Assembly: GCF_002355735.1 (NCBI RefSeq)
Contig: NZ_AP014879.1
Span: forward strand, 2,046,001 to 2,110,000
Reading direction: 5' to 3'
Origin: Sulfuricaulis limicola
Lineage (GTDB): Bacteria > Pseudomonadota > Gammaproteobacteria > Acidiferrobacterales > Sulfurifustaceae
Length of the DNA: 64,000 nucleotides
Under the pieces are notes generated by a model. That model was not told where the DNA came from, ran no database searches, and worked only from the letters and a program-made list of their open reading frames with translations. This document shows, in pieces, positions 1 through 64,000 of the stretch. Made by a program: the position numbers and the translations under genes. Numbering within the stretch: the first letter of the stretch is position 1; every line of letters begins with the position of its first letter.

Positions 1-101
1 GTCAGCACCACGATGTAGCCATAGATCACCAGCCGCCAGTCAAAATACAGCGCTGCCAGCAATACGGCGCCTAATATGATGCGAAATGTGCGTTCGGTCA
101 T
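1..101 (-). CDS. Membrane protein, N-terminal fragment cut by window edge
   Basis: The first 33 codons of a leftward gene are present; the rest lies outside the window. The start ATG is preceded by a strong GGAGG ribosome site with a 4-base spacer. The visible peptide begins MTERTFRIILGAVLLAALYF and continues as one hydrophobic helix with a short polar break and the start of a second. The pattern resembles small DUF2892 (YgaP-type) inner-membrane proteins, but a fragment this short cannot settle the family. Confidence 0.6.
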   Translation of the reverse strand, partial: MTERTFRIILGAVLLAALYFDWRLVIYGYIVVL

Positions 102-277
102 GGTTCCTCCGTTGCCTGAAGCAACCCGGGATATTGCAGGACTTGCCGACCATCTTTAAGCCCGTGATGGGGCGGGAAGCTGGCCAGAAAACGCCTGCGC
201 CTGTACTAAAGATAGAGCAATATCCATGCCCGTATCGGCAAAAACTGACCAAATTTAGAGGGAATTTGAAACAAAAT

Positions 278-294
278 CGGGGCCAAAGGCCCCG
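278..294 (-). terminator. Rho-independent terminator after gspB
   Basis: A perfect 7-bp GC-rich stem (CGGGGCC/GGCCCCG) with a 3-base loop lies just downstream of the gspB stop, reading leftward. It is followed on the minus strand by a T-rich tract (ATTTTGTTTC). It is well placed to end the gspA-gspB transcript. Confidence 0.75.
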
Positions 295-320
295 AAAAAC
301 ACAGGAAAACCGCCAGCGAG

Positions 321-1019
321 CTAACGCGGGCGGCTCAGCTTGAAGCGTTCGCCCCGTAAGCTCAGCACCACACCATCCGGAACGATGTCTTCCACACGAA
401 TACCGCCATCGATCTGGCTGCCCTTGTGATATTCCCGGTTATTGATGAACAGGATCCGCTGGGACTCGTCGTGCGAATAGACATGGATGGTCACCGCCAG
501 CGCCGGCAAGGCGCGCTGGAAATCCTGCGGCATTTGCTGCAGCAGCGGCGTGTCGTCCATGACGAGCGTGACGGGCGGAGCGGCGGCAGTCTTCATCGTC
601 TCGGAACGGCGATTCACCGCAGGTTTTTTCGCGGTACGCGCCACGGTGACTTTTTTCGGTGGCGGCGCAGGGGCAGGAAGTTTGGCCTGTTCGGCCAGAT
701 CGGCCACGGGGGTGGTTTTACCGGCGCTTGATTCCGGAGCCGGTACGGGAGTCACCGGCACACTTGCCGGCGCCGCCGCAACCGGCTCGCTGGTCACGGG
801 TGCGGGTGCCGCCGGCGGGTCAGGCAGATTGGCGACCGTGTTACGCCAGAACAGCAGGACAGCCGCCACGATCCCCAGCAATAAAACCGCACCCAGGGCA
901 AGCCACCAGCCGTTGACCGGCAGCGCCAGGGAAATATTGTGCACGGCGCCGGTGCGCGGCGCCGATCCGGGTTGCCGCGCCTGCTGCGACTTTCGCAAGG
1001 CGTCCAGGATATACGACAT
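321..1019 (-). CDS. gspB: GspB/ExeB-type general secretion accessory protein
   Basis: Protein of 232 residues. The start is the MSYILDALRKS Met, two bases after the gspA stop; a longer reading frame upstream is only gspA shadow. The N-terminus MSYILDALRKSQQ is the family hallmark. One membrane helix follows (about residues 36-58), then a Pro/Ala-rich periplasmic linker (about 65-145). The C-terminal globular domain (about 165-232) contains an LRGERFKL-type ending, as in PulB/GspB. GspB with GspA helps assemble the outer-membrane secretin of type II secretion through peptidoglycan. The core gsp genes are not in this window, so its secretion partner is encoded elsewhere. Confidence 0.85.
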   Translation of the reverse strand: MSYILDALRKSQQARQPGSAPRTGAVHNISLALPVNGWWLALGAVLLLGIVAAVLLFWRNTVANLPDPPAAPAPVTSEPVAAAPASVPVTPVPAPESSAGKTTPVADLAEQAKLPAPAPPPKKVTVARTAKKPAVNRRSETMKTAAAPPVTLVMDDTPLLQQMPQDFQRALPALAVTIHVYSHDESQRILFINNREYHKGSQIDGGIRVEDIVPDGVVLSLRGERFKLSRPR

Positions 1020-1021
1020 GC

Positions 1022-2719
1022 TCAGCGCGCCTCCGTGGCCACGGTATCTGCAACCAAGGTGGGCGATGGCCCGGGAAAATAACCCTGCAATTTTGCGAGC
1101 GTGCTGGAACCGGCCACGCCATCGGCCGCGAGCCGGTGGCGGTTCTGGAATTGCATGAGTTGAGCCTGGAGTTCCTTGTCGAACAGATCGCTCGCGCCCG
1201 TCACCAGCGGCTCGCCGCGGTAGCGCGCCAGCGCATCGCGCAACCACAGGATGGTTTCGCCGCGATCGCCCAGGCGCAATATTTCCTGCCCCGGGGCCGG
1301 TGGTTTCCAGAGCAGCAGATATTTCCCGAACCAGAGGCGGCCCGCCTCCTGCACGTCAAATTCCTGGGGCGAACCGCCCATGGCCAGAGATACCGAGTCC
1401 GCCGTCAGGGCCGTCACCAGCACGTGGTGTTTATGGCCGGAAGTATCCTGCAATTCGATAACGGCGGGCCGGTTGTGCTCGCGCAGGTTGTTCCAGGTTC
1501 CGGTTTGATAAACGCAGTGCAGACCGGCGTTCAGCGCGCGCTCACAAGCAGTGGCGCCGGCCAGGGCGGAGTAATCCAGCCCCCAGCGCCCGAACAGCTC
1601 CTTCATGGCCGATTCGGTGTCGGTCTTGGCCTCTGCACTTCCGAGGGATGCCTCAAGCTTTGACACAGGCTCGACAAGCTTGGTCGCGGCATTGGCATCG
1701 GTGGCCGTCGCGACGGGGATCGCCCCGGCCGCGCTCACTGCCTTGGGACTGGCGGAAGCCGCCTCGGCGGAGACCGCCTCGGTGCTGTTCTTCCCGGACA
1801 CAATCATTCGGGTCCAGTCCGGCCACCACTGCCAGGCGGCCACTACCAGAACAATAACCAGGGCTGACGCGATCGCCGGCGCGCGGGAAGCGAATCGCCG
1901 CTTCGGCATGGCGCCTTGCCCTATCTCCCTGGCCGCACGCTTGACGATGGACATATCCACCACCTGCCTGCCATGCGTGTAAGCCCCGAGCAGGGCGCGA
2001 TCGCAGATCACGTTGATCAATCGCGGAATGCCGCCGGAGGCGGCATAGACCTGCTCCATGGCTTTTCTGTCGAACAATATCGCCTTGGCGCCGGCAACCC
2101 GGCAACGATGGAGAATATATTCGAAGTTTTCCTTGCGCGTGAGCGCCACCAGATGAAAGCGCGCCGTGATGCGCTGCGCCAGCTGGCGTAGGTCCTGCTG
2201 CGCCAGCATCTGGGCCAGTTCGGGTTGGCCGATGAGTATGATTTGCAGCAGTTTCTGCTTGGTGGTCTCGAGGTTGGTGAGCAGCCGCACCTGTTCCAGC
2301 ACTTCGCGGCTGAGGTTCTGCGCCTCGTCGATGATGAGCACGGTGCGCCGGCCACGCGCGTGGGTTTGCAACAGGTGGGCGTTGAGCGCGTCGATCAGCT
2401 GCTTGAGGCTGGCCTGCTCGCCGGGATGCGGCACGCGCAGTTCATCGCAGATGGCGGCAATGAACTCGGCGACAGTCAGCACCGGATACAGGATCAGCGC
2501 GACGTCCACCCCTTCGGGCAAGCGCTCGACCAGGGTGCGGACCAGCAGTGTCTTGCCGGTCCCGACTTCGCCGGTCAGCTGCACAAAGCCTCCGGCCTCC
2601 GCCAGGCCATACTGCAGGTGCGCCAGCGCCTCCTGATGCCCCCGGCTCAGATAGAGATAATGCGGATCAGGCGGGATGGAAAACGGGTTTTCGTGCAGGC
2701 CAAAATACTGGAGGTACAT
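1022..2719 (-). CDS. gspA: GspA/ExeA-type AAA+ ATPase with peptidoglycan-binding domain
   Basis: Protein of 565 residues with ExeA architecture. It starts MYLQYFGLHENPFSIPPDP, the classic ExeA N-terminus. The AAA ATPase has Walker A GEVGTGKT (about residue 50) and Walker B TVLIIDEAQNL (about 125). A membrane helix lies near 280-298, then a C39-peptidase-like/linker region, and a C-terminal peptidoglycan-binding repeat (about 495-550, QFQNRHRLAADGVAG). In Aeromonas, ExeA uses ATP and peptidoglycan binding to place the ExeD secretin with ExeB. It is the first gene of a two-gene leftward operon. Confidence 0.9.
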   Translation of the reverse strand: MYLQYFGLHENPFSIPPDPHYLYLSRGHQEALAHLQYGLAEAGGFVQLTGEVGTGKTLLVRTLVERLPEGVDVALILYPVLTVAEFIAAICDELRVPHPGEQASLKQLIDALNAHLLQTHARGRRTVLIIDEAQNLSREVLEQVRLLTNLETTKQKLLQIILIGQPELAQMLAQQDLRQLAQRITARFHLVALTRKENFEYILHRCRVAGAKAILFDRKAMEQVYAASGGIPRLINVICDRALLGAYTHGRQVVDMSIVKRAAREIGQGAMPKRRFASRAPAIASALVIVLVVAAWQWWPDWTRMIVSGKNSTEAVSAEAASASPKAVSAAGAIPVATATDANAATKLVEPVSKLEASLGSAEAKTDTESAMKELFGRWGLDYSALAGATACERALNAGLHCVYQTGTWNNLREHNRPAVIELQDTSGHKHHVLVTALTADSVSLAMGGSPQEFDVQEAGRLWFGKYLLLWKPPAPGQEILRLGDRGETILWLRDALARYRGEPLVTGASDLFDKELQAQLMQFQNRHRLAADGVAGSSTLAKLQGYFPGPSPTLVADTVATEAR

Positions 2720-3167
2720 TAGCCCGTCCTCGCTGAATGCCGGTGACGGTTCGTGGATGTCCGCATTTCGCGCCGGGCCATATTCCGACTGGAGTATCTC
2801 TGGTCCATCAATGCTTTCCTGACTTGCTGGTCGCCCGGGCCTTCGGCGCCGGACCTTATGGCCTCATACGATACCATTATTTGTCCGCGCCATGTGTGCC
2901 TGCGCCTGTATTCCTGATTTTCGGGATCCGGTCATGCCGGGAGAAGGAAAATTCGCCGCCGGCTTCAGCGTCATCCGCATAGTTGCCGGCACCTGTCTCC
3001 ATGGCCTCGCGCACGGGAGAACGCGGCCAGCGCGCAGCGCGGGATTGGCGTCAGCCGTCCATACAGACTGACAGATCCAGCACGGGTGGCCGGTTTGAAA
3101 AAACAGGCTGGCGGTTCGAACTCTGTAAGAAGAAATTAAAAATTACACGGGGGATGAGGCAGAGGCA
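2720..3167. other. Non-coding stretch upstream of gspA
   Basis: About 450 bases between the gspA start and a small leftward gene. Short open frames occur on the plus strand but lack convincing ribosome sites, family motifs or codon bias. It probably holds the gspA promoter; I could not identify clear -35/-10 boxes, a hairpin or a repeat. Confidence 0.4.
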
Positions 3168-3356
3168 CTATTGGCGGCGTCCGGGTTTCACGCTGTCGTC
3201 GCCGGAAGTTTTGGCGGCCTGAACGATCTTGCGCAGATCGGCCAGCTGCACCTGCAAGGCCTTGATCGCTTCCGCGACTTCCACGGATTCGCGACTGGTC
3301 TCGCCTTTGCTGATGTCACCGGTTTCCATCTTTGTTGCGCGTTGCGTTTGACTCAT
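3168..3356 (-). CDS. Small hypothetical protein, predicted coiled coil
   Basis: Protein of 62 residues, supported by a near-perfect AAGGAGG ribosome site five bases before the ATG. It is polar at both ends. A central heptad-like helix VEVAEAIKALQVQLADLRKIV (written here only as residues about 26-46) suggests an oligomerising coiled coil. There is no signal peptide or membrane helix. I do not recognise a named family. It stands alone, flanked by non-coding DNA on both sides. Confidence 0.6.
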   Translation of the reverse strand: MSQTQRATKMETGDISKGETSRESVEVAEAIKALQVQLADLRKIVQAAKTSGDDSVKPGRRQ

Positions 3357-3691
3357 GTGAACCTCCTTGTGCGATTCCGACTTGCATGAGAACTCCGCTC
3401 GACAACTCCCCTGCGCCCGACAAAGAACAACATGTGTCGTAAATCAATTTAGGCGGAAAGCCGGAAGAATTACAAGTATAGATTGCGACATACCTGTCGG
3501 CGGCGGCGCTGCCCGCCCCGGCTGACGGCCGCCATTGGCAGGCCGATGAGCGCAAAAAGCGCATCGAGCCTGCCTTATGCCAGTGCGCTGGTATACGCCT
3601 TATGCGGGGATGCGACAGGTGTGTGTTTTTTGCAAATACCCTCTTGAACCATCAGCAAACCCAATTCCAGCAGGCTCGCACGGAAACGACG
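3357..3691. other. Non-coding stretch
   Basis: About 335 bases between the small coiled-coil gene and the end of the FAD oxidoreductase gene. I see no convincing gene. The first 60 bases should contain the promoter of the small gene; no clear terminator was found. Confidence 0.35.
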
Positions 3692-5035
3692 TTACTCCTT
3701 CAGAACGCATTTGCGGTAGAGATCCTTGAGCGTGCCGTCCGGATCGTATTTTTTCTTGAGTCGTTCGTAGGCGGGCCGGTTATATATTTCCCAGAACTGT
3801 TCGGGCGAAAAACAGGAATCCGAATACAGCGATTTCATTCCCTGCATGGCCATCACCTTCTGCTCAATCTGCCGGTTGTAATGCCCCGGCGGAAGTTTTT
3901 TTCTTCCGCGTATCACGTCCCAAAATCCGAAATTGACGTAGAGCTTTTGCGGATCCATCCGGTAAAGATCGAACCGGGCCTGCCTGTCCCAGGCCCGGGT
4001 AGGACATACCCATACCGGCATGAAACGGATGACATCATGATAGAATGCCAGAAATTCCGGCGCATGCTCGATCGGAATCTCGACATCCTGGATCACGGAC
4101 TCGGTGTGGAAACCCAGCAGCCTGTCGAGCATGCGGGTAAGCTTCCAGCGGCTGTTGAGCCGCATGATTTTCGTGTAGGTAACCGAGTTCAGTCGTTGCC
4201 GTCCATAGAGCCGGCGGATAACCGGGTTCTGGGCCAGCAGGTTTTTCGAACACCAGAACCAGTCGGTGTCCCAGCGCCACAGGTAATCCGCCGTGGTCAG
4301 GAAATCTTCCGTGCGCTCGCGTAATGACTTGTAATAGATATGCTCATAGGTGTAATCGCTGGTATAGGGCGCCTCATCGGTGAACTGGCCGAGCGTGATA
4401 ACCATGTCGTTTTGGCCAAACACCACGCCATCGACAAAATCAACATCCCTGCGTTCGCACTGCCGCGCCAGATCGGCGAAAAATACTTCCGGGCCGACGT
4501 GGCGAACATGGGTGAGTTTCACGTATTTTTTTACGGGCACCACCCTGGCCTTGAGCAGCAAGGCGTAACCCAGTGTCCCGTAGGAATTGGGGAAACCGTA
4601 GAACAGGTCGCGGTGCTCGTTGTCCGGCGTGCACAGCACGGTGCGCCCGTCCCCCAGAAGTATCTCCATCTCCTGCACTGTTTCGTGCACCAACCCATAG
4701 CGGAAGGAGGAGGATTCAATGCCGCAACCGGCGGTCGCGCCGCCGATGGTGATGGATTTGAGCTGCGGCACCACCGCCGGCATGACGTTGTGCCTCAGGC
4801 ATTCGGTGACGAGCTTCGCATACGGCGTCATGCCCTCGACCACGACATGACCGTTCACGGCATCGACATGCAGGACATTGTTGAAATCCCGCACATCAAG
4901 CTTTCGCGCCGGCCCGCCATGGCGGTCACGAAACAGGTTGGAGGTGGTTTTTCCGAGACGTACATTTTCACCGCGGGCTGAACGCAGGGCCTCCATCAAA
5001 CGCTGTTTCTTCTCCTGGTAACGGGCCATGTCCAT
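3692..5035 (-). CDS. FAD-binding oxidoreductase of the DHCR24/PCMH type
   Basis: About 447 residues from the MDMARYQEKK start; an alternative ATG lies six bases later, and longer upstream starts lack a ribosome site and look like spacer. The N-terminal half is an FAD_binding_4 (PCMH) domain: LDVRDFNNVLHVD, then AVVPQLKSITIGGATAGCG (FAD diphosphate loop), and a conserved SYGTLGYALLLKARVVPV stretch. The C-terminal half resembles the plant DWARF1/DHCR24 sterol-reductase branch that is also common in bacteria. Substrate is unknown. It is monocistronic here; its start faces the divergent zinc-ribbon gene at 5256. Confidence 0.75.
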   Translation of the reverse strand: MDMARYQEKKQRLMEALRSARGENVRLGKTTSNLFRDRHGGPARKLDVRDFNNVLHVDAVNGHVVVEGMTPYAKLVTECLRHNVMPAVVPQLKSITIGGATAGCGIESSSFRYGLVHETVQEMEILLGDGRTVLCTPDNEHRDLFYGFPNSYGTLGYALLLKARVVPVKKYVKLTHVRHVGPEVFFADLARQCERRDVDFVDGVVFGQNDMVITLGQFTDEAPYTSDYTYEHIYYKSLRERTEDFLTTADYLWRWDTDWFWCSKNLLAQNPVIRRLYGRQRLNSVTYTKIMRLNSRWKLTRMLDRLLGFHTESVIQDVEIPIEHAPEFLAFYHDVIRFMPVWVCPTRAWDRQARFDLYRMDPQKLYVNFGFWDVIRGRKKLPPGHYNRQIEQKVMAMQGMKSLYSDSCFSPEQFWEIYNRPAYERLKKKYDPDGTLKDLYRKCVLKE

Positions 5036-5255
5036 GTCCCCGCCACAATACTGAATCCCCGCCATGGTTCCAATCCACCAGAACGTAAGCCGTTGTATAA
5101 CCATGCCGCGCGCCGCCGATCCGCCTGTCGGGCGCGCCATTCCGGCAGCACCTGCAGGTGTTTTCCCTCGGCGAAAGGGCTTTCGAGGGCTATACTTGAT
5201 TCTGGTGGGTGGGAGTTGTCATCGGTCGAATCAGGACATTGACAGGGATTACCGC

Positions 5256-5873
5256 ATGAGGACCTACAGCATATACCAGAAGCCGTGCCCGGCATGCGGC
5301 ATGGTGGTATCCATCGACGCCAAAAGCTGCGACTGCGGCTACTCCTTCGAATCCTCCGGCAGCAACGATCTGCCTTCCGCGGAACAGGCACTGCAGGAAG
5401 AGGAATTATTCGAGGCCTATCTGGCGGCGCGTGTTGACCAGGTCGTGGCGGCGGTGGAAGCCGCGCGCGCCGAGCTGATGGCCGACATCTCCAACCACCG
5501 CAAGGCCGACAAACTGTTGCGGGCGGTACAGGATGCGCTGACGCTGCGTGACGAACGCGACGCCCAGGCGGCAAAGATCAGGCAAATGCGCGAGTCCCTG
5601 CCGGCAAAACCGGATGCATCGCCGTTGTCGGCGCAACCGACCGAGGCCTTCCGGGCGCAACAGGCCGCCAAGGCAGAAAGGATCATGGAGGCGTTTGCCA
5701 ACACCCAGACCAAAAGCTGCCCGCATTGCCGCACTGTGCTGCCCGTCACTTCTGCCATGTGTCTGTGCGGTTTCATCTTTGCCCGCAATGACTTCCTGCT
5801 CCCGCGGGCCGTGGACAGTTCCACACGCAGCAAGATTTATCAGTCCCGGGAAGATTCCCGGTCTCCGGGCTAA
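5256..5873 (+). CDS. Double zinc-ribbon protein of unknown function
   Basis: 205 residues from the MRTYSIYQK Met. Two similar treble-Cys modules bracket the protein: CPACGMVVSIDAKSCDCGY near residues 8-27 and CPHCRTVLPVTSAMCLCGF near 156-175, each with four Cys as expected for a zinc ribbon. Between them is a highly charged, Ala-rich, probably helical or coiled-coil region. Signal and membrane segments are absent. The near-symmetry suggests an adaptor or dimeric scaffold. I cannot name the family. Its stop codon overlaps the stop of the convergent PilZ gene. Confidence 0.7.
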   Translation: MRTYSIYQKPCPACGMVVSIDAKSCDCGYSFESSGSNDLPSAEQALQEEELFEAYLAARVDQVVAAVEAARAELMADISNHRKADKLLRAVQDALTLRDERDAQAAKIRQMRESLPAKPDASPLSAQPTEAFRAQQAAKAERIMEAFANTQTKSCPHCRTVLPVTSAMCLCGFIFARNDFLLPRAVDSSTRSKIYQSREDSRSPG

Positions 5874-6187
5874 CTGCTGTACAGCAAATTCACCAGCGCG
5901 GTATAAGTGCGGTCGTCGTAACGGCGAAACCGGAGCGCCACGCCATGGCGGTCGGCGCGCACCACATCCGCCGGCACGCGGTGCAAACCGTATTTATCAT
6001 GTTCCTTGAGTGTCAGCACCGCCTCGACCGGCACGCCGGGCGAAAGCCCTTCCCTGGACGCTTCCAGCCGGGCGCCACTCAGACTGAGGTCACGAACCCT
6101 CCAGCGCTCCGAATAGACGAGATCCTGGTTGACAACAATATTGAGCGATATTTTCTTGCGGATACTCTGGCGTTGCTCGGCCTTCAT
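5870..6187 (-). CDS. PilZ-domain protein, predicted c-di-GMP receptor
   Basis: 105 residues. The MKAEQRQ start is fixed by a GGGAGGAG ribosome site. It is a single PilZ domain: the RxxxR motif is RQSIR (about residues 5-9) and the D/NxSxxG motif is DLSLSG (about 35-40), both intact, so c-di-GMP binding is expected. With at least four GGDEF/EAL proteins in this window, it probably belongs to the same signalling network. The stop codon overlaps the stop of the convergent zinc-ribbon gene by three bases. Confidence 0.85.
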   Translation of the reverse strand: MKAEQRQSIRKKISLNIVVNQDLVYSERWRVRDLSLSGARLEASREGLSPGVPVEAVLTLKEHDKYGLHRVPADVVRADRHGVALRFRRYDDRTYTALVNLLYSS

Positions 6188-6384
6188 AAATCTCCTCCCG
6201 GGCGGTAGCCCAACCTGCACATGATGTGATTGTGTCGCGGACGGGTCAAGCGACCGACCCCGGAATAAACGGCTATATTAGATAGCGCTTATCCACGTGG
6301 ATTCCGGAAAGCGCCGGATTCTGGTTTTTTTTTCATAATCGGATAAGCTTGTAGACGTTAATCCTGCAACGGGGCTATTTTCCC

Positions 6385-6714
6385 ATGTCGGAACTCGTGA
6401 TCGCACCTACGCTCTTGCCCGCCGAACCGCTGCGCAAGCGCGCGCCGACATTCGACGAGCACGGCAAGGCCTTAAGCGACTTCATGGTGCTCATTCCCGG
6501 GCTGGTGAAAAAACCGCAACATATCATCCAGGCCACGATCGAGCACATCCAGACCGTGTTCGCCGACTACCAGCACGTGGTGGTATTCGCCGAATTGAAC
6601 CTGAAGCTCAGCCTGTTGTGGGTAAGCGTGAAGCCGGTTCCCGGCGTGCGCTTCCAGATATCCGAGGCGCTGCGCGCGCTCATTCCCGAGGCGCGTCTGG
6701 TTTCACATATCTAA
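6385..6714 (+). CDS. Conserved-looking hypothetical protein, 109 residues
   Basis: Soluble protein of 109 residues. It has no Cys pair, signal or membrane helix. The sequence alternates helix (HIIQATIEHIQTVFADY) and strand (HVVVFAELNLKLSLLWVSVKPV), compatible with a small alpha/beta ferredoxin-like fold. Codon use matches the high-GC neighbours. I do not recognise the family. It points away from the PilZ gene, with about 200 bases between their starts, and converges on a small Arg-rich gene. Confidence 0.55.
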   Translation: MSELVIAPTLLPAEPLRKRAPTFDEHGKALSDFMVLIPGLVKKPQHIIQATIEHIQTVFADYQHVVVFAELNLKLSLLWVSVKPVPGVRFQISEALRALIPEARLVSHI

Positions 6715-6773
6715 ACGAAATTAGCGCACGGGCGGGGTTTCCGTTCGCATCACATATTCAGCGGAAAAAACTT

Positions 6774-6950
6774 CTAACGCTTGTGTACGCCCAGCTGATC
6801 GCTGGCGCGGCGGCCTGTGCTCTGACGCCGGTTGGGGTTGTTCGGTTCCCAGCGGATATCCTTGCGACGGTCCGCCACGTTGCGGCGATTGAACTTGCGC
6901 CGCTCGATGCCCTTGTAGCCCGTGCTGCCGTTGGTGTAATGACTTGCCAT
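6774..6950 (-). CDS. Small Arg/Asn-rich protein, 58 residues
   Basis: Short gene from ATG at 6950 to TAG at 6774, with a GAGG ribosome site six bases upstream. The protein begins MASHYTNGSTGYKGIERRKF and contains repeated RR/RRxxDRR clusters and an IRWEP segment. These resemble the basic linkers next to PilZ and GGDEF domains of proteobacteria (xRRxxDRRxxxR). It is very basic and hydrophilic, suggesting nucleic-acid or c-di-GMP contact, but that is inference. It lies head-to-tail, downstream of the membrane-protein gene at 7034. Confidence 0.6.
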   Translation of the reverse strand: MASHYTNGSTGYKGIERRKFNRRNVADRRKDIRWEPNNPNRRQSTGRRASDQLGVHKR

Positions 6951-7033
6951 GGTACCCTCGTCCGGCCCGGGTTCTGGCGCTCACCCTGACCGCGTTTGAT
7001 GTACCCCAAGTAAAGCAGAAACCATGCCAAGGC

Positions 7034-8194
7034 CTAAACCGGCGCGAAAAACCGCGCAGACAAGGCCCATATCGCCTGCGCCAGAAAAACCGCCATGACC
7101 GCTCCGGCCAGATAAACCGCGCCCGGCAAGCCGTTCCACGCCAGGACACCCGCGATAAAAAAACCCAGCGCCCGCGCGCCGCTGCCCCAGGCCAGGCGCT
7201 GCACGGCCGACTCATAGGCGGCGGTATTGCGCGCCGGCCAGATCCACACCGGCAACAGGTAACTGATGGCACCGGTTACGAGCGGAAACAGGAACAGATA
7301 GAAGAACAACGGCAAGGCAACGTCGGATGGTTGCACGCCGGCGGCATGCAAGCCGCCGGCTGTCAGCACCAGCATCAAGCCCGGCACGGCGAGACCCAAT
7401 GATGCCCCCGGACGGTGCCAGCCCCAGACAGGTTCGCGCCAGCGTGAAACCAGCAGCGCGGCAAAACGCGTTAGCGGTATCAGCCACAGCGCCAGCCCGG
7501 GCCAAACCAGCCACACCCACCAGGCCGAACCGGCAGCCATGAGCAACGCACCGAATGCCATGGGATAAAGATCGCGCTGCAGACGAACGCGCGTGGCCGC
7601 ATCGGTGTAACCCGCCACGGTGGGAAGCAGCACGCGCAGCGTGCCCACTGCGGTCAGTCCGATGAAACCATATATATTGATGTGCAGGTGAAATCGCCGG
7701 AGAGCGGCCCAATGCTCCGGCCAGACTGCCGCAAGCGAAATCGCGAGCAGCCCGAGCAACAGACTGGCCAGCGCCAACTGGTACCAGGCCAGACCCGGGT
7801 GCGGCCGGCCCAGCATGGTCCGGGCCCGCTGCCAGATCCAGCCGAGCAAGGCGCCGGCAGCGATCATGGCGGTCAGCGCCGGCACCACAATCAGATCACG
7901 CCGCCAGAACAGGCTCGCGGCCGCCCCGGCGCCGGCAATCAGGGCCAGACCGGGAAGAATCAGCACCAGCCAGGACGGCGCACGGCTGTGTGTCAGCACC
8001 GGCGTGAAATAGATCATCGCCGCCATGATGAGCGGCATGACGCCGGCAGCCAGGATCATATGAATCAGCGCCGGCGCGTATGAGCGCAGAAAGGAAGACA
8101 GAATCAGCGCGGCTAGAAAAAGCATGGACGCCGTCATCCCCAGCACGACCATGATACGACGCACAGGCCGCGAGGGATCAGGCATTCCCGGCAT
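7034..8194 (-). CDS. Polytopic membrane protein, NnrS/heme-copper-oxidase-subunit-like
   Basis: 386 residues with about 12 predicted membrane helices. A central segment FHLHINIYGFIGLTAVGTL (about residues 165-185) has paired histidines in a helix, as in NnrS and cytochrome-oxidase subunit I-like proteins that bind heme. A second His (ALIHMILAAG, about 45) could be an axial ligand. NnrS-type proteins act in nitric-oxide or nitrosative stress metabolism, but no denitrification gene is nearby, so function stays open. It is followed, in the same direction upstream, by a one-helix protein 15 bases away. Confidence 0.65.
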   Translation of the reverse strand: MPGMPDPSRPVRRIMVVLGMTASMLFLAALILSSFLRSYAPALIHMILAAGVMPLIMAAMIYFTPVLTHSRAPSWLVLILPGLALIAGAGAAASLFWRRDLIVVPALTAMIAAGALLGWIWQRARTMLGRPHPGLAWYQLALASLLLGLLAISLAAVWPEHWAALRRFHLHINIYGFIGLTAVGTLRVLLPTVAGYTDAATRVRLQRDLYPMAFGALLMAAGSAWWVWLVWPGLALWLIPLTRFAALLVSRWREPVWGWHRPGASLGLAVPGLMLVLTAGGLHAAGVQPSDVALPLFFYLFLFPLVTGAISYLLPVWIWPARNTAAYESAVQRLAWGSGARALGFFIAGVLAWNGLPGAVYLAGAVMAVFLAQAIWALSARFFAPV

Positions 8195-8209
8195 CCATTG
8201 CAGTACCCG

Positions 8210-8350
8210 TCATGGCGCCGGTTCCGGCTTCCAGTTTTCGATGCGCACCGGAGACTTGTATTCGTAACCGAAATAGCTGGCGCCGACCATGAGCGCCATC
8301 CACACGACAATGACGAACGCGACGATCAGGATCCAGTGGCTTTTCTTCAT
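8210..8350 (-). CDS. Single-helix membrane protein next to NnrS-like protein
   Basis: 46 residues from the MKKSHWILIVAF start. One hydrophobic helix (about residues 5-26) is followed by a 20-residue polar, Pro-containing tail. Size and topology resemble small accessory subunits of heme-copper oxidases. It is immediately upstream of, and co-directional with, the polytopic protein at 7034, so a small two-subunit complex is plausible. No recognised family. The ribosome site is weak, which lowers confidence in the exact start. Confidence 0.55.
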   Translation of the reverse strand: MKKSHWILIVAFVIVVWMALMVGASYFGYEYKSPVRIENWKPEPAP

Positions 8351-8421
8351 GGCAACGGTTGCGTGTCCCCGCCCGGGCGGCATCCCGCCATCACGACTCA
8401 CGAGCCGGCACGCGCTTTACC

Positions 8422-10104
8422 TCATTCGTCCGTAACACAGCCTTCAGAGGCATTCTTGACGTTCTTGATGAACTTGTAGAGCGTGCCATGCGCAGCCTTG
8501 TACGGCGGCATTTTCCAGGCCGACTTGCGCCTGGTCATCTCCGTGTCATTCACTGCCACGCTGAGTTCGTTTTTCCCGGCGTCGATGGTGATGACATCGC
8601 CGTCGCGCAGCAGCGCGATCGGCCCGCCTTCCTGCGCCTCCGGCACCACGTGTCCGATGATGAAGCCGTGCGAACCGCCGGAGAAGCGCCCGTCGGTCAT
8701 GAGCGCCACGTCCTTGCCCAGCCCCGCGCCCATGATGGCCGAGGTCGGTGTCAGCATCTCGGGCATGCCCGGACCACCCTTCGGGCCCTCGTAGCGGATC
8801 ACCACCACGTCGCCCTTCCTGATCTCGCTGCGCTCCAGGCCCTTGAGCATGTCCTCTTCGCAGTCATACACCCGCGCCGGACCGGAGAAACGCAGGCCTT
8901 CCTTGCCGGTGATCTTGGCCACCGCGCCTCCGGGCGCGAGATTGCCGCGCAGGATCCGGATATGGCCGCTTGGCTTGATCGGTTTCTCCAGCGGCATGAA
9001 CACCTCCTGGCCCGGTTTCAGGCCCGGCAGCGGCGCCAGGTTTTCCGCGATGGTCCTGCCCGTTACCGTGAGGCAGTCGCCGGCGAGCAATCCCTTTTCG
9101 AGCAGGTACTTCATCACCGCTGGCGTGCCGCCGGCGTTGTGCAGATCTTCCATCACGTACTTGCCGCTCGGTTTCAGATCGGCGAGAAACGGCACGCGGT
9201 CGGAGACCTTCTGGAAATCGTCGATGGTGAGCGGCACGCCCACGGCGCGCGCCATGGCGATCAGATGCAGCACCGCGTTGGTGGAGCCGCCCAGCGCCAT
9301 GACGATGACCATGGCGTTCTCGAACGCCGCGCGCGTCATGATGTCGCGCGGCTTGATGTCCTTTTCGAGCAGGTGGCGGATGGCTCTGCCGGCGTTGAGG
9401 CACTCCTCCCGCTTGCCCGGCTCCACCGCCGGCATCGACGAGCTGTACGGCAACGACATCCCAAGCGCCTCGATGGCGCTGGCCATGGTATTGGCCGTAT
9501 ACATGCCGCCGCAGGCGCCGGCGCCGGGGCAGGAATGCTCCACGATATCCTCGCGCGCGGGTTCATCGATCTTGCCGGCGATGAATTCGCCATAGCTCTG
9601 GAACGCCGAAACGATATCGAGGGTATCGCCCTTCTTGTTGTGGCCCGGCTTGATGGTGCCGCCATAAACCATGATCGCGGGCCGGTTCAACCGGCCCATG
9701 GCGATCAGGCAGCCGGGCATGTTCTTGTCGCACCCGGGCAGCGCGATGAGCCCGTCGTACCACTGCGCGCCCATGACCGTCTCGATCGAGTCGGCGATGA
9801 TCTCACGCGATTGCAGGGAATACGACATGCCGTCCGTGCCCATGGAAATGCCGTCGGACACGCCGATGGTGTTGAAGCGCATGCCCACCAGCCCCGCCGC
9901 CTGCACGCCCTGCTTCACCTGCACCGCCAGGTCGTTCAGATGCATGTTGCAGGTATTGCCCTCGAACCAGTTGGCGACGATGCCGACCTGGGCCTTGTCC
10001 ATGTCCGCGCGCGTCAGGCCGGTCCCGTAAAGCATGGCCTGCGAGGCGCCTTGCGACTTGGGTTGCGTGATGCGGGAACTATAACGATTCAGTTTGCTTG
10101 CCAT
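8422..10104 (-). CDS. ilvD: Dihydroxy-acid dehydratase
   Basis: 560 residues, full length for the short IlvD class. It dehydrates 2,3-dihydroxy-isovalerate and 2,3-dihydroxy-3-methylvalerate to the keto acids of valine and isoleucine in the cytoplasm. Iron-sulfur cluster cysteines are visible in [21 protein letters not shown] and [14 protein letters not shown]. The C-terminal [17 protein letters not shown] signature is also intact. It is monocistronic, with no other branched-chain genes nearby. A long opposite-strand open frame across it is a GC-rich shadow. Confidence 0.96.
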
Positions 10105-10235
10105 GAAAACTCCGCCCGTGGCCGACGGCCGGCCGATGAAAGCCGGTCATTCTAGCGCAGACCGGGGAGTTCGCTGAAGTGAAAAACAGGCAACCCGCGC
10201 CCTGCGCTGGGTCGCGGCAGAGGCAACGGGGGAAA

Positions 10236-10643
10236 TCAGGCGCCGAGCGCGCGGGCCGCGCGGTTCACGTCCTTCTGCTTGACCCATAGAATCGCGCCGA
10301 AACGTCCGGCGCCGGCGGTCACCGCATCCACGGCGGTGACGTTGACCTTGGCATGCGCCAGTTTCGTCATCACCCTGGCGATCGCGCCGCGCTGATCGCT
10401 GCCTCGGATGAGAAAGCCGGTTTTCTTGCCCCGCAGCTTGAGCTTCATGCCGCGCGCGACCGCGAGAAAGGTGGTTGGGTTCGCCGGAATGAAATCCACC
10501 TGCGAATTCCTTCCGTTGGGAAAGCCCGTGAACGCCAGCAGATTGACCCCGGCCTTCGCCAGCCCTGTCAGAATCCGTCCCGCCTCGCCCGGCCGGTTGG
10601 GGATTTGCATCGCGAAGTAACTGACCTTCTGTGCTCTGGCCAT
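10236..10643 (-). CDS. Tandem ACT-domain protein
   Basis: 135 residues. The MARAQKVSYFAM start is fixed by an AGGAGG site six bases upstream. Two ACT-like repeats fill the protein: the first begins FAMQIPNRPGEAGRILTGLA (about residues 9-28), the second KTGFLIRGSDQRGAIARVMT (about 75-95). Each has the Gly at the ligand-binding turn. Such stand-alone proteins sense small ligands, often amino acids. No catalytic or DNA-binding domain is fused to it. Placement next to ilvD is suggestive of amino-acid sensing but not proof. Confidence 0.7.
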   Translation of the reverse strand: MARAQKVSYFAMQIPNRPGEAGRILTGLAKAGVNLLAFTGFPNGRNSQVDFIPANPTTFLAVARGMKLKLRGKKTGFLIRGSDQRGAIARVMTKLAHAKVNVTAVDAVTAGAGRFGAILWVKQKDVNRAARALGA

Positions 10644-11037
10644 ACTCATCCTCCTGATGTCATGTCCGATGGCTGATGTCCGTGGCATCATAACGCAACA
10701 ACAAAAATACAGACAGCGTAGAGAGCGGGCGCGGCACTCATCGCACCGATTACCGTTCCGGAGCGCCGCAGTCTCGCGCGGGATTCGTGAAAATACAGCA
10801 TCGATGCTGGAATCCGGTCTCCAATAAAGCTAGAATGACCCTCAGCAATTCCCTCCATCTGTCCTCACCGCGCTGCCCCAGGGGCTCCAAGCGACAAGGA
10901 CGGATGATGTAACTGGTAGTCCCCGGCAAAGCTGCATCGTGCCAGAAAATTTGTGACAGGTTTCGCGTTGCCCGGCAACGGATTCCTTTATTGATCTCGA
11001 ATACCCGACCGCGGTTGGTCCGGCCAAGGAGATAACG
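10644..11037. other. Divergent non-coding region between ACT gene and trehalose operon
   Basis: About 390 bases with no supported gene. A leftward open frame over 10842-11291 is mostly antisense to otsB and lacks family similarity. The stretch should contain the promoters of both the ACT gene and the ots operon. I found no clear boxes or hairpins. Confidence 0.35.
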
Positions 11038-11058
11038 ATGGCAACAAACTCAAAATAA
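11038..11058 (+). promoter_or_regulatory. Six-codon upstream ORF (MATNSK) in front of otsB
   Basis: A strong AAGGAG site (11026-11031) precedes ATG GCA ACA AAC TCA AAA TAA at a perfect distance. The otsB ATG at 11064 is five bases after this stop and has no ribosome site of its own. Reinitiation or translational coupling from the mini-ORF to otsB is therefore likely. Whether the hexapeptide regulates anything is unknown. Confidence 0.5.
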
Positions 11059-11063
11059 CCGGT

Positions 11064-11861
11064 ATGCGCCCCCTGCACCAGCAGCAAGGGCTCGAGGATT
11101 TCTTCCGGCGCCTGCGAACCGCGCCGGAACGCGTGCTGCTGCTCGATTACGATGGCACGCTCGCGCCGTTCCGGATACGCACGGACGAGGCGCTGCCGTA
11201 TCCCGGCGTACGCGACATCCTCGATGCCATCATGGAAAGTGGCCATACCCGGCTTGTCATCGTCAGCGGCCGCTGGACCCGCGACCTGCAACCCCTGCTC
11301 GGCCTCAGGCGCCTTCCCGAAATCTGGGGTTCACACGGCTGGGAACAGCTCAAGCCCGACGGCCAATACACGGTCGCGCGCATGAACGAAATGGCGCTGC
11401 AACATCTCGCGGACGCCGACACCTGGACCGCCGAGATTGAGGCCCGGGGAGGGCGTTGCGAAATCAAACCCGGCGGTCTGGCCATCCACTGGCGCGGGCT
11501 TGACCAGGACCGGATCGCCGATATCCGCAGCCTCGTGTTCCAGAACCTGTTGATGAAGGAAATGCAAAAAACTCTCGTGTGGCATGACTTCGACGGCGGC
11601 ATCGAACTGCGCGTACCCGGTCGCCATAAGGGATTCGTGGTGAACGCCGTGCTTGCCGAAATGGCCCAGGAGACGGCCGCGGCCTATCTCGGCGATGACA
11701 CCACCGATGAAGACGCGTTCAACGCCATCCGCGGCCGCGGCATCGGCGTGCTGGTGCGCCCGCAATTCCGTGCTACAACCGCGAATTTCTGGCTGCAGCC
11801 ACCGGAGGAATTGCTCGACTTCCTGCGCCAGTGGCATGAGACCAGCGGAGAAATGAAATGA
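11064..11861 (+). CDS. otsB: Trehalose-6-phosphate phosphatase
   Basis: 265 residues. HAD-family phosphatase that removes phosphate from trehalose-6-phosphate. Motif I is LLDYDGTLAPF (about residues 28-38, nucleophile and acid Asp), motif II lies in VIVSGRW (about 71-77), and motif III/IV is YLGDDTTDEDAF (about 211-222). The Lys of the RHKGFVVN segment completes the site. Length matches E. coli OtsB. It is the first gene of otsB-mscS-otsA; its TGA overlaps the mscS ATG. Expression probably depends on the short upstream ORF. Confidence 0.93.
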   Translation: MRPLHQQQGLEDFFRRLRTAPERVLLLDYDGTLAPFRIRTDEALPYPGVRDILDAIMESGHTRLVIVSGRWTRDLQPLLGLRRLPEIWGSHGWEQLKPDGQYTVARMNEMALQHLADADTWTAEIEARGGRCEIKPGGLAIHWRGLDQDRIADIRSLVFQNLLMKEMQKTLVWHDFDGGIELRVPGRHKGFVVNAVLAEMAQETAAAYLGDDTTDEDAFNAIRGRGIGVLVRPQFRATTANFWLQPPEELLDFLRQWHETSGEMK

Positions 11862-12925
11862 ATCTGCTCGGGCAAACCTATTATGGAAACACGCTGCAGG
11901 ACTGGCTGACCGCCCTGGCCGTCGTCATCGCGCTGGCGCTGCTGCTGTATTTCGCGAAGCGCCTCGTCATCGCCCGGCTCGCAGCCTGGGCGCAAAAGAC
12001 CGAAACCCGTCTTGACGATTGCGTCGTGGAAATCCTCGCCGGCACCCGCTTCCTGTTCCTGCTGATCATTGCTTTTTATTTCGGATTGCAGTATCTGGAG
12101 CTGCCGCCAAAGCCGACGCGCCTGATCACGCACTTCACCGTCATCGCGCTGCTGCTGCAGGCGGCGATGTGGGGGAACCGGGGCATCGTCCTGTGGCTGG
12201 ACGATTACCTCAAGCGCAACAGGGAAACCGACGCCGCCGGCGCGACCACCGTGTCGGTGCTGGGCTTCATCGCGCGCGTGGCGCTATGGTCGATCCTGCT
12301 GCTGATGATCCTGGACAACCTCGGGTTCAATATCACCGCGCTCGTCGCCAGCCTGGGCATCGGCGGCGTGGCGGTGGCACTGGCGACGCAAAATATCCTG
12401 GGAGACATCTTTGCCTCGCTCTCCATCGCCATCGACAAGCCATTCGTGATCGGCGATTTCATCGTCGTCGACGATATCCTCGGCAACGTGGAATACATCG
12501 GCCTCAAGACCACGCGCCTGCGCAGCCTGGGCGGCGAGCAGATCGTGTTTTCCAACACCGACCTGCTGAAAAGCCGCATCCGCAACTACAAGCGCATGTA
12601 CGAGCGCCGCGTGGTGTTCAGTTTCGGCGTCGTCTACCAGACGCCGCATGAAAAACTCAAATCTGTTCCGGTCATGGTGCGGGAAATCATCGAGGGTCTG
12701 GAGAAGACGCGTTTCGACCGCGCCCACTTCAAGGAATACGGTGACTCGTCGCTGAATTTCGAGGTCGTCTACTTCGTGCAGGATCCGGATTACAACATCT
12801 ACATGGACATACAACAATGCATCAATCTTTCCCTCTTCGAGGGCTTCGCCCGGGAAGGCATCGAATTCGCCTACCCGACGCGCACGCTGTACCTCCATCG
12901 CGAAACAGGGGTGGTTCATGGCTGA
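11858..12925 (+). CDS. MscS-family mechanosensitive channel
   Basis: 355 residues. Three to four N-terminal membrane helices (about 20-40, 65-85, 95-115, 140-170) lead to the pore helix and the MscS signature GGVAVALATQNILGDIFASL (about 170-189). The beta domain has VIGDFIVVDDILGNVEYIGL, and an alpha/beta C-terminal domain follows. Such channels open under membrane tension and release solutes on osmotic downshock. It overlaps otsB by 4 bases and otsA by 8 bases, so it is translated together with the trehalose enzymes. The pairing suggests coordinated build-up and release of osmolyte. Confidence 0.92.
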   Translation: MNLLGQTYYGNTLQDWLTALAVVIALALLLYFAKRLVIARLAAWAQKTETRLDDCVVEILAGTRFLFLLIIAFYFGLQYLELPPKPTRLITHFTVIALLLQAAMWGNRGIVLWLDDYLKRNRETDAAGATTVSVLGFIARVALWSILLLMILDNLGFNITALVASLGIGGVAVALATQNILGDIFASLSIAIDKPFVIGDFIVVDDILGNVEYIGLKTTRLRSLGGEQIVFSNTDLLKSRIRNYKRMYERRVVFSFGVVYQTPHEKLKSVPVMVREIIEGLEKTRFDRAHFKEYGDSSLNFEVVYFVQDPDYNIYMDIQQCINLSLFEGFAREGIEFAYPTRTLYLHRETGVVHG

Positions 12926-15209
12926 CCAGCCACGTCCACGGACGACACGCTCGCTGCGCCTCGGGCTGCTGGTCGCGGCGATCATCGGCGTCGTCACTGG
13001 TCTGTTCGCCTGGCACCAGGTGCAAAATGAACGCGCCATCGACCTCGATGACGTGGGGCGGCGCGCGCATGCGCTGGCGCAGCAGCTTTCCGACCGGGTG
13101 CTGTACGCGCTGACGCTGCCGGACATACAGGCGCGCGCGCTGTTGCAGCCTCGGGTCGAGGGCTATCAGCGGCTCCTCGGTTACGCGGTGTTTCGCGCCG
13201 ATGGCCGGCTGGTCGCGGCCGGCAAGACCATCTCCGATTTCACCAACAAGCTCGATGGCCCGATGCGCGAGGCATTGCAATCCGGAAATGAAGTCACGCA
13301 ACTCACGCGCGGCGCGGGAATGCAGGTCCATGTTTTTGCCAAGAAGTTTCCCGAGAAAGGCGATGCCGAGGGCGTTCTGGTGGTGGTGCACGACGTGTCC
13401 TATATCGACGACCGCGCGCTCGCCCGGCTCGCGCAGTTCGCCTTCTGGGTCCTGATCGTCTCCCTGCTCGCGGTGGCGCTGGTGGTGGGCAGCACCTGGT
13501 TCGTGTACGAACGGCCACTCACCAAACTCGCCGACTGGATGCGGCGCCTGCGGGTAGATAACGTCGCGGAATCGCCGCCGCCGGGGCTGCCCTCGGGCCG
13601 GTTGCGCAGCGAATCGGATCGGCTGGCGGCATCTTTCCGCGCGGCACGCTCCACCGGCCGGGCGCTGTCGGAAGCGGCGCTGTTTGCCGAACAGGTGTGG
13701 ACGCCGGAGCGGCTGCGCGCGCACGCGGTGGCTTCACTTGGCGAGGCGCATCAGCTCATCGTGGTGAGCAATCGCGAACCCTACATGCACCAGTGGCGTG
13801 ACGGCCGCGGGTACGCGATCGTCCCAGCTGGCGGACTCGTGACCGCGCTTGACCCGGTGCTGCAAGCCTGCGGCGGCGTGTGGATCGCGCACGGCGCCGG
13901 CAACGCCGACCGCGCGAACGCCGATGCCGAAGGCCGGCTGACGGTACCACCCGGCGATATGCGCTACACGCTCAAGCGCGTGTGGCTGACACGCGAGGAG
14001 GAACAGGGCTACTACTACGGCTTCTCGAACGAGGGCCTGTGGCCGTTGTGTCACCTGGCGCACGAACGCCCCGTCTTCCGCGCCGAGGACTGGGAACACT
14101 ATCGCCAGGCCAACCGCCGCTTCGCGGATGCGGTGCTGGACGAGGCGGGGTCGGGCAAGGCCGTGGTGCTGGTGCAGGACTACCAGCTCGCGCTCGTGCC
14201 GCGGATGCTCAAGGAGGCGCGCCCGGATTTGCGCGTCGGCATGTTCTGGCACATCCCCTGGCCCAACCCGGAAGCGTTCCGCATCTGTCCCTGGGGAGCG
14301 GAGATTCTCGATGGCATGCTCGGTGCCGATCTCCTCGGCTTTCACCTGCAGCAATATTGCAACAGCTTTCTCGAGACCGTGGACCGCGTGCTCGAATCGC
14401 GTCTCGACTGGGATCACTTTTCCGCAGAACTGCGCGGCAGCCGCACGCGCGTGCGGCCGTTTCCCATCAGCGTGCAGCCGTGGTCCGAGCGCCACGTGCC
14501 CGGGGAAGATGCGCTCGCGAAGCAGATCACCGAACTCAGAACACAGCATCAGCTGGGGGACGTTTTCATCGCGGTCGGCGTGGATCGCATCGACTATACC
14601 AAGGGCATACCGGAGCGTTTCCGGGCCATCGCGCGATTGCTCGAAAAATATCCGCAGTATCGCGGGCGTTTCACCTTCGTCGAGCTCGGCGCACCATCGC
14701 GCACGCATATTCCGCGCTACCGCGAACACCTGGACGGGCTCGAGGCGCTAGCTGACGAAATCAACTGGAAGTACCAGAGCGAAGGCTGGAAACCGATCCA
14801 TTTTCTCGTCGCGCACCATGACGCCAGAACCGTGCACGCCTTCCTGCGCATGGCGCCGATGTGCATCGTCAGCTCCCTGCATGACGGCATGAATCTGGTG
14901 GCAAAGGAGTACGTGGCGGCGCAATCCGGCGGCGACGGCGTGCTGGTGCTGTCGGAGTTCGCCGGCGCGGCGCGCGAGCTGGCCGACGCGCTGATCGTCA
15001 ACCCGTACGATACCGAGCAATTCGCCGAGGCTGTTCGCTACGGCCTTGAAATGGATCCCGGGGAGCGGCGCGCGCGCATGCAGCGCCTCACCCGCCAGGT
15101 CGAGGAACACAATATCTACCGCTGGGCCGCGAATTTTCTCGCGGCACTCGCCGCTGAGCGCGTGGCGGGCACCGAAGCGGCCGGCGTCGGCAAGGCGGCG
15201 AACTCATAA
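12918..15209 (+). CDS. otsA: Trehalose-6-phosphate synthase with N-terminal membrane sensor-like region
   Basis: 763 residues, against about 470 for ordinary OtsA. Residues 13-31 are a membrane helix; about 32-172 look like an extracytoplasmic sensor-type domain; about 173-195 are a second helix; RPLTKLADWMRRLR (about 200-213) resembles the start of a HAMP linker. The glycosyltransferase-20 domain starts at about residue 280 (LIVVSNREPYM). Catalytic motifs are intact: DYQLALVPRM, FWHIPWPNPEAF, GVDRIDYTKGIPER, and HDGMNLVAKEY. It makes trehalose-6-phosphate from UDP-glucose and glucose-6-phosphate, probably at the membrane. Third gene of the ots operon. Confidence 0.92.
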   Translation: MADQPRPRTTRSLRLGLLVAAIIGVVTGLFAWHQVQNERAIDLDDVGRRAHALAQQLSDRVLYALTLPDIQARALLQPRVEGYQRLLGYAVFRADGRLVAAGKTISDFTNKLDGPMREALQSGNEVTQLTRGAGMQVHVFAKKFPEKGDAEGVLVVVHDVSYIDDRALARLAQFAFWVLIVSLLAVALVVGSTWFVYERPLTKLADWMRRLRVDNVAESPPPGLPSGRLRSESDRLAASFRAARSTGRALSEAALFAEQVWTPERLRAHAVASLGEAHQLIVVSNREPYMHQWRDGRGYAIVPAGGLVTALDPVLQACGGVWIAHGAGNADRANADAEGRLTVPPGDMRYTLKRVWLTREEEQGYYYGFSNEGLWPLCHLAHERPVFRAEDWEHYRQANRRFADAVLDEAGSGKAVVLVQDYQLALVPRMLKEARPDLRVGMFWHIPWPNPEAFRICPWGAEILDGMLGADLLGFHLQQYCNSFLETVDRVLESRLDWDHFSAELRGSRTRVRPFPISVQPWSERHVPGEDALAKQITELRTQHQLGDVFIAVGVDRIDYTKGIPERFRAIARLLEKYPQYRGRFTFVELGAPSRTHIPRYREHLDGLEALADEINWKYQSEGWKPIHFLVAHHDARTVHAFLRMAPMCIVSSLHDGMNLVAKEYVAAQSGGDGVLVLSEFAGAARELADALIVNPYDTEQFAEAVRYGLEMDPGERRARMQRLTRQVEEHNIYRWAANFLAALAAERVAGTEAAGVGKAANS

Positions 15210-15293
15210 CGAACACCGGCAACGAGCCCGGCATTCATTTCGCTCCGGCGTTTGGTTATCATGCCTGCCGGCGCAAACCAAGGTCATCATCCA

Positions 15294-16391
15294 TTGTACA
15301 AATTGCTGCGTGCCCTGCTGTTCCGGCTGCCCCCCGAAACCAGCCACTACCTGACCTTCACCCTGCTGCGCCTGTTTTATCACCTGCCCGGCGCAAGCAC
15401 GCTCACGCGGTCCCTGTTTGCACGCCATCCGGCGCCGTTGCCGGTCACCGTGATGGGGCTGAATTTTTCCAACCCGGTCGGGCTCGCCGCCGGCCTGGAC
15501 AAGAACGCCGAATACGTCCGGCCGCTGGCCGACTTCGGCTTTGGTTTTCTCGAACTCGGCACCGTCACACCCCGGCCGCAGCCCGGCAACCCCAAGCCAC
15601 GCCTGTTCCGCCTGCCGCGCCAGGCGGCGCTGATCAACCGCATGGGTTTCAACAATGTGGGCGCGGGTAAATTTCTTGTGAACCTCGCGGCCCAGGGCAA
15701 ACCCTGCCCGCTCGGCGTCAATATCGGCAAGAATCGCGACACCCCCCTGGAACAGGCCGCCGACGATTACCTCGCGGTGCTGAACTCGGTCTACCGCCTC
15801 GCCGATTACGTCGCGGTCAATATCTCCTCCCCCAACACCACCGGCCTGCGCGATCTGCAGCAGGAGGAAAACCTCGATGCGCTGCTGCGCGCGCTGAAAA
15901 ACGAGCAGGCCGCGCTGGCGGACAAATATGGCCGCTACGTCCCCATCGCGCTCAAGATCGCCCCCGATCTGGACGACACCCAGATCGCCGCCATCGCGCG
16001 GCTGGTGCTGGAACACAAATTCGACGCCGTCATCGTCACCAATACCACTGTCGCCCGGCCCGGCCTCGCGGACAATCCACTGGCGCGCCAGAGCGGCGGT
16101 TTGAGCGGCCGCCCGCTCAAGGAACTTTCCACGGATGTCATTCGCAAGTTGCATAACCGGTTGCAGGGCGCCGTTCCGATCATCGGCGTGGGCGGGATCG
16201 AAAATGCGCAAGATGCGTGGGACAAGCTCGTCGCCGGCGCCGATCTGGTCCAGATATACACCGCGCTGATTTACGAGGGACCCTGTGTGGCACAGGCGAT
16301 CACGCGCGGTCTGGCCGAACGCGTGCGGGCCTCCGGTTGCGCCACGCTGGCGGATGCCGTGGCGCAGGCGCGCCAGCAGAAAGCCGGTTAA
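15294..16391 (+). CDS. pyrD: Dihydroorotate dehydrogenase (quinone), class 2
   Basis: 365 residues from a TTG start (YKLLRALLF follows), chosen because class 2 enzymes begin at this point with an amphipathic membrane-binding helix. An ATG at 15261 would add 11 residues. It oxidises dihydroorotate to orotate in pyrimidine synthesis and passes electrons to quinones. FMN and substrate motifs are intact: GLAAGLDKNAEY, INRMGFNNVGAG, VAVNISSPNTTGL with the catalytic Ser, and IIGVGGIENAQDAW. It follows otsA after 84 bases, possibly in the same transcript but functionally unrelated. Confidence 0.94.
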   Translation: MYKLLRALLFRLPPETSHYLTFTLLRLFYHLPGASTLTRSLFARHPAPLPVTVMGLNFSNPVGLAAGLDKNAEYVRPLADFGFGFLELGTVTPRPQPGNPKPRLFRLPRQAALINRMGFNNVGAGKFLVNLAAQGKPCPLGVNIGKNRDTPLEQAADDYLAVLNSVYRLADYVAVNISSPNTTGLRDLQQEENLDALLRALKNEQAALADKYGRYVPIALKIAPDLDDTQIAAIARLVLEHKFDAVIVTNTTVARPGLADNPLARQSGGLSGRPLKELSTDVIRKLHNRLQGAVPIIGVGGIENAQDAWDKLVAGADLVQIYTALIYEGPCVAQAITRGLAERVRASGCATLADAVAQARQQKAG

Positions 16392-16413
16392 AAAAAAGAA
16401 ACAAAGGAATTCA

Positions 16414-16479
16414 GCCACAGAGAACACAGAGTTAAAACGGAAAAGATCTGCTCTCTGTGACCTCTGTGTGCTCTGTGGC
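16414..16479. repeat. CACAGAG-family hairpin repeat
   Basis: Left arm GCCACAGAGAACACAGAG and right arm CTCTGTGTGCTCTGTGGC pair over most of their length around an A-rich centre. Each arm is made of tandem CACAGAG-like units. It lies between the convergent ends of pyrD and the diguanylate cyclase gene and may act as a shared transcription end. A second copy is at 61519. Confidence 0.8.
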
Positions 16480-16499
16480 AGATTATTAAGTTACCCGAA

Positions 16500-17342
16500 T
16501 CAGGCGTCGGGGGCGCAGCCCACGACCACGCGATTGCGTCCTTCCCGTTTGGCCTGGTACATCGCCTTGTCGGCGTTCTGGATCAGCTCCTTCATGTCCA
16601 CGGCCTGCCGGCCGAAGCAGGCCACGCCGACGCTGACGGTGATGCGCATCTTGTCGAGCTCGCGATGCAGGTCCGCGGGGATCGCCAGCGGCGCCTCCTC
16701 CACGGCCTTGCGCAAGCGTTCCGCCAGCTGGGCCGCCGTCTTCACCGGCGTGCTCGGCGTGATCACCATGATCTCCTCGCCGCCATAGCGCGCCACGATA
16801 TCCGTGGTGCGGACGGTGTTCACGATCAGCTGCGCCAGGCCGCGCAACACCACGTCGCCGACCGGATGCCCGTAGGTATCGTTGATGCGCTTGAAGTGGT
16901 CGATGTCGATCAGCAGCACCGAAAGCGTCATGCCATAACGGCTGGCGCGCGCCACCTCGGTAGCCAGGCGGCGCTCCAGATAACGACGGTTGTAAATCCC
17001 CAGCACCGGGTCGGTGATGTTTTCCCGCTCGAGCACCGCCATGTAGCGCACGTCGCGCGCGGTCTCGAGCGATAACAGATTGACCACCAGCACGAAACAG
17101 GCGCCCAGGAAAAACACGGCGGGGACGACCAGGTCGGCGAACTGCTCGTGACTGCCCCAGAACACCGGAATGTAGGCGCCGTAACCGATGATGAATATGA
17201 AAATGAGCGAAGACAGGACGTACCAGCTGAACCGCGGGCGGCCGGGAGGAAGCAGCGTGATCAGTCGTCGGACGGGCCTCAGCGCCAGCAACTGAAGAAT
17301 GATCCCGACAGCCACCAGCCCGTTGGCGATGAAATGCAGCAT
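16500..17342 (-). CDS. Membrane-bound diguanylate cyclase
   Basis: 280 residues. The N-terminal third has three or four membrane helices (about 5-20, 37-57, 63-75, 80-95). The GGDEF domain (about 110-275) has the active-site variant RYGGEEIMV, which is accepted in active enzymes, and an upstream RTTD I-site for product inhibition. It makes c-di-GMP from two GTP at the inner membrane. There is no recognisable ligand-binding domain besides the membrane region. Monocistronic, convergent with pyrD. Confidence 0.9.
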   Translation of the reverse strand: MLHFIANGLVAVGIILQLLALRPVRRLITLLPPGRPRFSWYVLSSLIFIFIIGYGAYIPVFWGSHEQFADLVVPAVFFLGACFVLVVNLLSLETARDVRYMAVLERENITDPVLGIYNRRYLERRLATEVARASRYGMTLSVLLIDIDHFKRINDTYGHPVGDVVLRGLAQLIVNTVRTTDIVARYGGEEIMVITPSTPVKTAAQLAERLRKAVEEAPLAIPADLHRELDKMRITVSVGVACFGRQAVDMKELIQNADKAMYQAKREGRNRVVVGCAPDA

Positions 17343-17439
17343 TTATGGCGAATTCGCGCGAAGTGCGTTACCGGACCGGGCTGAAAGTATCATTCACGAG
17401 GCGCCGTGGGAAGCCGCACGCAGGAACATTCCGGATGCA

Positions 17440-18030
17440 TCACCCCTTTTGCCACCAGATCGAGCGGTTGTTCGCCGGCATGGCGCGGTCACCGGCGAGC
17501 AGCAGGCCGTTTTGCCCGGCCAGACGATTGACGTCCTCGAACAGTCGCACGCCGGAAACCGGATCGCGCGCCTTGAGCCAGCGGTCGAAATCCTCGTTAC
17601 TGGGCTCAAGCGGACGATCGGCATAACGGTAAGGTCCGTAGACATACAGGATGCCGCCGGGCGCCAGCACCCGGCCGGCGCCGGCGAACAATCTTTCCAC
17701 GCCCTGCCAGGAAACGATGTGTATCGTATTGATGCAGACCACGGCCCGTGTCTGCTTTACCGGCCAGTCATCGGCGAACAGATCGAGCGCCAGCGGCTCG
17801 CGCAGGTTGGGCAGGCCGGCCTCGGCGCGCCACGCAGCGATGCTGGGAAGGTTTTCGGCGATGTCGGTCGGCTGCCATGCCAGGTGCGGCAAAGCGCGCG
17901 CGAAATGCACCGCGTGCTGGCCGCTGCCGCTGCCGATTTCCAGCACCAGGCCGGGCGCGGTGAAAATCTCGCGCAATACCGCCAGAATCGGTTCCTGGTT
18001 GCGTTCGCAAGAGGGCGAGAATTGTTTCAT
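17440..18030 (-). CDS. DUF938-family SAM-dependent methyltransferase
   Basis: 196 residues. The N-terminus FSPSCERNQEPILAVLREIF and the SAM-binding loop VLEIGSGSGQHAVHFARAL (about 29-47) are typical of DUF938 proteins, which also contain the YVYGPYR stretch near residue 128 seen here. Substrate is unknown. It is divergent from the MIF-like gene, with about 55 bases between the starts. Confidence 0.85.
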   Translation of the reverse strand: MKQFSPSCERNQEPILAVLREIFTAPGLVLEIGSGSGQHAVHFARALPHLAWQPTDIAENLPSIAAWRAEAGLPNLREPLALDLFADDWPVKQTRAVVCINTIHIVSWQGVERLFAGAGRVLAPGGILYVYGPYRYADRPLEPSNEDFDRWLKARDPVSGVRLFEDVNRLAGQNGLLLAGDRAMPANNRSIWWQKG

Positions 18031-18084
18031 GGTTCGCGCTATGGTGGATTATTATTCCCGTCAGCACAATCAAGGAGGATGCCC

Positions 18085-18429
18085 GTGCCCTATCTCAAGA
18101 TTCAGACCAATCGTGAAATGGCTGAAGACACCCGGCAGGAGATTCTGAAAAAGACCTCGGTGCTGGTGTCGAAAAATCTCGGCAAACCCGAAAAATACGT
18201 CATGATACGACTGGACCCGCCGCAGGCCATGATGTTCGCGGGAAGCACCCTGCCCTGCGCCTACCTCGAACTCAAATCCATCGGCCTGCCGGAGAGCAAG
18301 ACCGAGACGCTGTCGAAGGTGTTATGCCAGCTGATGCTGGACGAACTCAAGATCCCCTCGGAACGGGTTTATATCGAATTCGCGGATGCGAAGGATTCGA
18401 TGTGGGGATGGAACAGCTCGACCTTTTGA
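18085..18429 (+). CDS. MIF-like tautomerase superfamily protein
   Basis: 114 residues from a GTG start. This start is chosen because it puts Pro at position 2, the catalytic N-terminal proline after Met removal, and because AAGGAGG lies at the correct distance; the ATG six bases earlier is too close to it. Similarity to macrophage migration inhibitory factor spans the full length: LGKPEKYVMIRL (Lys at the active-site position), a GSTLPCAYLELKSIG segment, and a C-terminal GWNSSTF. The CxxC of animal MIF is not kept (CAYL). Predicted cytosolic trimer with keto-enol tautomerase activity. Confidence 0.88.
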   Translation: MPYLKIQTNREMAEDTRQEILKKTSVLVSKNLGKPEKYVMIRLDPPQAMMFAGSTLPCAYLELKSIGLPESKTETLSKVLCQLMLDELKIPSERVYIEFADAKDSMWGWNSSTF

Positions 18430-18666
18430 TTTTTCGGTAAAAAACCCGGAGCGGTGCCGATCCGAAGGGGCCGGGGCGATTGACTTCCGGGGCGGGCATA
18501 TCATACTGATTCAGTAGGTCAAGGATATAAGGAGAAAACGAAGAACCACCCCGATCGAGGGCAGAAAAGTCAAAAACCTGACCATAAAACCCGCGCAAAC
18601 AAAAACCGGCAAGAAGCGCAGGCACCGGAGGCAGCATGTTGCTTTACTGTTCCACATTCATCGGTC

Positions 18667-21645
18667 ATGACTGACCCGACGCACCACGGACGCGGCCAGC
18701 CAATGAGACAACCTCTCTTCACGGGCTTGCGGGCGCGCCTGATCGTCCTGGTGTTGCTGGCGGCTGCCCCGGCGCTGGCGTTCATTCTTTACTCCGGCTT
18801 CGAGATGCGCCGGCAGGCGGAAACGGATGCCCTGGATCGCGCACAACAGGTCATCGCCCATGCTGCCAGCACCCAGCAACAGATATTCCAGGATACCCGC
18901 CAGCTTCTGAAGATTCTCGCCCAGGTCCCGCAGGTGCGCGAATCGAACGGCGTTGTTTGCGGCGCCTTCATGGCCGCTCTGCTGAAACAGTATCCGCATT
19001 ACACCAATCTGGGTGTGGCGCGCCGCAACGGCGAGATCTTCTGCAGCGCGCTGCCGCTCAAGGGGCCCGTCGATATTTCCGACCGGCCTTACTTCCAGGC
19101 CGCCGTGGGTCACCGCGATTTTTCCGTCGGGGAATACCAGATCGGCCGCATCACCGGCAAGCCCGCGATCAATTTCGCCTATCCCGTGCTCGACCAGTCC
19201 GGGGAAGCCCGCACCATTCTTTTCGCCGCGCTCGACCTCGCCTGGCTCAAGCGGCTGGCGGCCGATTCACAGCTGCCGGAGAACTCGTCGTTCACCATGA
19301 TCGATCGCAACGGGACGGTCCTGCTGCGTCACCCCGAGATCGACGGATGGGCGGGGCGTTCCATCGCGGACACGAGCCTGTTCGGCACCATCCGCGCCCG
19401 CGCCAACGGGGTCATGCAGTCTCACGGTCTCGACAATGTCGAACGCCTGTATGCCTTCGCCGCCCTGCGCGAGACCTCGGGCGAGCCGCTGGCCTACCTG
19501 AGCGTCGGCATCCCGGTCACCATCGCCTTCGCCGGCGCCAATGCCAGCCTGCTTCGCGGACTCACGGGCCTGGGCATGGTGACGCTGTTGACACTCGTCA
19601 TTGCCTGGGTCGGCAGCAACATGTTCATCCTGCGACGCGTGAGCGCGCTGCTGGCTGCGGTGCGCCGCGTGTCCGCGGGCGACCTGTCCGCGCGCACCGA
19701 CGTCTCTCCCCGGAACGATGAAATCGGTGAACTTTCGCGCGCCTTCGACAACATGGCGCAAAGTCTCGAACGGCGGGATGCCCGTATCCGCGAAGACGAA
19801 GTCCGCATCGCCCGCCTCAACCGCATATATGCCGTGTTGAGCAACATCAACGGCGCCATCATTCGCATCCACGAACGTGACGCCCTGTTGCAGGAGGCCT
19901 GCCGCATCGCCATGGACGAAGGCCGCTTCCGGCTCGCTTGCATCAGCCGGATTGACTCCGAAACCTTCCGGCTCATTCCTGCCTATATTTCGGGAAACGA
20001 CCGGGACATGCTCCATGAAATCCGCCTGCGGCTCCCGGAAAACGCGGCGGACGACACCCATGGCATCGGCGCTGCCCTGCTCGTCGGCGAACCCGTGGTG
20101 GTCAACGATCTGGCGCAGGACGTGCGCGCGGGCGCGAACCGGGATATCGCGCTGCGCCACGGTTACCGCTCCTGTGTGCTGTTGCCACTGAAAATTTCCG
20201 GCAAACTGACCGGTTGCCTTCACCTGTACGCGGACGAGTCGGGTTTTTTCGACGACCAGGAAATGAAGCTGCTGCAGGAACTGGCGGCGGACATCTCGCT
20301 CGGGCTCGAACACATTGAAAACGAGGGAAAACTCCACAACCTGGCGAATTACGATCTCCTGACCGGACTGCCCAACCGTGATCTGTTCCGCGACCGGCTG
20401 GACCAGTCCCTGTCGCGCGCGCGGCATCACGGGCGCCATGTCGCCGTCATGATGCTGCACATCGACCGGCTCAAGGAGATCAACAGCCTCCACGGCCAGC
20501 ATGTCGGCGACATGCTGCTGCGGGAAGCCGCGCGGCGCCTGCGCGGGCTGGTGCGTGAGGGCGATACCGTGGCGCGTGCCGGCAGCTCGGTTTTCAGCGC
20601 CGCGCTCGCCGACGTGGCGCATACCCGGGATGTCATCATGGTCGCGCGCAAGATCACCAACGTCTTTGCCGAACCCATTGACCTGGAAGACACGGAATTC
20701 TATGTCACCATCCGCATCGGCATCGCGGTTTCCCCGGAAGACGGGGATGACGTGGACACCATCCTGAAAAACGCCGAGGTGGCCCTCAACATATCGCAAC
20801 GGGAGGCAGGCAGCACCTATCGCTTCTACACGCCGGAGATCAACACGCGCGCCCTGGAGCGGTTCGAGATCGAACAGGAACTGCGCCACGCGCTGGAACG
20901 GAATGAGTTCATCGTGCACTATCAGCCGGTGGTGGACATGAACACCGGAACCATTACCGGCTGCGAGGCCTTGCTGCGCTGGAACAACCAGACGCTCGGC
21001 GCGGTGTCGCCGGGCAGGTTCATCCCGGTCGCGGAGGAAACCGACCTGATCGTCCCCATCGGCGAGTGGGTGCTGCAAACCGCCTGCGAACAGGGTCGTC
21101 GCTGGCACGAGCAGGGCCTGAACCTGCGGCTGGCGGTCAACATCTCGGCCAAACAGCTGCGCCGCGCCGAATTCCCGGATACCGTGCTGACGATACTCCG
21201 GAATACCGGCGTGGATCCGGCGTCTTCCTCCCTGACCATGGAAATCACCGAATCCGAATTGATGGAAGACGCGGAGGGAACGGCGAAGCTCCTGAAAAAC
21301 CTGCAGGCCCGGGGACTGTCGATATCGATCGACGACTTCGGCACCGGCTATTCCTCGCTGAGCTACCTCAAGCGCCTGCCGGTCGACACACTCAAGATCG
21401 ATATTTCATTCATCCGCGACATCACCCGGTCGCATGACGATGCCGCCATCGTCAAGGCCATCATCGCGCTGGCGCACAGCCTCGACATGAAAGTCGTCGC
21501 CGAAGGCGTCGAAACCCGGGAACAATTCACCGCCCTGCGCGCCATCGGCTGCGACGCCGCCCAGGGATTCCTGTTCAGCCCGGCGGTGCTGGCGGCGGAT
21601 TTTGAAAAGCTGAACGGGCGCTGCTTCACCCCGCAACTTTCATAG
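18667..21645 (+). CDS. Cache-HAMP-GAF-GGDEF-EAL signalling protein, probable c-di-GMP phosphodiesterase
   Basis: 992 residues. Helix at about 20-38, extracytoplasmic Cache-type sensor (about 40-290), second helix (about 295-320), HAMP (about 320-375), GAF (about 400-550), GGDEF (about 560-715) and EAL (about 735-985). The cyclase site is broken: GSSVF stands where GGDEF should be, though REGD, the I-site, is kept. The EAL site is intact (CEALLRW, NISAKQL, EITESEL, IDDFGTGYSSL, VVAEGVE). It therefore most likely degrades c-di-GMP, with the GGDEF domain acting as a regulator. The upstream 237 bases hold no other gene. Confidence 0.9.
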   Translation: MTDPTHHGRGQPMRQPLFTGLRARLIVLVLLAAAPALAFILYSGFEMRRQAETDALDRAQQVIAHAASTQQQIFQDTRQLLKILAQVPQVRESNGVVCGAFMAALLKQYPHYTNLGVARRNGEIFCSALPLKGPVDISDRPYFQAAVGHRDFSVGEYQIGRITGKPAINFAYPVLDQSGEARTILFAALDLAWLKRLAADSQLPENSSFTMIDRNGTVLLRHPEIDGWAGRSIADTSLFGTIRARANGVMQSHGLDNVERLYAFAALRETSGEPLAYLSVGIPVTIAFAGANASLLRGLTGLGMVTLLTLVIAWVGSNMFILRRVSALLAAVRRVSAGDLSARTDVSPRNDEIGELSRAFDNMAQSLERRDARIREDEVRIARLNRIYAVLSNINGAIIRIHERDALLQEACRIAMDEGRFRLACISRIDSETFRLIPAYISGNDRDMLHEIRLRLPENAADDTHGIGAALLVGEPVVVNDLAQDVRAGANRDIALRHGYRSCVLLPLKISGKLTGCLHLYADESGFFDDQEMKLLQELAADISLGLEHIENEGKLHNLANYDLLTGLPNRDLFRDRLDQSLSRARHHGRHVAVMMLHIDRLKEINSLHGQHVGDMLLREAARRLRGLVREGDTVARAGSSVFSAALADVAHTRDVIMVARKITNVFAEPIDLEDTEFYVTIRIGIAVSPEDGDDVDTILKNAEVALNISQREAGSTYRFYTPEINTRALERFEIEQELRHALERNEFIVHYQPVVDMNTGTITGCEALLRWNNQTLGAVSPGRFIPVAEETDLIVPIGEWVLQTACEQGRRWHEQGLNLRLAVNISAKQLRRAEFPDTVLTILRNTGVDPASSSLTMEITESELMEDAEGTAKLLKNLQARGLSISIDDFGTGYSSLSYLKRLPVDTLKIDISFIRDITRSHDDAAIVKAIIALAHSLDMKVVAEGVETREQFTALRAIGCDAAQGFLFSPAVLAADFEKLNGRCFTPQLS

Positions 21646-21659
21646 AAACTGGAAAAATA

Positions 21660-21885
21660 GACAGGATTCACAGGGCGAAGCGGAGTAGTCGCCGATGTAC
21701 TTAACGTACATCGGCGCCGCTGAGCGCCCGCACAGGGATGTGCGGGCCGGGGTTTAGCGGGGTTTCTGGTGCGACCATGACAGCTTCCGGAGACTCGGCC
21801 CCGCCATCCGTGGCGGGGCGCTCGCCGGGACGAAGACACGTTAAGTGTCTTCGTCTGTTTCCGGCTCGCCCTGCTTAATCCTGTC
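21660..21885. repeat. Four-hairpin palindromic intergenic element
   Basis: Outer inverted arms (GACAGGATTCACAGGGCGA left, its near complement right) enclose four perfect hairpins. H1 is 21691-21715 with 10-bp arms and loop TTAAC. H2 is 21726-21747 with 9-bp arms and loop GGGA. H3 is 21798-21819 with 9-bp arms and loop TCCG. H4 is 21829-21855 with 11-bp arms and loop GTTAA. The H1 and H4 loops are reverse complements of each other. It fills the gap between convergent genes. Confidence 0.8.
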
Positions 21886-21906
21886 CATTCATATTGCTCG
21901 AAGCAC

Positions 21907-23031
21907 TTAACCCTTGATTGCAGCCAGCAGGACTTCGCACACGCGCTCAATGTGCTCCGGCGGCATGCCGGGATAAACCGGCAACGACAGGGTTTCGGTG
22001 CAGGCGTGCTCACAGACCGGCAGGCTGCCAGGTTTGTAATTGAGGTGCTTGTAAACTTCCTGCAGGTGCAGTCCCTGCGGATAGCACTGCGAAGTACCGA
22101 TTTGCGCATCCGTCAACGCCTGGCGCACGGCATCGCGTTTCGGAATGCGCACGGTGTAGAGATTGAATACGTGCGTGCCGTGCTTCGGCAATGCCGGTGT
22201 TTTTACCGGCGAGCCGGCGAACCGTTTCGTATACTCCGCCGCCACCTTCTGCCGGCCGGCGATATCGTCCTTGATGCGCTTCAGCTTGAGGCGCAGTACC
22301 GCGGCCTGAACCTCATCAAGGCGGCTGTTCATGCCGATTTCGGTGTGCAGGAAGGGCTTGACCGCGCCGTGATTGCGCAAGCGGCGGATATGCTCGTTGA
22401 CCGCGTCCGAGTTGGTCGTGACCATGCCGCCGTCGCCATAGCAACCGAGCACCTTCGTCGGATAGAAGCTGAAACTGCCGGTGTCGCCAAGGGCGCCGAC
22501 CACCTTGCCGTTGTGCAGCGCGCCAAAGGACTGGGCACAGTCCTCGACCACGGCGAGCTTGTGTTTTTTCGCGATCTCCATGATCTCGCCCATCTCCGAC
22601 GGATGGCCGAAGATGTGCACCGGCACGATGGCCTTCGTTTTGGCGGTGATTTTCGCGCGCACGCTCGCAGGATCGAGACAGAAACTGTCCGGCAGAATGT
22701 CCACAAACACCGGCGTGGCGCCGACCATGTCGATGGTCTCGGCCGAAGCGAAGAAAGTGAATGGCGTGGTAATAACCTCGTCGCCCTTGCCTACGCCGAG
22801 CGCGCGCAGCGAGAGATACAGCGAATCCGTGCCGTTCGCCACCGCGATGGCGTGCTTCACGCCGACGTATTCGGCGAATTCCTTTTCGAACGCCTGGGTG
22901 TGCGGACCGAGAATGAAGCTCCCGCGCGCGCCGGTCTCGCGGATGGCGGCGAGCCATTCGGTTTCAAGGCTTTTGTACTGCGTGGACAGATCGAGAAACG
23001 GAACGGGCTGAGCCCGGGTTACGGCGTGCAT
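21907..23031 (-). CDS. DegT/DnrJ/EryC1/StrS sugar aminotransferase, GnnB-like
   Basis: 374 residues from the MHAVTRAQPV start, which overlaps the upstream dehydrogenase by 13 bases. PLP-dependent nucleotide-sugar aminotransferase. The Schiff-base Lys is in SFSFYPTKVLG (about residue 184), with PLP contacts in NGTDSLYLSL and VEDCAQSFGA. With the adjacent Gfo/Idh/MocA dehydrogenase it matches the two-step oxidation and transamination at a sugar carbon. The best-known such pair, GnnA-GnnB, makes UDP-GlcNAc3N for amide-linked lipid A; assignment here is inference. Confidence 0.85.
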   Translation of the reverse strand: MHAVTRAQPVPFLDLSTQYKSLETEWLAAIRETGARGSFILGPHTQAFEKEFAEYVGVKHAIAVANGTDSLYLSLRALGVGKGDEVITTPFTFFASAETIDMVGATPVFVDILPDSFCLDPASVRAKITAKTKAIVPVHIFGHPSEMGEIMEIAKKHKLAVVEDCAQSFGALHNGKVVGALGDTGSFSFYPTKVLGCYGDGGMVTTNSDAVNEHIRRLRNHGAVKPFLHTEIGMNSRLDEVQAAVLRLKLKRIKDDIAGRQKVAAEYTKRFAGSPVKTPALPKHGTHVFNLYTVRIPKRDAVRQALTDAQIGTSQCYPQGLHLQEVYKHLNYKPGSLPVCEHACTETLSLPVYPGMPPEHIERVCEVLLAAIKG

Positions 23032-23999
23032 GCGGCGATTTTCTCCTTGACGAGCAGGGCCACGCGCAAGGCCTCGAGCCCCACCCGGCCGGTGACCAGG
23101 GGCGGCGTGCCGGTGCGCACGGATTTGACGAAGTATTCGAGTTCCGCGTCCAGCGGCGGGCGCGGCGTGATGTCGAGCTGCTCGGTGACGATGCGCGGCC
23201 ACTTGCCGCCCTGCGGGTCCGGTTCGGAGCGCACCATTTCGAGCTTCTGGTCGATGTAATCGAGACCATAATAGTGGTCCGCGCCGAAGATGCGGATACG
23301 GCGCAGCTTCTTGTTCGAAACGCGGCTGGCGGTGACGTTCGCGACTGCGCCGTTCTCGAATTCGATGCGGGCATTGGCGATGTCCACGTGCTCGGTGAGC
23401 ACGGGTATGCCGGTGGCGGCGATGTTGCGGATGTTCGATTTCACCAGCGACAGCACGATATCGATGTCGTGGATCATGAGGTCAGTCACCACGTCCACGT
23501 CGGTGGCGCGCTCGACGAACGGCCCGAGGCGGTGCACCTCGATGAAGCGCGGGTTCTGCGCGCGCTCGGCCAGCGCCATGATGCCGGCGTTGAAACGTTC
23601 GAGATGCCCGACCTGGAAAATCACCCCGGCGCGCTCGGCCAGCTCCACCAGCGCGCGCGACTCCTCGTAGCTCGGCGCGATCGGCTTTTCCATCAGCATG
23701 TGCACGCCCTTTTCGAGGAACGGGCGCGCCACGTCGCTGTGATAAATGGTCGGCACCACGATGCTCACGGCATCCACGCTGCCCAGCAGGTCGCGCGCGT
23801 CGGCATAGGCGCGGCAGCCGTGCTGCTCGGCCACTTCTTTCGCCACGCGCTCGTTGGAATCGGCGACGCCGACCAGCTCGACATCCGGCATGGCGGCATA
23901 GATACGCGCATGGAAACGGCCGAGATAACCGACGCCGGCGACGCCGACGCGCAGCTTCCCGGCGTTTCCTGACGGTTGTGTGTGAGCGGCTGCGGTCAT
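23019..23999 (-). CDS. Gfo/Idh/MocA-family dehydrogenase, GnnA-like
   Basis: 326 residues. N-terminal Rossmann fold with GVAGVGYLGRFHARIYA (about 18-34), then MLMEKPIAPSYEESR (about 95-110) carrying the EKP motif, and a C-terminal substrate domain with GHLERFN and DLMIHDIDI. NAD-dependent oxidation of a nucleotide sugar hydroxyl is expected. It is the first gene of a two-gene overlapped operon with the aminotransferase. It resembles the dehydrogenases found beside lpx genes, but lpx genes are not in this window. Confidence 0.85.
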   Translation of the reverse strand: MTAAAHTQPSGNAGKLRVGVAGVGYLGRFHARIYAAMPDVELVGVADSNERVAKEVAEQHGCRAYADARDLLGSVDAVSIVVPTIYHSDVARPFLEKGVHMLMEKPIAPSYEESRALVELAERAGVIFQVGHLERFNAGIMALAERAQNPRFIEVHRLGPFVERATDVDVVTDLMIHDIDIVLSLVKSNIRNIAATGIPVLTEHVDIANARIEFENGAVANVTASRVSNKKLRRIRIFGADHYYGLDYIDQKLEMVRSEPDPQGGKWPRIVTEQLDITPRPPLDAELEYFVKSVRTGTPPLVTGRVGLEALRVALLVKEKIAACTP

Positions 24000-24287
24000 G
24001 GGTTGTTCGGGTGGCGGAGTCCCTCAGCCAAGGCGAAGCCAAAAACAATAGTACGTTAGCGGCGCGGATTATACCGGAATTCGGCACCTGCGCCACGAAC
24101 GGCAACCTGGTTCAGTGTTTCGGGCGCCCTGCCCCGATTCGGCAAATACTTTGCCGGGAATCGCTTCGGCGCAACCAACCGGCCGGGATCAATGTCGGAC
24201 GGGTGCCGGCTGTATTATTGAACAGGGGCGCCAAACACCCTACAGTCGCTTGCAGTCCTGTGCAACCTTCCGAACCGACGCGCCCGC

Positions 24288-25130
24288 ATGGAACCGAAAA
24301 GTGTACTGATTACCGGCTGCTCCACCGGCATCGGCAACTGCGTTGCACACGGCCTGCGGGAACGCGGCTACCGGGTATTCGCCAGCGCGCGCAAGGAAGC
24401 CGACGTCGCGGCCCTGTCGGCCGCGGGTTTTGAGAGCCTGCCGCTCGATCTGGATTCCTCCGGCTCGATCCGCGCCGCCGTGGAGACGGTGCTCGATCGC
24501 ACGCAAGGGCGGCTCTTCGCCCTGATCAACAATGGCGCCTACGGCCAGCCGGGCGCGGTTGAGGACCTGTCGCGCGCGGTATTGCGGGCGCAATTCGAGA
24601 CCAACCTGTTCGGCACGCAGGAACTGACCAACCTCGTCATTCCCGTCATGCGCGCCCGGGGGGAAGGCCGGATCATTCAAATGAGTTCGATACTGGGCAT
24701 CGTCTGTTTCGCTTACCGCGGCGCCTACAACGCCACCAAGTTCGCGCTCGAAGCCCTGTCCGACACCCTGCGTCTGGAACTGCGTGATACCAATATATAT
24801 GTCTCGCTCATCGAGCCCGGCCCGATCACAAGCCGTTTCCGCGCCAACGCCTACGCCGCCTTCCAGCGCCACATCGACCGCGAGCACAGCGCGCATCGTG
24901 AATATTACGCGCGCGTGGAAAAACGGCTCGCCGGCTCGCGACCCCTGCCCTTTACCCTGCCCCCTGAAGCCGTGCTGAAAAAAGTCATTCACGCCCTGGA
25001 GGCGCGCCGGCCGAAAGCGCGCTATGGCGTTACATTTCCCACGCATCTCTTTGCCGTGCTGCGGCGGCTGTTGCCAGCGCGCGTGCTCGACCAGATCCTG
25101 TTCGCCACCAGCAACGGCGGGCGGCGTTAG
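24288..25130 (+). CDS. Short-chain dehydrogenase/reductase
   Basis: 280 residues, classical SDR. Cofactor loop ITGCSTGIGNCVAHGL (about 8-23), NNGAYGQ (about 82-88), catalytic Ser in MSSILGIV and Tyr/Lys in YRGAYNATKFALE (about 147-159). A GPI-T turn (EPGPITSRF) follows. The C-terminal extension (about 200-280) is basic and rich in aromatic residues. Substrate is unknown; relatives act on fatty or retinol-like substrates. It is divergent from the GnnA-like gene, with about 290 bases between them. Confidence 0.88.
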   Translation: MEPKSVLITGCSTGIGNCVAHGLRERGYRVFASARKEADVAALSAAGFESLPLDLDSSGSIRAAVETVLDRTQGRLFALINNGAYGQPGAVEDLSRAVLRAQFETNLFGTQELTNLVIPVMRARGEGRIIQMSSILGIVCFAYRGAYNATKFALEALSDTLRLELRDTNIYVSLIEPGPITSRFRANAYAAFQRHIDREHSAHREYYARVEKRLAGSRPLPFTLPPEAVLKKVIHALEARRPKARYGVTFPTHLFAVLRRLLPARVLDQILFATSNGGRR

Positions 25131-25468
25131 CCACAATAACCCTACATTAAATATTGTTGAGCATTGCGCTCGAATATTTTTGCACTAGATTTACCTTAAG
25201 AGTATTTGGTTGGCAGGAAGGTCGACTACCAGTTCCTCAAATCCCTTCTGGCCAGCCTGTCAGCTTGCTCAGATCAGCCTCTCTGGATTATTCCGGGCGG
25301 AGTAACACCAGAAATGAAAACAAAAAATACGCTGGCATTTGTACCCGTTGTACTCAGGTGTGCGGCAATTCCGGGCATGACCACCTGCTGTCTGCGTGGT
25401 CGGGCCAATTCCATGGAACGCGTACGAAGCGGGCGCAGGCGCTGCTGCGCATACGGGAGCATGACGGA
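25131..25468. other. Non-coding leader before histidine kinase
   Basis: About 340 bases. A frame continuous with the kinase begins at 25154 but encodes Cys-rich, low-similarity sequence with no membrane or sensor pattern, so I regard it as untranslated. It should contain the promoter of the four-gene signalling operon; no clear boxes seen. Confidence 0.35.
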
Positions 25469-27229
25469 ATGGCCGTTCTGAAGAAACTGCGTGACGCCGG
25501 AGAATCGCTGATCGCGCGCGCCCCGGTGCGATGGATGCTGCTGTTGCTGGTGTCGGCGGCGGTCATCGCCACGGCGGCCGGCAGTTACCGCGAGATCGAC
25601 AGGGAACTCACCGCGGTGGCGCTGTTGCGCCGGGAAACCGTGGCAAAGATCACGGCCGTTACGATCGCGGAAAAGTTCGGGCGTGTCGTCGACGTCGCCA
25701 TTTCTCTCTCCACCCGCGTCCACTTCCGCAATCTGGTCGCACAAGGCCAATGGAGTGAGGCCATCGAGATCATGCGCACCGTGCCGCAGGATCTTCCTCA
25801 TATCGAACGTTTATTCCTGACCGACACCCGGGGCACGCTGATGGCTGACATGCCGGCGCTGCCGCAGGTGCGCGGCGTCAATTTCGCCTTTCGCGACTGG
25901 TATCAGGGCGTAAGCCGGGACTGGCGCCCCTATGTCTCACCGGTTTACACCAGGGCGGCGCCCCCGCAAATCAATGTTTTCGCGGTGGCGGCGCCGATCA
26001 GGAATGCCGGTGGCGGCGTTGCGGGCATTCTGGTGCTGCAAATCCGGGCCGAGAGCCTGCTCGAATGGATCAATGCCATCGACACCGGCCGCAAGGGCTT
26101 CGTTTATCTCGTCGACTCGAAGGGGCAGCTGGCGTTCCATTCCAGGCACCCGGACAGACCGGAAATCGTCGACCTCTCGGGAATACCGGTGGTGGGCAAG
26201 CTGCTGCATGGAGAACATGGCGTGGAAACCGGGCTTGACCCGGTGGAGAACGAGGAGGCCATCGTGGCTTACGCTCCCGTGCCTGGCTATGGCTGGGGCG
26301 TCGTCTCGCATCAGCCCCTGCATGCATCGCTCGCCTATATCACCAAGGAAGCGCAACTGCGCCGCCTGTTGACGGGCTATGGCTTCATCCTGGCGCTCTG
26401 CGCCCTGGCGATCTACATGGCCTCGCGCATCGCCAGTGAACGCCGGCGGGCGGAAGACGATCGCCGCATGAAGTCGGAGCTTGAGCGGCGCGTGGCCGAA
26501 CGCACACATCAGCTCGACGCCGCCAACAAGGAGCTCGAAGCCTTCAGTTATGCCGTCTCGCATGACCTGCGCGCCCCGCTGCGCTCGATTGACGGCTTTG
26601 GCCAGGCCCTGATCGAAGACTGCGCCGACCGGCTCGACGAACAGGGCCACCAGCACCTGCAACGGATTCGCAACGCCACCCAGCGCATGGGGATGCTGAT
26701 CGACGATTTGCTCATGCTATCGCGCGTGACACGTACCGAGATGCGCCGCGAACTCACGGATCTGACCCAGACGGCGCGATCCGTGATTGCCGGACTGGAG
26801 ATAGTTGAACCCGGTCATAAGGTCGAGTGCCAGGTGCAGGAACGCATGGTGGCGGACAGCGACCCGCACCTGATACGCATTGTCCTCGAGAACCTCCTCG
26901 GCAACGCCTGGAAATTCACCCAACGCACGAACCCGGCACGCATCCAGGTGGGCTCGACCACGGACGATGCCGGAACGCCCGTGTATTTCGTGCGCGACAA
27001 CGGCGTGGGCTTCGACATGACCTATGCCGACAAGCTGTTCGGCGCCTTCCAGCGACTGCACGCCGCGTCCGATTTTCCCGGCACCGGGATCGGCCTGGCG
27101 ACGGTGCAACGCATCATCCACCGCCATGGCGGCCGCGTCTGGGCGGAGGGCGAAACCGGCAAAGGGGCGAGTTTCTACTTCACCCTCGGGCCGTCCACGC
27201 GGTCATCACCCCAGGAGAATCCGGCATGA
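25469..27229 (+). CDS. Cache-domain sensor histidine kinase
   Basis: 586 residues from the MAVLKKLRDAGE start. Helix about 21-40, extracytoplasmic dCache-like sensor (about 45-290, with FRDWYQGVSRDWRPYVSPVY), second helix about 300-322, then a coiled coil. The dimerisation H-box is FSYAVSHDLRAPLRSIDGF (His near 358), followed by an ATPase with N-box ENLLGNAWKF, G1 VRDNGVGFDM and G2 GTGIGLATV. It overlaps the next response regulator by ATGA. This bacteriophytochrome-like H-box usually pairs with an Rcp1-type single-domain regulator, which is exactly what follows. Confidence 0.92.
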   Translation: MAVLKKLRDAGESLIARAPVRWMLLLLVSAAVIATAAGSYREIDRELTAVALLRRETVAKITAVTIAEKFGRVVDVAISLSTRVHFRNLVAQGQWSEAIEIMRTVPQDLPHIERLFLTDTRGTLMADMPALPQVRGVNFAFRDWYQGVSRDWRPYVSPVYTRAAPPQINVFAVAAPIRNAGGGVAGILVLQIRAESLLEWINAIDTGRKGFVYLVDSKGQLAFHSRHPDRPEIVDLSGIPVVGKLLHGEHGVETGLDPVENEEAIVAYAPVPGYGWGVVSHQPLHASLAYITKEAQLRRLLTGYGFILALCALAIYMASRIASERRRAEDDRRMKSELERRVAERTHQLDAANKELEAFSYAVSHDLRAPLRSIDGFGQALIEDCADRLDEQGHQHLQRIRNATQRMGMLIDDLLMLSRVTRTEMRRELTDLTQTARSVIAGLEIVEPGHKVECQVQERMVADSDPHLIRIVLENLLGNAWKFTQRTNPARIQVGSTTDDAGTPVYFVRDNGVGFDMTYADKLFGAFQRLHAASDFPGTGIGLATVQRIIHRHGGRVWAEGETGKGASFYFTLGPSTRSSPQENPA

Positions 27230-27675
27230 ACATGGACACCATGACGATATTGCTGGTGGAAGACAATCCGGACGACGAGGAGCTGACCTTGCGCGCCCTG
27301 CGCCAGAACAACATCATGAACCGGGTGGATGTCGTGCGCGACGGCGCCGAGGCGATCGACTACCTGTTCTGCCAGGGCGCGCACAAGGCGCGCGATCCTT
27401 CGCAGAAACCGGCGATCGTCATGCTCGACCTGAAACTGCCGAAGCTGGACGGGCTGGAAGTCCTGCGGCGCATCCGCGCGGAAGAACGCACGCGTCTTCT
27501 GCCGGTCGTGATCCTGACTTCTTCCAGGGAAGAGCAGGATCTGATCAGCGGGTACAGCCTTGGCGCCAACAGCTACATCCGCAAGCCCGTGGACTTCAAA
27601 CAGTTCGTCAACGCCGTGGGCCAGATCGGGCTCTACTGGCTGGTGCTGAACGAACCGCCGCCGAAGCAACCCTGA
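27226..27675 (+). CDS. Single-domain response regulator, Rcp1-like
   Basis: 149 residues. A lone receiver domain: acidic pocket LVEDNPDDEELT (about 8-19), phospho-acceptor Asp in IVMLDLKLPKLDG (about 68), Thr/Ser in VVILTSSREEQD, and Lys in SYIRKPVDF. There is no output domain. Start overlaps the kinase stop by four bases (ATGA), so the two are translationally coupled. It probably relays phosphate from the kinase to the c-di-GMP enzymes encoded next. Confidence 0.93.
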   Translation: MNMDTMTILLVEDNPDDEELTLRALRQNNIMNRVDVVRDGAEAIDYLFCQGAHKARDPSQKPAIVMLDLKLPKLDGLEVLRRIRAEERTRLLPVVILTSSREEQDLISGYSLGANSYIRKPVDFKQFVNAVGQIGLYWLVLNEPPPKQP

Positions 27676-27691
27676 ATTCATGCGCTGAATC

Positions 27692-29410
27692 ATGAACCAC
27701 GCCATGCCCAGATTTCTGAACACACTGATCGTCGAGGACTCGGACGACGACACCCAGCTGCTCGTCCGCGAACTGCGCGAAGGCGGATACGAGCCGGTCT
27801 TCACGCGTGTCGAGACGGGCGCAGCGATGCGCGCCAAACTGAAACAACAGGATTGGGACATCATCTTCGCCGATTTCACCATGCCGCAGTTCAACGCCTT
27901 CGAGGCGCTGCAGGCGCTGCATGAGGCCGGGCTCGACCTCCCCTTCATTGTCGTCTCAGGCACCATCGGCGAGGATCGCGCCGTACTGGCCATGAAGGCC
28001 GGCGCCCACGACTACATCCTCAAGGGCAACATGAAGCGTCTGTTGCCGGCCGTGGAGCGTGAACTGCGCGAGGCCAGAAACCGGCGTGAGCGCAAACAGG
28101 CGGAACAGACCATACGCCGCATGGCCTTCTATGACCTGCTCACCGACCTGCCCAACCGCAGTCATTTCCGCAATCAGACGCAACAGGCGGTCCAGGCCGG
28201 CATCCAGGAAGGACGGCCGGTGGCGTTGTTGATGATGGATCTGCGGCGATTCAAGGACGTCAACGACACCCTGGGCCACCGCTGCGGCGACCAGCTTCTG
28301 CAGCAGGTAGGCGCGCGCCTGCGCGCGGCCATGTTCCAGAACGACATGGTGGCGCGGCTGGGCGGCGACGAATTCGGGGTATTGCTCCCCGGAATGGCCG
28401 CCATCAGCGACATCGAGATCGTGGCAAGAAAAATTCTCAGCACGCTGGAGGCGCCCTTCGTCATCGAGGACGTTCCCATCGTGGTGGAAACCAGCCTCGG
28501 GGCTGTGGTCGCGCCGGAACACGGCACCGACGCGGATATCCTGCTGCAGCATGCCGATGTGGCCATGTATCATGCCAGGGAAACCGGCGCGAATTATTCC
28601 CTCTACGACCCGACGCACGATCCGCACAACCCGCGGCGGCTGGCCCTGATGGCGGAACTGCGACAGGCGATCGAGAACGACCAGTTGCAGCTGCACTATC
28701 AGCCCAAGATCGCACTCGCCACGGGCGGGATGATCGGGGCGGAGGCGCTGCTGCGCTGGCAACACCCGAAAACCGGGATGATCCCGCCCGATCAATTCAT
28801 CCGGTCCGCCGAAAACACCGGCCTGATCAAGCCCCTGACGGACTGGGTGCTGGGCACCGGCCTGCGCCAGTGTTCCGAGGCCCTTGCCAGCGGCGCCTTG
28901 CGGCACCTGGCCATCAACATCTCGGCGCGTTCCCTGCATGACCTGCGCTTCCCGAACCTGGTCGGCAAATTCCTGAAGGCGAGCGGCATTGCTCCGGAAA
29001 AGCTCATGCTGGAGGTGACCGAAAGCGCCTTCATGGTGGATTTGCAGCGCACCGTGGAAACCCTGGCGGTGCTGAGCCACATGGGCATCCTGATCTCGAT
29101 CGACGATTTTGGCACCGGCTTTTCATCACTGAACTACATCAAGAAACTGCCTGTGAACGAAATCAAGATCGACAAATCCTTCGTCAGCGACATGACCTCC
29201 AACGAAAACGATCTGTCCATCGTCCGCTCGATTATCGAGCTCGGCCACAACCTGGGACTGAAGGTGGTGGCGGAAGGCGTGGAGAACAAGGCCACCCTGG
29301 ACAGCCTCGCCGCGCTCGGTTGTGACTACTGCCAGGGCTATTACATCAGCCGTCCGCTGCCGCACGAACGCTTCAAGGACTGGCCCGGTCACGCATCAGG
29401 CAAAACCTGA
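27692..29410 (+). CDS. Response regulator with GGDEF and EAL domains
   Basis: 572 residues. Receiver domain (about 7-125; VEDSDDD pocket, Asp in IIFADFTMPQF), GGDEF domain (about 140-300) and EAL domain (about 315-560). Both active sites look intact: RLGGDEFGVLL, and AEALLRW, NISARSL, EVTESAF, IDDFGTGFSSL, VVAEGVE. The RxxD inhibitory site is absent (FQND instead). It could therefore both make and break c-di-GMP, with phosphorylation choosing direction. It lies 16 bases after the single-domain regulator in the same operon. Confidence 0.93.
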   Translation: MNHAMPRFLNTLIVEDSDDDTQLLVRELREGGYEPVFTRVETGAAMRAKLKQQDWDIIFADFTMPQFNAFEALQALHEAGLDLPFIVVSGTIGEDRAVLAMKAGAHDYILKGNMKRLLPAVERELREARNRRERKQAEQTIRRMAFYDLLTDLPNRSHFRNQTQQAVQAGIQEGRPVALLMMDLRRFKDVNDTLGHRCGDQLLQQVGARLRAAMFQNDMVARLGGDEFGVLLPGMAAISDIEIVARKILSTLEAPFVIEDVPIVVETSLGAVVAPEHGTDADILLQHADVAMYHARETGANYSLYDPTHDPHNPRRLALMAELRQAIENDQLQLHYQPKIALATGGMIGAEALLRWQHPKTGMIPPDQFIRSAENTGLIKPLTDWVLGTGLRQCSEALASGALRHLAINISARSLHDLRFPNLVGKFLKASGIAPEKLMLEVTESAFMVDLQRTVETLAVLSHMGILISIDDFGTGFSSLNYIKKLPVNEIKIDKSFVSDMTSNENDLSIVRSIIELGHNLGLKVVAEGVENKATLDSLAALGCDYCQGYYISRPLPHERFKDWPGHASGKT

Positions 29411-29445
29411 TATCGGGACAAACCGGAAAACAGGAAAACACAGAC

Positions 29446-30384
29446 ATGACAACTCCCCTGCGTGTCCTGATCGTCGAGGACTCGGAAGCCGATACCGAAC
29501 TGCTGCTGGACCAGCTGCGTCGCGCCGGCTACGACACCACCTGGGAAAGAGTGGAAACGGCCGGCGCCATGGAAGCCGCGCTCGACCGCCGGGAGTGGGA
29601 CATCGTTATCGCCGATTACACCATGCCGCAATTCAAGGGCATCGACGCGCTCGGCCTGCTTCAGGAGCAAGAGATCGATATCCCCTTCATCATGCTCTCC
29701 GGCACCATCGGCGAAGACATTGCGGTCGCCGCCATGAAAGCCGGGGCGCATGACTACATCATGAAGCACAACACCGCGCGCCTGGTTCCGGCAATCAGGC
29801 GCGAACTCAGGGAGGCCGAGGTACGCCGTGAATTCCGCCGTGCCCAGGAACGGGTCCGGTACCTGGCCTATTACGATCCGCTGACGGACCTGCCGAACCG
29901 GGCGCTGTTTACCGACCGCCTGGAACAGGCCGTGCTTCTCGGAAAGCGCGAGAAAAACTTCTTCACCCTGATGCTCATGGACCTGGACCGCTTCAAGATC
30001 ATCAACGATACCCTCGGTCACCATGCCGGTGATCAGGCATTGCAGCAGGTGGCGGCCCGGCTCAAAACATGCCTGCGCGAGTCCGACACGGTGGCGCGCA
30101 TGGGCGGCGATGAATTTTCGGTTCTGCTGCCGACCACGACGCACGAGGACGGCGCCGTCGTGGTGGCCAGAAAAATCCTCACCAGCATCGCAAAATCGTT
30201 CCGGATCGAGGACCGGGAATTCAGGATCGGCATCAGCATGGGAATCGCCCTGTTTCCCGAGCATGGTGACGATATCGATGCGCTGCTGCGCGCCGCGGAC
30301 ATGGCGATGTACGAGGCCAAACGCCCGCGCAACGATTTCAGGATCTACAGTCCCGAGCCCGAGTCGGGATCCGGAAGCAACTGA
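29446..30384 (+). CDS. Response regulator diguanylate cyclase
   Basis: 312 residues. Receiver domain (about 5-125; VEDSEADTELL, Asp in IVIADYTMPQF) joined to one GGDEF domain (about 140-305) with intact RMGGDEFSVLL and RESD inhibitory site. It makes c-di-GMP when activated. The receiver closely resembles that of the preceding gene (shared TMPQF and SGTIGED segments), suggesting duplication followed by loss or gain of an EAL domain. Fourth and last gene of the kinase operon. Confidence 0.93.
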   Translation: MTTPLRVLIVEDSEADTELLLDQLRRAGYDTTWERVETAGAMEAALDRREWDIVIADYTMPQFKGIDALGLLQEQEIDIPFIMLSGTIGEDIAVAAMKAGAHDYIMKHNTARLVPAIRRELREAEVRREFRRAQERVRYLAYYDPLTDLPNRALFTDRLEQAVLLGKREKNFFTLMLMDLDRFKIINDTLGHHAGDQALQQVAARLKTCLRESDTVARMGGDEFSVLLPTTTHEDGAVVVARKILTSIAKSFRIEDREFRIGISMGIALFPEHGDDIDALLRAADMAMYEAKRPRNDFRIYSPEPESGSGSN

Positions 30385-30420
30385 GCTGCACGGAGCCGCG
30401 CCGCAGCGTCGACAGTCCGC

Positions 30421-31662
30421 TCAATCCAGCACGTGCGACACCAGCCCGTCGGCCAGCTTGGGTTCGAACCAGGTGGACTTGGGCGGCATCACCTGGCCGG
30501 CGTCGGCCACCGCCATCATGTCGGCGATGGATGTGGGAAACAGCGCGAATGCGCAGGCCATCTCGCCCGAATCCACGCGCCGCTCCAGCTCCTTCAGGCC
30601 GCGGATGCCGCCGACGAAATCAATGCGCTTGTCGCGGCGCGGATCGGCGATTCCGAGCACGGGTGAAATCAGGTTTTCCTGAAGCAGGCTGACATCCAGG
30701 CGCTTCACCGGATCGTTCGCGGGGATACGTTCCGGTTTGATGTTCAGACGATACCACTGACCTTTCAGGTACAGGCCGAATTCTCCGGTGCGCCCCGGTT
30801 TCACCATCGTGGATTCCGGTCTGACATTGAATGCCGCTTCGATTTTTTGCAGGAACGCCTCACGCGTCAATCCGTTCAGGTCCTTCACCACCCGGTTGTA
30901 GTCGAGGATCTGCATCTGGTTGTCGGGAAAAATCACCGCTAGAAAATAATTGCTGGACTCTTCCCCGGTATGTTTCGGGTTGGCCTTCTTGCGCGCCGCT
31001 GCCACGCGCGAGGCCGCCGCCGAGCGGTGGTGACCGTCGGCGATGTAAAGACAGTCCATGGCATCGAACAGGCCGGTAATGGCGTCCTGCTGCGCCTGAT
31101 CGCGCATGACCCACAGCGTATGACGCACCCCGTCGTCGGCGGTGATGTCCACGTCCGGCGTCCCGGGCGTGACCTGATCGATGATGGCATCCACCGCGGA
31201 TGAGCGCCGGTAGGTCAGGAACACCGGGCCGGTCTGGGCGTTCAGCGCCTCTATCTGGCGCACGCGATCGTCTTCCTTGTCGGGCCGGGTGAACTCATGC
31301 TTGCGGATGCGGTTGCTGTCGTAATCGGGAACCGCGGCCGCCGCCACGATGCCGGTCTGCCGGTGCGCGCCCATCACGAGGCGGTAGACGTAATAACAGG
31401 GCTCCGGGTCGCGCCCGAGCACGTTCGCTTTGAGCATCTTTTCAAAATTTTCCCGGCCCTTGGCGTACACCGCCGCGCTGTGCGGATCGGTGCCCGCGGG
31501 CAGATCGATCTCGGGCTTGGAGATATGCAGGAAACTCCAGGGCCTGCCCTGTGCGCGCGCACGCGCTTCTTCCGTGTTGAGCACATCGTAGGGCGGCGCG
31601 ATGACCTCCGCGGCGAGGCGGGGTGCCGGACGCAGACCGGTGAAAGGACGAATCAGGGACAT
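30421..31662 (-). CDS. DUF1015-family protein
   Basis: 413 residues, start MSLIRPFTGLRPAPRLAAEV. The family signature is clear from the opening RPFxGLRP and VIAPPYDVLN, to HKHEF-type RKHEFTRPDKEDDRVRQIE (about 110-128) and YIADGHHRSAAA (about 203-214). DUF1015 proteins are widespread, cytosolic and of unsettled function; the ADGHHR motif suggests metal or nucleotide binding. It is convergent with the signalling operon and divergent from aguA. Confidence 0.9.
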   Translation of the reverse strand: MSLIRPFTGLRPAPRLAAEVIAPPYDVLNTEEARARAQGRPWSFLHISKPEIDLPAGTDPHSAAVYAKGRENFEKMLKANVLGRDPEPCYYVYRLVMGAHRQTGIVAAAAVPDYDSNRIRKHEFTRPDKEDDRVRQIEALNAQTGPVFLTYRRSSAVDAIIDQVTPGTPDVDITADDGVRHTLWVMRDQAQQDAITGLFDAMDCLYIADGHHRSAAASRVAAARKKANPKHTGEESSNYFLAVIFPDNQMQILDYNRVVKDLNGLTREAFLQKIEAAFNVRPESTMVKPGRTGEFGLYLKGQWYRLNIKPERIPANDPVKRLDVSLLQENLISPVLGIADPRRDKRIDFVGGIRGLKELERRVDSGEMACAFALFPTSIADMMAVADAGQVMPPKSTWFEPKLADGLVSHVLD

Positions 31663-31800
31663 TTCAGCTCCGCGGAAGACAAAAAAGAGCGCACATTCAA
31701 AACCACTTGCCGGCAGAAATCAAACCGCATGGGCGCGCTTGGCGCGGCCTCATGGCTGGGCTAGCATACGCGGCGTTTCCGATCCTGCACGACAAAACCG

Positions 31801-32844
31801 ATGGCCGAGACCTGCCGCAAATATCTTCCACCCGAATGGGCGCCGCAGAGCGGCGTCATGCTCACCTGGCCGCACGTGCACGGCGACTGGGCCAGGCGCC
31901 TGAAACAGGTCGAGCCGGTGTTCACCGACATCGCGCGGCAGGTGGCCCGGCGCGAAAAGGTGCTGATCTCCTGCTATGACCGCGCCCACCGCGAATATGT
32001 CGGCGAACTGCTGACCGCGGCCGGCGTGGACATGGGGCGAGTCATGCTGCGCACCGTGCCCTCCAACGACACCTGGGCGCGCGATCACGGGCCGCTCACG
32101 GTCGTGTGCAGCGGCGAGCCCGTGTTGCTCGATTTCGGGTTCAACGGCTGGGGTGGAAAATACGGATATGAGCTCGACAACCAGATCAACCGCCGGCTCT
32201 ACGCCGCGGATGCCTTCGGCCAGACCCCGATGCAGACCGTGGACATGGTTCTCGAGGGTGGCTCCATCGAGGCCGACGGTTCCGGCACCCTGCTCACCAC
32301 CGCACGCTGCCTGCTGGCGCCGACGCGCAATCCGAAACTCTCGAAGCAGCAGATTGAAAAGCGGCTCATGGAATTCCTTGGCATCAATCGTATCCTGTGG
32401 CTGCAACACGGCTATCTCGCCGGCGACGACACCGACAGCCACATCGATACGCTGGCGCGTCTTTGCGACAGCCGCACGATTGCCTACGTACGCTGCGACG
32501 ATGCGGACGATGAACATTACGCGGAACTGAAGGCCATGGAGGAAGAACTGAAAGCCTTGCGTGCCGCGGACGGCCGGCCCTACCGTCTCGTGCCGCTGCC
32601 CTGGCCACGCGCGAAATTCGACGAAGACGGCAACCGCCTGCCCGCCACCTACGCCAATTTTCTCATCATCAACGGCGCGGTGCTGGTGCCAACCTATCAG
32701 GACCCCGCGGACAGCGAAGCACTGGCGCGCGTGCAGGAATGTTTTCCGGACCGCGAGATGGTCGCCGTCGACTGCCTGCCGCTCATATACCAGTTCGGCA
32801 GCCTGCACTGTGTAACCATGCAGCTGCCGGAGAGTGTGCTTTAG
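31801..32844 (+). CDS. aguA: Agmatine deiminase
   Basis: 347 residues. Hydrolyses agmatine to N-carbamoylputrescine and ammonia. Guanidino-group-modifying fold motifs: SNDTWARDHGPLTV (about 81-94), EGGSIEADGSGTLLTT (about 152-167), GDDTDSHIDTLARL (His/Asp, about 207-220), and catalytic Cys in SLHCVTMQLP near the C-terminus (the usual GGG before the Cys is GSL here). It forms, with aguB about 450 bases downstream, the plant-type arginine-to-putrescine route. A small leftward gene sits between them. Confidence 0.93.
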   Translation: MAETCRKYLPPEWAPQSGVMLTWPHVHGDWARRLKQVEPVFTDIARQVARREKVLISCYDRAHREYVGELLTAAGVDMGRVMLRTVPSNDTWARDHGPLTVVCSGEPVLLDFGFNGWGGKYGYELDNQINRRLYAADAFGQTPMQTVDMVLEGGSIEADGSGTLLTTARCLLAPTRNPKLSKQQIEKRLMEFLGINRILWLQHGYLAGDDTDSHIDTLARLCDSRTIAYVRCDDADDEHYAELKAMEEELKALRAADGRPYRLVPLPWPRAKFDEDGNRLPATYANFLIINGAVLVPTYQDPADSEALARVQECFPDREMVAVDCLPLIYQFGSLHCVTMQLPESVL

Positions 32845-32874
32845 GCAGGGTCGGCTGAGACGGCCCAAATAAAA

Positions 32875-32903
32875 AACGGGAAGGCTGTAAAAACCTTCCC
32901 GTT
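32875..32903. terminator. Bidirectional rho-independent terminator
   Basis: Ten-base-pair stem AACGGGAAGG/CCTTCCCGTT with a 9-base loop, preceded by an A-run (TTTTTT on the minus strand). It lies between the convergent ends of aguA and the small periplasmic protein gene and can serve both, best on the minus strand. Confidence 0.8.
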
Positions 32904-32933
32904 CTGAATTGACTGAGTTTGTTCTGGCGGTTG

Positions 32934-33197
32934 TTACTTCTTGCCTTTGGCTTTGCCCCCGCCCTTGGCCTCGATACTGGTGGCGGTCATCTTGTACTCG
33001 ACCGTCACCTTGTCGCCCACCTTGACGTCACCCGTCATTTTGGTGCCGGCATCGCGGGCCAGTTCCCAGTTTTCCTTGCCTTTCTTGACGACGATCTTGC
33101 TGTCCGTCACTTCCACCACTGGCCCGGTTACCTGATAGGCCATCGCCAGCGGACTGGCCAGCATCAAGGCCACTGCCATGATCATTGTCCGTTTCAT
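32934..33197 (-). CDS. Small exported protein of unknown function
   Basis: 87 residues. A Sec signal peptide (MKRTMIMAVALMLASPLAMA, cleavage after AMA) leads to a 65-residue beta-rich domain (YQVTGPVVEVTDSKIVVKKG, then KVGDKVTVEYKMTATSIE) ending in a Lys/Gly-rich tail. The pattern matches OB-like periplasmic domains of the DUF5666 kind. A good AAGGAG site precedes the ATG. It lies on the opposite strand between aguA and aguB, with its own terminator. Confidence 0.75.
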   Translation of the reverse strand: MKRTMIMAVALMLASPLAMAYQVTGPVVEVTDSKIVVKKGKENWELARDAGTKMTGDVKVGDKVTVEYKMTATSIEAKGGGKAKGKK

Positions 33198-33299
33198 GTA
33201 TTGCTCCTTTTATAGTTGGGATGCGCAAGATAGAAATACGGCCTCTAGCTGTCAAGCGCCTGACCAAATGCCGCGCCGGAACATGCTAACATTGGCGCC

Positions 33300-34187
33300 A
33301 TGAACAGCACGCTCAAGGTTGGTCTGGTGCAGCATGCCTGCACCGAGGATCGGAACAGCAATCTCGCCGCTTCGATCAGCGGCATACGCGAGGCCGCCGC
33401 GCGCGGCGCCCGACTGGTGCTGTTGCAGGAGCTGCACACCGGGGTTTATTTCTGCCAGACCGAAGACACCAAACGCTTCGACCAGGCCGAGCCGATCCCG
33501 GGCCCGAGTACGCAGGAGCTGGGCAAGCTCGCGAAGGAGTTGGGCGTCGTCATCGTCGGCTCGCTGTTCGAGCGACGTGCGCCCGGCGTGCATCACAACA
33601 CCGCCGTGGTGCTGGAGTCGGACGGCCGCCTCGTCGGCCAGTACCGCAAGATGCACATCCCGGACGATCCGGGATTCTCCGAAAAATTCTATTTCACGCC
33701 GGGCGATCAGGGTTTCACGCCCATCGCCACCTCGGTCGGCACGCTCGGCGTGCTGGTCTGCTGGGACCAGTGGTATCCGGAGGCGGCGCGCCTGATGGCG
33801 ATGCACGGCGCGGAAATCCTGCTCTACCCCACTGCCATCGGCTGGGACCCGCGCGATGATGAGGCGGAAAAGACCCGCCAGCGCGAGGCCTGGGTCACCA
33901 TCCAGCGCGCGCACGCGATCGCCAACGGCCTGCCGCTGGTGGCCTGCAACCGCATCGGTACCGAACCCGACCCTTCCAGGCGCACGCCGGGCATTCAGTT
34001 CTGGGGGTCGAGCTTCATTGCCGGGCCGCAAGGGGAATTTCTGGTCCAGGCCACGACCGACAAGACCGAAGTGCTGGTGGCCGAAATCAGCCGCCAGCGG
34101 ACCGAAGACGTGCGCCGCATCTGGCCCTTTTTCCGCGACCGGCGCATCGACGCGTACCAGGATTTACTTAAACGCTACGGGAAATAA
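33300..34187 (+). CDS. aguB: N-carbamoylputrescine amidase
   Basis: 295 residues, nitrilase superfamily. Converts N-carbamoylputrescine to putrescine, CO2 and ammonia, finishing the pathway started by AguA. The catalytic triad is visible: Glu in VLLQELHTGVYF (about 43), Lys in YRKMHIPDDPGF (about 121), Cys in VLVCWDQWYPEAA (about 158). The family-specific FSEKFYFTPGD stretch supports this substrate over other nitrilases. Full length. Confidence 0.94.
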   Translation: MNSTLKVGLVQHACTEDRNSNLAASISGIREAAARGARLVLLQELHTGVYFCQTEDTKRFDQAEPIPGPSTQELGKLAKELGVVIVGSLFERRAPGVHHNTAVVLESDGRLVGQYRKMHIPDDPGFSEKFYFTPGDQGFTPIATSVGTLGVLVCWDQWYPEAARLMAMHGAEILLYPTAIGWDPRDDEAEKTRQREAWVTIQRAHAIANGLPLVACNRIGTEPDPSRRTPGIQFWGSSFIAGPQGEFLVQATTDKTEVLVAEISRQRTEDVRRIWPFFRDRRIDAYQDLLKRYGK

Positions 34188-34194
34188 CAAAGCA

Positions 34195-34274
34195 ACCGCA
34201 GATGAACGCGGATGTGGACTGGATATCTGCTTTCCACTTTCGTGATCTGCGTTAATCTGCGTTTATCTGCGGTT
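34195..34274. repeat. GCAGATGAACGCGG-family hairpin repeat
   Basis: Left arm ACCGCAGATGAACGCGGAT is matched by a right arm containing ATCTGCGTTAATCTGCG and ATCTGCGGT. It directly follows the aguB stop and precedes the RNA methyltransferase gene. A shorter, more decayed copy is at 63429. Confidence 0.75.
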
Positions 34275-34288
34275 TCACAAAATTATTT

Positions 34289-35539
34289 ATGGCCAAACCT
34301 ATCCTCCTCCATTCCGCTGCCGAGCTGCTCCAGCGCATTCTCGGCGAAAAAATACCCGCCGACCGGCAGATGGAAGGCTATTTCCGGACGCACCGCGACA
34401 TGGGCGTGCGCGACCGCGGCTTCGTGGCGGAGACCGTCTACGGTTGCCTGCGCGAAAGACGCTGGCTGGAACACATCGCCGGCAGCGCGCTGCTGCTCGA
34501 CGTGGTGGCCGCTTACCTGCTTACGCACGGCTACAGCGCCCGCGCGCTCGAAGAAACCGGCTTTCGCGGCGATGCGCGCGGGATGGTGGAACGCGCGCGC
34601 ACGCTCGACAAAACCACGCTGCCGTTTGCGATTCAGGCGAACCTGCCGGACTGGCTGGCGGAGCGACTGCGCGCCCAATTCGGCGACGCGGAAGCGCTGG
34701 CCCTGGCCCTGGCGCTGAATCAGCCGGCGCCGGTGGACATGCGCGTCAACACGCTCAAGGCCAAACGCGACGAAGCCCAGGCACGTCTCGCGCAGGAAGG
34801 ATTTCCGTGCGAGGTCACGCCCTGGTCGCCTTCCGGTCTGCGACGCCGTGACCGCGCGCCGGTTTTCAAAACGCATTGTTTCAAGGAAGGATTATTCGAG
34901 GTGCAGGACGAAGGCAGCCAGTTGCTGGCACTGATGCTGGAACCCCGGCGGCAGGAGATGGTCGTGGACTTCTGCGCCGGCGCCGGCGGCAAGACCCTGC
35001 ACATCGGCGCGCTCATGGCCAATACCGGCACGGTATATGCCTTCGATGTGCTGGCCAAGCGCCTGGAAAAACTCAAGCCGCGGCTGCGGCGCGCCGGTCT
35101 GAACAACGTCCGCATGGTCACGATCAGTCACGAGCGCGACGCGCGGGTGCAGCGACTGGAGGGAAAAATCGACCGCGTGCTGGTGGACGCGCCCTGCTCC
35201 GGCACCGGCACCCTGCGGCGCAATCCCGACATCAAGTGGCGCGACATCAACCTGGCCGAGCTGACGGACACCCAGCAACGCATCCTGGCGGCCGCGGCCG
35301 GACTGCTCAAGCCCGGCGGGCGGCTGGTGTATGCGACGTGCAGCCTGCTGAAGGAAGAAAACGAGGACATCGTGGAAAAATTCCTGGCGACACACCCGGA
35401 ATTTCATGTGGTTCCGGCAAGCGAAATTCTGGTGCGGCGTCACGTACCGCTGTCCATGACGGGTGACGCCCTCCGGCTCCTGCCTCACCTCCATCAGACC
35501 GATGGTTTCTACGCCGTTACCCTGGAAAGAAAGCAGTAG
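34289..35539 (+). CDS. RsmB-family RNA m5C methyltransferase
   Basis: 416 residues. The N-terminal helical domain lacks full similarity to the NusB-like part of RsmB. The catalytic SAM domain starts near residue 200 (EVQDEGSQLLAL) with VVDFCAGAGGKTLHIGA, catalytic Cys in DAPCSGTGTLRRNPDIKW and the second Cys in VYATCSLLKEEN. It methylates cytosine-5 of RNA, most likely 16S rRNA; a different NOP2-type target is possible. Monocistronic after a hairpin repeat. Confidence 0.85.
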   Translation: MAKPILLHSAAELLQRILGEKIPADRQMEGYFRTHRDMGVRDRGFVAETVYGCLRERRWLEHIAGSALLLDVVAAYLLTHGYSARALEETGFRGDARGMVERARTLDKTTLPFAIQANLPDWLAERLRAQFGDAEALALALALNQPAPVDMRVNTLKAKRDEAQARLAQEGFPCEVTPWSPSGLRRRDRAPVFKTHCFKEGLFEVQDEGSQLLALMLEPRRQEMVVDFCAGAGGKTLHIGALMANTGTVYAFDVLAKRLEKLKPRLRRAGLNNVRMVTISHERDARVQRLEGKIDRVLVDAPCSGTGTLRRNPDIKWRDINLAELTDTQQRILAAAAGLLKPGGRLVYATCSLLKEENEDIVEKFLATHPEFHVVPASEILVRRHVPLSMTGDALRLLPHLHQTDGFYAVTLERKQ

Positions 35540-35621
35540 TTATAAATAATATGACAAGACGAAGGAGCGCAGCGACTTGGGCTACCTTGTCGGCAAGACG
35601 AACGAGCCTGGCGAAACAGGG

Positions 35622-36206
35622 CTAGCTTTTTTGTGCCAGCGCGCGCCGGCGGCGGTGGATCAACATGATCAACCAGAACAGAATGCCCGCCACCAGCAAG
35701 CCCAGCAATATGTACAACTGGTAATGTTTGAAATCGTCCAGGATGAGGCGGAAGGCTTCGCCGGAAAGATAGCCCGCAGTGGCGAACGCAACCGCCCAGA
35801 CCACGGCGCCGATCAGGTTGAGAACGAAGAATCGTGTACGTGAAATATGGGCCGCGCCGACGGCAAACGGCGTGACATTGCGCAGGCCATAGAAAAACCG
35901 GAAGGAAAGAATAAGAAGATTCTGGTGGCGGTGCAGGTGCCGGTAAACTTTCGCGGCGCTTTCCTGCCACGAAAGGCGCCGGGCGATGATTTTCGGCCCG
36001 TAATGCCGGCCGAGGTAATAATACAACTGGTCGCCGGTGAAGCTGCCGGTCAGGGCCGCGGCCATAACCCACGGCAACTCCAGAAACCCCATGTGCGCGG
36101 CCAACCCGCCCAGGATGAGAATCGTCTCACCTTCCAGAAAGGTTCCGATCAGAATGGCCAGATAGCCATAATTCCTGATCAGCTCGCTCAAGAGCTCATG
36201 CGACAT
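35622..36206 (-). CDS. DedA-family membrane protein
   Basis: 194 residues with five or six membrane segments. Family motifs: GTFLEGETILILGGLAA (about 21-37) and FFYGLRNVTPFAVGAAH (about 102-118), with the conserved Arg. DedA/SNARE-associated proteins are undecaprenyl-phosphate or phospholipid flippases needed for envelope integrity. Function of this paralogue is inferred from the family only. Convergent with the methyltransferase. Confidence 0.9.
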   Translation of the reverse strand: MSHELLSELIRNYGYLAILIGTFLEGETILILGGLAAHMGFLELPWVMAAALTGSFTGDQLYYYLGRHYGPKIIARRLSWQESAAKVYRHLHRHQNLLILSFRFFYGLRNVTPFAVGAAHISRTRFFVLNLIGAVVWAVAFATAGYLSGEAFRLILDDFKHYQLYILLGLLVAGILFWLIMLIHRRRRALAQKS

Positions 36207-36249
36207 GTGCGGCGGCGAAAATCAGTTCGATGACGGGTTGCAATAAAAA

Positions 36250-36269
36250 GCCCCGTACAAGGACGGGGC
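36250..36269 (-). terminator. Terminator after cold-shock gene
   Basis: Seven-base stem GCCCCGT/ACGGGGC with a 6-base loop, followed on the minus strand by TTTTTATTG. It ends the cold-shock transcript before dedA-type gene. Confidence 0.8.
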
Positions 36270-36305
36270 CGGAAAACAAGTTACTTGTCGTGTCTGTTCG
36301 TATGT

Positions 36306-36509
36306 TCAGCGGGGAATGACGCGCGTGGCCTGTTTGCCCTTCGGTCCCTGAGTGTGCTCAAACTCGACCTTTTGCCCCTCGTTCAGACTCTTGTATCCAT
36401 CGCCTTCAATGGTGGAAAAATGCACGAATACATCTTCACTGCCGTCGCTCGGGGTGATAAAGCCATAGCCCTTCGCGTTGTTGAACCACTTCACGGTACC
36501 GGTCTGCAT
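36306..36509 (-). CDS. Cold-shock domain protein (CspA family)
   Basis: 67 residues from [17 protein letters not shown], with an AGGGGGA ribosome site. OB-fold RNA chaperone: RNP1 KGYGFI and RNP2 VFVHF are both intact. It melts RNA secondary structure in the cytoplasm, often under cold or stationary phase. The long leader (to 36687) is typical of csp genes but no thermosensor fold could be checked by eye. It has its own terminator at 36250. Confidence 0.95.
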
Positions 36510-36687
36510 ACATCCCCCTTTCTTATATGGAACCTGAAACCGCCCGCCCTGCGGTCGGGGCTGGCGCGAAAACATCCTACGTCAACTGGCCCGACAAAAC
36601 AATTCTGCCCGGGAAGACAGGAACACAACTCTGTTTAGACGAACTCTATGGCGGGGGACGTTTGAGCAAACTCTAATATTCCTTGAT

Positions 36688-37056
36688 TTAATACTCCTCG
36701 CGGCCGCCGGAACGCCCGCGCTTGAGGGAAGCACGATGCTTCTTGGCGGCCAGCCGGCGCTCCTTCATGGCCCGGCTGACACGGGTGGCCTTGCGCGGCT
36801 TGGGCACGCGGTTCAGGGCGCGCAATCTGTGCGCCAGGCGCTCGAACGCCACTTCGCGATTGCGGATCTGGGAGCGGTTCTCCGTGGCCGTCACCACCAC
36901 CCCCGAGGGCGCATGGGTCAGGCGTACTGCCGATTCGGTGCGGTTGACGTGCTGCCCGCCGGGACCGGAGGCGCGATAGGTATCCACGCGCACTTCCCGT
37001 TCCAGGGTGGCGCGATCCAGGGCGTAGGGTGGGGATTTGGCGGCTTTCGGCTGCAT
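36688..37056 (-). CDS. Release-factor-like ribosome-rescue protein (ArfB type)
   Basis: 122 residues with only the catalytic domain of a class I release factor: [23 protein letters not shown] holds the GGQ motif (about residues 33-36). The C-terminus is long, basic and Arg/Lys rich ([17 protein letters not shown]), as in ArfB/YaeJ, where it enters the empty mRNA channel. It probably frees peptidyl-tRNA from stalled ribosomes. Sequence before GGQ (GPGGQ rather than GAGGQ) leaves room for a sister family. Divergent from DAHP synthase. Confidence 0.85.
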
Positions 37057-37149
37057 GCGGTGTCAGGATCGGTTCAAAACGTGTTTTTCGCGGCCTAGTT
37101 GATAAAATACGCGCCCTTCAGCTGCACCGAATAATAAAGGAAAAGTCGC

Positions 37150-38268
37150 ATGATCGTTATCCTCAAACCCGACATGGGTGAGAAGAACCCGGAATACCGG
37201 CAGATTCTCGATTTTCTGGCGCACAAACCGAACATCAAGACGCGTGTGCACCAGGAAATCGGCGCGCAGCAGACGCTCACGGAAATCTACCTCATCGGCG
37301 ACACCGCCGCGCTCGACAAGACCGAGATCGAGAGCCTGCCGGGCGTGGAGCGCGTGGTGCGCATCTCGGAGGAATACCGCATACTCGGACGCCATCGCGA
37401 CGACCGCCGGGCCACGGGCTTCGAATACAACGGCGTCAAGTTCAACCAGGACAATCTCAATGTCTTCGCCGGCCTGTGCGCCGTGGACAATCCCGAGCAT
37501 GTCGAGATGATGCTGAAGGCGCTGCGCGACAACGGCCAGGTGTGCACGCGCATGGGCGCCTACAAGCCGCGCACCAACCCGTATTCGTTCCAGGGGCATG
37601 GCAAATCCTGCCTGCCGTGGGTGTTCGAGCTGGCCGGCCGCTACGGCATCAAGGTGATCGCCATGGAGATCACCCACGATTCGCACCTGGTCGAAATCCA
37701 GGAGGCGCTGCGCCAGACCGGCAATCCCACCGGCGTGATGCTGCAGATCGGCACGCGCAACACGCAGAATTTCGAACTGCTGAAAATCGTCGGACGCCAG
37801 CGGGAGCTGCCGGTGCTGCTCAAGCGCGGCTTCGGCATCACGCTGGAGGAATCGCTGAACGCGGCCGAGTATCTGGCGAGCGAAGGCAACCGCAATATCG
37901 TCTTCGGCCTGCGCGGCATGAAAACCAACATGGGCGACCCGCACCGCAACTTCGTCGACTTCGCGCACGTGCCGGTGGTCAAGCGCCTGACGCGCATGCC
38001 GGTGTGCATCGATCCCTCGCATTCCGTCGGCTCGCGCGACCGCGCGCCCGACGGCATGCTGGATATTTCACACGTGACCGCGCAGGGCGTGATCGCCGGC
38101 GCCAACATGGTGCTGGTGGATTTTCACCCGGTGCCGACCAAGGCGCTGGTGGACGGCCCGCAGGCGCTGCTGCTGGAGGAGCTGCCCTACTTCCTCGAAG
38201 ACATCGCCATCGCGCGCGAGGCCTACGAAAAACGCCGCGAATTGACGCGGCGTTTCCTGAAAAAATAA
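37150..38268 (+). CDS. aroF: 3-Deoxy-7-phosphoheptulonate synthase, type I-beta
   Basis: 372 residues. An N-terminal ferredoxin-like regulatory domain (about 1-95) is fused to a TIM barrel. It joins phosphoenolpyruvate and erythrose-4-phosphate as the first shikimate step. Motifs: RMGAYKPRTNPYSFQG (about 133-148), LQIGTRNTQNFELLK (about 197-211), LLKRGFGITLEE, and CIDPSHSVGSRDR (about 285-297). The fused N-terminal domain indicates feedback control by an aromatic amino acid, as in Thermotoga. Monocistronic. Confidence 0.9.
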   Translation: MIVILKPDMGEKNPEYRQILDFLAHKPNIKTRVHQEIGAQQTLTEIYLIGDTAALDKTEIESLPGVERVVRISEEYRILGRHRDDRRATGFEYNGVKFNQDNLNVFAGLCAVDNPEHVEMMLKALRDNGQVCTRMGAYKPRTNPYSFQGHGKSCLPWVFELAGRYGIKVIAMEITHDSHLVEIQEALRQTGNPTGVMLQIGTRNTQNFELLKIVGRQRELPVLLKRGFGITLEESLNAAEYLASEGNRNIVFGLRGMKTNMGDPHRNFVDFAHVPVVKRLTRMPVCIDPSHSVGSRDRAPDGMLDISHVTAQGVIAGANMVLVDFHPVPTKALVDGPQALLLEELPYFLEDIAIAREAYEKRRELTRRFLKK

Positions 38269-38305
38269 CAGCCCGGCGCCGGGGTGCCGGGAGACCAGGG
38301 CAAAA

Positions 38306-38707
38306 CTACCAGCGCCCGATGCCGTAAACCACGTCAAGGACCACGCGCGTATTGCGGTCCATCAGCACGATGTCCTGACCGATGCGCACGCGCACATAGG
38401 ACGACGGCAATCGCGACAGCTTGCGCTCCAGTTCATGCGGCAGGGCATCACCCTCGAGTCCGGGCGGCAGCCGGTCGCGCTTGGCGAGTCCCGGCGGGAG
38501 ATGGCCGCCGCGCTTGGCCAGCCCCGGCGGCAGGCCTTTTCCGCCGCGGTAGTAATCGTGAATGTACTCGCGGTCGCGGTCGTTGATGCGGACGTCGACC
38601 ACACCGCCGGTGTCGTCCTTGATCACCACCCGGCCGGACGTTGATGTATACGACGCGCAGCCGCCCAGCAGGATTGCCGCCAGCACGAGCAAGGCATATT
38701 TGTTCAT
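38306..38707 (-). CDS. Lipoprotein with LPPGLAKR repeats (CigR/RcnB-like)
   Basis: 133 residues. Signal peptide with lipobox LLGGC, so Cys near residue 17 should be lipidated. After a short beta segment there are three short repeats: KGLPPGLAKRG, HLPPGLAKRD and RLPPGLEGD (about 58-90). The C-terminal part (YVRVRIGQDIVLMDRNTRVVLD) resembles the DUF/RcnB-CigR periplasmic family. Function is unknown; relatives are periplasmic modulators of virulence or metal stress. Confidence 0.75.
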   Translation of the reverse strand: MNKYALLVLAAILLGGCASYTSTSGRVVIKDDTGGVVDVRINDRDREYIHDYYRGGKGLPPGLAKRGGHLPPGLAKRDRLPPGLEGDALPHELERKLSRLPSSYVRVRIGQDIVLMDRNTRVVLDVVYGIGRW

Positions 38708-38774
38708 GGCAATGGTCCTTTTTGCTCCGGAAAATCCAGATAACCGATAACCCGCCCGAGCGGCATGGACGGCG

Positions 38775-40058
38775 TTATTTCGCCTTCGAATAATGCCGCA
38801 GGGCCTTGCCGACGTAGAGCTGGCGCGGGCGGTCGATGCCGTGGGATTCGCCCTGCAACTCGAGCCAGTGGCTGACCCAGCCGGCGGTGCGCGCCACGGC
38901 GAACACGGCGGTGAACATGTTCATCGGGAAGCCCATCGCCCGCAGCAGGATGCCGGAGTAGAAATCCACGTTTGGGTACAGCTTGCGCCCGATGAAGTAT
39001 TCGTCCTTGAGCGCGATCTCTTCAAGGCGCATGGCGATCTCGAGCAGCGGATCGTCCTTGCCGAGATGCGTCAGCACCTTTTTCGCCTGCGCCTGGATGA
39101 CGCGCGAACGCGGGTCGAAGTTCTTGTAGATGCGGTGCCCGAAACCCATGAGGCGGAAGGAATCGTCCTTGTCCTTGGCACGGGCGATGGCCTTGGGAAT
39201 ATTCTCGACCGAGCCGATTTCCATCAGCATCTTGAGCACGGCCTCGTTGGCCCCGCCGTGCGCCGGACCCCACAGGCTGGCGATACCGGCGGCGATGCAG
39301 GCAAAAGGATTGGCGCCGCTCGACGCGGCCAGCCGCACGGTCGAGGTCGAAGCGTTCTGCTCGTGGTCGGCGTGCAGGGTGAAGATCACGTCCAGCGCCC
39401 GGGCCAGCACCGGGTCCACGACATATTCGGCAACCGGGGAACCGAACATCATCTGCAGAAAGTTCGAGGCGTAGTCGAGCTTGTTGTTCGGATAGCGCAT
39501 CGGCCGGCCGATGGAATAGGTGTAGCTGGCGGCGGCCAGCATCGGCATCTTGGCAATCAGGCGCGTGGCGGCGAGCTGGCGGTCGTTGGCGTCGCGGATG
39601 TTCATGACGTCGTGATAGAAGGCCGACAACGCGCCGACCACGCCCACCATGACCGCCATCGGATGGGCGTCACGGCGGAAGCCGCGATAGAACGACAGCA
39701 CCTGCTCATGCAGCAGATTGTGGCTACCGAGGGCCAGGTCAAGCTGGGTGCGCTGCATCACCGTGGGCAGTTCGCCGTTCATCAGCAGGTAGGCCACCTC
39801 GATGAAATCGCTGTGCTCGGCCAGTTCCTCGATCGGATACCCGCGATAAAGCAGGATGCCCTTGTCACCGTCCACGAAGGTGATGGCGCTCTTGCACGCG
39901 GCGGTGGAGCGGAAACCGGGATCGAAGGCGAGCAGGCCGTGACGCGAATACAGCGACTGGATGTCCACGGCGCTGGGGCCGAGCGCGCCGTCCAGCACCG
40001 GCAGGCTGCCGTCGTTGTTCGCTTCCGAAATTACCGCGTTAACGTATTTGGTCGTCAT
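38775..40058 (-). CDS. gltA: Citrate synthase
   Basis: 427 residues from the [10 protein letters not shown] start, ten residues after an upstream ATG, with AAAGGG nine bases before. It condenses acetyl-CoA and oxaloacetate in the TCA cycle. Active-site His in [13 protein letters not shown] and [14 protein letters not shown], and Asp in [11 protein letters not shown] are present. Length and the [19 protein letters not shown] segment are of the type II hexameric proteobacterial form. With aceB at 52662 it belongs to central carbon flow. Confidence 0.96.
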
Positions 40059-40128
40059 GTCGTGCGCCCTTTCAGACAGCCGGAAATCCAAGGATTGACC
40101 ATATCATAACGGGTGTCCAGCCCGGAAC

Positions 40129-41580
40129 TCAGGGCCGCTCGTAAACCCACTGGAGCAGCGCCTCCTGCACCGCCTCGCCGGCGGCGGAGTCGGCCCGGGC
40201 GTGATTATGCAGGCACACCACCGCCATGCGCCGGCCGGCGCGGTCCAGCACGTAGCCGGCCACGCTGCGCACGTCGCGCAACAGGCCGGTTTTGAGATGC
40301 ATCTGTCCCTCCAGCGCGGCACCGTTGAAGCGCCGGCGCAGGGTCCCGTCCATGGCGGCAATGGGGAGCGAGGAAACGAATTCCGGCATATACGGGCTCT
40401 GCCAGCCGGCCAGCAGCACCTGGCCCAGATGGCGCGCGGAAATGGTTTCCTCGCGCGACAGCCCGGCGCCGTTTTCCAGCACCAGTTCCGGAAACGCGAG
40501 GTTCTTCTGCCGCAGCCACGCGCGCACGGCTTCGATGCCCTTGTCGGTGGTGCCGGGCGCGCCGGCCCGTTCCGCTCCCAGCGTAAGCAGCAACTGGCGC
40601 GTCATGACGTTGTTGCTGTATTTGTTGATGGAACGAATGATATCGGCCAGCGGCGGCGACCAGGCGGTGTGGAACAGCGTTGCCTCGGACGGAACCGCCG
40701 CCTCGCGCACACCGCCCGTGAAACGCCCGCCGAGCTCGGCCCACAGCGCGCGGAACAGGCCGAGAACGTACGGCGCGGGTTCGGACACCACGCGGAACAG
40801 TTCGTTGCTGCCGCAATCGGCATCGTAAGCGCCGCTGAAGATCACGCGCGTGCGGTCCTGCTCGTGGCGTACTTTCATGTCCAGCCGGCGCGTCCAGCCA
40901 CGGCAAGCGCCATCGGCCAGTGTCACGCGATTCTCGATTTCGACGTTGGCCGGCAGCGGGTCGGCGACAATCTGCACGCGCTTGTCCGGCGGCTGCGGGA
41001 TGAAACGGAAATTCACCGCCTGGAAATTCACCAGCAGGGCGTTCGGCAGCACGTTGTAGGCGCGCAGCGGCTGGTTGTCGAAATCGGCCGGATCGCCCGC
41101 CTCGCGCACAAACTGGCTCTGGTCGAGCACCAGGTCGCCTTCGATGGTTTCCAGCCCCGCGGCGCGCAGCGCGCGCAGCAAGCGCCAGAAATGCTCGATG
41201 ACGAGATAGGGATCGCCGTAACCTTTTATATAGAGATCGCCGGCCAGGCGCCCGTCACGCACGGGTTGCGTGACATAGGCCTCGGTTTTCCAGCGCCAGG
41301 CCGGGCTCAGCGCTTCCAGCGCCGCCAGCGTGGTCAGCAGCTTCATGACCGAAGCCGGCTGGCGCGGCCGGTTGGCTTCCACGGACAGCACCGGTTCGTC
41401 CCGGCCGATTTCGTGCACGTACAAGCTCAGCCCGCGCGCCGGGAAACCGTGATTCCTGAGCGCCTGCGCCACGGGCTCGGGCAGCGGGTCCGGCCCCGCG
41501 CCGGCGGCGCAAACCGGCGCCAGCCAGCCAAGGCCCAGCACCAGCAGCAGCGCGTATTTCCACGGTGGCACGGGCTTCAT
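40129..41580 (-). CDS. dacB: D-alanyl-D-alanine carboxypeptidase/endopeptidase (PBP4)
   Basis: 483 residues from the MKPVPPWKY start (AAGGAGG four bases upstream; overlap of 4 bases with the upstream hydrolase). Signal peptide to about residue 25. Penicillin-binding serine motifs: SVMK in RQPASVMKLL (about 78-81), SNN in NKYSNNVMTRQ (about 308-310), and KTG in MHLKTGLL (about 414). The inserted domains of class C PBPs lie between SxxK and SxN. Trims peptidoglycan peptides in the periplasm. Confidence 0.92.
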   Translation of the reverse strand: MKPVPPWKYALLLVLGLGWLAPVCAAGAGPDPLPEPVAQALRNHGFPARGLSLYVHEIGRDEPVLSVEANRPRQPASVMKLLTTLAALEALSPAWRWKTEAYVTQPVRDGRLAGDLYIKGYGDPYLVIEHFWRLLRALRAAGLETIEGDLVLDQSQFVREAGDPADFDNQPLRAYNVLPNALLVNFQAVNFRFIPQPPDKRVQIVADPLPANVEIENRVTLADGACRGWTRRLDMKVRHEQDRTRVIFSGAYDADCGSNELFRVVSEPAPYVLGLFRALWAELGGRFTGGVREAAVPSEATLFHTAWSPPLADIIRSINKYSNNVMTRQLLLTLGAERAGAPGTTDKGIEAVRAWLRQKNLAFPELVLENGAGLSREETISARHLGQVLLAGWQSPYMPEFVSSLPIAAMDGTLRRRFNGAALEGQMHLKTGLLRDVRSVAGYVLDRAGRRMAVVCLHNHARADSAAGEAVQEALLQWVYERP

Positions 41581-42479
41581 GCGGCCTCCTTCCACCAGCG
41601 TGCGATCACCTCGCCCACCCGGGGATTGGCCAGGTAACCGTAGGACCGATGCACGTTCAGCCCTTGTTCGTTGCGGAAATAGTTGAAAATGCCCCCGTTC
41701 ACGTCGGTGATGGACTGGATCAGGCCCAGCTTCAGCATGGCCTGGTAATCGTCACGCAGCGTCGGGTCCAGCGCCGTGAGATCGCCCTGCGCAGTCAGGT
41801 TGGCCCAGTGCCGGATAATGTGAGGATAGCGCTGGGTCCCCCTTTCGCGCGCGCCGCGCAGGCGTCTCTGGGTAAAGCGCATGCCCAGCGGGCTGCCGAG
41901 GGTCAGGAACAGGTCGACCTGGCCCGGATTTTTCTCGATGTGCGTCAGTTCCCACAGGGCATCGTAAGCGATCACGCTGCCCATGCTGTGCGCAATAATA
42001 AGGATGCGGTCGCCGTCCGCGAGCATCCGGCGCAGCGGCGCCTTGAGCAGCTCGCGCACCTGCTCGCCGATGCCGCCATCGTCACTGAAATAGCGCTGGG
42101 TTTCCCGGATCGTGTTCTTCACCGCCGGGTCCGGCAGCAGCGGGATGAGAAATTGAAACAGGTCCGCGGCCGTAACCATCAGCCAGGCGAACCGGCGGCG
42201 CCACGACAAGGCCTCGCGCACGTCTTCCCGCGTGGGGCCATCCTGCTTCAGCAGCGCGTCGATCCAGGGCAGGTCCTCGTCCAGCGGCTTGTAGCTCTGG
42301 TAATAAAGCGGATTCCACGGGATCAGCAGAAAGGCCCCGGGGTCGGCCTCGATTTCCGCGGCCACCGCGGGATCGGCGCGTTCGACACCCCGCTGCAGGC
42401 TGCGCAGCAGCTGGCGCCGGTGCTCTTCCGACGGTGGTTTGGGATTCTTGCCGGGAACGAAAATGATGCGATTGATCAT
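41577..42479 (-). CDS. Alpha/beta-hydrolase, lipase-like
   Basis: 300 residues. The nucleophile elbow is IIAHSMGSVIAYDAL (about 140-154), with acid Asp probably in the VDLFLTLGSPLGM region that follows and His in DVNGGIFNYFR downstream not certain. No signal peptide; the opening NRIIFVPGKNPKPP is typical of cytosolic relatives. Substrate is unknown. Its TGA overlaps the dacB start (ATGA), so the two are translationally coupled although function is not obviously linked. Confidence 0.75.
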   Translation of the reverse strand: MINRIIFVPGKNPKPPSEEHRRQLLRSLQRGVERADPAVAAEIEADPGAFLLIPWNPLYYQSYKPLDEDLPWIDALLKQDGPTREDVREALSWRRRFAWLMVTAADLFQFLIPLLPDPAVKNTIRETQRYFSDDGGIGEQVRELLKAPLRRMLADGDRILIIAHSMGSVIAYDALWELTHIEKNPGQVDLFLTLGSPLGMRFTQRRLRGARERGTQRYPHIIRHWANLTAQGDLTALDPTLRDDYQAMLKLGLIQSITDVNGGIFNYFRNEQGLNVHRSYGYLANPRVGEVIARWWKEAA

Positions 42480-42595
42480 GCTCAGAAACTATATGCGCTC
42501 GGGCGCCGGGGCGCCAAGGACGCCAATGAAATTCAGGATTTTAACCCGGGGATTCGTTAGACTTTCCGGATTCCTGGCGGCTTGGCGACTTGGCG

Positions 42596-43495
42596 GTGAA
42601 AAATAAATATCAAGTCCTCATCCTCGGCCACGGCGAAATGGGCCGGGCGATGGAATACCTGCTGCATGCGCGCCACACGCTCACGATCTGGGATCGCCAT
42701 CCCGTGCCCAATGTACCGCCGGTGGCGCTTGAATCCGCCGCCGCACGGCAGGACATCGTCCTCTTCTGTCTGCCGGCCCAGCCCCATTTCGAGCTGGCCG
42801 GCCGGATACGGGCCGGCCTGCGCCCGGATAGCCTGTGTGTCAGTATCGCCAAGGGGCTCGACGACGAGGGCCGTACCGCCGTCCGGGCACTGACCCAGGC
42901 GCTGGGACCACAGGCCGCCATCGCCGTGCTGTACGGACCGATGATCTCGGAGGAAATCCGCGCCGGCCGCCCGGCCTTCGCGCAGGCGGGCACGGCACGG
43001 GCCGAGAGTTTCGCCCGGCTGCGCGGGCTGTTCGCCGGCACGCCGCTGTACCTCGAACACAGCACCGATATCGAGGGCATTTCCTGGGCGGCCGTGCTCA
43101 AGAACGTCTACGCCATCCTGTTCGGCGTGGCCGACGGGCTGGAACTGGGCGACAACATGCGCGGCTATCTCGCCACGGCAGCCATGCATGAGCTGGAGCG
43201 CATCGTCGCCGGCCTGGGCGGATCGGCGGGCGCGGCGCACCGGCTCGCCGGCCTCGGCGACCTGATTACCACCGCCACCAGCAAGGGCTCGCATCATCAC
43301 GAACTGGGTCGCCTGCTGGCGCGCGGCGCAACCGGCGCGCTCGAAGGCGAAGGCGTGCACACGCTGAAGATGGTGCGCGCCCACCGGCTGTTCGATCCGC
43401 GCCCGCATCCCCTGTTCGATCTCGCCGGACGGCTGCTTGACCGGCCCGAAGCGGCGCGCGAGCTGATGAAAAACTTTCTGGAACAGCTGGCGTGA
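42596..43495 (+). CDS. gpsA: NAD(P)H-dependent glycerol-3-phosphate dehydrogenase
   Basis: About 299 residues from GTG (a TTG two codons earlier is also possible). Shorter than E. coli GpsA (339). Rossmann loop LILGHGEMGRAMEYLL, then LSIAKGLDDEG-type VSIAKGLD, IAVLYGPMISEEI, and the catalytic Lys region AVLKNVYAILFGVADGL (about 165-181). It reduces dihydroxyacetone phosphate to sn-glycerol-3-phosphate for phospholipid synthesis. It is a plausible GpsA, though a paralogue with another substrate cannot be excluded. Confidence 0.8.
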   Translation: MKNKYQVLILGHGEMGRAMEYLLHARHTLTIWDRHPVPNVPPVALESAAARQDIVLFCLPAQPHFELAGRIRAGLRPDSLCVSIAKGLDDEGRTAVRALTQALGPQAAIAVLYGPMISEEIRAGRPAFAQAGTARAESFARLRGLFAGTPLYLEHSTDIEGISWAAVLKNVYAILFGVADGLELGDNMRGYLATAAMHELERIVAGLGGSAGAAHRLAGLGDLITTATSKGSHHHELGRLLARGATGALEGEGVHTLKMVRAHRLFDPRPHPLFDLAGRLLDRPEAARELMKNFLEQLA

Positions 43496-43591
43496 ACAAA
43501 AATTTTTTCGGAAATTCATCTTTCAAACCGGCGTGAAATAAGGTTAGAATGCCCGTCCAGTTATGACATTTCCCAACATGATCCAGCGGAA

Positions 43592-45607
43592 TTGCCCAAA
43601 CTGAACCCGCAACAGAAAGCGGCGGCGCAGTACATCAATGGCCCCCTGCTGGTACTGGCAGGCGCGGGCAGCGGCAAGACCTCCGTCATCACCCGCAAGA
43701 TCGCCTGGCTCATCCGCGACTACGGCATCCCGCCGCGCAATATCGTCGCCGTCACCTTCACCAACAAGGCCGCGCGCGAAATGAAAACCCGCGTCGCCGA
43801 CCTGATGGACGGGCAGCACAGCAAGGAACTGCTGATCTCCACTTTTCACAGCTTCGGCCTGAAAATCCTGCGTGAGCACCTGGAGCAGATCGGCTACCGG
43901 CCGGGCTTCTCGCTGTACGACGGCGAGGACAGCCAGGCGCTGCTGAGCAAACTGCTGCGCGGGCAGTATGCCGGCAAGAACAACCCCGCCGAGGCCGTGC
44001 GTTACCAGATATCCATGTGGAAAAACAACCTGGTCTCGCCGGCCGAGGCACCGCTCGCGGCCGGCGGTGAGTCGATCCAGGACGTGGCGGCACGGGTCTA
44101 CGGCGAATACGAGCGCCATCTCCAGGCCTACAACGCCATGGATCTCGACGATCTCATCCTCAAGCCGGTGCGCCTGTTCCAGAACCAGCCGGAAATCCTG
44201 GAGGAATGGCGCCGCCGCGTGCGCTACCTGCTGGTGGACGAATACCAGGACACCAACCTGTGCCAGTACGAGCTGGTCAAGCTGCTTGCCGGTCACCGCG
44301 GCATGCTGACCGTGGTGGGCGACGACGACCAGTCCATCTACACCTGGCGCGGCGCGCACCCCGAGAACCTGAAACAGCTGCAACAGGATTTCCCGCAGCT
44401 CAAAGTCGTCAAGCTCGAACAGAACTACCGTTCCAGCGGGCGCATCCTCAAGGCCGCCAACGCCCTGATCGCCAACAACCCGCATATCTTCGAAAAGTCG
44501 CTGTGGTGCGACCGCGATTACGGCGCGCCCCTGCGCGTGCTGCGTGCGCGCGGCGACGAGCACGAGGCCGAGCGCGTGGTCTCCGAGCTGCTGTACCACA
44601 AATTCAAGAACAACACGGATTTCCGGGATTACGCCGTCCTGTACCGCGAGAACAACCAGTCGCGCGTGCTCGAGCGCGTGCTGCGCGAGCGGCGCATACC
44701 GTACTTCCTGAGCGGCGGGACCTCGTTCTTCGACAAGACCGAAATCAAGGACGTCATGGCCTACCTGCGCCTGCTGTGCAACCCGGGCGACGACAACGCC
44801 TTCCTGCGCGTGATCAACACGCCGCGGCGCGAGATCGGCCCGGCCACGCTGGAGCTGCTGGCCGCGCACGCCGCCGAGATCGGCACCAGCCTGTTACAGG
44901 CGTCCATGGACCCCGGCATCGACACCAAGCTCACCGCGCGCCAGGAAACATCGCTGCGCGGCTTCACCCACTGGCTGATGGAAATGATCACCAAGTCGGA
45001 GGACGAGGAGCCGGCCAAGCTGGTGTGCGACATGCTGGCCGACCTGCATTACGAGGACTGGCTCAAGGACACCTGCAACGATCACAAGATCGCGCAACGC
45101 CGCATGGAAAACGTGCTGGAACTGGTGGGTTGGATCCAGCGCCTGGCGCGTCAGGAAGAGGACATGACGCTGAGCGACCTGGTGGCGCGCCTGACTCTCT
45201 CCGGCATCCTGGACAAGGGCGACCAGGAAAACCCCGGCGACCTGGTGTCGCTCATGACGGTGCACGCCGCCAAGGGGCTGGAGTTCCAGCATGTCTTCCT
45301 CGTCGGCATGGAGGAAGGCCTGCTGCCGCATCACCAGAACCAGTCGGACGCGGGCGTGGCGGAAGAGCGCCGCCTCGCCTACGTCGCCATGACGCGTGCG
45401 CGCCAGACGCTGACCTTCTCCTTCGCTGACCGGCGCAAGCGCGGCGGCGAGGTCATCATCTGTGAACCCAGCCGTTTCCTCAAGGAAATGCCGGCGGACG
45501 ACCTCAAATGGGAAGAACCGGATCGGGAGCCCGACCCCCAGGCCATGCTCGGCCGCGCCGATGTCTATCTCGCCAACCTGCGGAACATGCTGGGTAATAA
45601 CTCGTAG
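43592..45607 (+). CDS. rep: ATP-dependent DNA helicase Rep
   Basis: 671 residues from a TTG start (no in-frame ATG is better placed; homologues begin at this point). Superfamily 1A 3'-5' helicase that helps the replisome past proteins on DNA. Motifs: Ia VLAGAGSGKT, III VDEYQDTN, IV QNYRSSGRIL, V VMTVHAAKGLEFQ and VI YVAMTRARQTL. The C-terminal tail has the short region that in Rep contacts DnaB. Monocistronic. Confidence 0.95.
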   Translation: MPKLNPQQKAAAQYINGPLLVLAGAGSGKTSVITRKIAWLIRDYGIPPRNIVAVTFTNKAAREMKTRVADLMDGQHSKELLISTFHSFGLKILREHLEQIGYRPGFSLYDGEDSQALLSKLLRGQYAGKNNPAEAVRYQISMWKNNLVSPAEAPLAAGGESIQDVAARVYGEYERHLQAYNAMDLDDLILKPVRLFQNQPEILEEWRRRVRYLLVDEYQDTNLCQYELVKLLAGHRGMLTVVGDDDQSIYTWRGAHPENLKQLQQDFPQLKVVKLEQNYRSSGRILKAANALIANNPHIFEKSLWCDRDYGAPLRVLRARGDEHEAERVVSELLYHKFKNNTDFRDYAVLYRENNQSRVLERVLRERRIPYFLSGGTSFFDKTEIKDVMAYLRLLCNPGDDNAFLRVINTPRREIGPATLELLAAHAAEIGTSLLQASMDPGIDTKLTARQETSLRGFTHWLMEMITKSEDEEPAKLVCDMLADLHYEDWLKDTCNDHKIAQRRMENVLELVGWIQRLARQEEDMTLSDLVARLTLSGILDKGDQENPGDLVSLMTVHAAKGLEFQHVFLVGMEEGLLPHHQNQSDAGVAEERRLAYVAMTRARQTLTFSFADRRKRGGEVIICEPSRFLKEMPADDLKWEEPDREPDPQAMLGRADVYLANLRNMLGNNS

Positions 45608-45646
45608 GTGATCCGGGCAGTCTCCGGCAACCAAGAAAAAACGAGA

Positions 45647-45724
45647 GTAGGGTGTGCTGAGCGTCAGCGAAGCGCACCGATAGAAGCCTAACGGTGCGCA
45701 ACGCTGCGCTTTTGCGCACCCTAC
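45647..45724. repeat. GTAG-type REP-like palindrome
   Basis: GTAGGGTG at 45647 and its complement CACCCTAC at 45717-45724 bound a region with inner complementary segments (GCGCACCG and CGGTGCGC). It has the GTAG-plus-palindrome form of REP elements but differs in sequence from the REP copies near the transposase at 58728. Confidence 0.7.
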
Positions 45725-45834
45725 CTGTGAGTGTCTGTACCAACCCCTTCCCGGGACCCCGTCCCGGCGGGTAGAAAACCCCTGCTTTATCCGTTATCCT
45801 TGCCCCCATTAGAACTCAAGGATGGTTCAGTATC

Positions 45835-46620
45835 GTGAGATTGGGGCGGGATATTGAAGGGTTTTTTCCATCCATGACAAAAAAAATAAGCAAACGCAGG
45901 AAGGAAAGGGCCCGCCAGCGCGAGCTGGCACAGGACTTTTCCGGCGTGAGCCTGACGCCGGACGGCTTCCACACGTTCTACACCAAGTTCATCAACCTGC
46001 GCTTCCCGATGAAGATCGCGCATGTGCTGGAACTGCGCTACCTCATCAACCACGCCGTTGACCATTACAAAGAACCGTCGCCCACGCCGACGTATCGCCA
46101 GTTCCGCGACAGCCTGCAATCGGCGCTGGATTCCTTCGGCATCGACAACCAGCGCCACAGCGAGCGCATGCTCAGGATACTGAGCATGTTCCGCGACATC
46201 CATTACGCGCACTCGATTGCCTCGCGCGATGCCGAGCGGCAACTGCGCGAAGGCATGGAACGCAACCGCGAAGACTACGCCAAGGCTGTGCGCTACGGGC
46301 TGTTCTTCATTTTCGCCGGCGTCAGCTTCATCGTCATCTGGCTGGCCACGCCGAGCGCGCACCTGATCGTCAAACTGCTGCCGGCGCTATACTGCTGGTT
46401 CTCGCTGCGCTATTTCCACAAGCTGCCGGCGCTGGACAAGGAACATGACAAGCTGACGCAAGGCGTCAACGACGTGCTGCGCCGCCGCGTCAACTCCCTC
46501 AACTGGAAGACCCTGATCCACAAGCTCGCCCTCGTGCTCGGCTACAAGCGTGTAGCGGGAGTCGAGGTCTTTGATGTGGATATTGATCACGAGCAGATTA
46601 ATCGGTCGGCTTATCATTAG
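45835..46620 (+). CDS. Hypothetical membrane protein, 261 residues
   Basis: Start is a GTG; an ATG at 45874 (MTKKISKRRKERARQREL) is also possible. The N-terminal part is basic and soluble, the middle (about residues 155-195) contains two or three closely spaced hydrophobic helices (YGLFFIFAGVSFIVIWLA, and LLPALYCWFSLRYF), and the C-terminal part is soluble again. No recognised family. Codon use is like the core genes. It ends at a good terminator at 46691. Confidence 0.55.
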   Translation: MRLGRDIEGFFPSMTKKISKRRKERARQRELAQDFSGVSLTPDGFHTFYTKFINLRFPMKIAHVLELRYLINHAVDHYKEPSPTPTYRQFRDSLQSALDSFGIDNQRHSERMLRILSMFRDIHYAHSIASRDAERQLREGMERNREDYAKAVRYGLFFIFAGVSFIVIWLATPSAHLIVKLLPALYCWFSLRYFHKLPALDKEHDKLTQGVNDVLRRRVNSLNWKTLIHKLALVLGYKRVAGVEVFDVDIDHEQINRSAYH

Positions 46621-46690
46621 GCCTCGTCTGCGCGAAAGCCCTCTTCGTCGTCATGCCCGCGTAGGCGGGCATCCAGGTCTTAAATGACCA

Positions 46691-46711
46691 AAAGCCGCCT
46701 CTGGCGGCTTT
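46691..46711 (+). terminator. Rho-independent terminator
   Basis: Perfect 9-base stem AAAGCCGCC/GGCGGCTTT with a 3-base loop, followed by TTTTTC-like T-rich sequence. It terminates the 45835-46620 gene. Confidence 0.85.
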
Positions 46712-46810
46712 TTCTTTTTCGTCATTTCGGCGGAAGCCGGTATCCAGTTATTATTGAATCGCCTTCGGCGATGATGAACGGCTAAGGGCGTTTCCGCACC
46801 GCGGGCAGGC

Positions 46811-47014
46811 CCATTTCTTTTGGCCGAACAAAAGAAATGGGCGAAAGAAAAGGCCGCCCGGATGGCGCACTGATCCTCGCATTCGCGGCTTTGAGTTCCC
46901 GGCGCTGGTCCAACGCGCCATCCCTGTCGCGTGGGCCAGTCGCCAACCTCCTGTTGGCGACCCCTTCGGGGCGCACGCCCAAAGCCTTGCGGTGTCGGGT
47001 GCGCCATACGGGGA
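46811..47014 (-). repeat. U1: about 200-bp palindromic dispersed repeat
   Basis: One end is a 12-bp hairpin (CCATTTCTTTTG/CAAAAGAAATGG), followed by GAAAGAAAAGGCCGCCCGGATGGCGC; the other end reads CCATACGGGGA. On the minus strand it has the same order as U2 and U3. The first 58 bases match U2 in inverted orientation with one mismatch outside the hairpin loop, which is itself inverted. Confidence 0.8.
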
Positions 47015-47080
47015 CTGAAAACACCTTGCCCTGCAAGGTCGGTATAAATGTGCATACCCGCACGTGCTGTATATCACTAT

Positions 47081-47179
47081 AAGGAATTGCTCATATACCA
47101 GAAAATTTTCCTTTCATATCATTCCCAATATACTGGACAGTGCAGCAGAATATTGCCGCATGATCCGTATACGCAACTG
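47081..47179 (+). other. Possible degenerate upstream att site (low confidence)
   Basis: The AT-rich sequence before the gene cassette can fold: TTGC (47087-47090) with GCAA (47173-47176) and ATATAC with GTATAC nearer the middle, plus CAATAT/ATATTG inside. The last base is the G that sits before the cassette TT. It lacks a clear R'' box, so a true attC or attI is unproven. Confidence 0.25.
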
Positions 47180-48067
47180 TTATGTGTGAATATCCACAAT
47201 GAGTGCAAGCCACGAGGAGAAAAGAAATGACAATTCGATTCTTAAAAAGAATATGGGCTGGAGTATTGTTGCTGTTTATTTCAGGTGTCAGTCACGCTGC
47301 GCTTATTGCGCCCGCTGGCCTAAATACTGGTGACAAGTTTCATCTAATATTTGTAACATCCGGAACTACCGATGCCTATTCAGCGGATATTGCAACGTAT
47401 AACGCATTTGTGCAGGCAACTGCTGATGCGGCAGGAATAGGAAGTGCTATCGGGCTCACTGATTGGCGCGTTTTAGGAAGCACACCGACCGTCAATGCCG
47501 CGGATAATTTAGCTTCAATATTCAATAATCAGACGAATGTTCCAATTTACAATATAGATCCGAGTCCAACGCTCGTTGATCCGTTAAATGGAATTTTTAA
47601 CAATATTGTTGCTAATAGCCTAACGGACCTTTGGGTTAATGGTTCTACTAACAACATTCTATACGAAGAAGATGGCACTCCAAATTATGGAAATGTATGG
47701 ACTGGTACAACACCAAGTGGGAATGCATATCCTAATCTTGCTCTTGGTTCATCAACGGGGTTTTCCAGTTACGCATTTCCTTACAATACAGAGTCGAATA
47801 TTTATGCTGGTTATACCAACCAATTCATCCAATGGCACCTTTATGGCGTATCACAAGAACTTATAGTTCTTGAAAATGGAAACGTTGCGTTATCTGCTGT
47901 CCCCGTGCCCGCTGCAGTTTGGTTATTTGGCACAGGTTTATTGAGCCTAATCGGCATGGCAAGCCGCAAAAAATGCAGTAATTGTTAGCGGCTTCACCGA
48001 AGGAGGTAAAGAACCACATAACAATCGGTTCCAGGCGACCGGCTACGCCGGCGCATGAACCGGGGCG
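47180..48067 (+). mobile_element. Integron-type gene cassette (single gene plus attC)
   Basis: 888-bp unit: begins TTATGT after a G, holds one AT-rich gene and ends within an attC-like site at G|TTAGCT. The sequence around the left edge (GTTATGT) is the exact reverse complement of the R'' box ACATAAC of the attC. Its base composition differs from the high-GC surroundings. No integron integrase is present in the window. Confidence 0.75.
47227..47988 (+). CDS. Exported VPLPA-CTERM sorting-domain protein carried on gene cassette
   Basis: 253 residues from MTIRFLKRIW (AGGAG about 9 bases upstream). Signal peptide to about residue 26 (SHAALIAP). The middle is rich in Asn, Thr, Gly and Ser with no Cys, resembling an extracellular beta-rich protein; about 14 residues are aromatic. 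The C-terminus ALSAVPVPAAVWLFGTGLLS followed by a helix and a short basic tail is a VPLPA-CTERM (PEP-CTERM-like) signal for exosortase. AT-rich codons differ from every neighbour. Function unknown; not recognisable beyond its sorting signals. The exosortase is not in this window. Confidence 0.85.
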   Translation: MTIRFLKRIWAGVLLLFISGVSHAALIAPAGLNTGDKFHLIFVTSGTTDAYSADIATYNAFVQATADAAGIGSAIGLTDWRVLGSTPTVNAADNLASIFNNQTNVPIYNIDPSPTLVDPLNGIFNNIVANSLTDLWVNGSTNNILYEEDGTPNYGNVWTGTTPSGNAYPNLALGSSTGFSSYAFPYNTESNIYAGYTNQFIQWHLYGVSQELIVLENGNVALSAVPVPAAVWLFGTGLLSLIGMASRKKCSNC

Positions 48068-48073
48068 TTAGCT
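48016..48073 (+). other. attC recombination site
   Basis: R'' ACATAAC (48016-48022), L'' CGGTTC (48026-48031), central palindrome CCGGC-TAC-GCCGG (48039-48051), L' GAACCG (48057-48062), R' GTTAGCT (48067-48073). The arms pair with one extra-helical base (A at 48038) as in integron attC sites. Only TAAC/GTTA pair fully between R'' and R', as expected after the last six bases were replaced by the insertion target. Confidence 0.78.
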
Positions 48074-48079
48074 AAAACT

Positions 48080-48279
48080 TCCCCGTATGGCGCGCCCGAG
48101 CATCGCTAGCCTCGGGGCCAAGCGCCCGAAGGGCAGCGTGAGGGATCACCCTGATCGCTCGCCAGGACAGGGATGTCCTGTCGGGCGACCGCCATGACCG
48201 AGGCGCGAAGCACAGGAGAGCGCGCCATCCGGGCGGCCTTTTCTTTCGTCCATTTCTTTTGGCCGAACAAAAGAAATGG
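48080..48279 (+). repeat. U2: about 200-bp palindromic dispersed repeat
   Basis: Begins TCCCCGTATGGCGCGCCCGA just after the attC and ends with the hairpin CCATTTCTTTTGGCCGAAC and its complement. Shares its right 58 bases with U1 (inverted) and both termini with U3. Contains an inner hairpin AGGACA-GGGA-TGTCCT. Confidence 0.8.
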
Positions 48280-48346
48280 ATCCCAGGGTGCAGGGGCGGG
48301 AGCCACCCGCGCTTTTTTATACAGTTATCGCCGCAGGCGATACACC

Positions 48347-49246
48347 CTATCCTCTCGGATGATGTTGCTCATGCAAGGTCTTCAATCTTGCCTGCGCAAC
48401 ATGCGTATAAATCTGCGTGGTAGATAAGTCAGCGTGACCGAGGAGCATCTGGACCACGCGCAGGTCGGCGCCGTGGTTGAGCAGGTGCGTGGCGAAGGCA
48501 TGGCGCAGGGTGTGGGGTGACAGCTTTTTGACGTCGATGCCGGCCTGGCGGGTGTGGCCCTTGAGGTTATGCCAGAAGGCCTGGCGGGTCATGGGGCCGC
48601 CGCGGGCGGTGGTGAAGAGCGCGTCGGTCGAGCGGCTTTTGACGAGCTTGGACCGGCCTTCGGCCAGATAACGGCTGATCCACGAAATGGCCTCCTCGCC
48701 GAGCGGCACCAGCCGTTCCTTGTCGCCCTTGCCGATGACGCGCACGACGCCCTGCGTCAGGCTCACCTGCGACAGCGTCAGCCCCACCAGCTCCGACACG
48801 CGCAGGCCGGTGGCGTAAAGGGTTTCCAGCATGGCACGGTCGCGCAGGCCGAGAGGCTTCGCGACATCCGGCGATTCCAGCAGTTTTTCCACCTGCTCTT
48901 CGCTCAGCGATTTCGGCAGCGGCCGGCCGAGCTTGGGCGAGTCGATCAGCGCCGTGGGGTCGGTTTTGATTTTTCCCTCGCGCACCAGATAACCGTAAAA
49001 CCGCCGCAGGCTGGAAAGCAGCCGCGCCGTGGTGCGCGGGCGCGCGCCCTTGCCGACACTGCCCGAGAGATAATCCAGCAGGTCCGCGCGCGAGGCCAAG
49101 ATCAGTGGCGTGCCGCGCTTCGAAATCCAGCGCTCCAGCCCCTCCAGGTCGCGCCGGTAGGCTTCGAGCGTGTTGGCGCTCAGCCCTTCCTGCAACCACA
49201 GGGCGTCGCAAAAGCGCTCTATGAGTTCCTTATTCTTTGCGTTCAT
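48347..49246 (-). CDS. xerD: Tyrosine recombinase XerD
   Basis: 299 residues. N-terminal SAM-like domain (FCDALWLQEGLSANTLEAYRRDLEGLE) matches XerD rather than XerC. Catalytic residues: Arg in LYATGLRVSEL (about 150), HxxR in SPHTLRHAFATHLL (about 245), the following His/Tyr in LLGHADLSTTQIYTHV (about 270-280). It resolves chromosome dimers at dif with XerC and FtsK. It is not an integron integrase: no IntI-specific insert is visible. It overlaps the upstream ogt gene by 17 bases. Confidence 0.93.
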   Translation of the reverse strand: MNAKNKELIERFCDALWLQEGLSANTLEAYRRDLEGLERWISKRGTPLILASRADLLDYLSGSVGKGARPRTTARLLSSLRRFYGYLVREGKIKTDPTALIDSPKLGRPLPKSLSEEQVEKLLESPDVAKPLGLRDRAMLETLYATGLRVSELVGLTLSQVSLTQGVVRVIGKGDKERLVPLGEEAISWISRYLAEGRSKLVKSRSTDALFTTARGGPMTRQAFWHNLKGHTRQAGIDVKKLSPHTLRHAFATHLLNHGADLRVVQMLLGHADLSTTQIYTHVAQARLKTLHEQHHPRG

Positions 49247-49784
49247 GCGCCAGCAGCCAGTGCTTCAAATCCAGCGGCGAGCCCGAACGCTTACCCATGA
49301 AACCGCCCATCGTCGCTCTCAGCTTCCTGCTTCCCGCGACACTTGTACGTCCCTGTACATCGCCGTAACCCGAAGCCACCACGCGGTGGCAAGGCACGAT
49401 GATGGGAACGGGATTGGCGCGGCAGGCATTGCCCACGGCGCGCGCGGAGGTGTCGAGTTTTTTCGCCAGCACGCCGTAGCTGAGCGTCCTGCCCGCGGGA
49501 ATCCGCCGCAACGCGCGCCATACGCGCTGCTGGAATGGCGTGCCGTCGAGCTTGAGCGGCAGGCGGAAGGTCATGCCGGGATTGCTGAAATAGATCTTCA
49601 GGGCACGAGAGACTTTGCGGGCTTGCGTGCTGCGTGGCGGCGACAGCGGCGTGTTTTTGTCCAGAAAGCTGATGTCAATGATCGCATCGCCTTCCAGCAT
49701 GAAACCGACACGTCCAAAGGGGGCGGTAATCACCGCATCGAAATCCCTGATCCTTTTTCCGTGACGCATGGTTTCATTATCCAT
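49230..49784 (-). CDS. ogt: Methylated-DNA-protein cysteine methyltransferase with C-terminal insertion
   Basis: 184 residues from MDNETMRHGK (a second Met is five residues later). It removes methyl groups from O6-methylguanine onto its own Cys. The helix-turn-helix and the catalytic VPIIVPCHRVVA (Cys near 131) are normal. Normally VA-x-GGFMGK follows directly; here about 19 residues (YGDVQGRTSVAG and RKLRAT) are inserted before GGFMGK, with CGATG at both DNA edges. The insertion is in frame and could affect the helix holding the active site. Confidence 0.85.
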   Translation of the reverse strand: MDNETMRHGKRIRDFDAVITAPFGRVGFMLEGDAIIDISFLDKNTPLSPPRSTQARKVSRALKIYFSNPGMTFRLPLKLDGTPFQQRVWRALRRIPAGRTLSYGVLAKKLDTSARAVGNACRANPVPIIVPCHRVVASGYGDVQGRTSVAGSRKLRATMGGFMGKRSGSPLDLKHWLLAHERKE

Positions 49785-49872
49785 GGGAGGGATGTTTGGC
49801 GCTAGGGTAAGCTTTTGTCGAGCGGGCTTCGCCCGCGTTATTTGAATCTGGGATGCTCCGCCCCCGACCCAG

Positions 49873-49906
49873 GGTGACTTTCTTTGCTCGTGCAAAGAAA
49901 GTCACC
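49873..49906. repeat. Palindrome of the U repeat family
   Basis: Fifteen-base perfect arms (GGTGACTTTCTTTGC/GCAAAGAAAGTCACC) around TCGT. Same core as the hairpins at U1, U2 and U3. It precedes a further, more divergent unit up to about 50040 in the opposite orientation to U3. Confidence 0.75.
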
Positions 49907-50121
49907 AAAGAAACACGTGGCCCCGGAGCACGCGAAAGCTTCCTCCGTTCCTAGCCCCACCGGGCGCTCGCCAACTCGTCGGCCGCAAACAACGCGGCTC
50001 GACTCAAACAGGGGCTCGCTTAAAAGCCCCCGGTGGGGCTGCGGTACTCGGCACGCGCTACGGGGCCTAAAAAACCTACTCGTAGAAACTCCCAAGAATC
50101 CGGTGAGATGGGTAGCTCACC
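49907..50121. other. Degenerate U-like unit and flank, non-coding
   Basis: GC-rich sequence between the palindrome at 49873 and U3. Contains inverted segments GCCCCACCGGG and CCCCGGTGGGGC (about 49951 and 50024). Short open frames on both strands overlap each other and look like repeat-derived, not genes. Confidence 0.4.
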
Positions 50122-50318
50122 TCCCCGTATGGCGCGCCCGAGCATCGCAGCCGGCATCGGGGTATTCGCGCGCCCCGTGTTCGAGCCCAAGCCGCGTTGT
50201 TGGCGGCTGGCGAGTTGGGGCGCGCGCCGAGGCCGGCGAGAAGCGCAAGGGGGTATTCGCGCCATCCGGGCGCGCTTTCTTTTGGGTACTTTTCTTTGCG
50301 CGAGCAAAGAAAAGTACC
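50122..50318 (+). repeat. U3: about 200-bp palindromic dispersed repeat
   Basis: Begins TCCCCGTATGGCGCGCCCGA and ends with the 15-bp hairpin GGTACTTTTCTTTGC/GCAAAGAAAAGTACC. Its opening 24 bases are nearly identical to U2, as are the GCGCCATCCGGGCG bases near the right end. The middle is unrelated to U1 and U2. Confidence 0.8.
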
Positions 50319-50426
50319 TCGCCCGCGGTGCGGAAACCGCAATTAGGGTTTTGAGTCGCGCGCGGAGCGCGCGAACCATTCAAGACCTGGACCCCGGCTT
50401 TCGCCGGGGTGACAACAAAATAAAAA

Positions 50427-50444
50427 GCCGCCCTTTCGGGCGGC
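50427..50444 (-). terminator. Terminator of the rpsP-rimM-trmD-rplS operon
   Basis: Seven-base stem GCCGCCC/GGGCGGC with loop TTTC, bordered by TTTTTT on the plus strand and AAAAA (TTTTTA on minus). It sits about 45 bases past the rplS stop. Confidence 0.85.
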
Positions 50445-50491
50445 TTTTTTATTCAAACCCTGGATTCCCGCTTACGCGGGAATGACGGCAA

Positions 50492-50839
50492 TTAAACCTT
50501 CTCCCGAACGCGGGCCGCCTTACCAGCCAGATCGCGCAGGTAATAAAGCTTGGCGCGGCGCACGTCGCCCCGGCGGCTTACCTCGATCTTGGCGATGGCC
50601 GAGCTGTACAGCGGGAACACGCGCTCCACGCCTTCTCCATAGGAGGTCTTGCGTACCGTGAACGAAGAGTTGTAACCGCTGTTGCGGCGCGCGACGACCA
50701 TGCCTTCGAAGGCCTGGAGACGTTCGCGCTCGCCTTCCTGCACCTTCACGTGCACGGTAACGGTGTCACCCGGGGAGAATTCGGGGACTTTTTTGTCCGC
50801 CATCATTCGCGTTTCCAGTTCCTGCATGATCTTGCTCAT
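50492..50839 (-). CDS. rplS: Ribosomal protein L19
   Basis: 115 residues, normal length. Signature [60 protein letters not shown] and AKLYYLRDL are all intact. Located at the 30S-50S interface. Last gene of the rpsP-rimM-trmD-rplS operon; ATGA overlap with trmD. Confidence 0.97.
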
Positions 50840-51594
50840 TTTTCGACTCCTGACTCTTTGAGATATTCCCGCTGGAATTCTTCCAGCAGCTGTTTCTGCT
50901 CTTGGTTCAACGTCAATCTTTCCAGCAAATCCGGCCGGCGCAACCAGGTCCGTCCCAGCGAGCGCTTGAGGCGCCAGCGGCGGATCTTTTCATGATCGCC
51001 CGACAGCAATACTTCCGGCACTTTCCGCCCGGCGTACTCCTCCGGGCGCGTGTAATGCTCGCAATCCAGCAGGCCTTCCACGAAGGAATCCTGCTGCGCC
51101 GAATCCTCGTCGCCCAGCGCGCCGGGAAGCTGGCGCGTCACGGCGTCGATCAGCACCATCGCCGCCAGTTCACCACCGGAGAGGACGTAGTCGCCGATCG
51201 ACCACTCCTCGTCCACTTCCGCCTGGAGCAGGCGCTCGTCGATGCCTTCGTAGCGCCCGGCGAGAAGTATCATCCCTTCCCGCTTCGACAGCTCCAGCAC
51301 CGCGGCATGATCCAGCTGGCGGCCCTGGGGCGACAGGTACATCACCTTCACCGCTTTGCCCTGCTCGCCGCGAGCCGCGCGGATCGCGCGCTGCAGCGGC
51401 TCGATCATCATCACCATGCCCGGGCCGCCGCCATAAGGCCGGTCGTCCACGCTGCGGTGCTTGTCTTCCGTGTAATCGCGCGGGTTCCACACCCGCAGCG
51501 TCAGCAATCCGTTCTTGACCGCCCTTCCGGTGATGCCGTGGGCGCTGATGGCCTCGAACATCGGCGGAAACAGACTGATCACGTCAATGCGCAT
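50836..51594 (-). CDS. trmD: tRNA (guanine-37-N1) methyltransferase
   Basis: 252 residues. Knotted SPOUT methyltransferase for G37 of tRNAs reading CUN, CCN and CGG. Motifs: [14 protein letters not shown] (about 51-64), [14 protein letters not shown] (about 110-123), [20 protein letters not shown] (about 132-151). Third gene of its operon; gap to rimM is 3 bases. Confidence 0.97.
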
Positions 51595-51597
51595 GGG

Positions 51598-52113
51598 TCA
51601 GAAGTCCGCGTCCCAATCCACCCGGATCACGCCCGCTTCCAGATCCACCTGGCGGATGACGCTGGCCGTCGCCGGCAGCCACCGCTCCTTTCCGTTACGT
51701 ACCACCAGCACGTCGTTGGCGCCGGTCTCGACCAGGTGGTCCACCTTGCCGAGACTTTGCCCGGCGAGCGTGACGACTTCGAGCCCCACCAGCTGCGCCC
51801 AGTAATATTCGCCTTTCGACGGCGGCGGCAACTGCGAAAACTTTATCTCGATGTCCGCGCCGATCAACTGGCTCGCCTGATCGCGGTCATCCACGCCGGC
51901 GAGCTTCACCACCACACCCTTGCCTTGCGCGCGCCCGTCTTCGACAACCATCTCGCGCCAGCCTTCGGCGGTTTTCACGAGCCAGGGCGAGTAATCGATG
52001 ATCGTTTCGCGCGGGCGGGCGTGGGAAAAAACCTTGACCCAGCCCTGCACCCCGAACAGGCCGGTGATCCGGCCGAAATGCACCAAGCCGTCAGGGCGTG
52101 ACGGGTCGGTCAT
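51598..52113 (-). CDS. rimM: 16S rRNA processing protein
   Basis: 171 residues. Needed for maturation of the 30S head. Two-domain: N-terminal HFGRITGLFGVQGWVKVFS (about 12-30) and a PRC-barrel (YYWAQLVGLEVVTLAGQSLG, about 98-117). Second gene of the operon, 10 bases after rpsP. Confidence 0.96.
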   Translation of the reverse strand: MTDPSRPDGLVHFGRITGLFGVQGWVKVFSHARPRETIIDYSPWLVKTAEGWREMVVEDGRAQGKGVVVKLAGVDDRDQASQLIGADIEIKFSQLPPPSKGEYYWAQLVGLEVVTLAGQSLGKVDHLVETGANDVLVVRNGKERWLPATASVIRQVDLEAGVIRVDWDADF

Positions 52114-52123
52114 AACGAACGAA

Positions 52124-52372
52124 TCAAGCGGCTTTGGCGGCCTGCTTCAGCAGATCAGCCACGCGCTCGGTCGGCTTGGCGCCTTTGCTCAGCCAGTACT
52201 GCACGCGCTCCATGTCCACCTTCAGCTTGATTTCTTTTGCGCTCGCGAGCGGATTGTAAAATCCGATGCGCTCGATGTTGTTGCCGTTCAGCGCACGACG
52301 CCGGTCAGCGACAATGATGCGGTAATAGGGCCGCTTGTTCGCGCCGCCACGTGCCAGACGTATGGTTACCAT
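52124..52372 (-). CDS. rpsP: Ribosomal protein S16
   Basis: 82 residues, normal. MVTIRLARGGANKRPYYRI and ERIGFYNPLA are diagnostic. Binds 16S rRNA early in 30S assembly. First gene of the operon; GAGGT ribosome site. Its promoter lies within the 290-base gap shared with aceB. Confidence 0.97.
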   Translation of the reverse strand: MVTIRLARGGANKRPYYRIIVADRRRALNGNNIERIGFYNPLASAKEIKLKVDMERVQYWLSKGAKPTERVADLLKQAAKAA

Positions 52373-52661
52373 TCGATCTACCTCACTCCGTTAGAAAGCC
52401 CCGCCCGGCCGGACAGGGCCCGTACAAGCTTCGAGAAAGGGCGCGATTTTACCCTCGATACCGCGGGAAATGAAGGGGCACGGCCGAAAAACCCGCTGTT
52501 ATTCAACAGTCTGAGCCGGATCAAGGTTTCCCGGGCGGGGGTTTTGCCATTATCCCCGGAAACCGGGCCTGAACGCGTCTGCGCGTCAAAAAAGGCTTGC
52601 AAACCAGCCGTGGCGGGCAGATAACTTAATGACCAACCCGTTTCCGACCGAGGGGGGCAAC

Positions 52662-54266
52662 ATGAACAAACCCTTAGCGATGCCCGCGGGCATGGTCCTC
52701 CGGGCCGAGGCGCCCGAGGAATATGCCGGTATCCTGACCCCGGAAGCGCTCGATTTCGTTGCGGACCTGGCGCGGCGTTTCGGGCCCGGGCGGGAACAAC
52801 TGCTGGCGCGGCGAGCGGAGCGTCAGGCGCAGCTGGACCGCGGCATCAAACCGGAGTTCCCGTTCGAGACCCGCGCGGTGCGCGAGGCCGACTGGACCGT
52901 GGCGCCGGTGCCGGCGGAGATACAGGACCGCCGCGTCGAGATCACCGGGCCGGTGGAACGCAAGATGATCATCAACGCGCTCAATTCCGGGGCCAATGTC
53001 TTCCTCGCCGATCTCGAAGACTCGCTCGCGCCCACCTGGGACAACGTCATCCGGGGGCAAGTGAACCTGCGCGACGCCGTGCGGCGCTCGATCAGTTACG
53101 ACAGCCCGGAAGGCAAGCATTACACGCTGAACACCAAAACGGCGATCCTGTTCGTGCGCCCGCGCGGCTGGCACCTGACCGAAAAGCATGTGCTGGTGGA
53201 TGGCAAGCCGGTGTCGGCCAGCCTGTTCGATTTTGGCTTGTATTTCTTTCACAACGCCAGGGCGCTGCTCGAACGCGGCACCGCGCCCTACTTCTACCTG
53301 CCCAAGCTGGAAAGCTATCTCGAAGCCCGGTTATGGAACGAGGTGTTCCTGTGGGCGCAGGAGCGCCTGGGCATTCCGCGCGGCACCATCAAGGCCACGG
53401 TGCTGATCGAAACCATCCTCGCGGCTTTCGACATGGACGAAATCCTGTACGAACTGCGCGAACATTCGGCCGGCCTCAATTGCGGCCGCTGGGATTATCT
53501 TTTCAGCACCATCAAGAAGTTCCACAACGACCCGGATTTCATCCTCGCCGACCGCGGGCAGGTCAGCATGACGGCGCCGTTCATGCTGGCGTATTCGCTG
53601 CTGCTGATACAAACCTGCCACCGGCGCAACGCCCACGCCATGGGCGGGATGGCGGCGCAGATTCCGATCAAGTCCAACCCGGCGGCGAACGAGGCCGCGC
53701 TGGCCAAGGTGCGCGCCGACAAGGAGCGCGAGGCCAAGGACGGACATGACGGCACCTGGGTGGCGCATCCGGGGCTGGTACCGCTGGCGAAAGACGTCTT
53801 CGACCGGCTCATGCCCACGCCGAACCAGATTCATCGCAAGCGCCACGACGTGCTGGTGCCCGCTTCCGACCTGCTCGCCTTCGCCCCGAAGGCACCGATC
53901 ACGGAGGCCGGGCTGCGCCTCAACATCGAGGTCGGCATCGAATACCTGGGCGCGTGGCTGGCCGGCACCGGCTGCGTGCAGATTCACAACCTCATGGAAG
54001 ACGCCGCCACTGCGGAGATTTCGTGCTCGCAGGTGTGGCACTGGATACGCAGCAAGAAAGGCGTGCTCAGCGATGGGCGCAAGGTCACGCTGGAACTGGC
54101 GCAAAAGATGATTCCGGAAGAACTCCAGCGCATCCATATGTCGCTCGGCGAGAAGATTTATGCCGCTGGCAAATACGAACTCGCGGCGCAGTTGTTCGAC
54201 AAGTTCATCGGCACCGAGCCGATGCCGGAGTTCCTGACGTTGCTCGGCTACGACTATCTCGACTGA
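52662..54266 (+). CDS. aceB: Malate synthase A
   Basis: 534 residues from MNKPLAMPAG (GAGGGGG site). Joins glyoxylate and acetyl-CoA to malate. Motifs: LADLEDSLAPTWDN (about 108-121), IKATVLIETILAAFDMDEILYELR with the glyoxylate Arg/Glu, and HNLMEDAATAEISCSQVWHW (about 443-462). Length is that of E. coli AceB. No isocitrate lyase is adjacent, so the second glyoxylate enzyme is elsewhere. Divergent from rpsP. Confidence 0.95.
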   Translation: MNKPLAMPAGMVLRAEAPEEYAGILTPEALDFVADLARRFGPGREQLLARRAERQAQLDRGIKPEFPFETRAVREADWTVAPVPAEIQDRRVEITGPVERKMIINALNSGANVFLADLEDSLAPTWDNVIRGQVNLRDAVRRSISYDSPEGKHYTLNTKTAILFVRPRGWHLTEKHVLVDGKPVSASLFDFGLYFFHNARALLERGTAPYFYLPKLESYLEARLWNEVFLWAQERLGIPRGTIKATVLIETILAAFDMDEILYELREHSAGLNCGRWDYLFSTIKKFHNDPDFILADRGQVSMTAPFMLAYSLLLIQTCHRRNAHAMGGMAAQIPIKSNPAANEAALAKVRADKEREAKDGHDGTWVAHPGLVPLAKDVFDRLMPTPNQIHRKRHDVLVPASDLLAFAPKAPITEAGLRLNIEVGIEYLGAWLAGTGCVQIHNLMEDAATAEISCSQVWHWIRSKKGVLSDGRKVTLELAQKMIPEELQRIHMSLGEKIYAAGKYELAAQLFDKFIGTEPMPEFLTLLGYDYLD

Positions 54267-54289
54267 TAAAGATTTCTAAAAAATAAATA

Positions 54290-54362
54290 GACAGGATTAA
54301 CAGGATTTACAGGATTAAAAATCTTGTAAACAAAAATCCTGTTAGTCCTGTGAATCCTGTCC
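54290..54362. repeat. ACAGGATT-family hairpin repeat
   Basis: Left arm GACAGGATTAACAGGATTT and right arm with ATCCTGTTAGTCCTGTGAATCCTGTCC pair around AAAAATCTTG. Tandem ACAGGATT units. It separates the convergent aceB and mlaA genes. Other copies at 62971 and in the outer arms of the element at 21660. Confidence 0.8.
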
Positions 54363-54375
54363 AATTTTTCATTTT

Positions 54376-55248
54376 TTAAGGTGTAGTGCTCGACGTACCC
54401 GGTTGAGCTGGCGATTTCGGCGCCGGTTCGTCATCCTCGAACAGCCCCGGCGGCGGGGCGGCCTGCGGCGGATTGCCGTCGTAGATCTGGTTGACCCGGC
54501 GCTGGCGGTAGGCCTCACGCACGAAAATATACGGGTCCTGCCCGGCCGCCTGGTCGAGAATATCGCCGGCTTCGAGATACTGCGCGCGCTTGTCCACCAC
54601 CTCCACCACCAGCATCTTGTCGCGCGTGCTGGTTTCTTCCATGTGATTCGGCGGATAGGTTTCCCAATCCACTGGCAGCGCCGCGCCGTCGCGCACGGTG
54701 CTTGGCCCGAGGAACGGCAGCACCAGATACGGCCCCTCGCCCACGCCCCACTTGCCCAGGGTCTGGCCGAAGTCCTCGTTGTGCTTCTCCATGCCCATTT
54801 TGCTCGCGACGTCGAACAGCCCGGCGATACCGATGGTGGAATTCACCAGGAAACGGCCCAGATCGGAGCCGGCCTGCTTCGGTTTGCCCTGCAATAGGTT
54901 GTTCAGCATGACCCCCGGGTCGTGCAGGTTACTGAAGAAATTCGAGATGCCTCTTCGCACCGGCTTGGGTGTGATCGCGCGGTAACCCTTGGCGACCGGT
55001 TTGAGCAGGTAGCGGTCAAACTTGTCGTTGAACGTGTACATAGCGCGGTTGAAACCTTCCAGCGGGTCGCGCGCGTTGTCCTGTTCCGCCTCGGTCTGCG
55101 CCGGCGGCGTTTCCTCGCCGGGACCTTGTTGCGTCGTGGCGCAGGCACTGACGCCGAGGAGACAGAGGCCAGCCAGCAGCAAACGGAATTGGCGGAGAAA
55201 CAGGCGATGGATGCCGCTGGTTATTTTTTCAGACGGGAGATGGCGCAC
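54376..55248 (-). CDS. mlaA: MlaA-family outer-membrane phospholipid-transport lipoprotein
   Basis: 290 residues. Signal peptide with lipobox LLGVSAC (Cys near 36). The MlaA domain has DPLEGFNRAMYTFNDKFDRYLLKPVAKGYR (about 62-91), IGIAGLFDVASKMGME, FGQTLGKWGVGEGPYLVLPFLGPST and PVDWETYPPNH. It removes misplaced phospholipid from the outer leaflet. It ends in a Pro-rich tail. mlaBCDEF are not nearby. Confidence 0.93.
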   Translation of the reverse strand: MRHLPSEKITSGIHRLFLRQFRLLLAGLCLLGVSACATTQQGPGEETPPAQTEAEQDNARDPLEGFNRAMYTFNDKFDRYLLKPVAKGYRAITPKPVRRGISNFFSNLHDPGVMLNNLLQGKPKQAGSDLGRFLVNSTIGIAGLFDVASKMGMEKHNEDFGQTLGKWGVGEGPYLVLPFLGPSTVRDGAALPVDWETYPPNHMEETSTRDKMLVVEVVDKRAQYLEAGDILDQAAGQDPYIFVREAYRQRRVNQIYDGNPPQAAPPPGLFEDDEPAPKSPAQPGTSSTTP

Positions 55249-55298
55249 GCCGCTAGGCTAATGGAATTCCGGGATTTCTGCAAAGTCCGTGAGCGGCG

Positions 55299-55769
55299 CT
55301 AACGCTCATACGTTCCCACGATCTCGGCCTGCGAAAGGATATGCCCTTTCATGGCGCCCTCGAGCCTGGCCTTGGTCGGGTGCTTCAGATCTGGCAACAC
55401 TGTATCCAGCGCATAAAGTTTGTGGAAATAACGATGGCGGCCGATGGGTGGACAGGGTCCGCCATAACCCGTGCGCTTCCAGTCGTTGACGCCCCCCAAC
55501 GTTCCCTGCGGCAGATTCTTCGATGCGACATGCTCCGGCAAACCGGTGGCTGTCGGTGGAATGTTGTAGAGCAACCAATGCACCCAGGTCATTTTGGGCG
55601 CCTTGGGGTCGGGCGCGTCGGGATCATCCACGATGAGAACAAGGCTTTTGGCAGCGGACGGCACGCCGGACCAGGCCAGCGGTGGTGAAACGTCGTCGCC
55701 ATCGCAGGTGTAGCGCGACGGAATCTCCTCCTGGTCGCGGAACGCTGTGGAAGTCAGGATCAGGGACAT
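55299..55769 (-). CDS. PEBP/YbhB-type protein
   Basis: 156 residues from MSLILTSTAF (AAGGAGG site). Raf-kinase-inhibitor-like family: CDGDDVSPPLAWSGVP, DDPDAPDPKAPKMTWVHWLLYNIP and GYGGPCPPIGRHRYFHKLYALD are complete. No signal peptide. Function of bacterial members is uncertain, perhaps binding small ligands through the conserved anion pocket. Divergent from nasA. Confidence 0.9.
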   Translation of the reverse strand: MSLILTSTAFRDQEEIPSRYTCDGDDVSPPLAWSGVPSAAKSLVLIVDDPDAPDPKAPKMTWVHWLLYNIPPTATGLPEHVASKNLPQGTLGGVNDWKRTGYGGPCPPIGRHRYFHKLYALDTVLPDLKHPTKARLEGAMKGHILSQAEIVGTYER

Positions 55770-55972
55770 GGCACGCCTCCTTGGTCGCCGGCGGAAAGTA
55801 CCGTTGTAATCCCTCGTTGCGCGCTGCACAAGACTGGTGCGCGCCCTATTCCAACTGTGCCTTGTTGGTGCCCCATTTTTGGTATCGCGAGCTTATCTGG
55901 CTGTTTTTACAGCGCTTTGTCGGTGGCACATGGATTGCTGAATACGCCGGGATATTAAATGAAAAACCGGTA

Positions 55973-58648
55973 ATGAATCGACCGATCAGAACCACCTGTC
56001 CCTATTGCGGTGTCGGGTGCGGCGTGCTCGCGGCCGTCGCCGCCGACGGCACGACGGAAATCCGCGGCGATTCCGAACATCCCGCGAATTTCGGGCGGCT
56101 GTGCTCCAAGGGCGCCGCGCTCGGCGAAACCCTGGGCCATTCCGAGCGCCTGCTGCATCCCGAAGTCCGGGGTAAAGCTTGCGACTGGAACACGGCGCTG
56201 GATGCCGTGGCGAATGGTTTCGCCCGCGCGATCCGCGAGCACGGCCCCGACAGCGTGGCGTTTTATGTCTCCGGCCAGTTGCTGACGGAGGATTATTACG
56301 TCGCCAACAAGCTCATGAAGGGCTTCATCGGTTCGGCCAACATCGACACCAATTCGCGCCTGTGCATGTCTTCCAGCGTCGCCGGCCACCAGCGCGCCTT
56401 CGGCAGCGACACGGTGCCCGGCAATTACCAGGACCTGGAACTGGCGACCCTGATCGTCCTGATCGGCTCCAACACCGCCTGGTGCCATCCCGTCATTTAC
56501 CAGCGCATCCGCGCGGCCAAGGAAAAAAATCCCGATCTCAAGATCGTCGTCATCGATCCACGCCAGACTGCCACCAGCGAGATCGCCGATCTGCATTTGC
56601 CGGTAAAACCGGGAAGCGATGCCCTGCTGTTCAACGGCCTGCTGGCGTATCTGCACGATCGCGGTGACAGCAACACGCATTTTGTCGATGCATTTACCGA
56701 AGGCATGCAGCCGGCGCTGGATGCCGCCCATGCCTGTGCGCCCTCCACGGCCGCCGTCGCCAGCGGCTGCGGCCTGCGGGAACAGGACGTGACGCGGTTT
56801 TACCTGTGGTTTTCCGTCAACGAAAAAACCGTCAGCGTATATTCCCAGGGCATCAACCAAACCTCCAGCGGCACCGACAAGGTCAACGCCATCATCAACT
56901 GTCATCTGCTCACGGGGCGCATCGGGCGTCCGGGCATGGGGCCGTTCTCGGTCACGGGCCAGCCCAACGCCATGGGCGGGCGCGAAGTCGGCGGGCTCGC
57001 GAACCAGTTGGCGGCGCACATGAATTTCGACGCGGGGAATGTAGACCGCGTGCGCCGCTTCTGGAACAGCTCGAATGTCGCGCAGAGGCCCGGCTTGAAG
57101 GCCGTGGACCTGTTCCGCGCCGTGGGCGAAGGCAAAATCAAGGCGCTGTGGATCATGGCCACCAATCCCGCCGTGAGCCTGCCGGACGCCGACCGCGTGC
57201 GGGAGGCGCTGGCGCAATGCGAGTTCGTGGTCGTTTCCGACTGCGTGCGCGCCACCGACACCACGGCCTATGCGCATGTGCTGCTGCCGGCCAGCGCTTG
57301 GGGCGAGAAAAACGGCACCGTCACCAATTCCGAACGCCGCATTTCGCGCCAGCGCGCGTTCCTGGAACCGGCGGGCGAGGCGCGGCCGGATTGGTGGATC
57401 GTCAGTGAAGTCGCGCGGCGCATGGGTTATGCCCAGGCGTTCGACTACCACTCCCCCGCCGATATTTTCCGCGAGCATGCCGCACTTTCCGGATTTGAAA
57501 ATGACGGCAAGCGCGATTTCGATCTCGGCGCGCTCGCGACACTCGCTGACGCGGAATACGAGGGATTCTCGCCGATCCAGTGGCCGGTGCCGCGGGACCG
57601 CCCGCAGGGCACGCCTCGGATGTTCGCCGATGGCCGGTTTTACACCGAAAACCACAAGGCTCGCTTCGTGGCGGTGACACCGCGCGGTCCGTTCAATGAA
57701 AAAGACGACGAATATCCGCTGGCGCTCAACACCGGGCGGGTGCGCGATCACTGGCACACGCTCACGCGCACCGGCCTGTCGCCACGGTTGTCGGGACATA
57801 TCGTGGAGCCCTTCGCCGAGATTCACCCGCAGGATGCGCGGCAACACGGCATCAAGGACGGCACGCTGGTATCGCTGGCCACACGCTGGGGCGAGATGCT
57901 GGCGCGCGCCCGTGTGACCGAGACGCAAAGGCCCGGCAGCGTGTTCGCGCCGATCCACTGGAATGATCAATACGCGCGGCGGGCACGCGCCGATGCGCTG
58001 GTGAATCCGGCCACCGATCCGGTGTCGGGCCAGCCGGAATTCAAGCACACGCCGGTGAACGTCACGCCGTATCAAGCCGCCTGGCATGCCTTCCTGCTGT
58101 CACACCGGCGGCTCGACGTCGCCGATGCCTCCTATTGCGCGCGCGCCACCGGCCAGGGTTTCTGGCGCTACGAACTCGCGGGCGAAACGCCGTCCTGGGA
58201 CTGGCCACGCTGGGCGCGGGCGCTGTTGTGCGCCCCGCTCGAAAACGGCGTACGCACGGAATGGATCGATTATCTCGACAGCGGCGCCGGCCAGTACCGC
58301 GGCGCGCGCCTGCTCGGCGGGCGTCTGGAAAGCTGCCTGTTCGTCGCGCGCACCCCCGAACTCCCGGCACGCGACTGGCTGGCCTCGCTGTTCAGCCGCG
58401 ATGCCCTCACGCGCGAGGAACGCATGCACCTGCTCGCCGGCACCCTGCCGTCACAGGCCGCGGGCGCGAGCGGCGGCATCGTCTGCGCCTGTTTCAGCGT
58501 GGGAAAGAATTCGATCATCGACGCCATACGCGAAAAGCGTCTCGGCACAGCGGAGGAAGTGGGTCAGTGCCTCAAGGCCGGCACCAATTGCGGTTCCTGC
58601 ATTCCGGAGATTAAGGCTTTGCTGCGGCAGGCGCAGTCGGCGGCGTAA
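55973..58648 (+). CDS. nasA: Assimilatory nitrate reductase catalytic subunit
   Basis: 891 residues from MNRPIRTTCP. 4Fe-4S ligands in CPYCGVGCGVLAAV and RLCSKGAAL; molybdopterin-binding domains cover the middle; C-terminal BFD-like [2Fe-2S] domain with CACFSVGKNS and NCGSCIPEIK (about 837-885). It reduces nitrate to nitrite in the cytoplasm. No nitrite reductase, transporter or NasC-like electron donor is next to it. Stop is followed by REP repeats and the RAYT gene. Confidence 0.92.
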   Translation: MNRPIRTTCPYCGVGCGVLAAVAADGTTEIRGDSEHPANFGRLCSKGAALGETLGHSERLLHPEVRGKACDWNTALDAVANGFARAIREHGPDSVAFYVSGQLLTEDYYVANKLMKGFIGSANIDTNSRLCMSSSVAGHQRAFGSDTVPGNYQDLELATLIVLIGSNTAWCHPVIYQRIRAAKEKNPDLKIVVIDPRQTATSEIADLHLPVKPGSDALLFNGLLAYLHDRGDSNTHFVDAFTEGMQPALDAAHACAPSTAAVASGCGLREQDVTRFYLWFSVNEKTVSVYSQGINQTSSGTDKVNAIINCHLLTGRIGRPGMGPFSVTGQPNAMGGREVGGLANQLAAHMNFDAGNVDRVRRFWNSSNVAQRPGLKAVDLFRAVGEGKIKALWIMATNPAVSLPDADRVREALAQCEFVVVSDCVRATDTTAYAHVLLPASAWGEKNGTVTNSERRISRQRAFLEPAGEARPDWWIVSEVARRMGYAQAFDYHSPADIFREHAALSGFENDGKRDFDLGALATLADAEYEGFSPIQWPVPRDRPQGTPRMFADGRFYTENHKARFVAVTPRGPFNEKDDEYPLALNTGRVRDHWHTLTRTGLSPRLSGHIVEPFAEIHPQDARQHGIKDGTLVSLATRWGEMLARARVTETQRPGSVFAPIHWNDQYARRARADALVNPATDPVSGQPEFKHTPVNVTPYQAAWHAFLLSHRRLDVADASYCARATGQGFWRYELAGETPSWDWPRWARALLCAPLENGVRTEWIDYLDSGAGQYRGARLLGGRLESCLFVARTPELPARDWLASLFSRDALTREERMHLLAGTLPSQAAGASGGIVCACFSVGKNSIIDAIREKRLGTAEEVGQCLKAGTNCGSCIPEIKALLRQAQSAA

Positions 58649-58663
58649 TAATATCAATCGCAT

Positions 58664-58684
58664 GGCGCGTGGTACGCGCCCTAC
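58664..58684 (-). repeat. REP element (GTAG type), copy 1
   Basis: GGCGCGTGGTACGCGCC hairpin with tail CTAC (GTAG on the other strand). Inverted relative to copy 2, forming a paired BIME of 21-bp perfect arms 58664-58684 and 58701-58721. Confidence 0.8.
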
Positions 58685-58700
58685 GTTAGCCAAGCGAGAT

Positions 58701-58721
58701 GTAGGGCGCGTACCACGCGCC
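58701..58721 (+). repeat. REP element (GTAG type), copy 2
   Basis: GTAG followed by GGCGCGTACCACGCGCC hairpin. Exact reverse complement of copy 1. Confidence 0.8.
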
Positions 58722-58727
58722 GAATTA

Positions 58728-59282
58728 TTATTCTGACTCGCCAAAATTTCCCTCGTCGATTATCGACGCATCAATCCCCCAATCAGGCGGATATACACTA
58801 GACGCCACGTGCCGGTGGAATGTCGAATAAGGCCAGTCTCCCGCACGTTTGATATAGCCGTGTTTGACCGGATTCCAGTGAATGTAATCGACATGACATC
58901 GATAATCGTTCTCGTCCCGGATCAGATGTTCCCAATAACGATGCTGCCAGAGCGTCCCTTGCTTGCGTTGGGTACGCCACGCTGTCATGAGATCAGGGCG
59001 ATTTAAGCGAGTGCTACAGCGCTGCGTGACAATGCGCTTGATGACTTGCCATCGCGTCGAGAAATCATGATCACCAGACGGCAATGTCCAGATGCAATGC
59101 AGATGATCTGGCAACAGTGCCCAAGCCTCAATAGTGAAAGGGTGGGATTGCCTGACCGATGCAATGCCTTCGCGCAATGCCGTCCGGATATCGTCATCCA
59201 GCAGAATGGCCTGACGACTAAGGGTGTTGACGGTAAAGAAATATGTCCCGCCGCTGACATTGGCTCGCCGGTAATTCGGCAT
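58728..59282 (-). CDS. REP-associated tyrosine transposase (RAYT)
   Basis: 184 residues, Y1_Tnp family. HUH-like motif HLHCIW in LLPDHLHCIWTLP (about 60-72) and catalytic Tyr in NDYRCHVDYIHWNPVKHGY (about 124-142). RAYTs cut and mobilise REP sequences bearing a GTAG and hairpin. Here REP copies lie on both sides: two after the stop and one just before the start. The set looks like a complete REPtron. Whether it still moves is unknown. Confidence 0.9.
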   Translation of the reverse strand: MPNYRRANVSGGTYFFTVNTLSRQAILLDDDIRTALREGIASVRQSHPFTIEAWALLPDHLHCIWTLPSGDHDFSTRWQVIKRIVTQRCSTRLNRPDLMTAWRTQRKQGTLWQHRYWEHLIRDENDYRCHVDYIHWNPVKHGYIKRAGDWPYSTFHRHVASSVYPPDWGIDASIIDEGNFGESE

Positions 59283-59301
59283 GCGGGAATTATATTCAGC
59301 T

Positions 59302-59322
59302 GGCGCGTGATACGCGCCCTAC
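59302..59322 (-). repeat. REP element (GTAG type), copy 3
   Basis: GGCGCGTGATACGCGCC hairpin with tail CTAC, the same orientation as copy 1, one base different in the loop. Immediately upstream of the transposase start. Confidence 0.8.
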
Positions 59323-59340
59323 ATATACAGGCATAAAAAA

Positions 59341-59356
59341 GGGAGCCGAAGCTCCC
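59341..59356. terminator. Terminator after pnp
   Basis: Six-base stem GGGAGC/GCTCCC with CGAA tetraloop, A-run before and T-run after (AAAAAA/TTTTTT), so it acts in both directions. It ends the pnp transcript from the right. Confidence 0.85.
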
Positions 59357-59382
59357 TTTTTTATTGCTTAAGAGTGAAACGC

Positions 59383-61485
59383 TCAGGAGACCTGTTCTTC
59401 CTGCAAGGCCTTGATGGACAGGCGGATGCGGCCCTGCTTGTCCACTTCCAGCACCTTGACCCGGACGACCTCGCCTTCCTTCAGCTTGTCGCCCACGTTC
59501 TCGACGCGCTCGCGCGAGATCTGCGAGATGTGCACCAGGCCGTCCTTGCCGGGCAGGATGGTGACGAAGGCGCCGAAATCCATGAGCTTGGCGACCTTGC
59601 CCTCGTAGACCATGCCGACTTCGACGTCGGCGGTGAGCTGCCTGACGCGGCGCACGGCTTCCTGCGCGGCGACGTTGTCGGCCGAGGCGATCTTGACCGT
59701 GCCGTCGTCCTCGATGTCGATGGTGCAGCCGGTTTCCTCGGTGAGCGCGCGGATGGTGGCGCCGCCCTTGCCGATGACGTCGCGGATGCGCTCCGGGTTG
59801 ATCTTGATGGCGATGATGCGCGGGGCGTACTCGGAGAGTTCGGCGCGCGGCGCGGAAATCGCCTTGCTCATCTCGCCCAGGATATGCAGCCGGCCTTCCT
59901 TCGCCTGCTTGAGCGCGACTTCCATGATCTCCTTGTTGATGCCCTCGATCTTGATGTCCATCTGCAGCGCGGTCACGCCGTTGGTGGTGCCGGCGACCTT
60001 GAAGTCCATGTCGCCGAGATGGTCCTCGTCACCGATGATGTCGGTGAGCACGGCGAAACGCTTTTCTTCCTTGATCAGGCCCATGGCGACGCCCGCGACC
60101 GGGGACTTGATGGGCACGCCGGCGTCCATCATGGACAGCGAGGCGCCACAAACGGTGGCCATGGAGCTGGAGCCGTTGGATTCGGTGATCTCGGACACCA
60201 CGCGCAGGACGTACGGATAGGTTTCCATGTCCGGCAGCACGGCCACGACGGCGCGCTTGGCCAGACGCCCGTGACCGACCTCGCGGCGCTTGGGGCTGCC
60301 GACGCGGCCGACTTCACCCACCGAGTACGGGGGGAAGTTGTAATGCAGCATGAACGGGTCTTTGCGCTCGCCTTCCAGGGCGTCGATGATCTGCGCGTCG
60401 CGCCCGGTGCCGAGCGTGGTGACGACCAGCGCCTGGGTCTCGCCGCGCGTGAACAGCGCGGAACCGTGGGTGCGCGGCAACACGCCGGTGCGGATGGTGA
60501 TGGGGCGCACGGTGCGGGTGTCGCGGCCGTCGATGCGCGCGGCACCGGAAAGAATCTTGTCGCGCACGGTGCGGTATTCGATGTCACCGATAATTTTCTG
60601 GACCTTTTCCTTGGTGCCGGCGGGTGCGCCTTCGGCCGCGTGCTTGCCGATCGCCATCTCGCGGATCTCGGCGATGCGATCCTGGCGCGCGGTCTTCTCC
60701 TTGATGCCATAGCCCTCGGCGATGAGCGGGCCGAATTCAGCCTGCAGGGTGTTCTTGAGCGCGCTGTCCTCGACCGGCGGCTGCCAAGCCCAGGGTTGCA
60801 CGCCGGCGTCTTTGACTAATTCATTGATCGCCTTGATCGCGGCCTGCATCTGTTCGTGACCAAACATGACGGCGCCGAGCATGACTTCTTCCGACAACTG
60901 CTGCGCCTCGGATTCGACCATCAGCACCGCTTTCTCGGTGCCAGCGACCACGAGGTTGAGCTGGGAATCCACCAGTTCCTTGTTGCCCGGGTTGAGCAGG
61001 TACTGGCCGCCCTGGTAGCCGACGCGCGCGGCGCCGATGGGGCCGTTGAACGGCGCGCCCGAAAGCTTGAGCGCCGCGGAGGCGCCGAGCATGGCGACGA
61101 TATCGGCATCGATATCCGGGTCCACCGAGATAACGGTGGCGATGATCTGGACTTCGTTGGTGAAACCTTCGGGAAACAGCGGACGGATGGGACGGTCGAT
61201 GAGGCGCGAGGTGAGGATTTCCTTTTCCGAGGGACGGCCTTCACGCTTGAAGAATCCGCCCGGGATGCGGCCGGCGGCGAAGGTTTTTTCCTGATAATCC
61301 ACGGTCATGGGGAAAAAATCCTTGCCGGGCATCGGTTCCTTCATGGTCACCGCGGTGGCCAGCACCACGGTATCGCCCATGCTGGCGACGCAGGCGCCGC
61401 TGGCCTGGCGCGCGATCTCGCCGGTTTCCAGGGTGACGGTGTGTTTGCCGTACTGAAAAGATTTCGTGATTTTTGCCAAGGCCAT
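59383..61485 (-). CDS. pnp: Polynucleotide phosphorylase
   Basis: 700 residues. Two RNase PH-like cores (about 10-230 and 310-550), then KH (about 553-615) and S1 (about 620-690). Motifs: [33 protein letters not shown] and [12 protein letters not shown] are intact. 3'-to-5' phosphorolytic RNA decay; partner of RNase E in the degradosome. The upstream 140 bases hold the CACAGAG repeat hairpin, in the place where RNase III-cut stems control pnp in E. coli. Confidence 0.97.
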
Positions 61486-61518
61486 GTCCTCGAATTACTT
61501 CCTTAAAGAGATTGAGTT

Positions 61519-61596
61519 GCCACAGAGATCACAGAGGTCACAGAGTTAAAAACTGTTTTCTTTTTCTATCTCGGTGTTCTCTGTGATCTCTGTGGC
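61519..61596. repeat. CACAGAG-family hairpin repeat
   Basis: GCCACAGAGATCACAGAGGT paired with ACCGAGATAG... no: the right arm is TCTCTGTGATCTCTGTGGC, with arms of about 20 bases around an A-rich/T-rich centre. It lies between rpsO and pnp, like the copy at 16414 but longer and better paired. Confidence 0.8.
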
Positions 61597-61624
61597 TAAA
61601 GTATTTGATTTTCAAACAACAGGC

Positions 61625-61894
61625 TTACTTGCGCAGGCCGAGCCGCTCGATGAGCGCGCGGTAACGGTCGCTGTCGGAGTTCTTCAGGTATTCGAGCAGC
61701 TGGCGGCGCTTGTTCACCATCTTCAGCAGACCGATGCGCGAATGATGATCCTTCGGATGGGTCTGAAAATGGCTGGATAATTCTTCGATTTGGGTGGACA
61801 GCAGGGCAACCTGGACCTCGGGCGAGCCCGTGTCTCCTTCGTGAGTCTGGTATTCCTGCATGACCTTGGCCTTGGTCTCGCGGGGGACGGTCAT
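61625..61894 (-). CDS. rpsO: Ribosomal protein S15
   Basis: 89 residues from the [10 protein letters not shown] start (GAGGT about nine bases upstream). Normal length with [21 protein letters not shown] and [21 protein letters not shown]. 16S rRNA-binding 30S protein. Part of the infB-rbfA-truB-rpsO-pnp series, in which this gene is separated from pnp by a hairpin repeat. Confidence 0.97.
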
Positions 61895-62022
61895 CAATAT
61901 TTACCTCAATTTTCTGTCAGTTACGCTTTGGAGGGCGCGTATTCTACCTGCGGGGGGACCCCGCCTCAACCGCCAATATCGGGTCCGAACGCGCCGTACG
62001 GACCGCCTGTTTCATGCCTGTT

Positions 62023-62940
62023 TCAGGGATTTTCACCCAGTGCCAGCAGGCGCCGCGGCGCCACCCGCCCGTCGTCCTGCACTTCCCCCATGCCGAGAAA
62101 GCGCGTGTCGCCCTCGTACAGCCGTACCCAGCCGGGTTTGAAGCCATGCTGGGTCGACACCGATTGCCCCTGTTTCAGGTAATGGGCCGCGAGCGGCGTC
62201 AGGTGCACGTCCGGCAGCTCGTGCAGCACGCTGTCCACCGGCTGCAACAGCCGGGCGCGCTCCACCGGGGTCTCCAGGGCCTGCAAACGCTCGAGCGGCA
62301 CGGCATTTTCGATGCCGACGTGGCCGATGCCGGTGCGGCGCAACTGCACCACATGCGCCCCGCAGCCCAGGATCTCGCCCAGGTCGTGCGCCAAGCTGCG
62401 CACATAGGTGCCCTTGGAGCAGGCAATCTCCAGTGTCAGCAGGTCGTTTTCGAGGCTTAACAGCTTGATTTCATGGATGGTGATGCGGCGCGGCTCGCGC
62501 TCGATCTCCACCCCGGCGCGGGCCAGCTTGTAGAGCGCCTCACCCTGGTGCTTGATGGCGGAATACATCGGCGGCACCTGTTCGATCTCGCCGCGAAAAC
62601 GCTCCAGCGCGCGCTCGATGTCGCGCCGACCGGCGCCGACCGGGCGCGTGGCCGTGACCTCGCCCTCGCTGTCGTAGGTGGTGGTGCTCTGCCCGAGCCG
62701 GAAAACCGTCCAGTAACGCTTGTCGGCGTTGAGCAGGAACTGGGTCAGCTTGGTGGCCTCGCCGAAGAACAGCGGCAACAGCCCGGTGGCGATGGGGTCG
62801 AGGCTGCCCGAATGCCCGCCCTTGCAGGCGTTGAGCAGGTGCTTGACCGTCTGCAGCGCCTGGTTCGAGGTCAGGCCCACCGGCTTGTCGAGCAACATCA
62901 CTCCGCTCAGGGGATCACAATGGCGACGCTGCCGCTTCAC
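62023..62940 (-). CDS. truB: tRNA pseudouridine-55 synthase
   Basis: 305 residues. Makes pseudouridine 55 in the T-loop. Catalytic Asp in CKGGHSGSLDPIATGLLPL (about 48). KRYWTVFRLGQSTTTYDSEGE and MYSAIKHQGEALYKLARAG are conserved. Small C-terminal PUA-like domain (about 240-300). ACAGGATT repeat lies between it and rbfA. Confidence 0.95.
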   Translation of the reverse strand: MKRQRRHCDPLSGVMLLDKPVGLTSNQALQTVKHLLNACKGGHSGSLDPIATGLLPLFFGEATKLTQFLLNADKRYWTVFRLGQSTTTYDSEGEVTATRPVGAGRRDIERALERFRGEIEQVPPMYSAIKHQGEALYKLARAGVEIEREPRRITIHEIKLLSLENDLLTLEIACSKGTYVRSLAHDLGEILGCGAHVVQLRRTGIGHVGIENAVPLERLQALETPVERARLLQPVDSVLHELPDVHLTPLAAHYLKQGQSVSTQHGFKPGWVRLYEGDTRFLGMGEVQDDGRVAPRRLLALGENP

Positions 62941-62970
62941 TGCTTCGGTATCCTCGTTTCAAAAAAATTC

Positions 62971-63046
62971 ACAGGATTAACAGGATTGTTCAGGATTTAC
63001 AGGATTAAGGATTTCAAAAATCCTGTAAATCCTGAACAATCCTGTT
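62971..63046. repeat. ACAGGATT-family hairpin repeat
   Basis: ACAGGATTAACAGGATTGTT pairs with AACAATCCTGTTT and inner CAGGATTTACAGGATT with AATCCTGTAAATCCTG. Lies between truB and rbfA, covering the rbfA stop region. Confidence 0.8.
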
Positions 63047-63417
63047 TATTTGCTTTTAGTTTTACTGTCTTCAGTAATCGCCTGTTCGATCAGGCTGTCG
63101 ATGCGCGCGCCGCGTTCCACCGATTCGTCGAAATAAAACCGCAGTGCCGGCACGCTGCGCAACGACACCCGTTCCATCAGGGCATGCCGCAGGAATCCGG
63201 CGGCGCGGTTGAGCGACTTGGTCGTCTGCTTCGCCTCCGCCGCGCCACTCAGCAGCGAATAATAGATACGGGCGGAAGACATGTCGCGCGACACCTCCGC
63301 CCCCGTGATCGTGATCTGGTGTGCGTGCGGGTCGTCGAGCTCGCGCGGGATGAGCATGGCGAGTTCACGCCGGATGAGTTCAGCGACGCGCCGCGGGCGA
63401 TTGGATTCTGTTTTCAT
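63046..63417 (-). CDS. rbfA: Ribosome-binding factor A
   Basis: 123 residues. KH-fold 30S assembly factor: RRVAELIRRELAMLIPRELDDPH (about 10-32), then SRDMSSARIYYSLL (about 45-58) and a C-terminal LRFYFDESVERGARIDSLIE. Longer tail is lysine rich. Between truB and infB in the standard operon. Confidence 0.95.
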   Translation of the reverse strand: MKTESNRPRRVAELIRRELAMLIPRELDDPHAHQITITGAEVSRDMSSARIYYSLLSGAAEAKQTTKSLNRAAGFLRHALMERVSLRSVPALRFYFDESVERGARIDSLIEQAITEDSKTKSK

Positions 63418-63428
63418 AAAGAATATGG

Positions 63429-63481
63429 AACCGCAGATGAACGCGGGAAATTACAGATAAGCAGAAAATTTATCCGCGTTA
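63429..63481. repeat. Decayed GCAGATGAACGCGG-family repeat
   Basis: Left half ACCGCAGATGAACGCGG is well kept; right arm TATCCGCGTTA matches partly. Lies between rbfA and infB; related to the copy at 34195. Confidence 0.6.
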
Positions 63482-63489
63482 CAGGAAAA

Positions 63490-64000
63490 TTACAGGGTCC
63501 GGGCGACCTCGACGCGCTCGAAGACCTCGATCTGGTCGCCGACCTTGACGTCGTTGTAATTCTTGACGGCGATGCCGCATTCGAGTCCGGCCTTGACCTC
63601 ACCGGCGTCGTCCTTGAAGCGGCGCAGGGATTCGAGCTCGCCTTCGAAAACCACCACGTTGTCGCGCAGCACGCGGATCGGGCGATTGCGTTTCACCACC
63701 CCTTCGACCACGTAGCAGCCGGCGACGGCGCCCATCTTGGGTGAGCGGAACACGTCGCGTACCTCGGCCAGTCCCAGCATCTGCTCCTTGATCTGGGGAC
63801 TGAGCATGCCGCTCATGGCGGCCTTGACCTCTTCCACCGCGCTATAAATGACGTTGTAGTAATGCACGTCCACACCCTGATGTTCGATTATCTTGCGTGC
63901 AGCGCTGTCGGCGCGCACGTTGAAGCCGATGATGACGGCATTCGACGCCACCGCCAGGTTCACGTCCGATTCGGTGATGCCGCCGACCATGCCGTGCACC
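63490..64000 (-). CDS. infB: Translation initiation factor IF-2, C-terminal fragment
   Basis: The last 169 residues; the gene continues past the right edge. Contains the end of domain III and the C2 beta-barrel: [41 protein letters not shown] and [28 protein letters not shown]. The C2 domain binds fMet-tRNA. It begins the infB-rbfA-truB-rpsO-pnp series reading leftward. Confidence 0.96.

Follow-up and report, generated by a model that had tools for sequence, protein, structure and literature searches.

An otsB-mscS-otsA locus with an extended OtsA

Within the 64,000-nucleotide window (i.e., the whole stretch of DNA that was analyzed), the forward strand carries otsB, encoding trehalose-6-phosphate (T6P) phosphatase, at positions 11064-11861 (TIGR00685, 91.8 bits against a cut-off of 68.05; PF02358, 3.8e-19), followed by mscS, encoding a small-conductance mechanosensitive channel, at 11858-12925 (PF00924, PF21082, and PF21088, all over cut-off), and by otsA at 12918-15209, an open reading frame of 763 amino acids. 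The 4-nt overlap between otsB and mscS and the 8-nt overlap between mscS and otsA indicate a single otsB-mscS-otsA operon, with otsB as its first gene. Along the 763-residue protein, a transmembrane (TM) helix, a periplasmic domain, a second TM helix, a HAMP-like linker, and a coiled helix precede a complete OtsA.

The first-pass annotation had assigned about 275 extra N-terminal residues to this OtsA, and the count holds: the ATG lies 278 codons ahead of the OtsA domain, which begins only at residue 279, and a Shine-Dalgarno-like AGGGG element (12907-12911) has its 3' end 6 nt upstream of that ATG. Were the extension an annotation artefact, the actual protein would be soluble and start near residue 265, and there is a GTG codon 19 codons before the OtsA domain; no ATG is present in this open reading frame within 70 codons upstream of the domain. 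In close and Patescibacterial relatives, however, the start codon is found 271-282 codons before the OtsA domain, in the same frame, and about 20 close relatives share the start as well as the N-terminal module with its two TM helices and its sensor. For residues 1-275, dN/dS (Nei-Gojobori) is 0.116 against a 90%-identical homolog (L002) and 0.24 and 0.28 against two homologs that are ~80% identical (L003 and L004, respectively), and the predicted fold of this region is coherent. Judged from these sequence comparisons, the N-terminal part is real and under purifying selection, which, together with the conserved start, TM helices, and sensor, speaks against both an unconserved N terminus and a start near residue 265; given the shared start and the low dN/dS, we dropped the artefact reading as extremely improbable. 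Except in the closest pair, divergence is faster in the sensor than in the linker and the catalytic domain, and because a sensor that outpaces its linker and enzyme while under purifying selection is a receptor-like pattern, we count this in favor of a receptor function.

Predicted structure of the OtsA domain and the N-terminal module

The catalytic OtsA (GT20) domain spans residues 279-745 (13752-15152; PF00982, 6.4e-122, 408.1 bits against a gathering score of 32.5) and the 2.86-Mb genome contains no other GT20 match. Foldseek matches the full-length AlphaFold model (pLDDT 84.3) to the OtsA structure 5jio with E = 2.1e-38 and a TM-score by target of 0.91. All catalytic motifs of OtsA had been reported as present, and every catalytic position that we checked is there: the catalytic and G6P residues R286, Y366, D421, Q423, H445, R557, K562, R595, D656, and E664, which have equivalents in E. 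coli OtsA, are found in the protein, and across 36 members of the family the catalytic residues vary little or not at all. All five G6P contacts reported for the mycobacterial (M. thermoresistibile) enzyme (PMC6879718) align in the fusion, where the donor-site residues are also present; among the 36 relatives, almost every one of these positions is invariant. The score against the OtsA equivalog model TIGR02400 falls short of the cut-off (434.6 vs. 564.85 bits), which points to a divergent subfamily, and OtsA was therefore assigned by fold, residues, and context. The same shortfall would also fit a domain that made a related product (e.g., glucosylglycerol-phosphate) instead of T6P, but the GgpS score (284.9) is lower than the OtsA score, the five G6P contacts align, and otsB adjoins, so that we consider such a product very unlikely. 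Because otsB is adjacent and 12 of the 13 carrier genomes of a class-wide sample (see below) have no GT20 match besides the extended OtsA, the fusion OtsA is probably the working T6P synthase of the genomes that carry it.

Hydropathy analysis identifies two TM segments in the open reading frame, at residues ~12-35 (12951-13022) and ~169-195 (13422-13502), and an AlphaFold2 model of the N-terminal region, built from a 36-member alignment (pLDDT 80.8), has two long helices there, at residues 9-64 and 161-197; by the positive-inside rule, the charges place the N terminus in the cytoplasm. The segment between the TM helices (residues ~36-160; 13023-13397) is modeled as a periplasmic PAS/Cache-type sensor, with a PAS-like beta-alpha-beta fold at about residues 65-160 (strands 86-93, 98-101, 126-132, 135-144, and 152-159; helix 105-122) for which the model is confident (pLDDT mostly 77-93). 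Modeling of this region, as proposed in the first-pass annotation, thus returns a folded sensor between two helices; the two membrane helices bracketing an extracytoplasmic domain stand as described there, with a loop of about 125 residues instead of ~140.

The best Foldseek matches of the N-terminal model are to the extracellular sensor of WalK/YycG, followed by the sensors of KinD, Tlp3, and CitA. The crystal structure of the WalK sensor (4ywz) is matched with E = 5.2e-5 and a TM-score by target of 0.68, and 9a5d (WalK/YycG), an integrative model and not a crystal structure, with E = 2.3e-8 over 280 columns that cover the whole N terminus. Only the fold comparison succeeded: a profile of the sensor sequence found nothing significant in the PDB, and Pfam, Cache models included, gave no significant match to the N terminus of the fusion protein itself. 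The sensors of some relatives do match Pfam models (Cache_WalK, 5.4e-7; dCache_1, 7.8e-6; CHASE8, 1.7e-5), and histidine-kinase and DgcN models are also matched by some members. On the predicted structure, then, the periplasmic part is a PAS/Cache-type sensor, closest to that of the WalK/YycG histidine kinase; we recognized no ligand-binding motif in this protein's sensor. It should be noted that, in a second branch of OtsA sensors, two Cys residues exactly 19 residues apart are present in the periplasmic domain of 11 out of 11 proteins (L041-L050 and L052; alignment A1), and that this pair, which may form a disulfide or sense redox conditions, is absent from the sensors of the branch studied here and from those of Patescibacteria.

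After TM helix 2, the model continues with helices at residues 200-214 and 226-257. Using hhalign, the linker at residues 199-244 (13512-13649) was matched to 15 HAMP domains of the same genome with a probability of 90-95% (P = 1e-6 to 3e-8) over the HAMP length and in the AS1-connector-AS2 pattern, compared with 0.1% for two control segments. PF00672 was not reported for this protein at E ≤ 1, nor does it appear among the 25 Pfam families listed for the 36 members. Because the profile comparison supports the assignment and the PF00672 gathering score is not reached, we call the linker HAMP-like and not HAMP; the HAMP-like linker proposed earlier is thereby borne out by profile-profile comparison, though it lies below Pfam detection. 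The long signaling helix that leads from the linker to the enzyme (residues 226-257; 13593-13688) has a pLDDT of only about 55-75 and, with its join to the enzyme, is where the models are least certain. The window also encodes, 3.5 kb downstream at 18667-21645, a large HAMP and GGDEF/EAL-like protein with a periplasmic sensor, the HAMP of which matches PF00672 (L130).

Distribution and gene neighborhoods of membrane-bound OtsAs

Full-length homologs with 57-90% identity were found by a genome scan in Gammaproteobacteria, Competibacter/Contendobacter, Muproteobacteria, and some Acidobacteria-labeled MAGs, the labels of which may be misassigned because the sequences nest among gammaproteobacterial ones; full-length homologs in Patescibacteria are about 40% identical. 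Homologous two-TM sensors are present in Patescibacteria and in other Proteobacteria, and the other classes in a phylum sample contain further two-TM and single-TM forms. A class-wide sample of 369 genomes contains 48 with a GT20 match over cut-off, and 13 of these 48 have an OtsA with a long N-terminal extension that is homologous or similarly shaped. Among plasmid records, nothing matched over 80% of the query.

In a tree inferred by maximum likelihood from 78 catalytic domains (quick search; midpoint root for drawing only), a strongly supported branch separates all 42 membrane forms from 31 canonical soluble OtsAs; soluble relatives from Gemmata, two Patescibacteria, and L125 lie on the membrane-form side. 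By this grouping of catalytic-domain sequences, the fusion is a member of a distinct clade of membrane-bound OtsAs, which takes in Proteobacteria, including Competibacter, as well as Patescibacteria. The same fusion, for which a search had been suggested, is thus conserved in several bacterial groups, and any rarity that the first-pass annotation might imply proves wrong on the genome scan, the class sample, and the tree alike: the receptor-like OtsA fusion is an overlooked, fairly common variant and forms a widespread subfamily. OtsAs that combine a single TM helix with a short linker and lack a sensor are seen in L051 and L053-L060, for which the label rhizobial is a guess.

The mscS gene recurs next to otsA genes of different types, soluble ones included (L075-L078 and L080). 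The copy at the present locus is 57-63% identical to those beside a soluble canonical otsA in L076, L077, L078, and L080, the otsB-mscS-otsA order is found with a soluble otsA in L076 and L077, and an mscS-family gene is adjacent in seven of the nine members of that soluble clade if two MscK-sized genes are included. Both states occur in one genus (G168 with a membrane otsA, G284 with a soluble one), and L003 has the same locus context without mscS. At the place of mscS, a gap of ~600 codons separates otsB from the fusion otsA in L006, L008, L009, L010, L018, L084, and L093; wherever the sequence was inspected, the gap holds a GH15-like gene, identified from the sequence.

Proposed receptor output and comparison with known systems

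The suggestion of a direct enzyme-receptor fusion finds structural support in the Cache/PAS sensor, the HAMP-like linker, and the intact OtsA. Building on the computed architecture, topology, folds, conservation, selection, catalytic residues, and operon, our main reading, to which we give a probability of about 60%, is that the otsA fusion encodes a transmembrane receptor that delivers its output directly as T6P synthesis. The periplasmic Cache/PAS domain, held by two membrane helices, would sense an extracytoplasmic condition, possibly an osmotic or envelope-related cue, and the change would be relayed through the HAMP-like linker and helix, perhaps by a dimer rearrangement, to the cytoplasmic OtsA, so that the sensor would regulate the enzyme by altering the rate of T6P synthesis. 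OtsB of the same operon would then complete trehalose, and the co-encoded MscS, which may work with the trehalose pathway, could vent solute upon a rise in turgor. Mycobacterial OtsA closes as helix 1 at its N terminus undergoes large shifts (PMC6879718); this suggests, by analogy, a route by which the N-terminal coiled helix might influence catalysis.

The main rival is that the N terminus serves as an anchor or scaffold only, placing OtsA at the inner membrane (e.g., near MscS) or dimerizing it without passing on a signal. It owes this position to the rhizobial-type relatives, which keep a single TM helix and dispense with the sensor, indicating that membrane attachment alone has been selected somewhere; mscS in the same operon fits it as well, as does the second paralog of G267 (L048), a membrane-type OtsA with TM1 and a sensor that has lost TM2 and whose topology or function must consequently differ. 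An anchor, however, needs neither a folded sensor under purifying selection nor a HAMP-like linker, and these are retained across distant groups, so that we regard anchoring without signaling as possible but unlikely. The receptor reading can also be taken further, to a self-contained turgor module based on trehalose in which the receptor directly sets T6P synthesis and MscS releases solute, bypassing transcription and second messengers; the fusion would then be a one-protein sensor-effector circuit and represent a class of receptors that deliver a compatible-solute precursor as their output. This extension is speculative, and we hold it to be doubtful.

Accounts of how bacteria control trehalose synthesis usually center on transcription (RpoS) and on effectors in the cytoplasm. 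Allosteric effectors of OtsA have been described (PMC6879718). If a receptor is hard-wired to OtsA, an extracytoplasmic cue would set the flux toward this stress-protecting sugar in a single step, and a biosynthetic enzyme from stress metabolism would join the outputs known for the Cache-HAMP input module. The two-TM, one-TM, and soluble members of the clade provide natural controls, and the receptor idea is testable in vitro.

The fusion combines two known modules in an arrangement for which we found no description in the open-access literature, although an account may exist elsewhere; a Salinicola paper (PMC5518125) proved unrelated. With canonical OtsA (CAZy GT20; E. coli 1uqu, M. thermoresistibile 5jio), it shares the GT-B fold, the catalytic and G6P residues, and the linkage to otsB, but its N terminus is longer by 275 residues, which contain a sensor and two TM helices, and it lies in a clade separate from the 31 soluble GT20 proteins. 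The WalK/YycG histidine kinase has the same input module (TM - Cache sensor - TM - HAMP-like), with a PAS domain and kinase core as output in place of a sugar-phosphate synthase. In DgcN/YfiN, to which two fusion members show weak profile similarity, and in other transmembrane receptor-enzymes, a periplasmic sensor and linker control a cytoplasmic catalytic domain, as proposed here for the fusion; their outputs, however, are second messengers or protein phosphorylation, whereas that of the fusion would be a compatible-solute precursor. Finally, the msc-gt-tpsp operon of Thermoproteus tenax, in which a channel is co-transcribed with a T6P synthase and for which it has been proposed that synthesis takes place under stress and that the channel provides release, resembles the present operon in joining a mechanosensitive channel to T6P synthase (PMC3634074). 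Its authors held the operon structure to be unique to Thermoproteales (PMC3634074), a claim that the present data qualify for the channel-synthase pairing alone. In T. tenax, TPSP is activated by a glycosyltransferase and there is no receptor fusion (PMC3634074).
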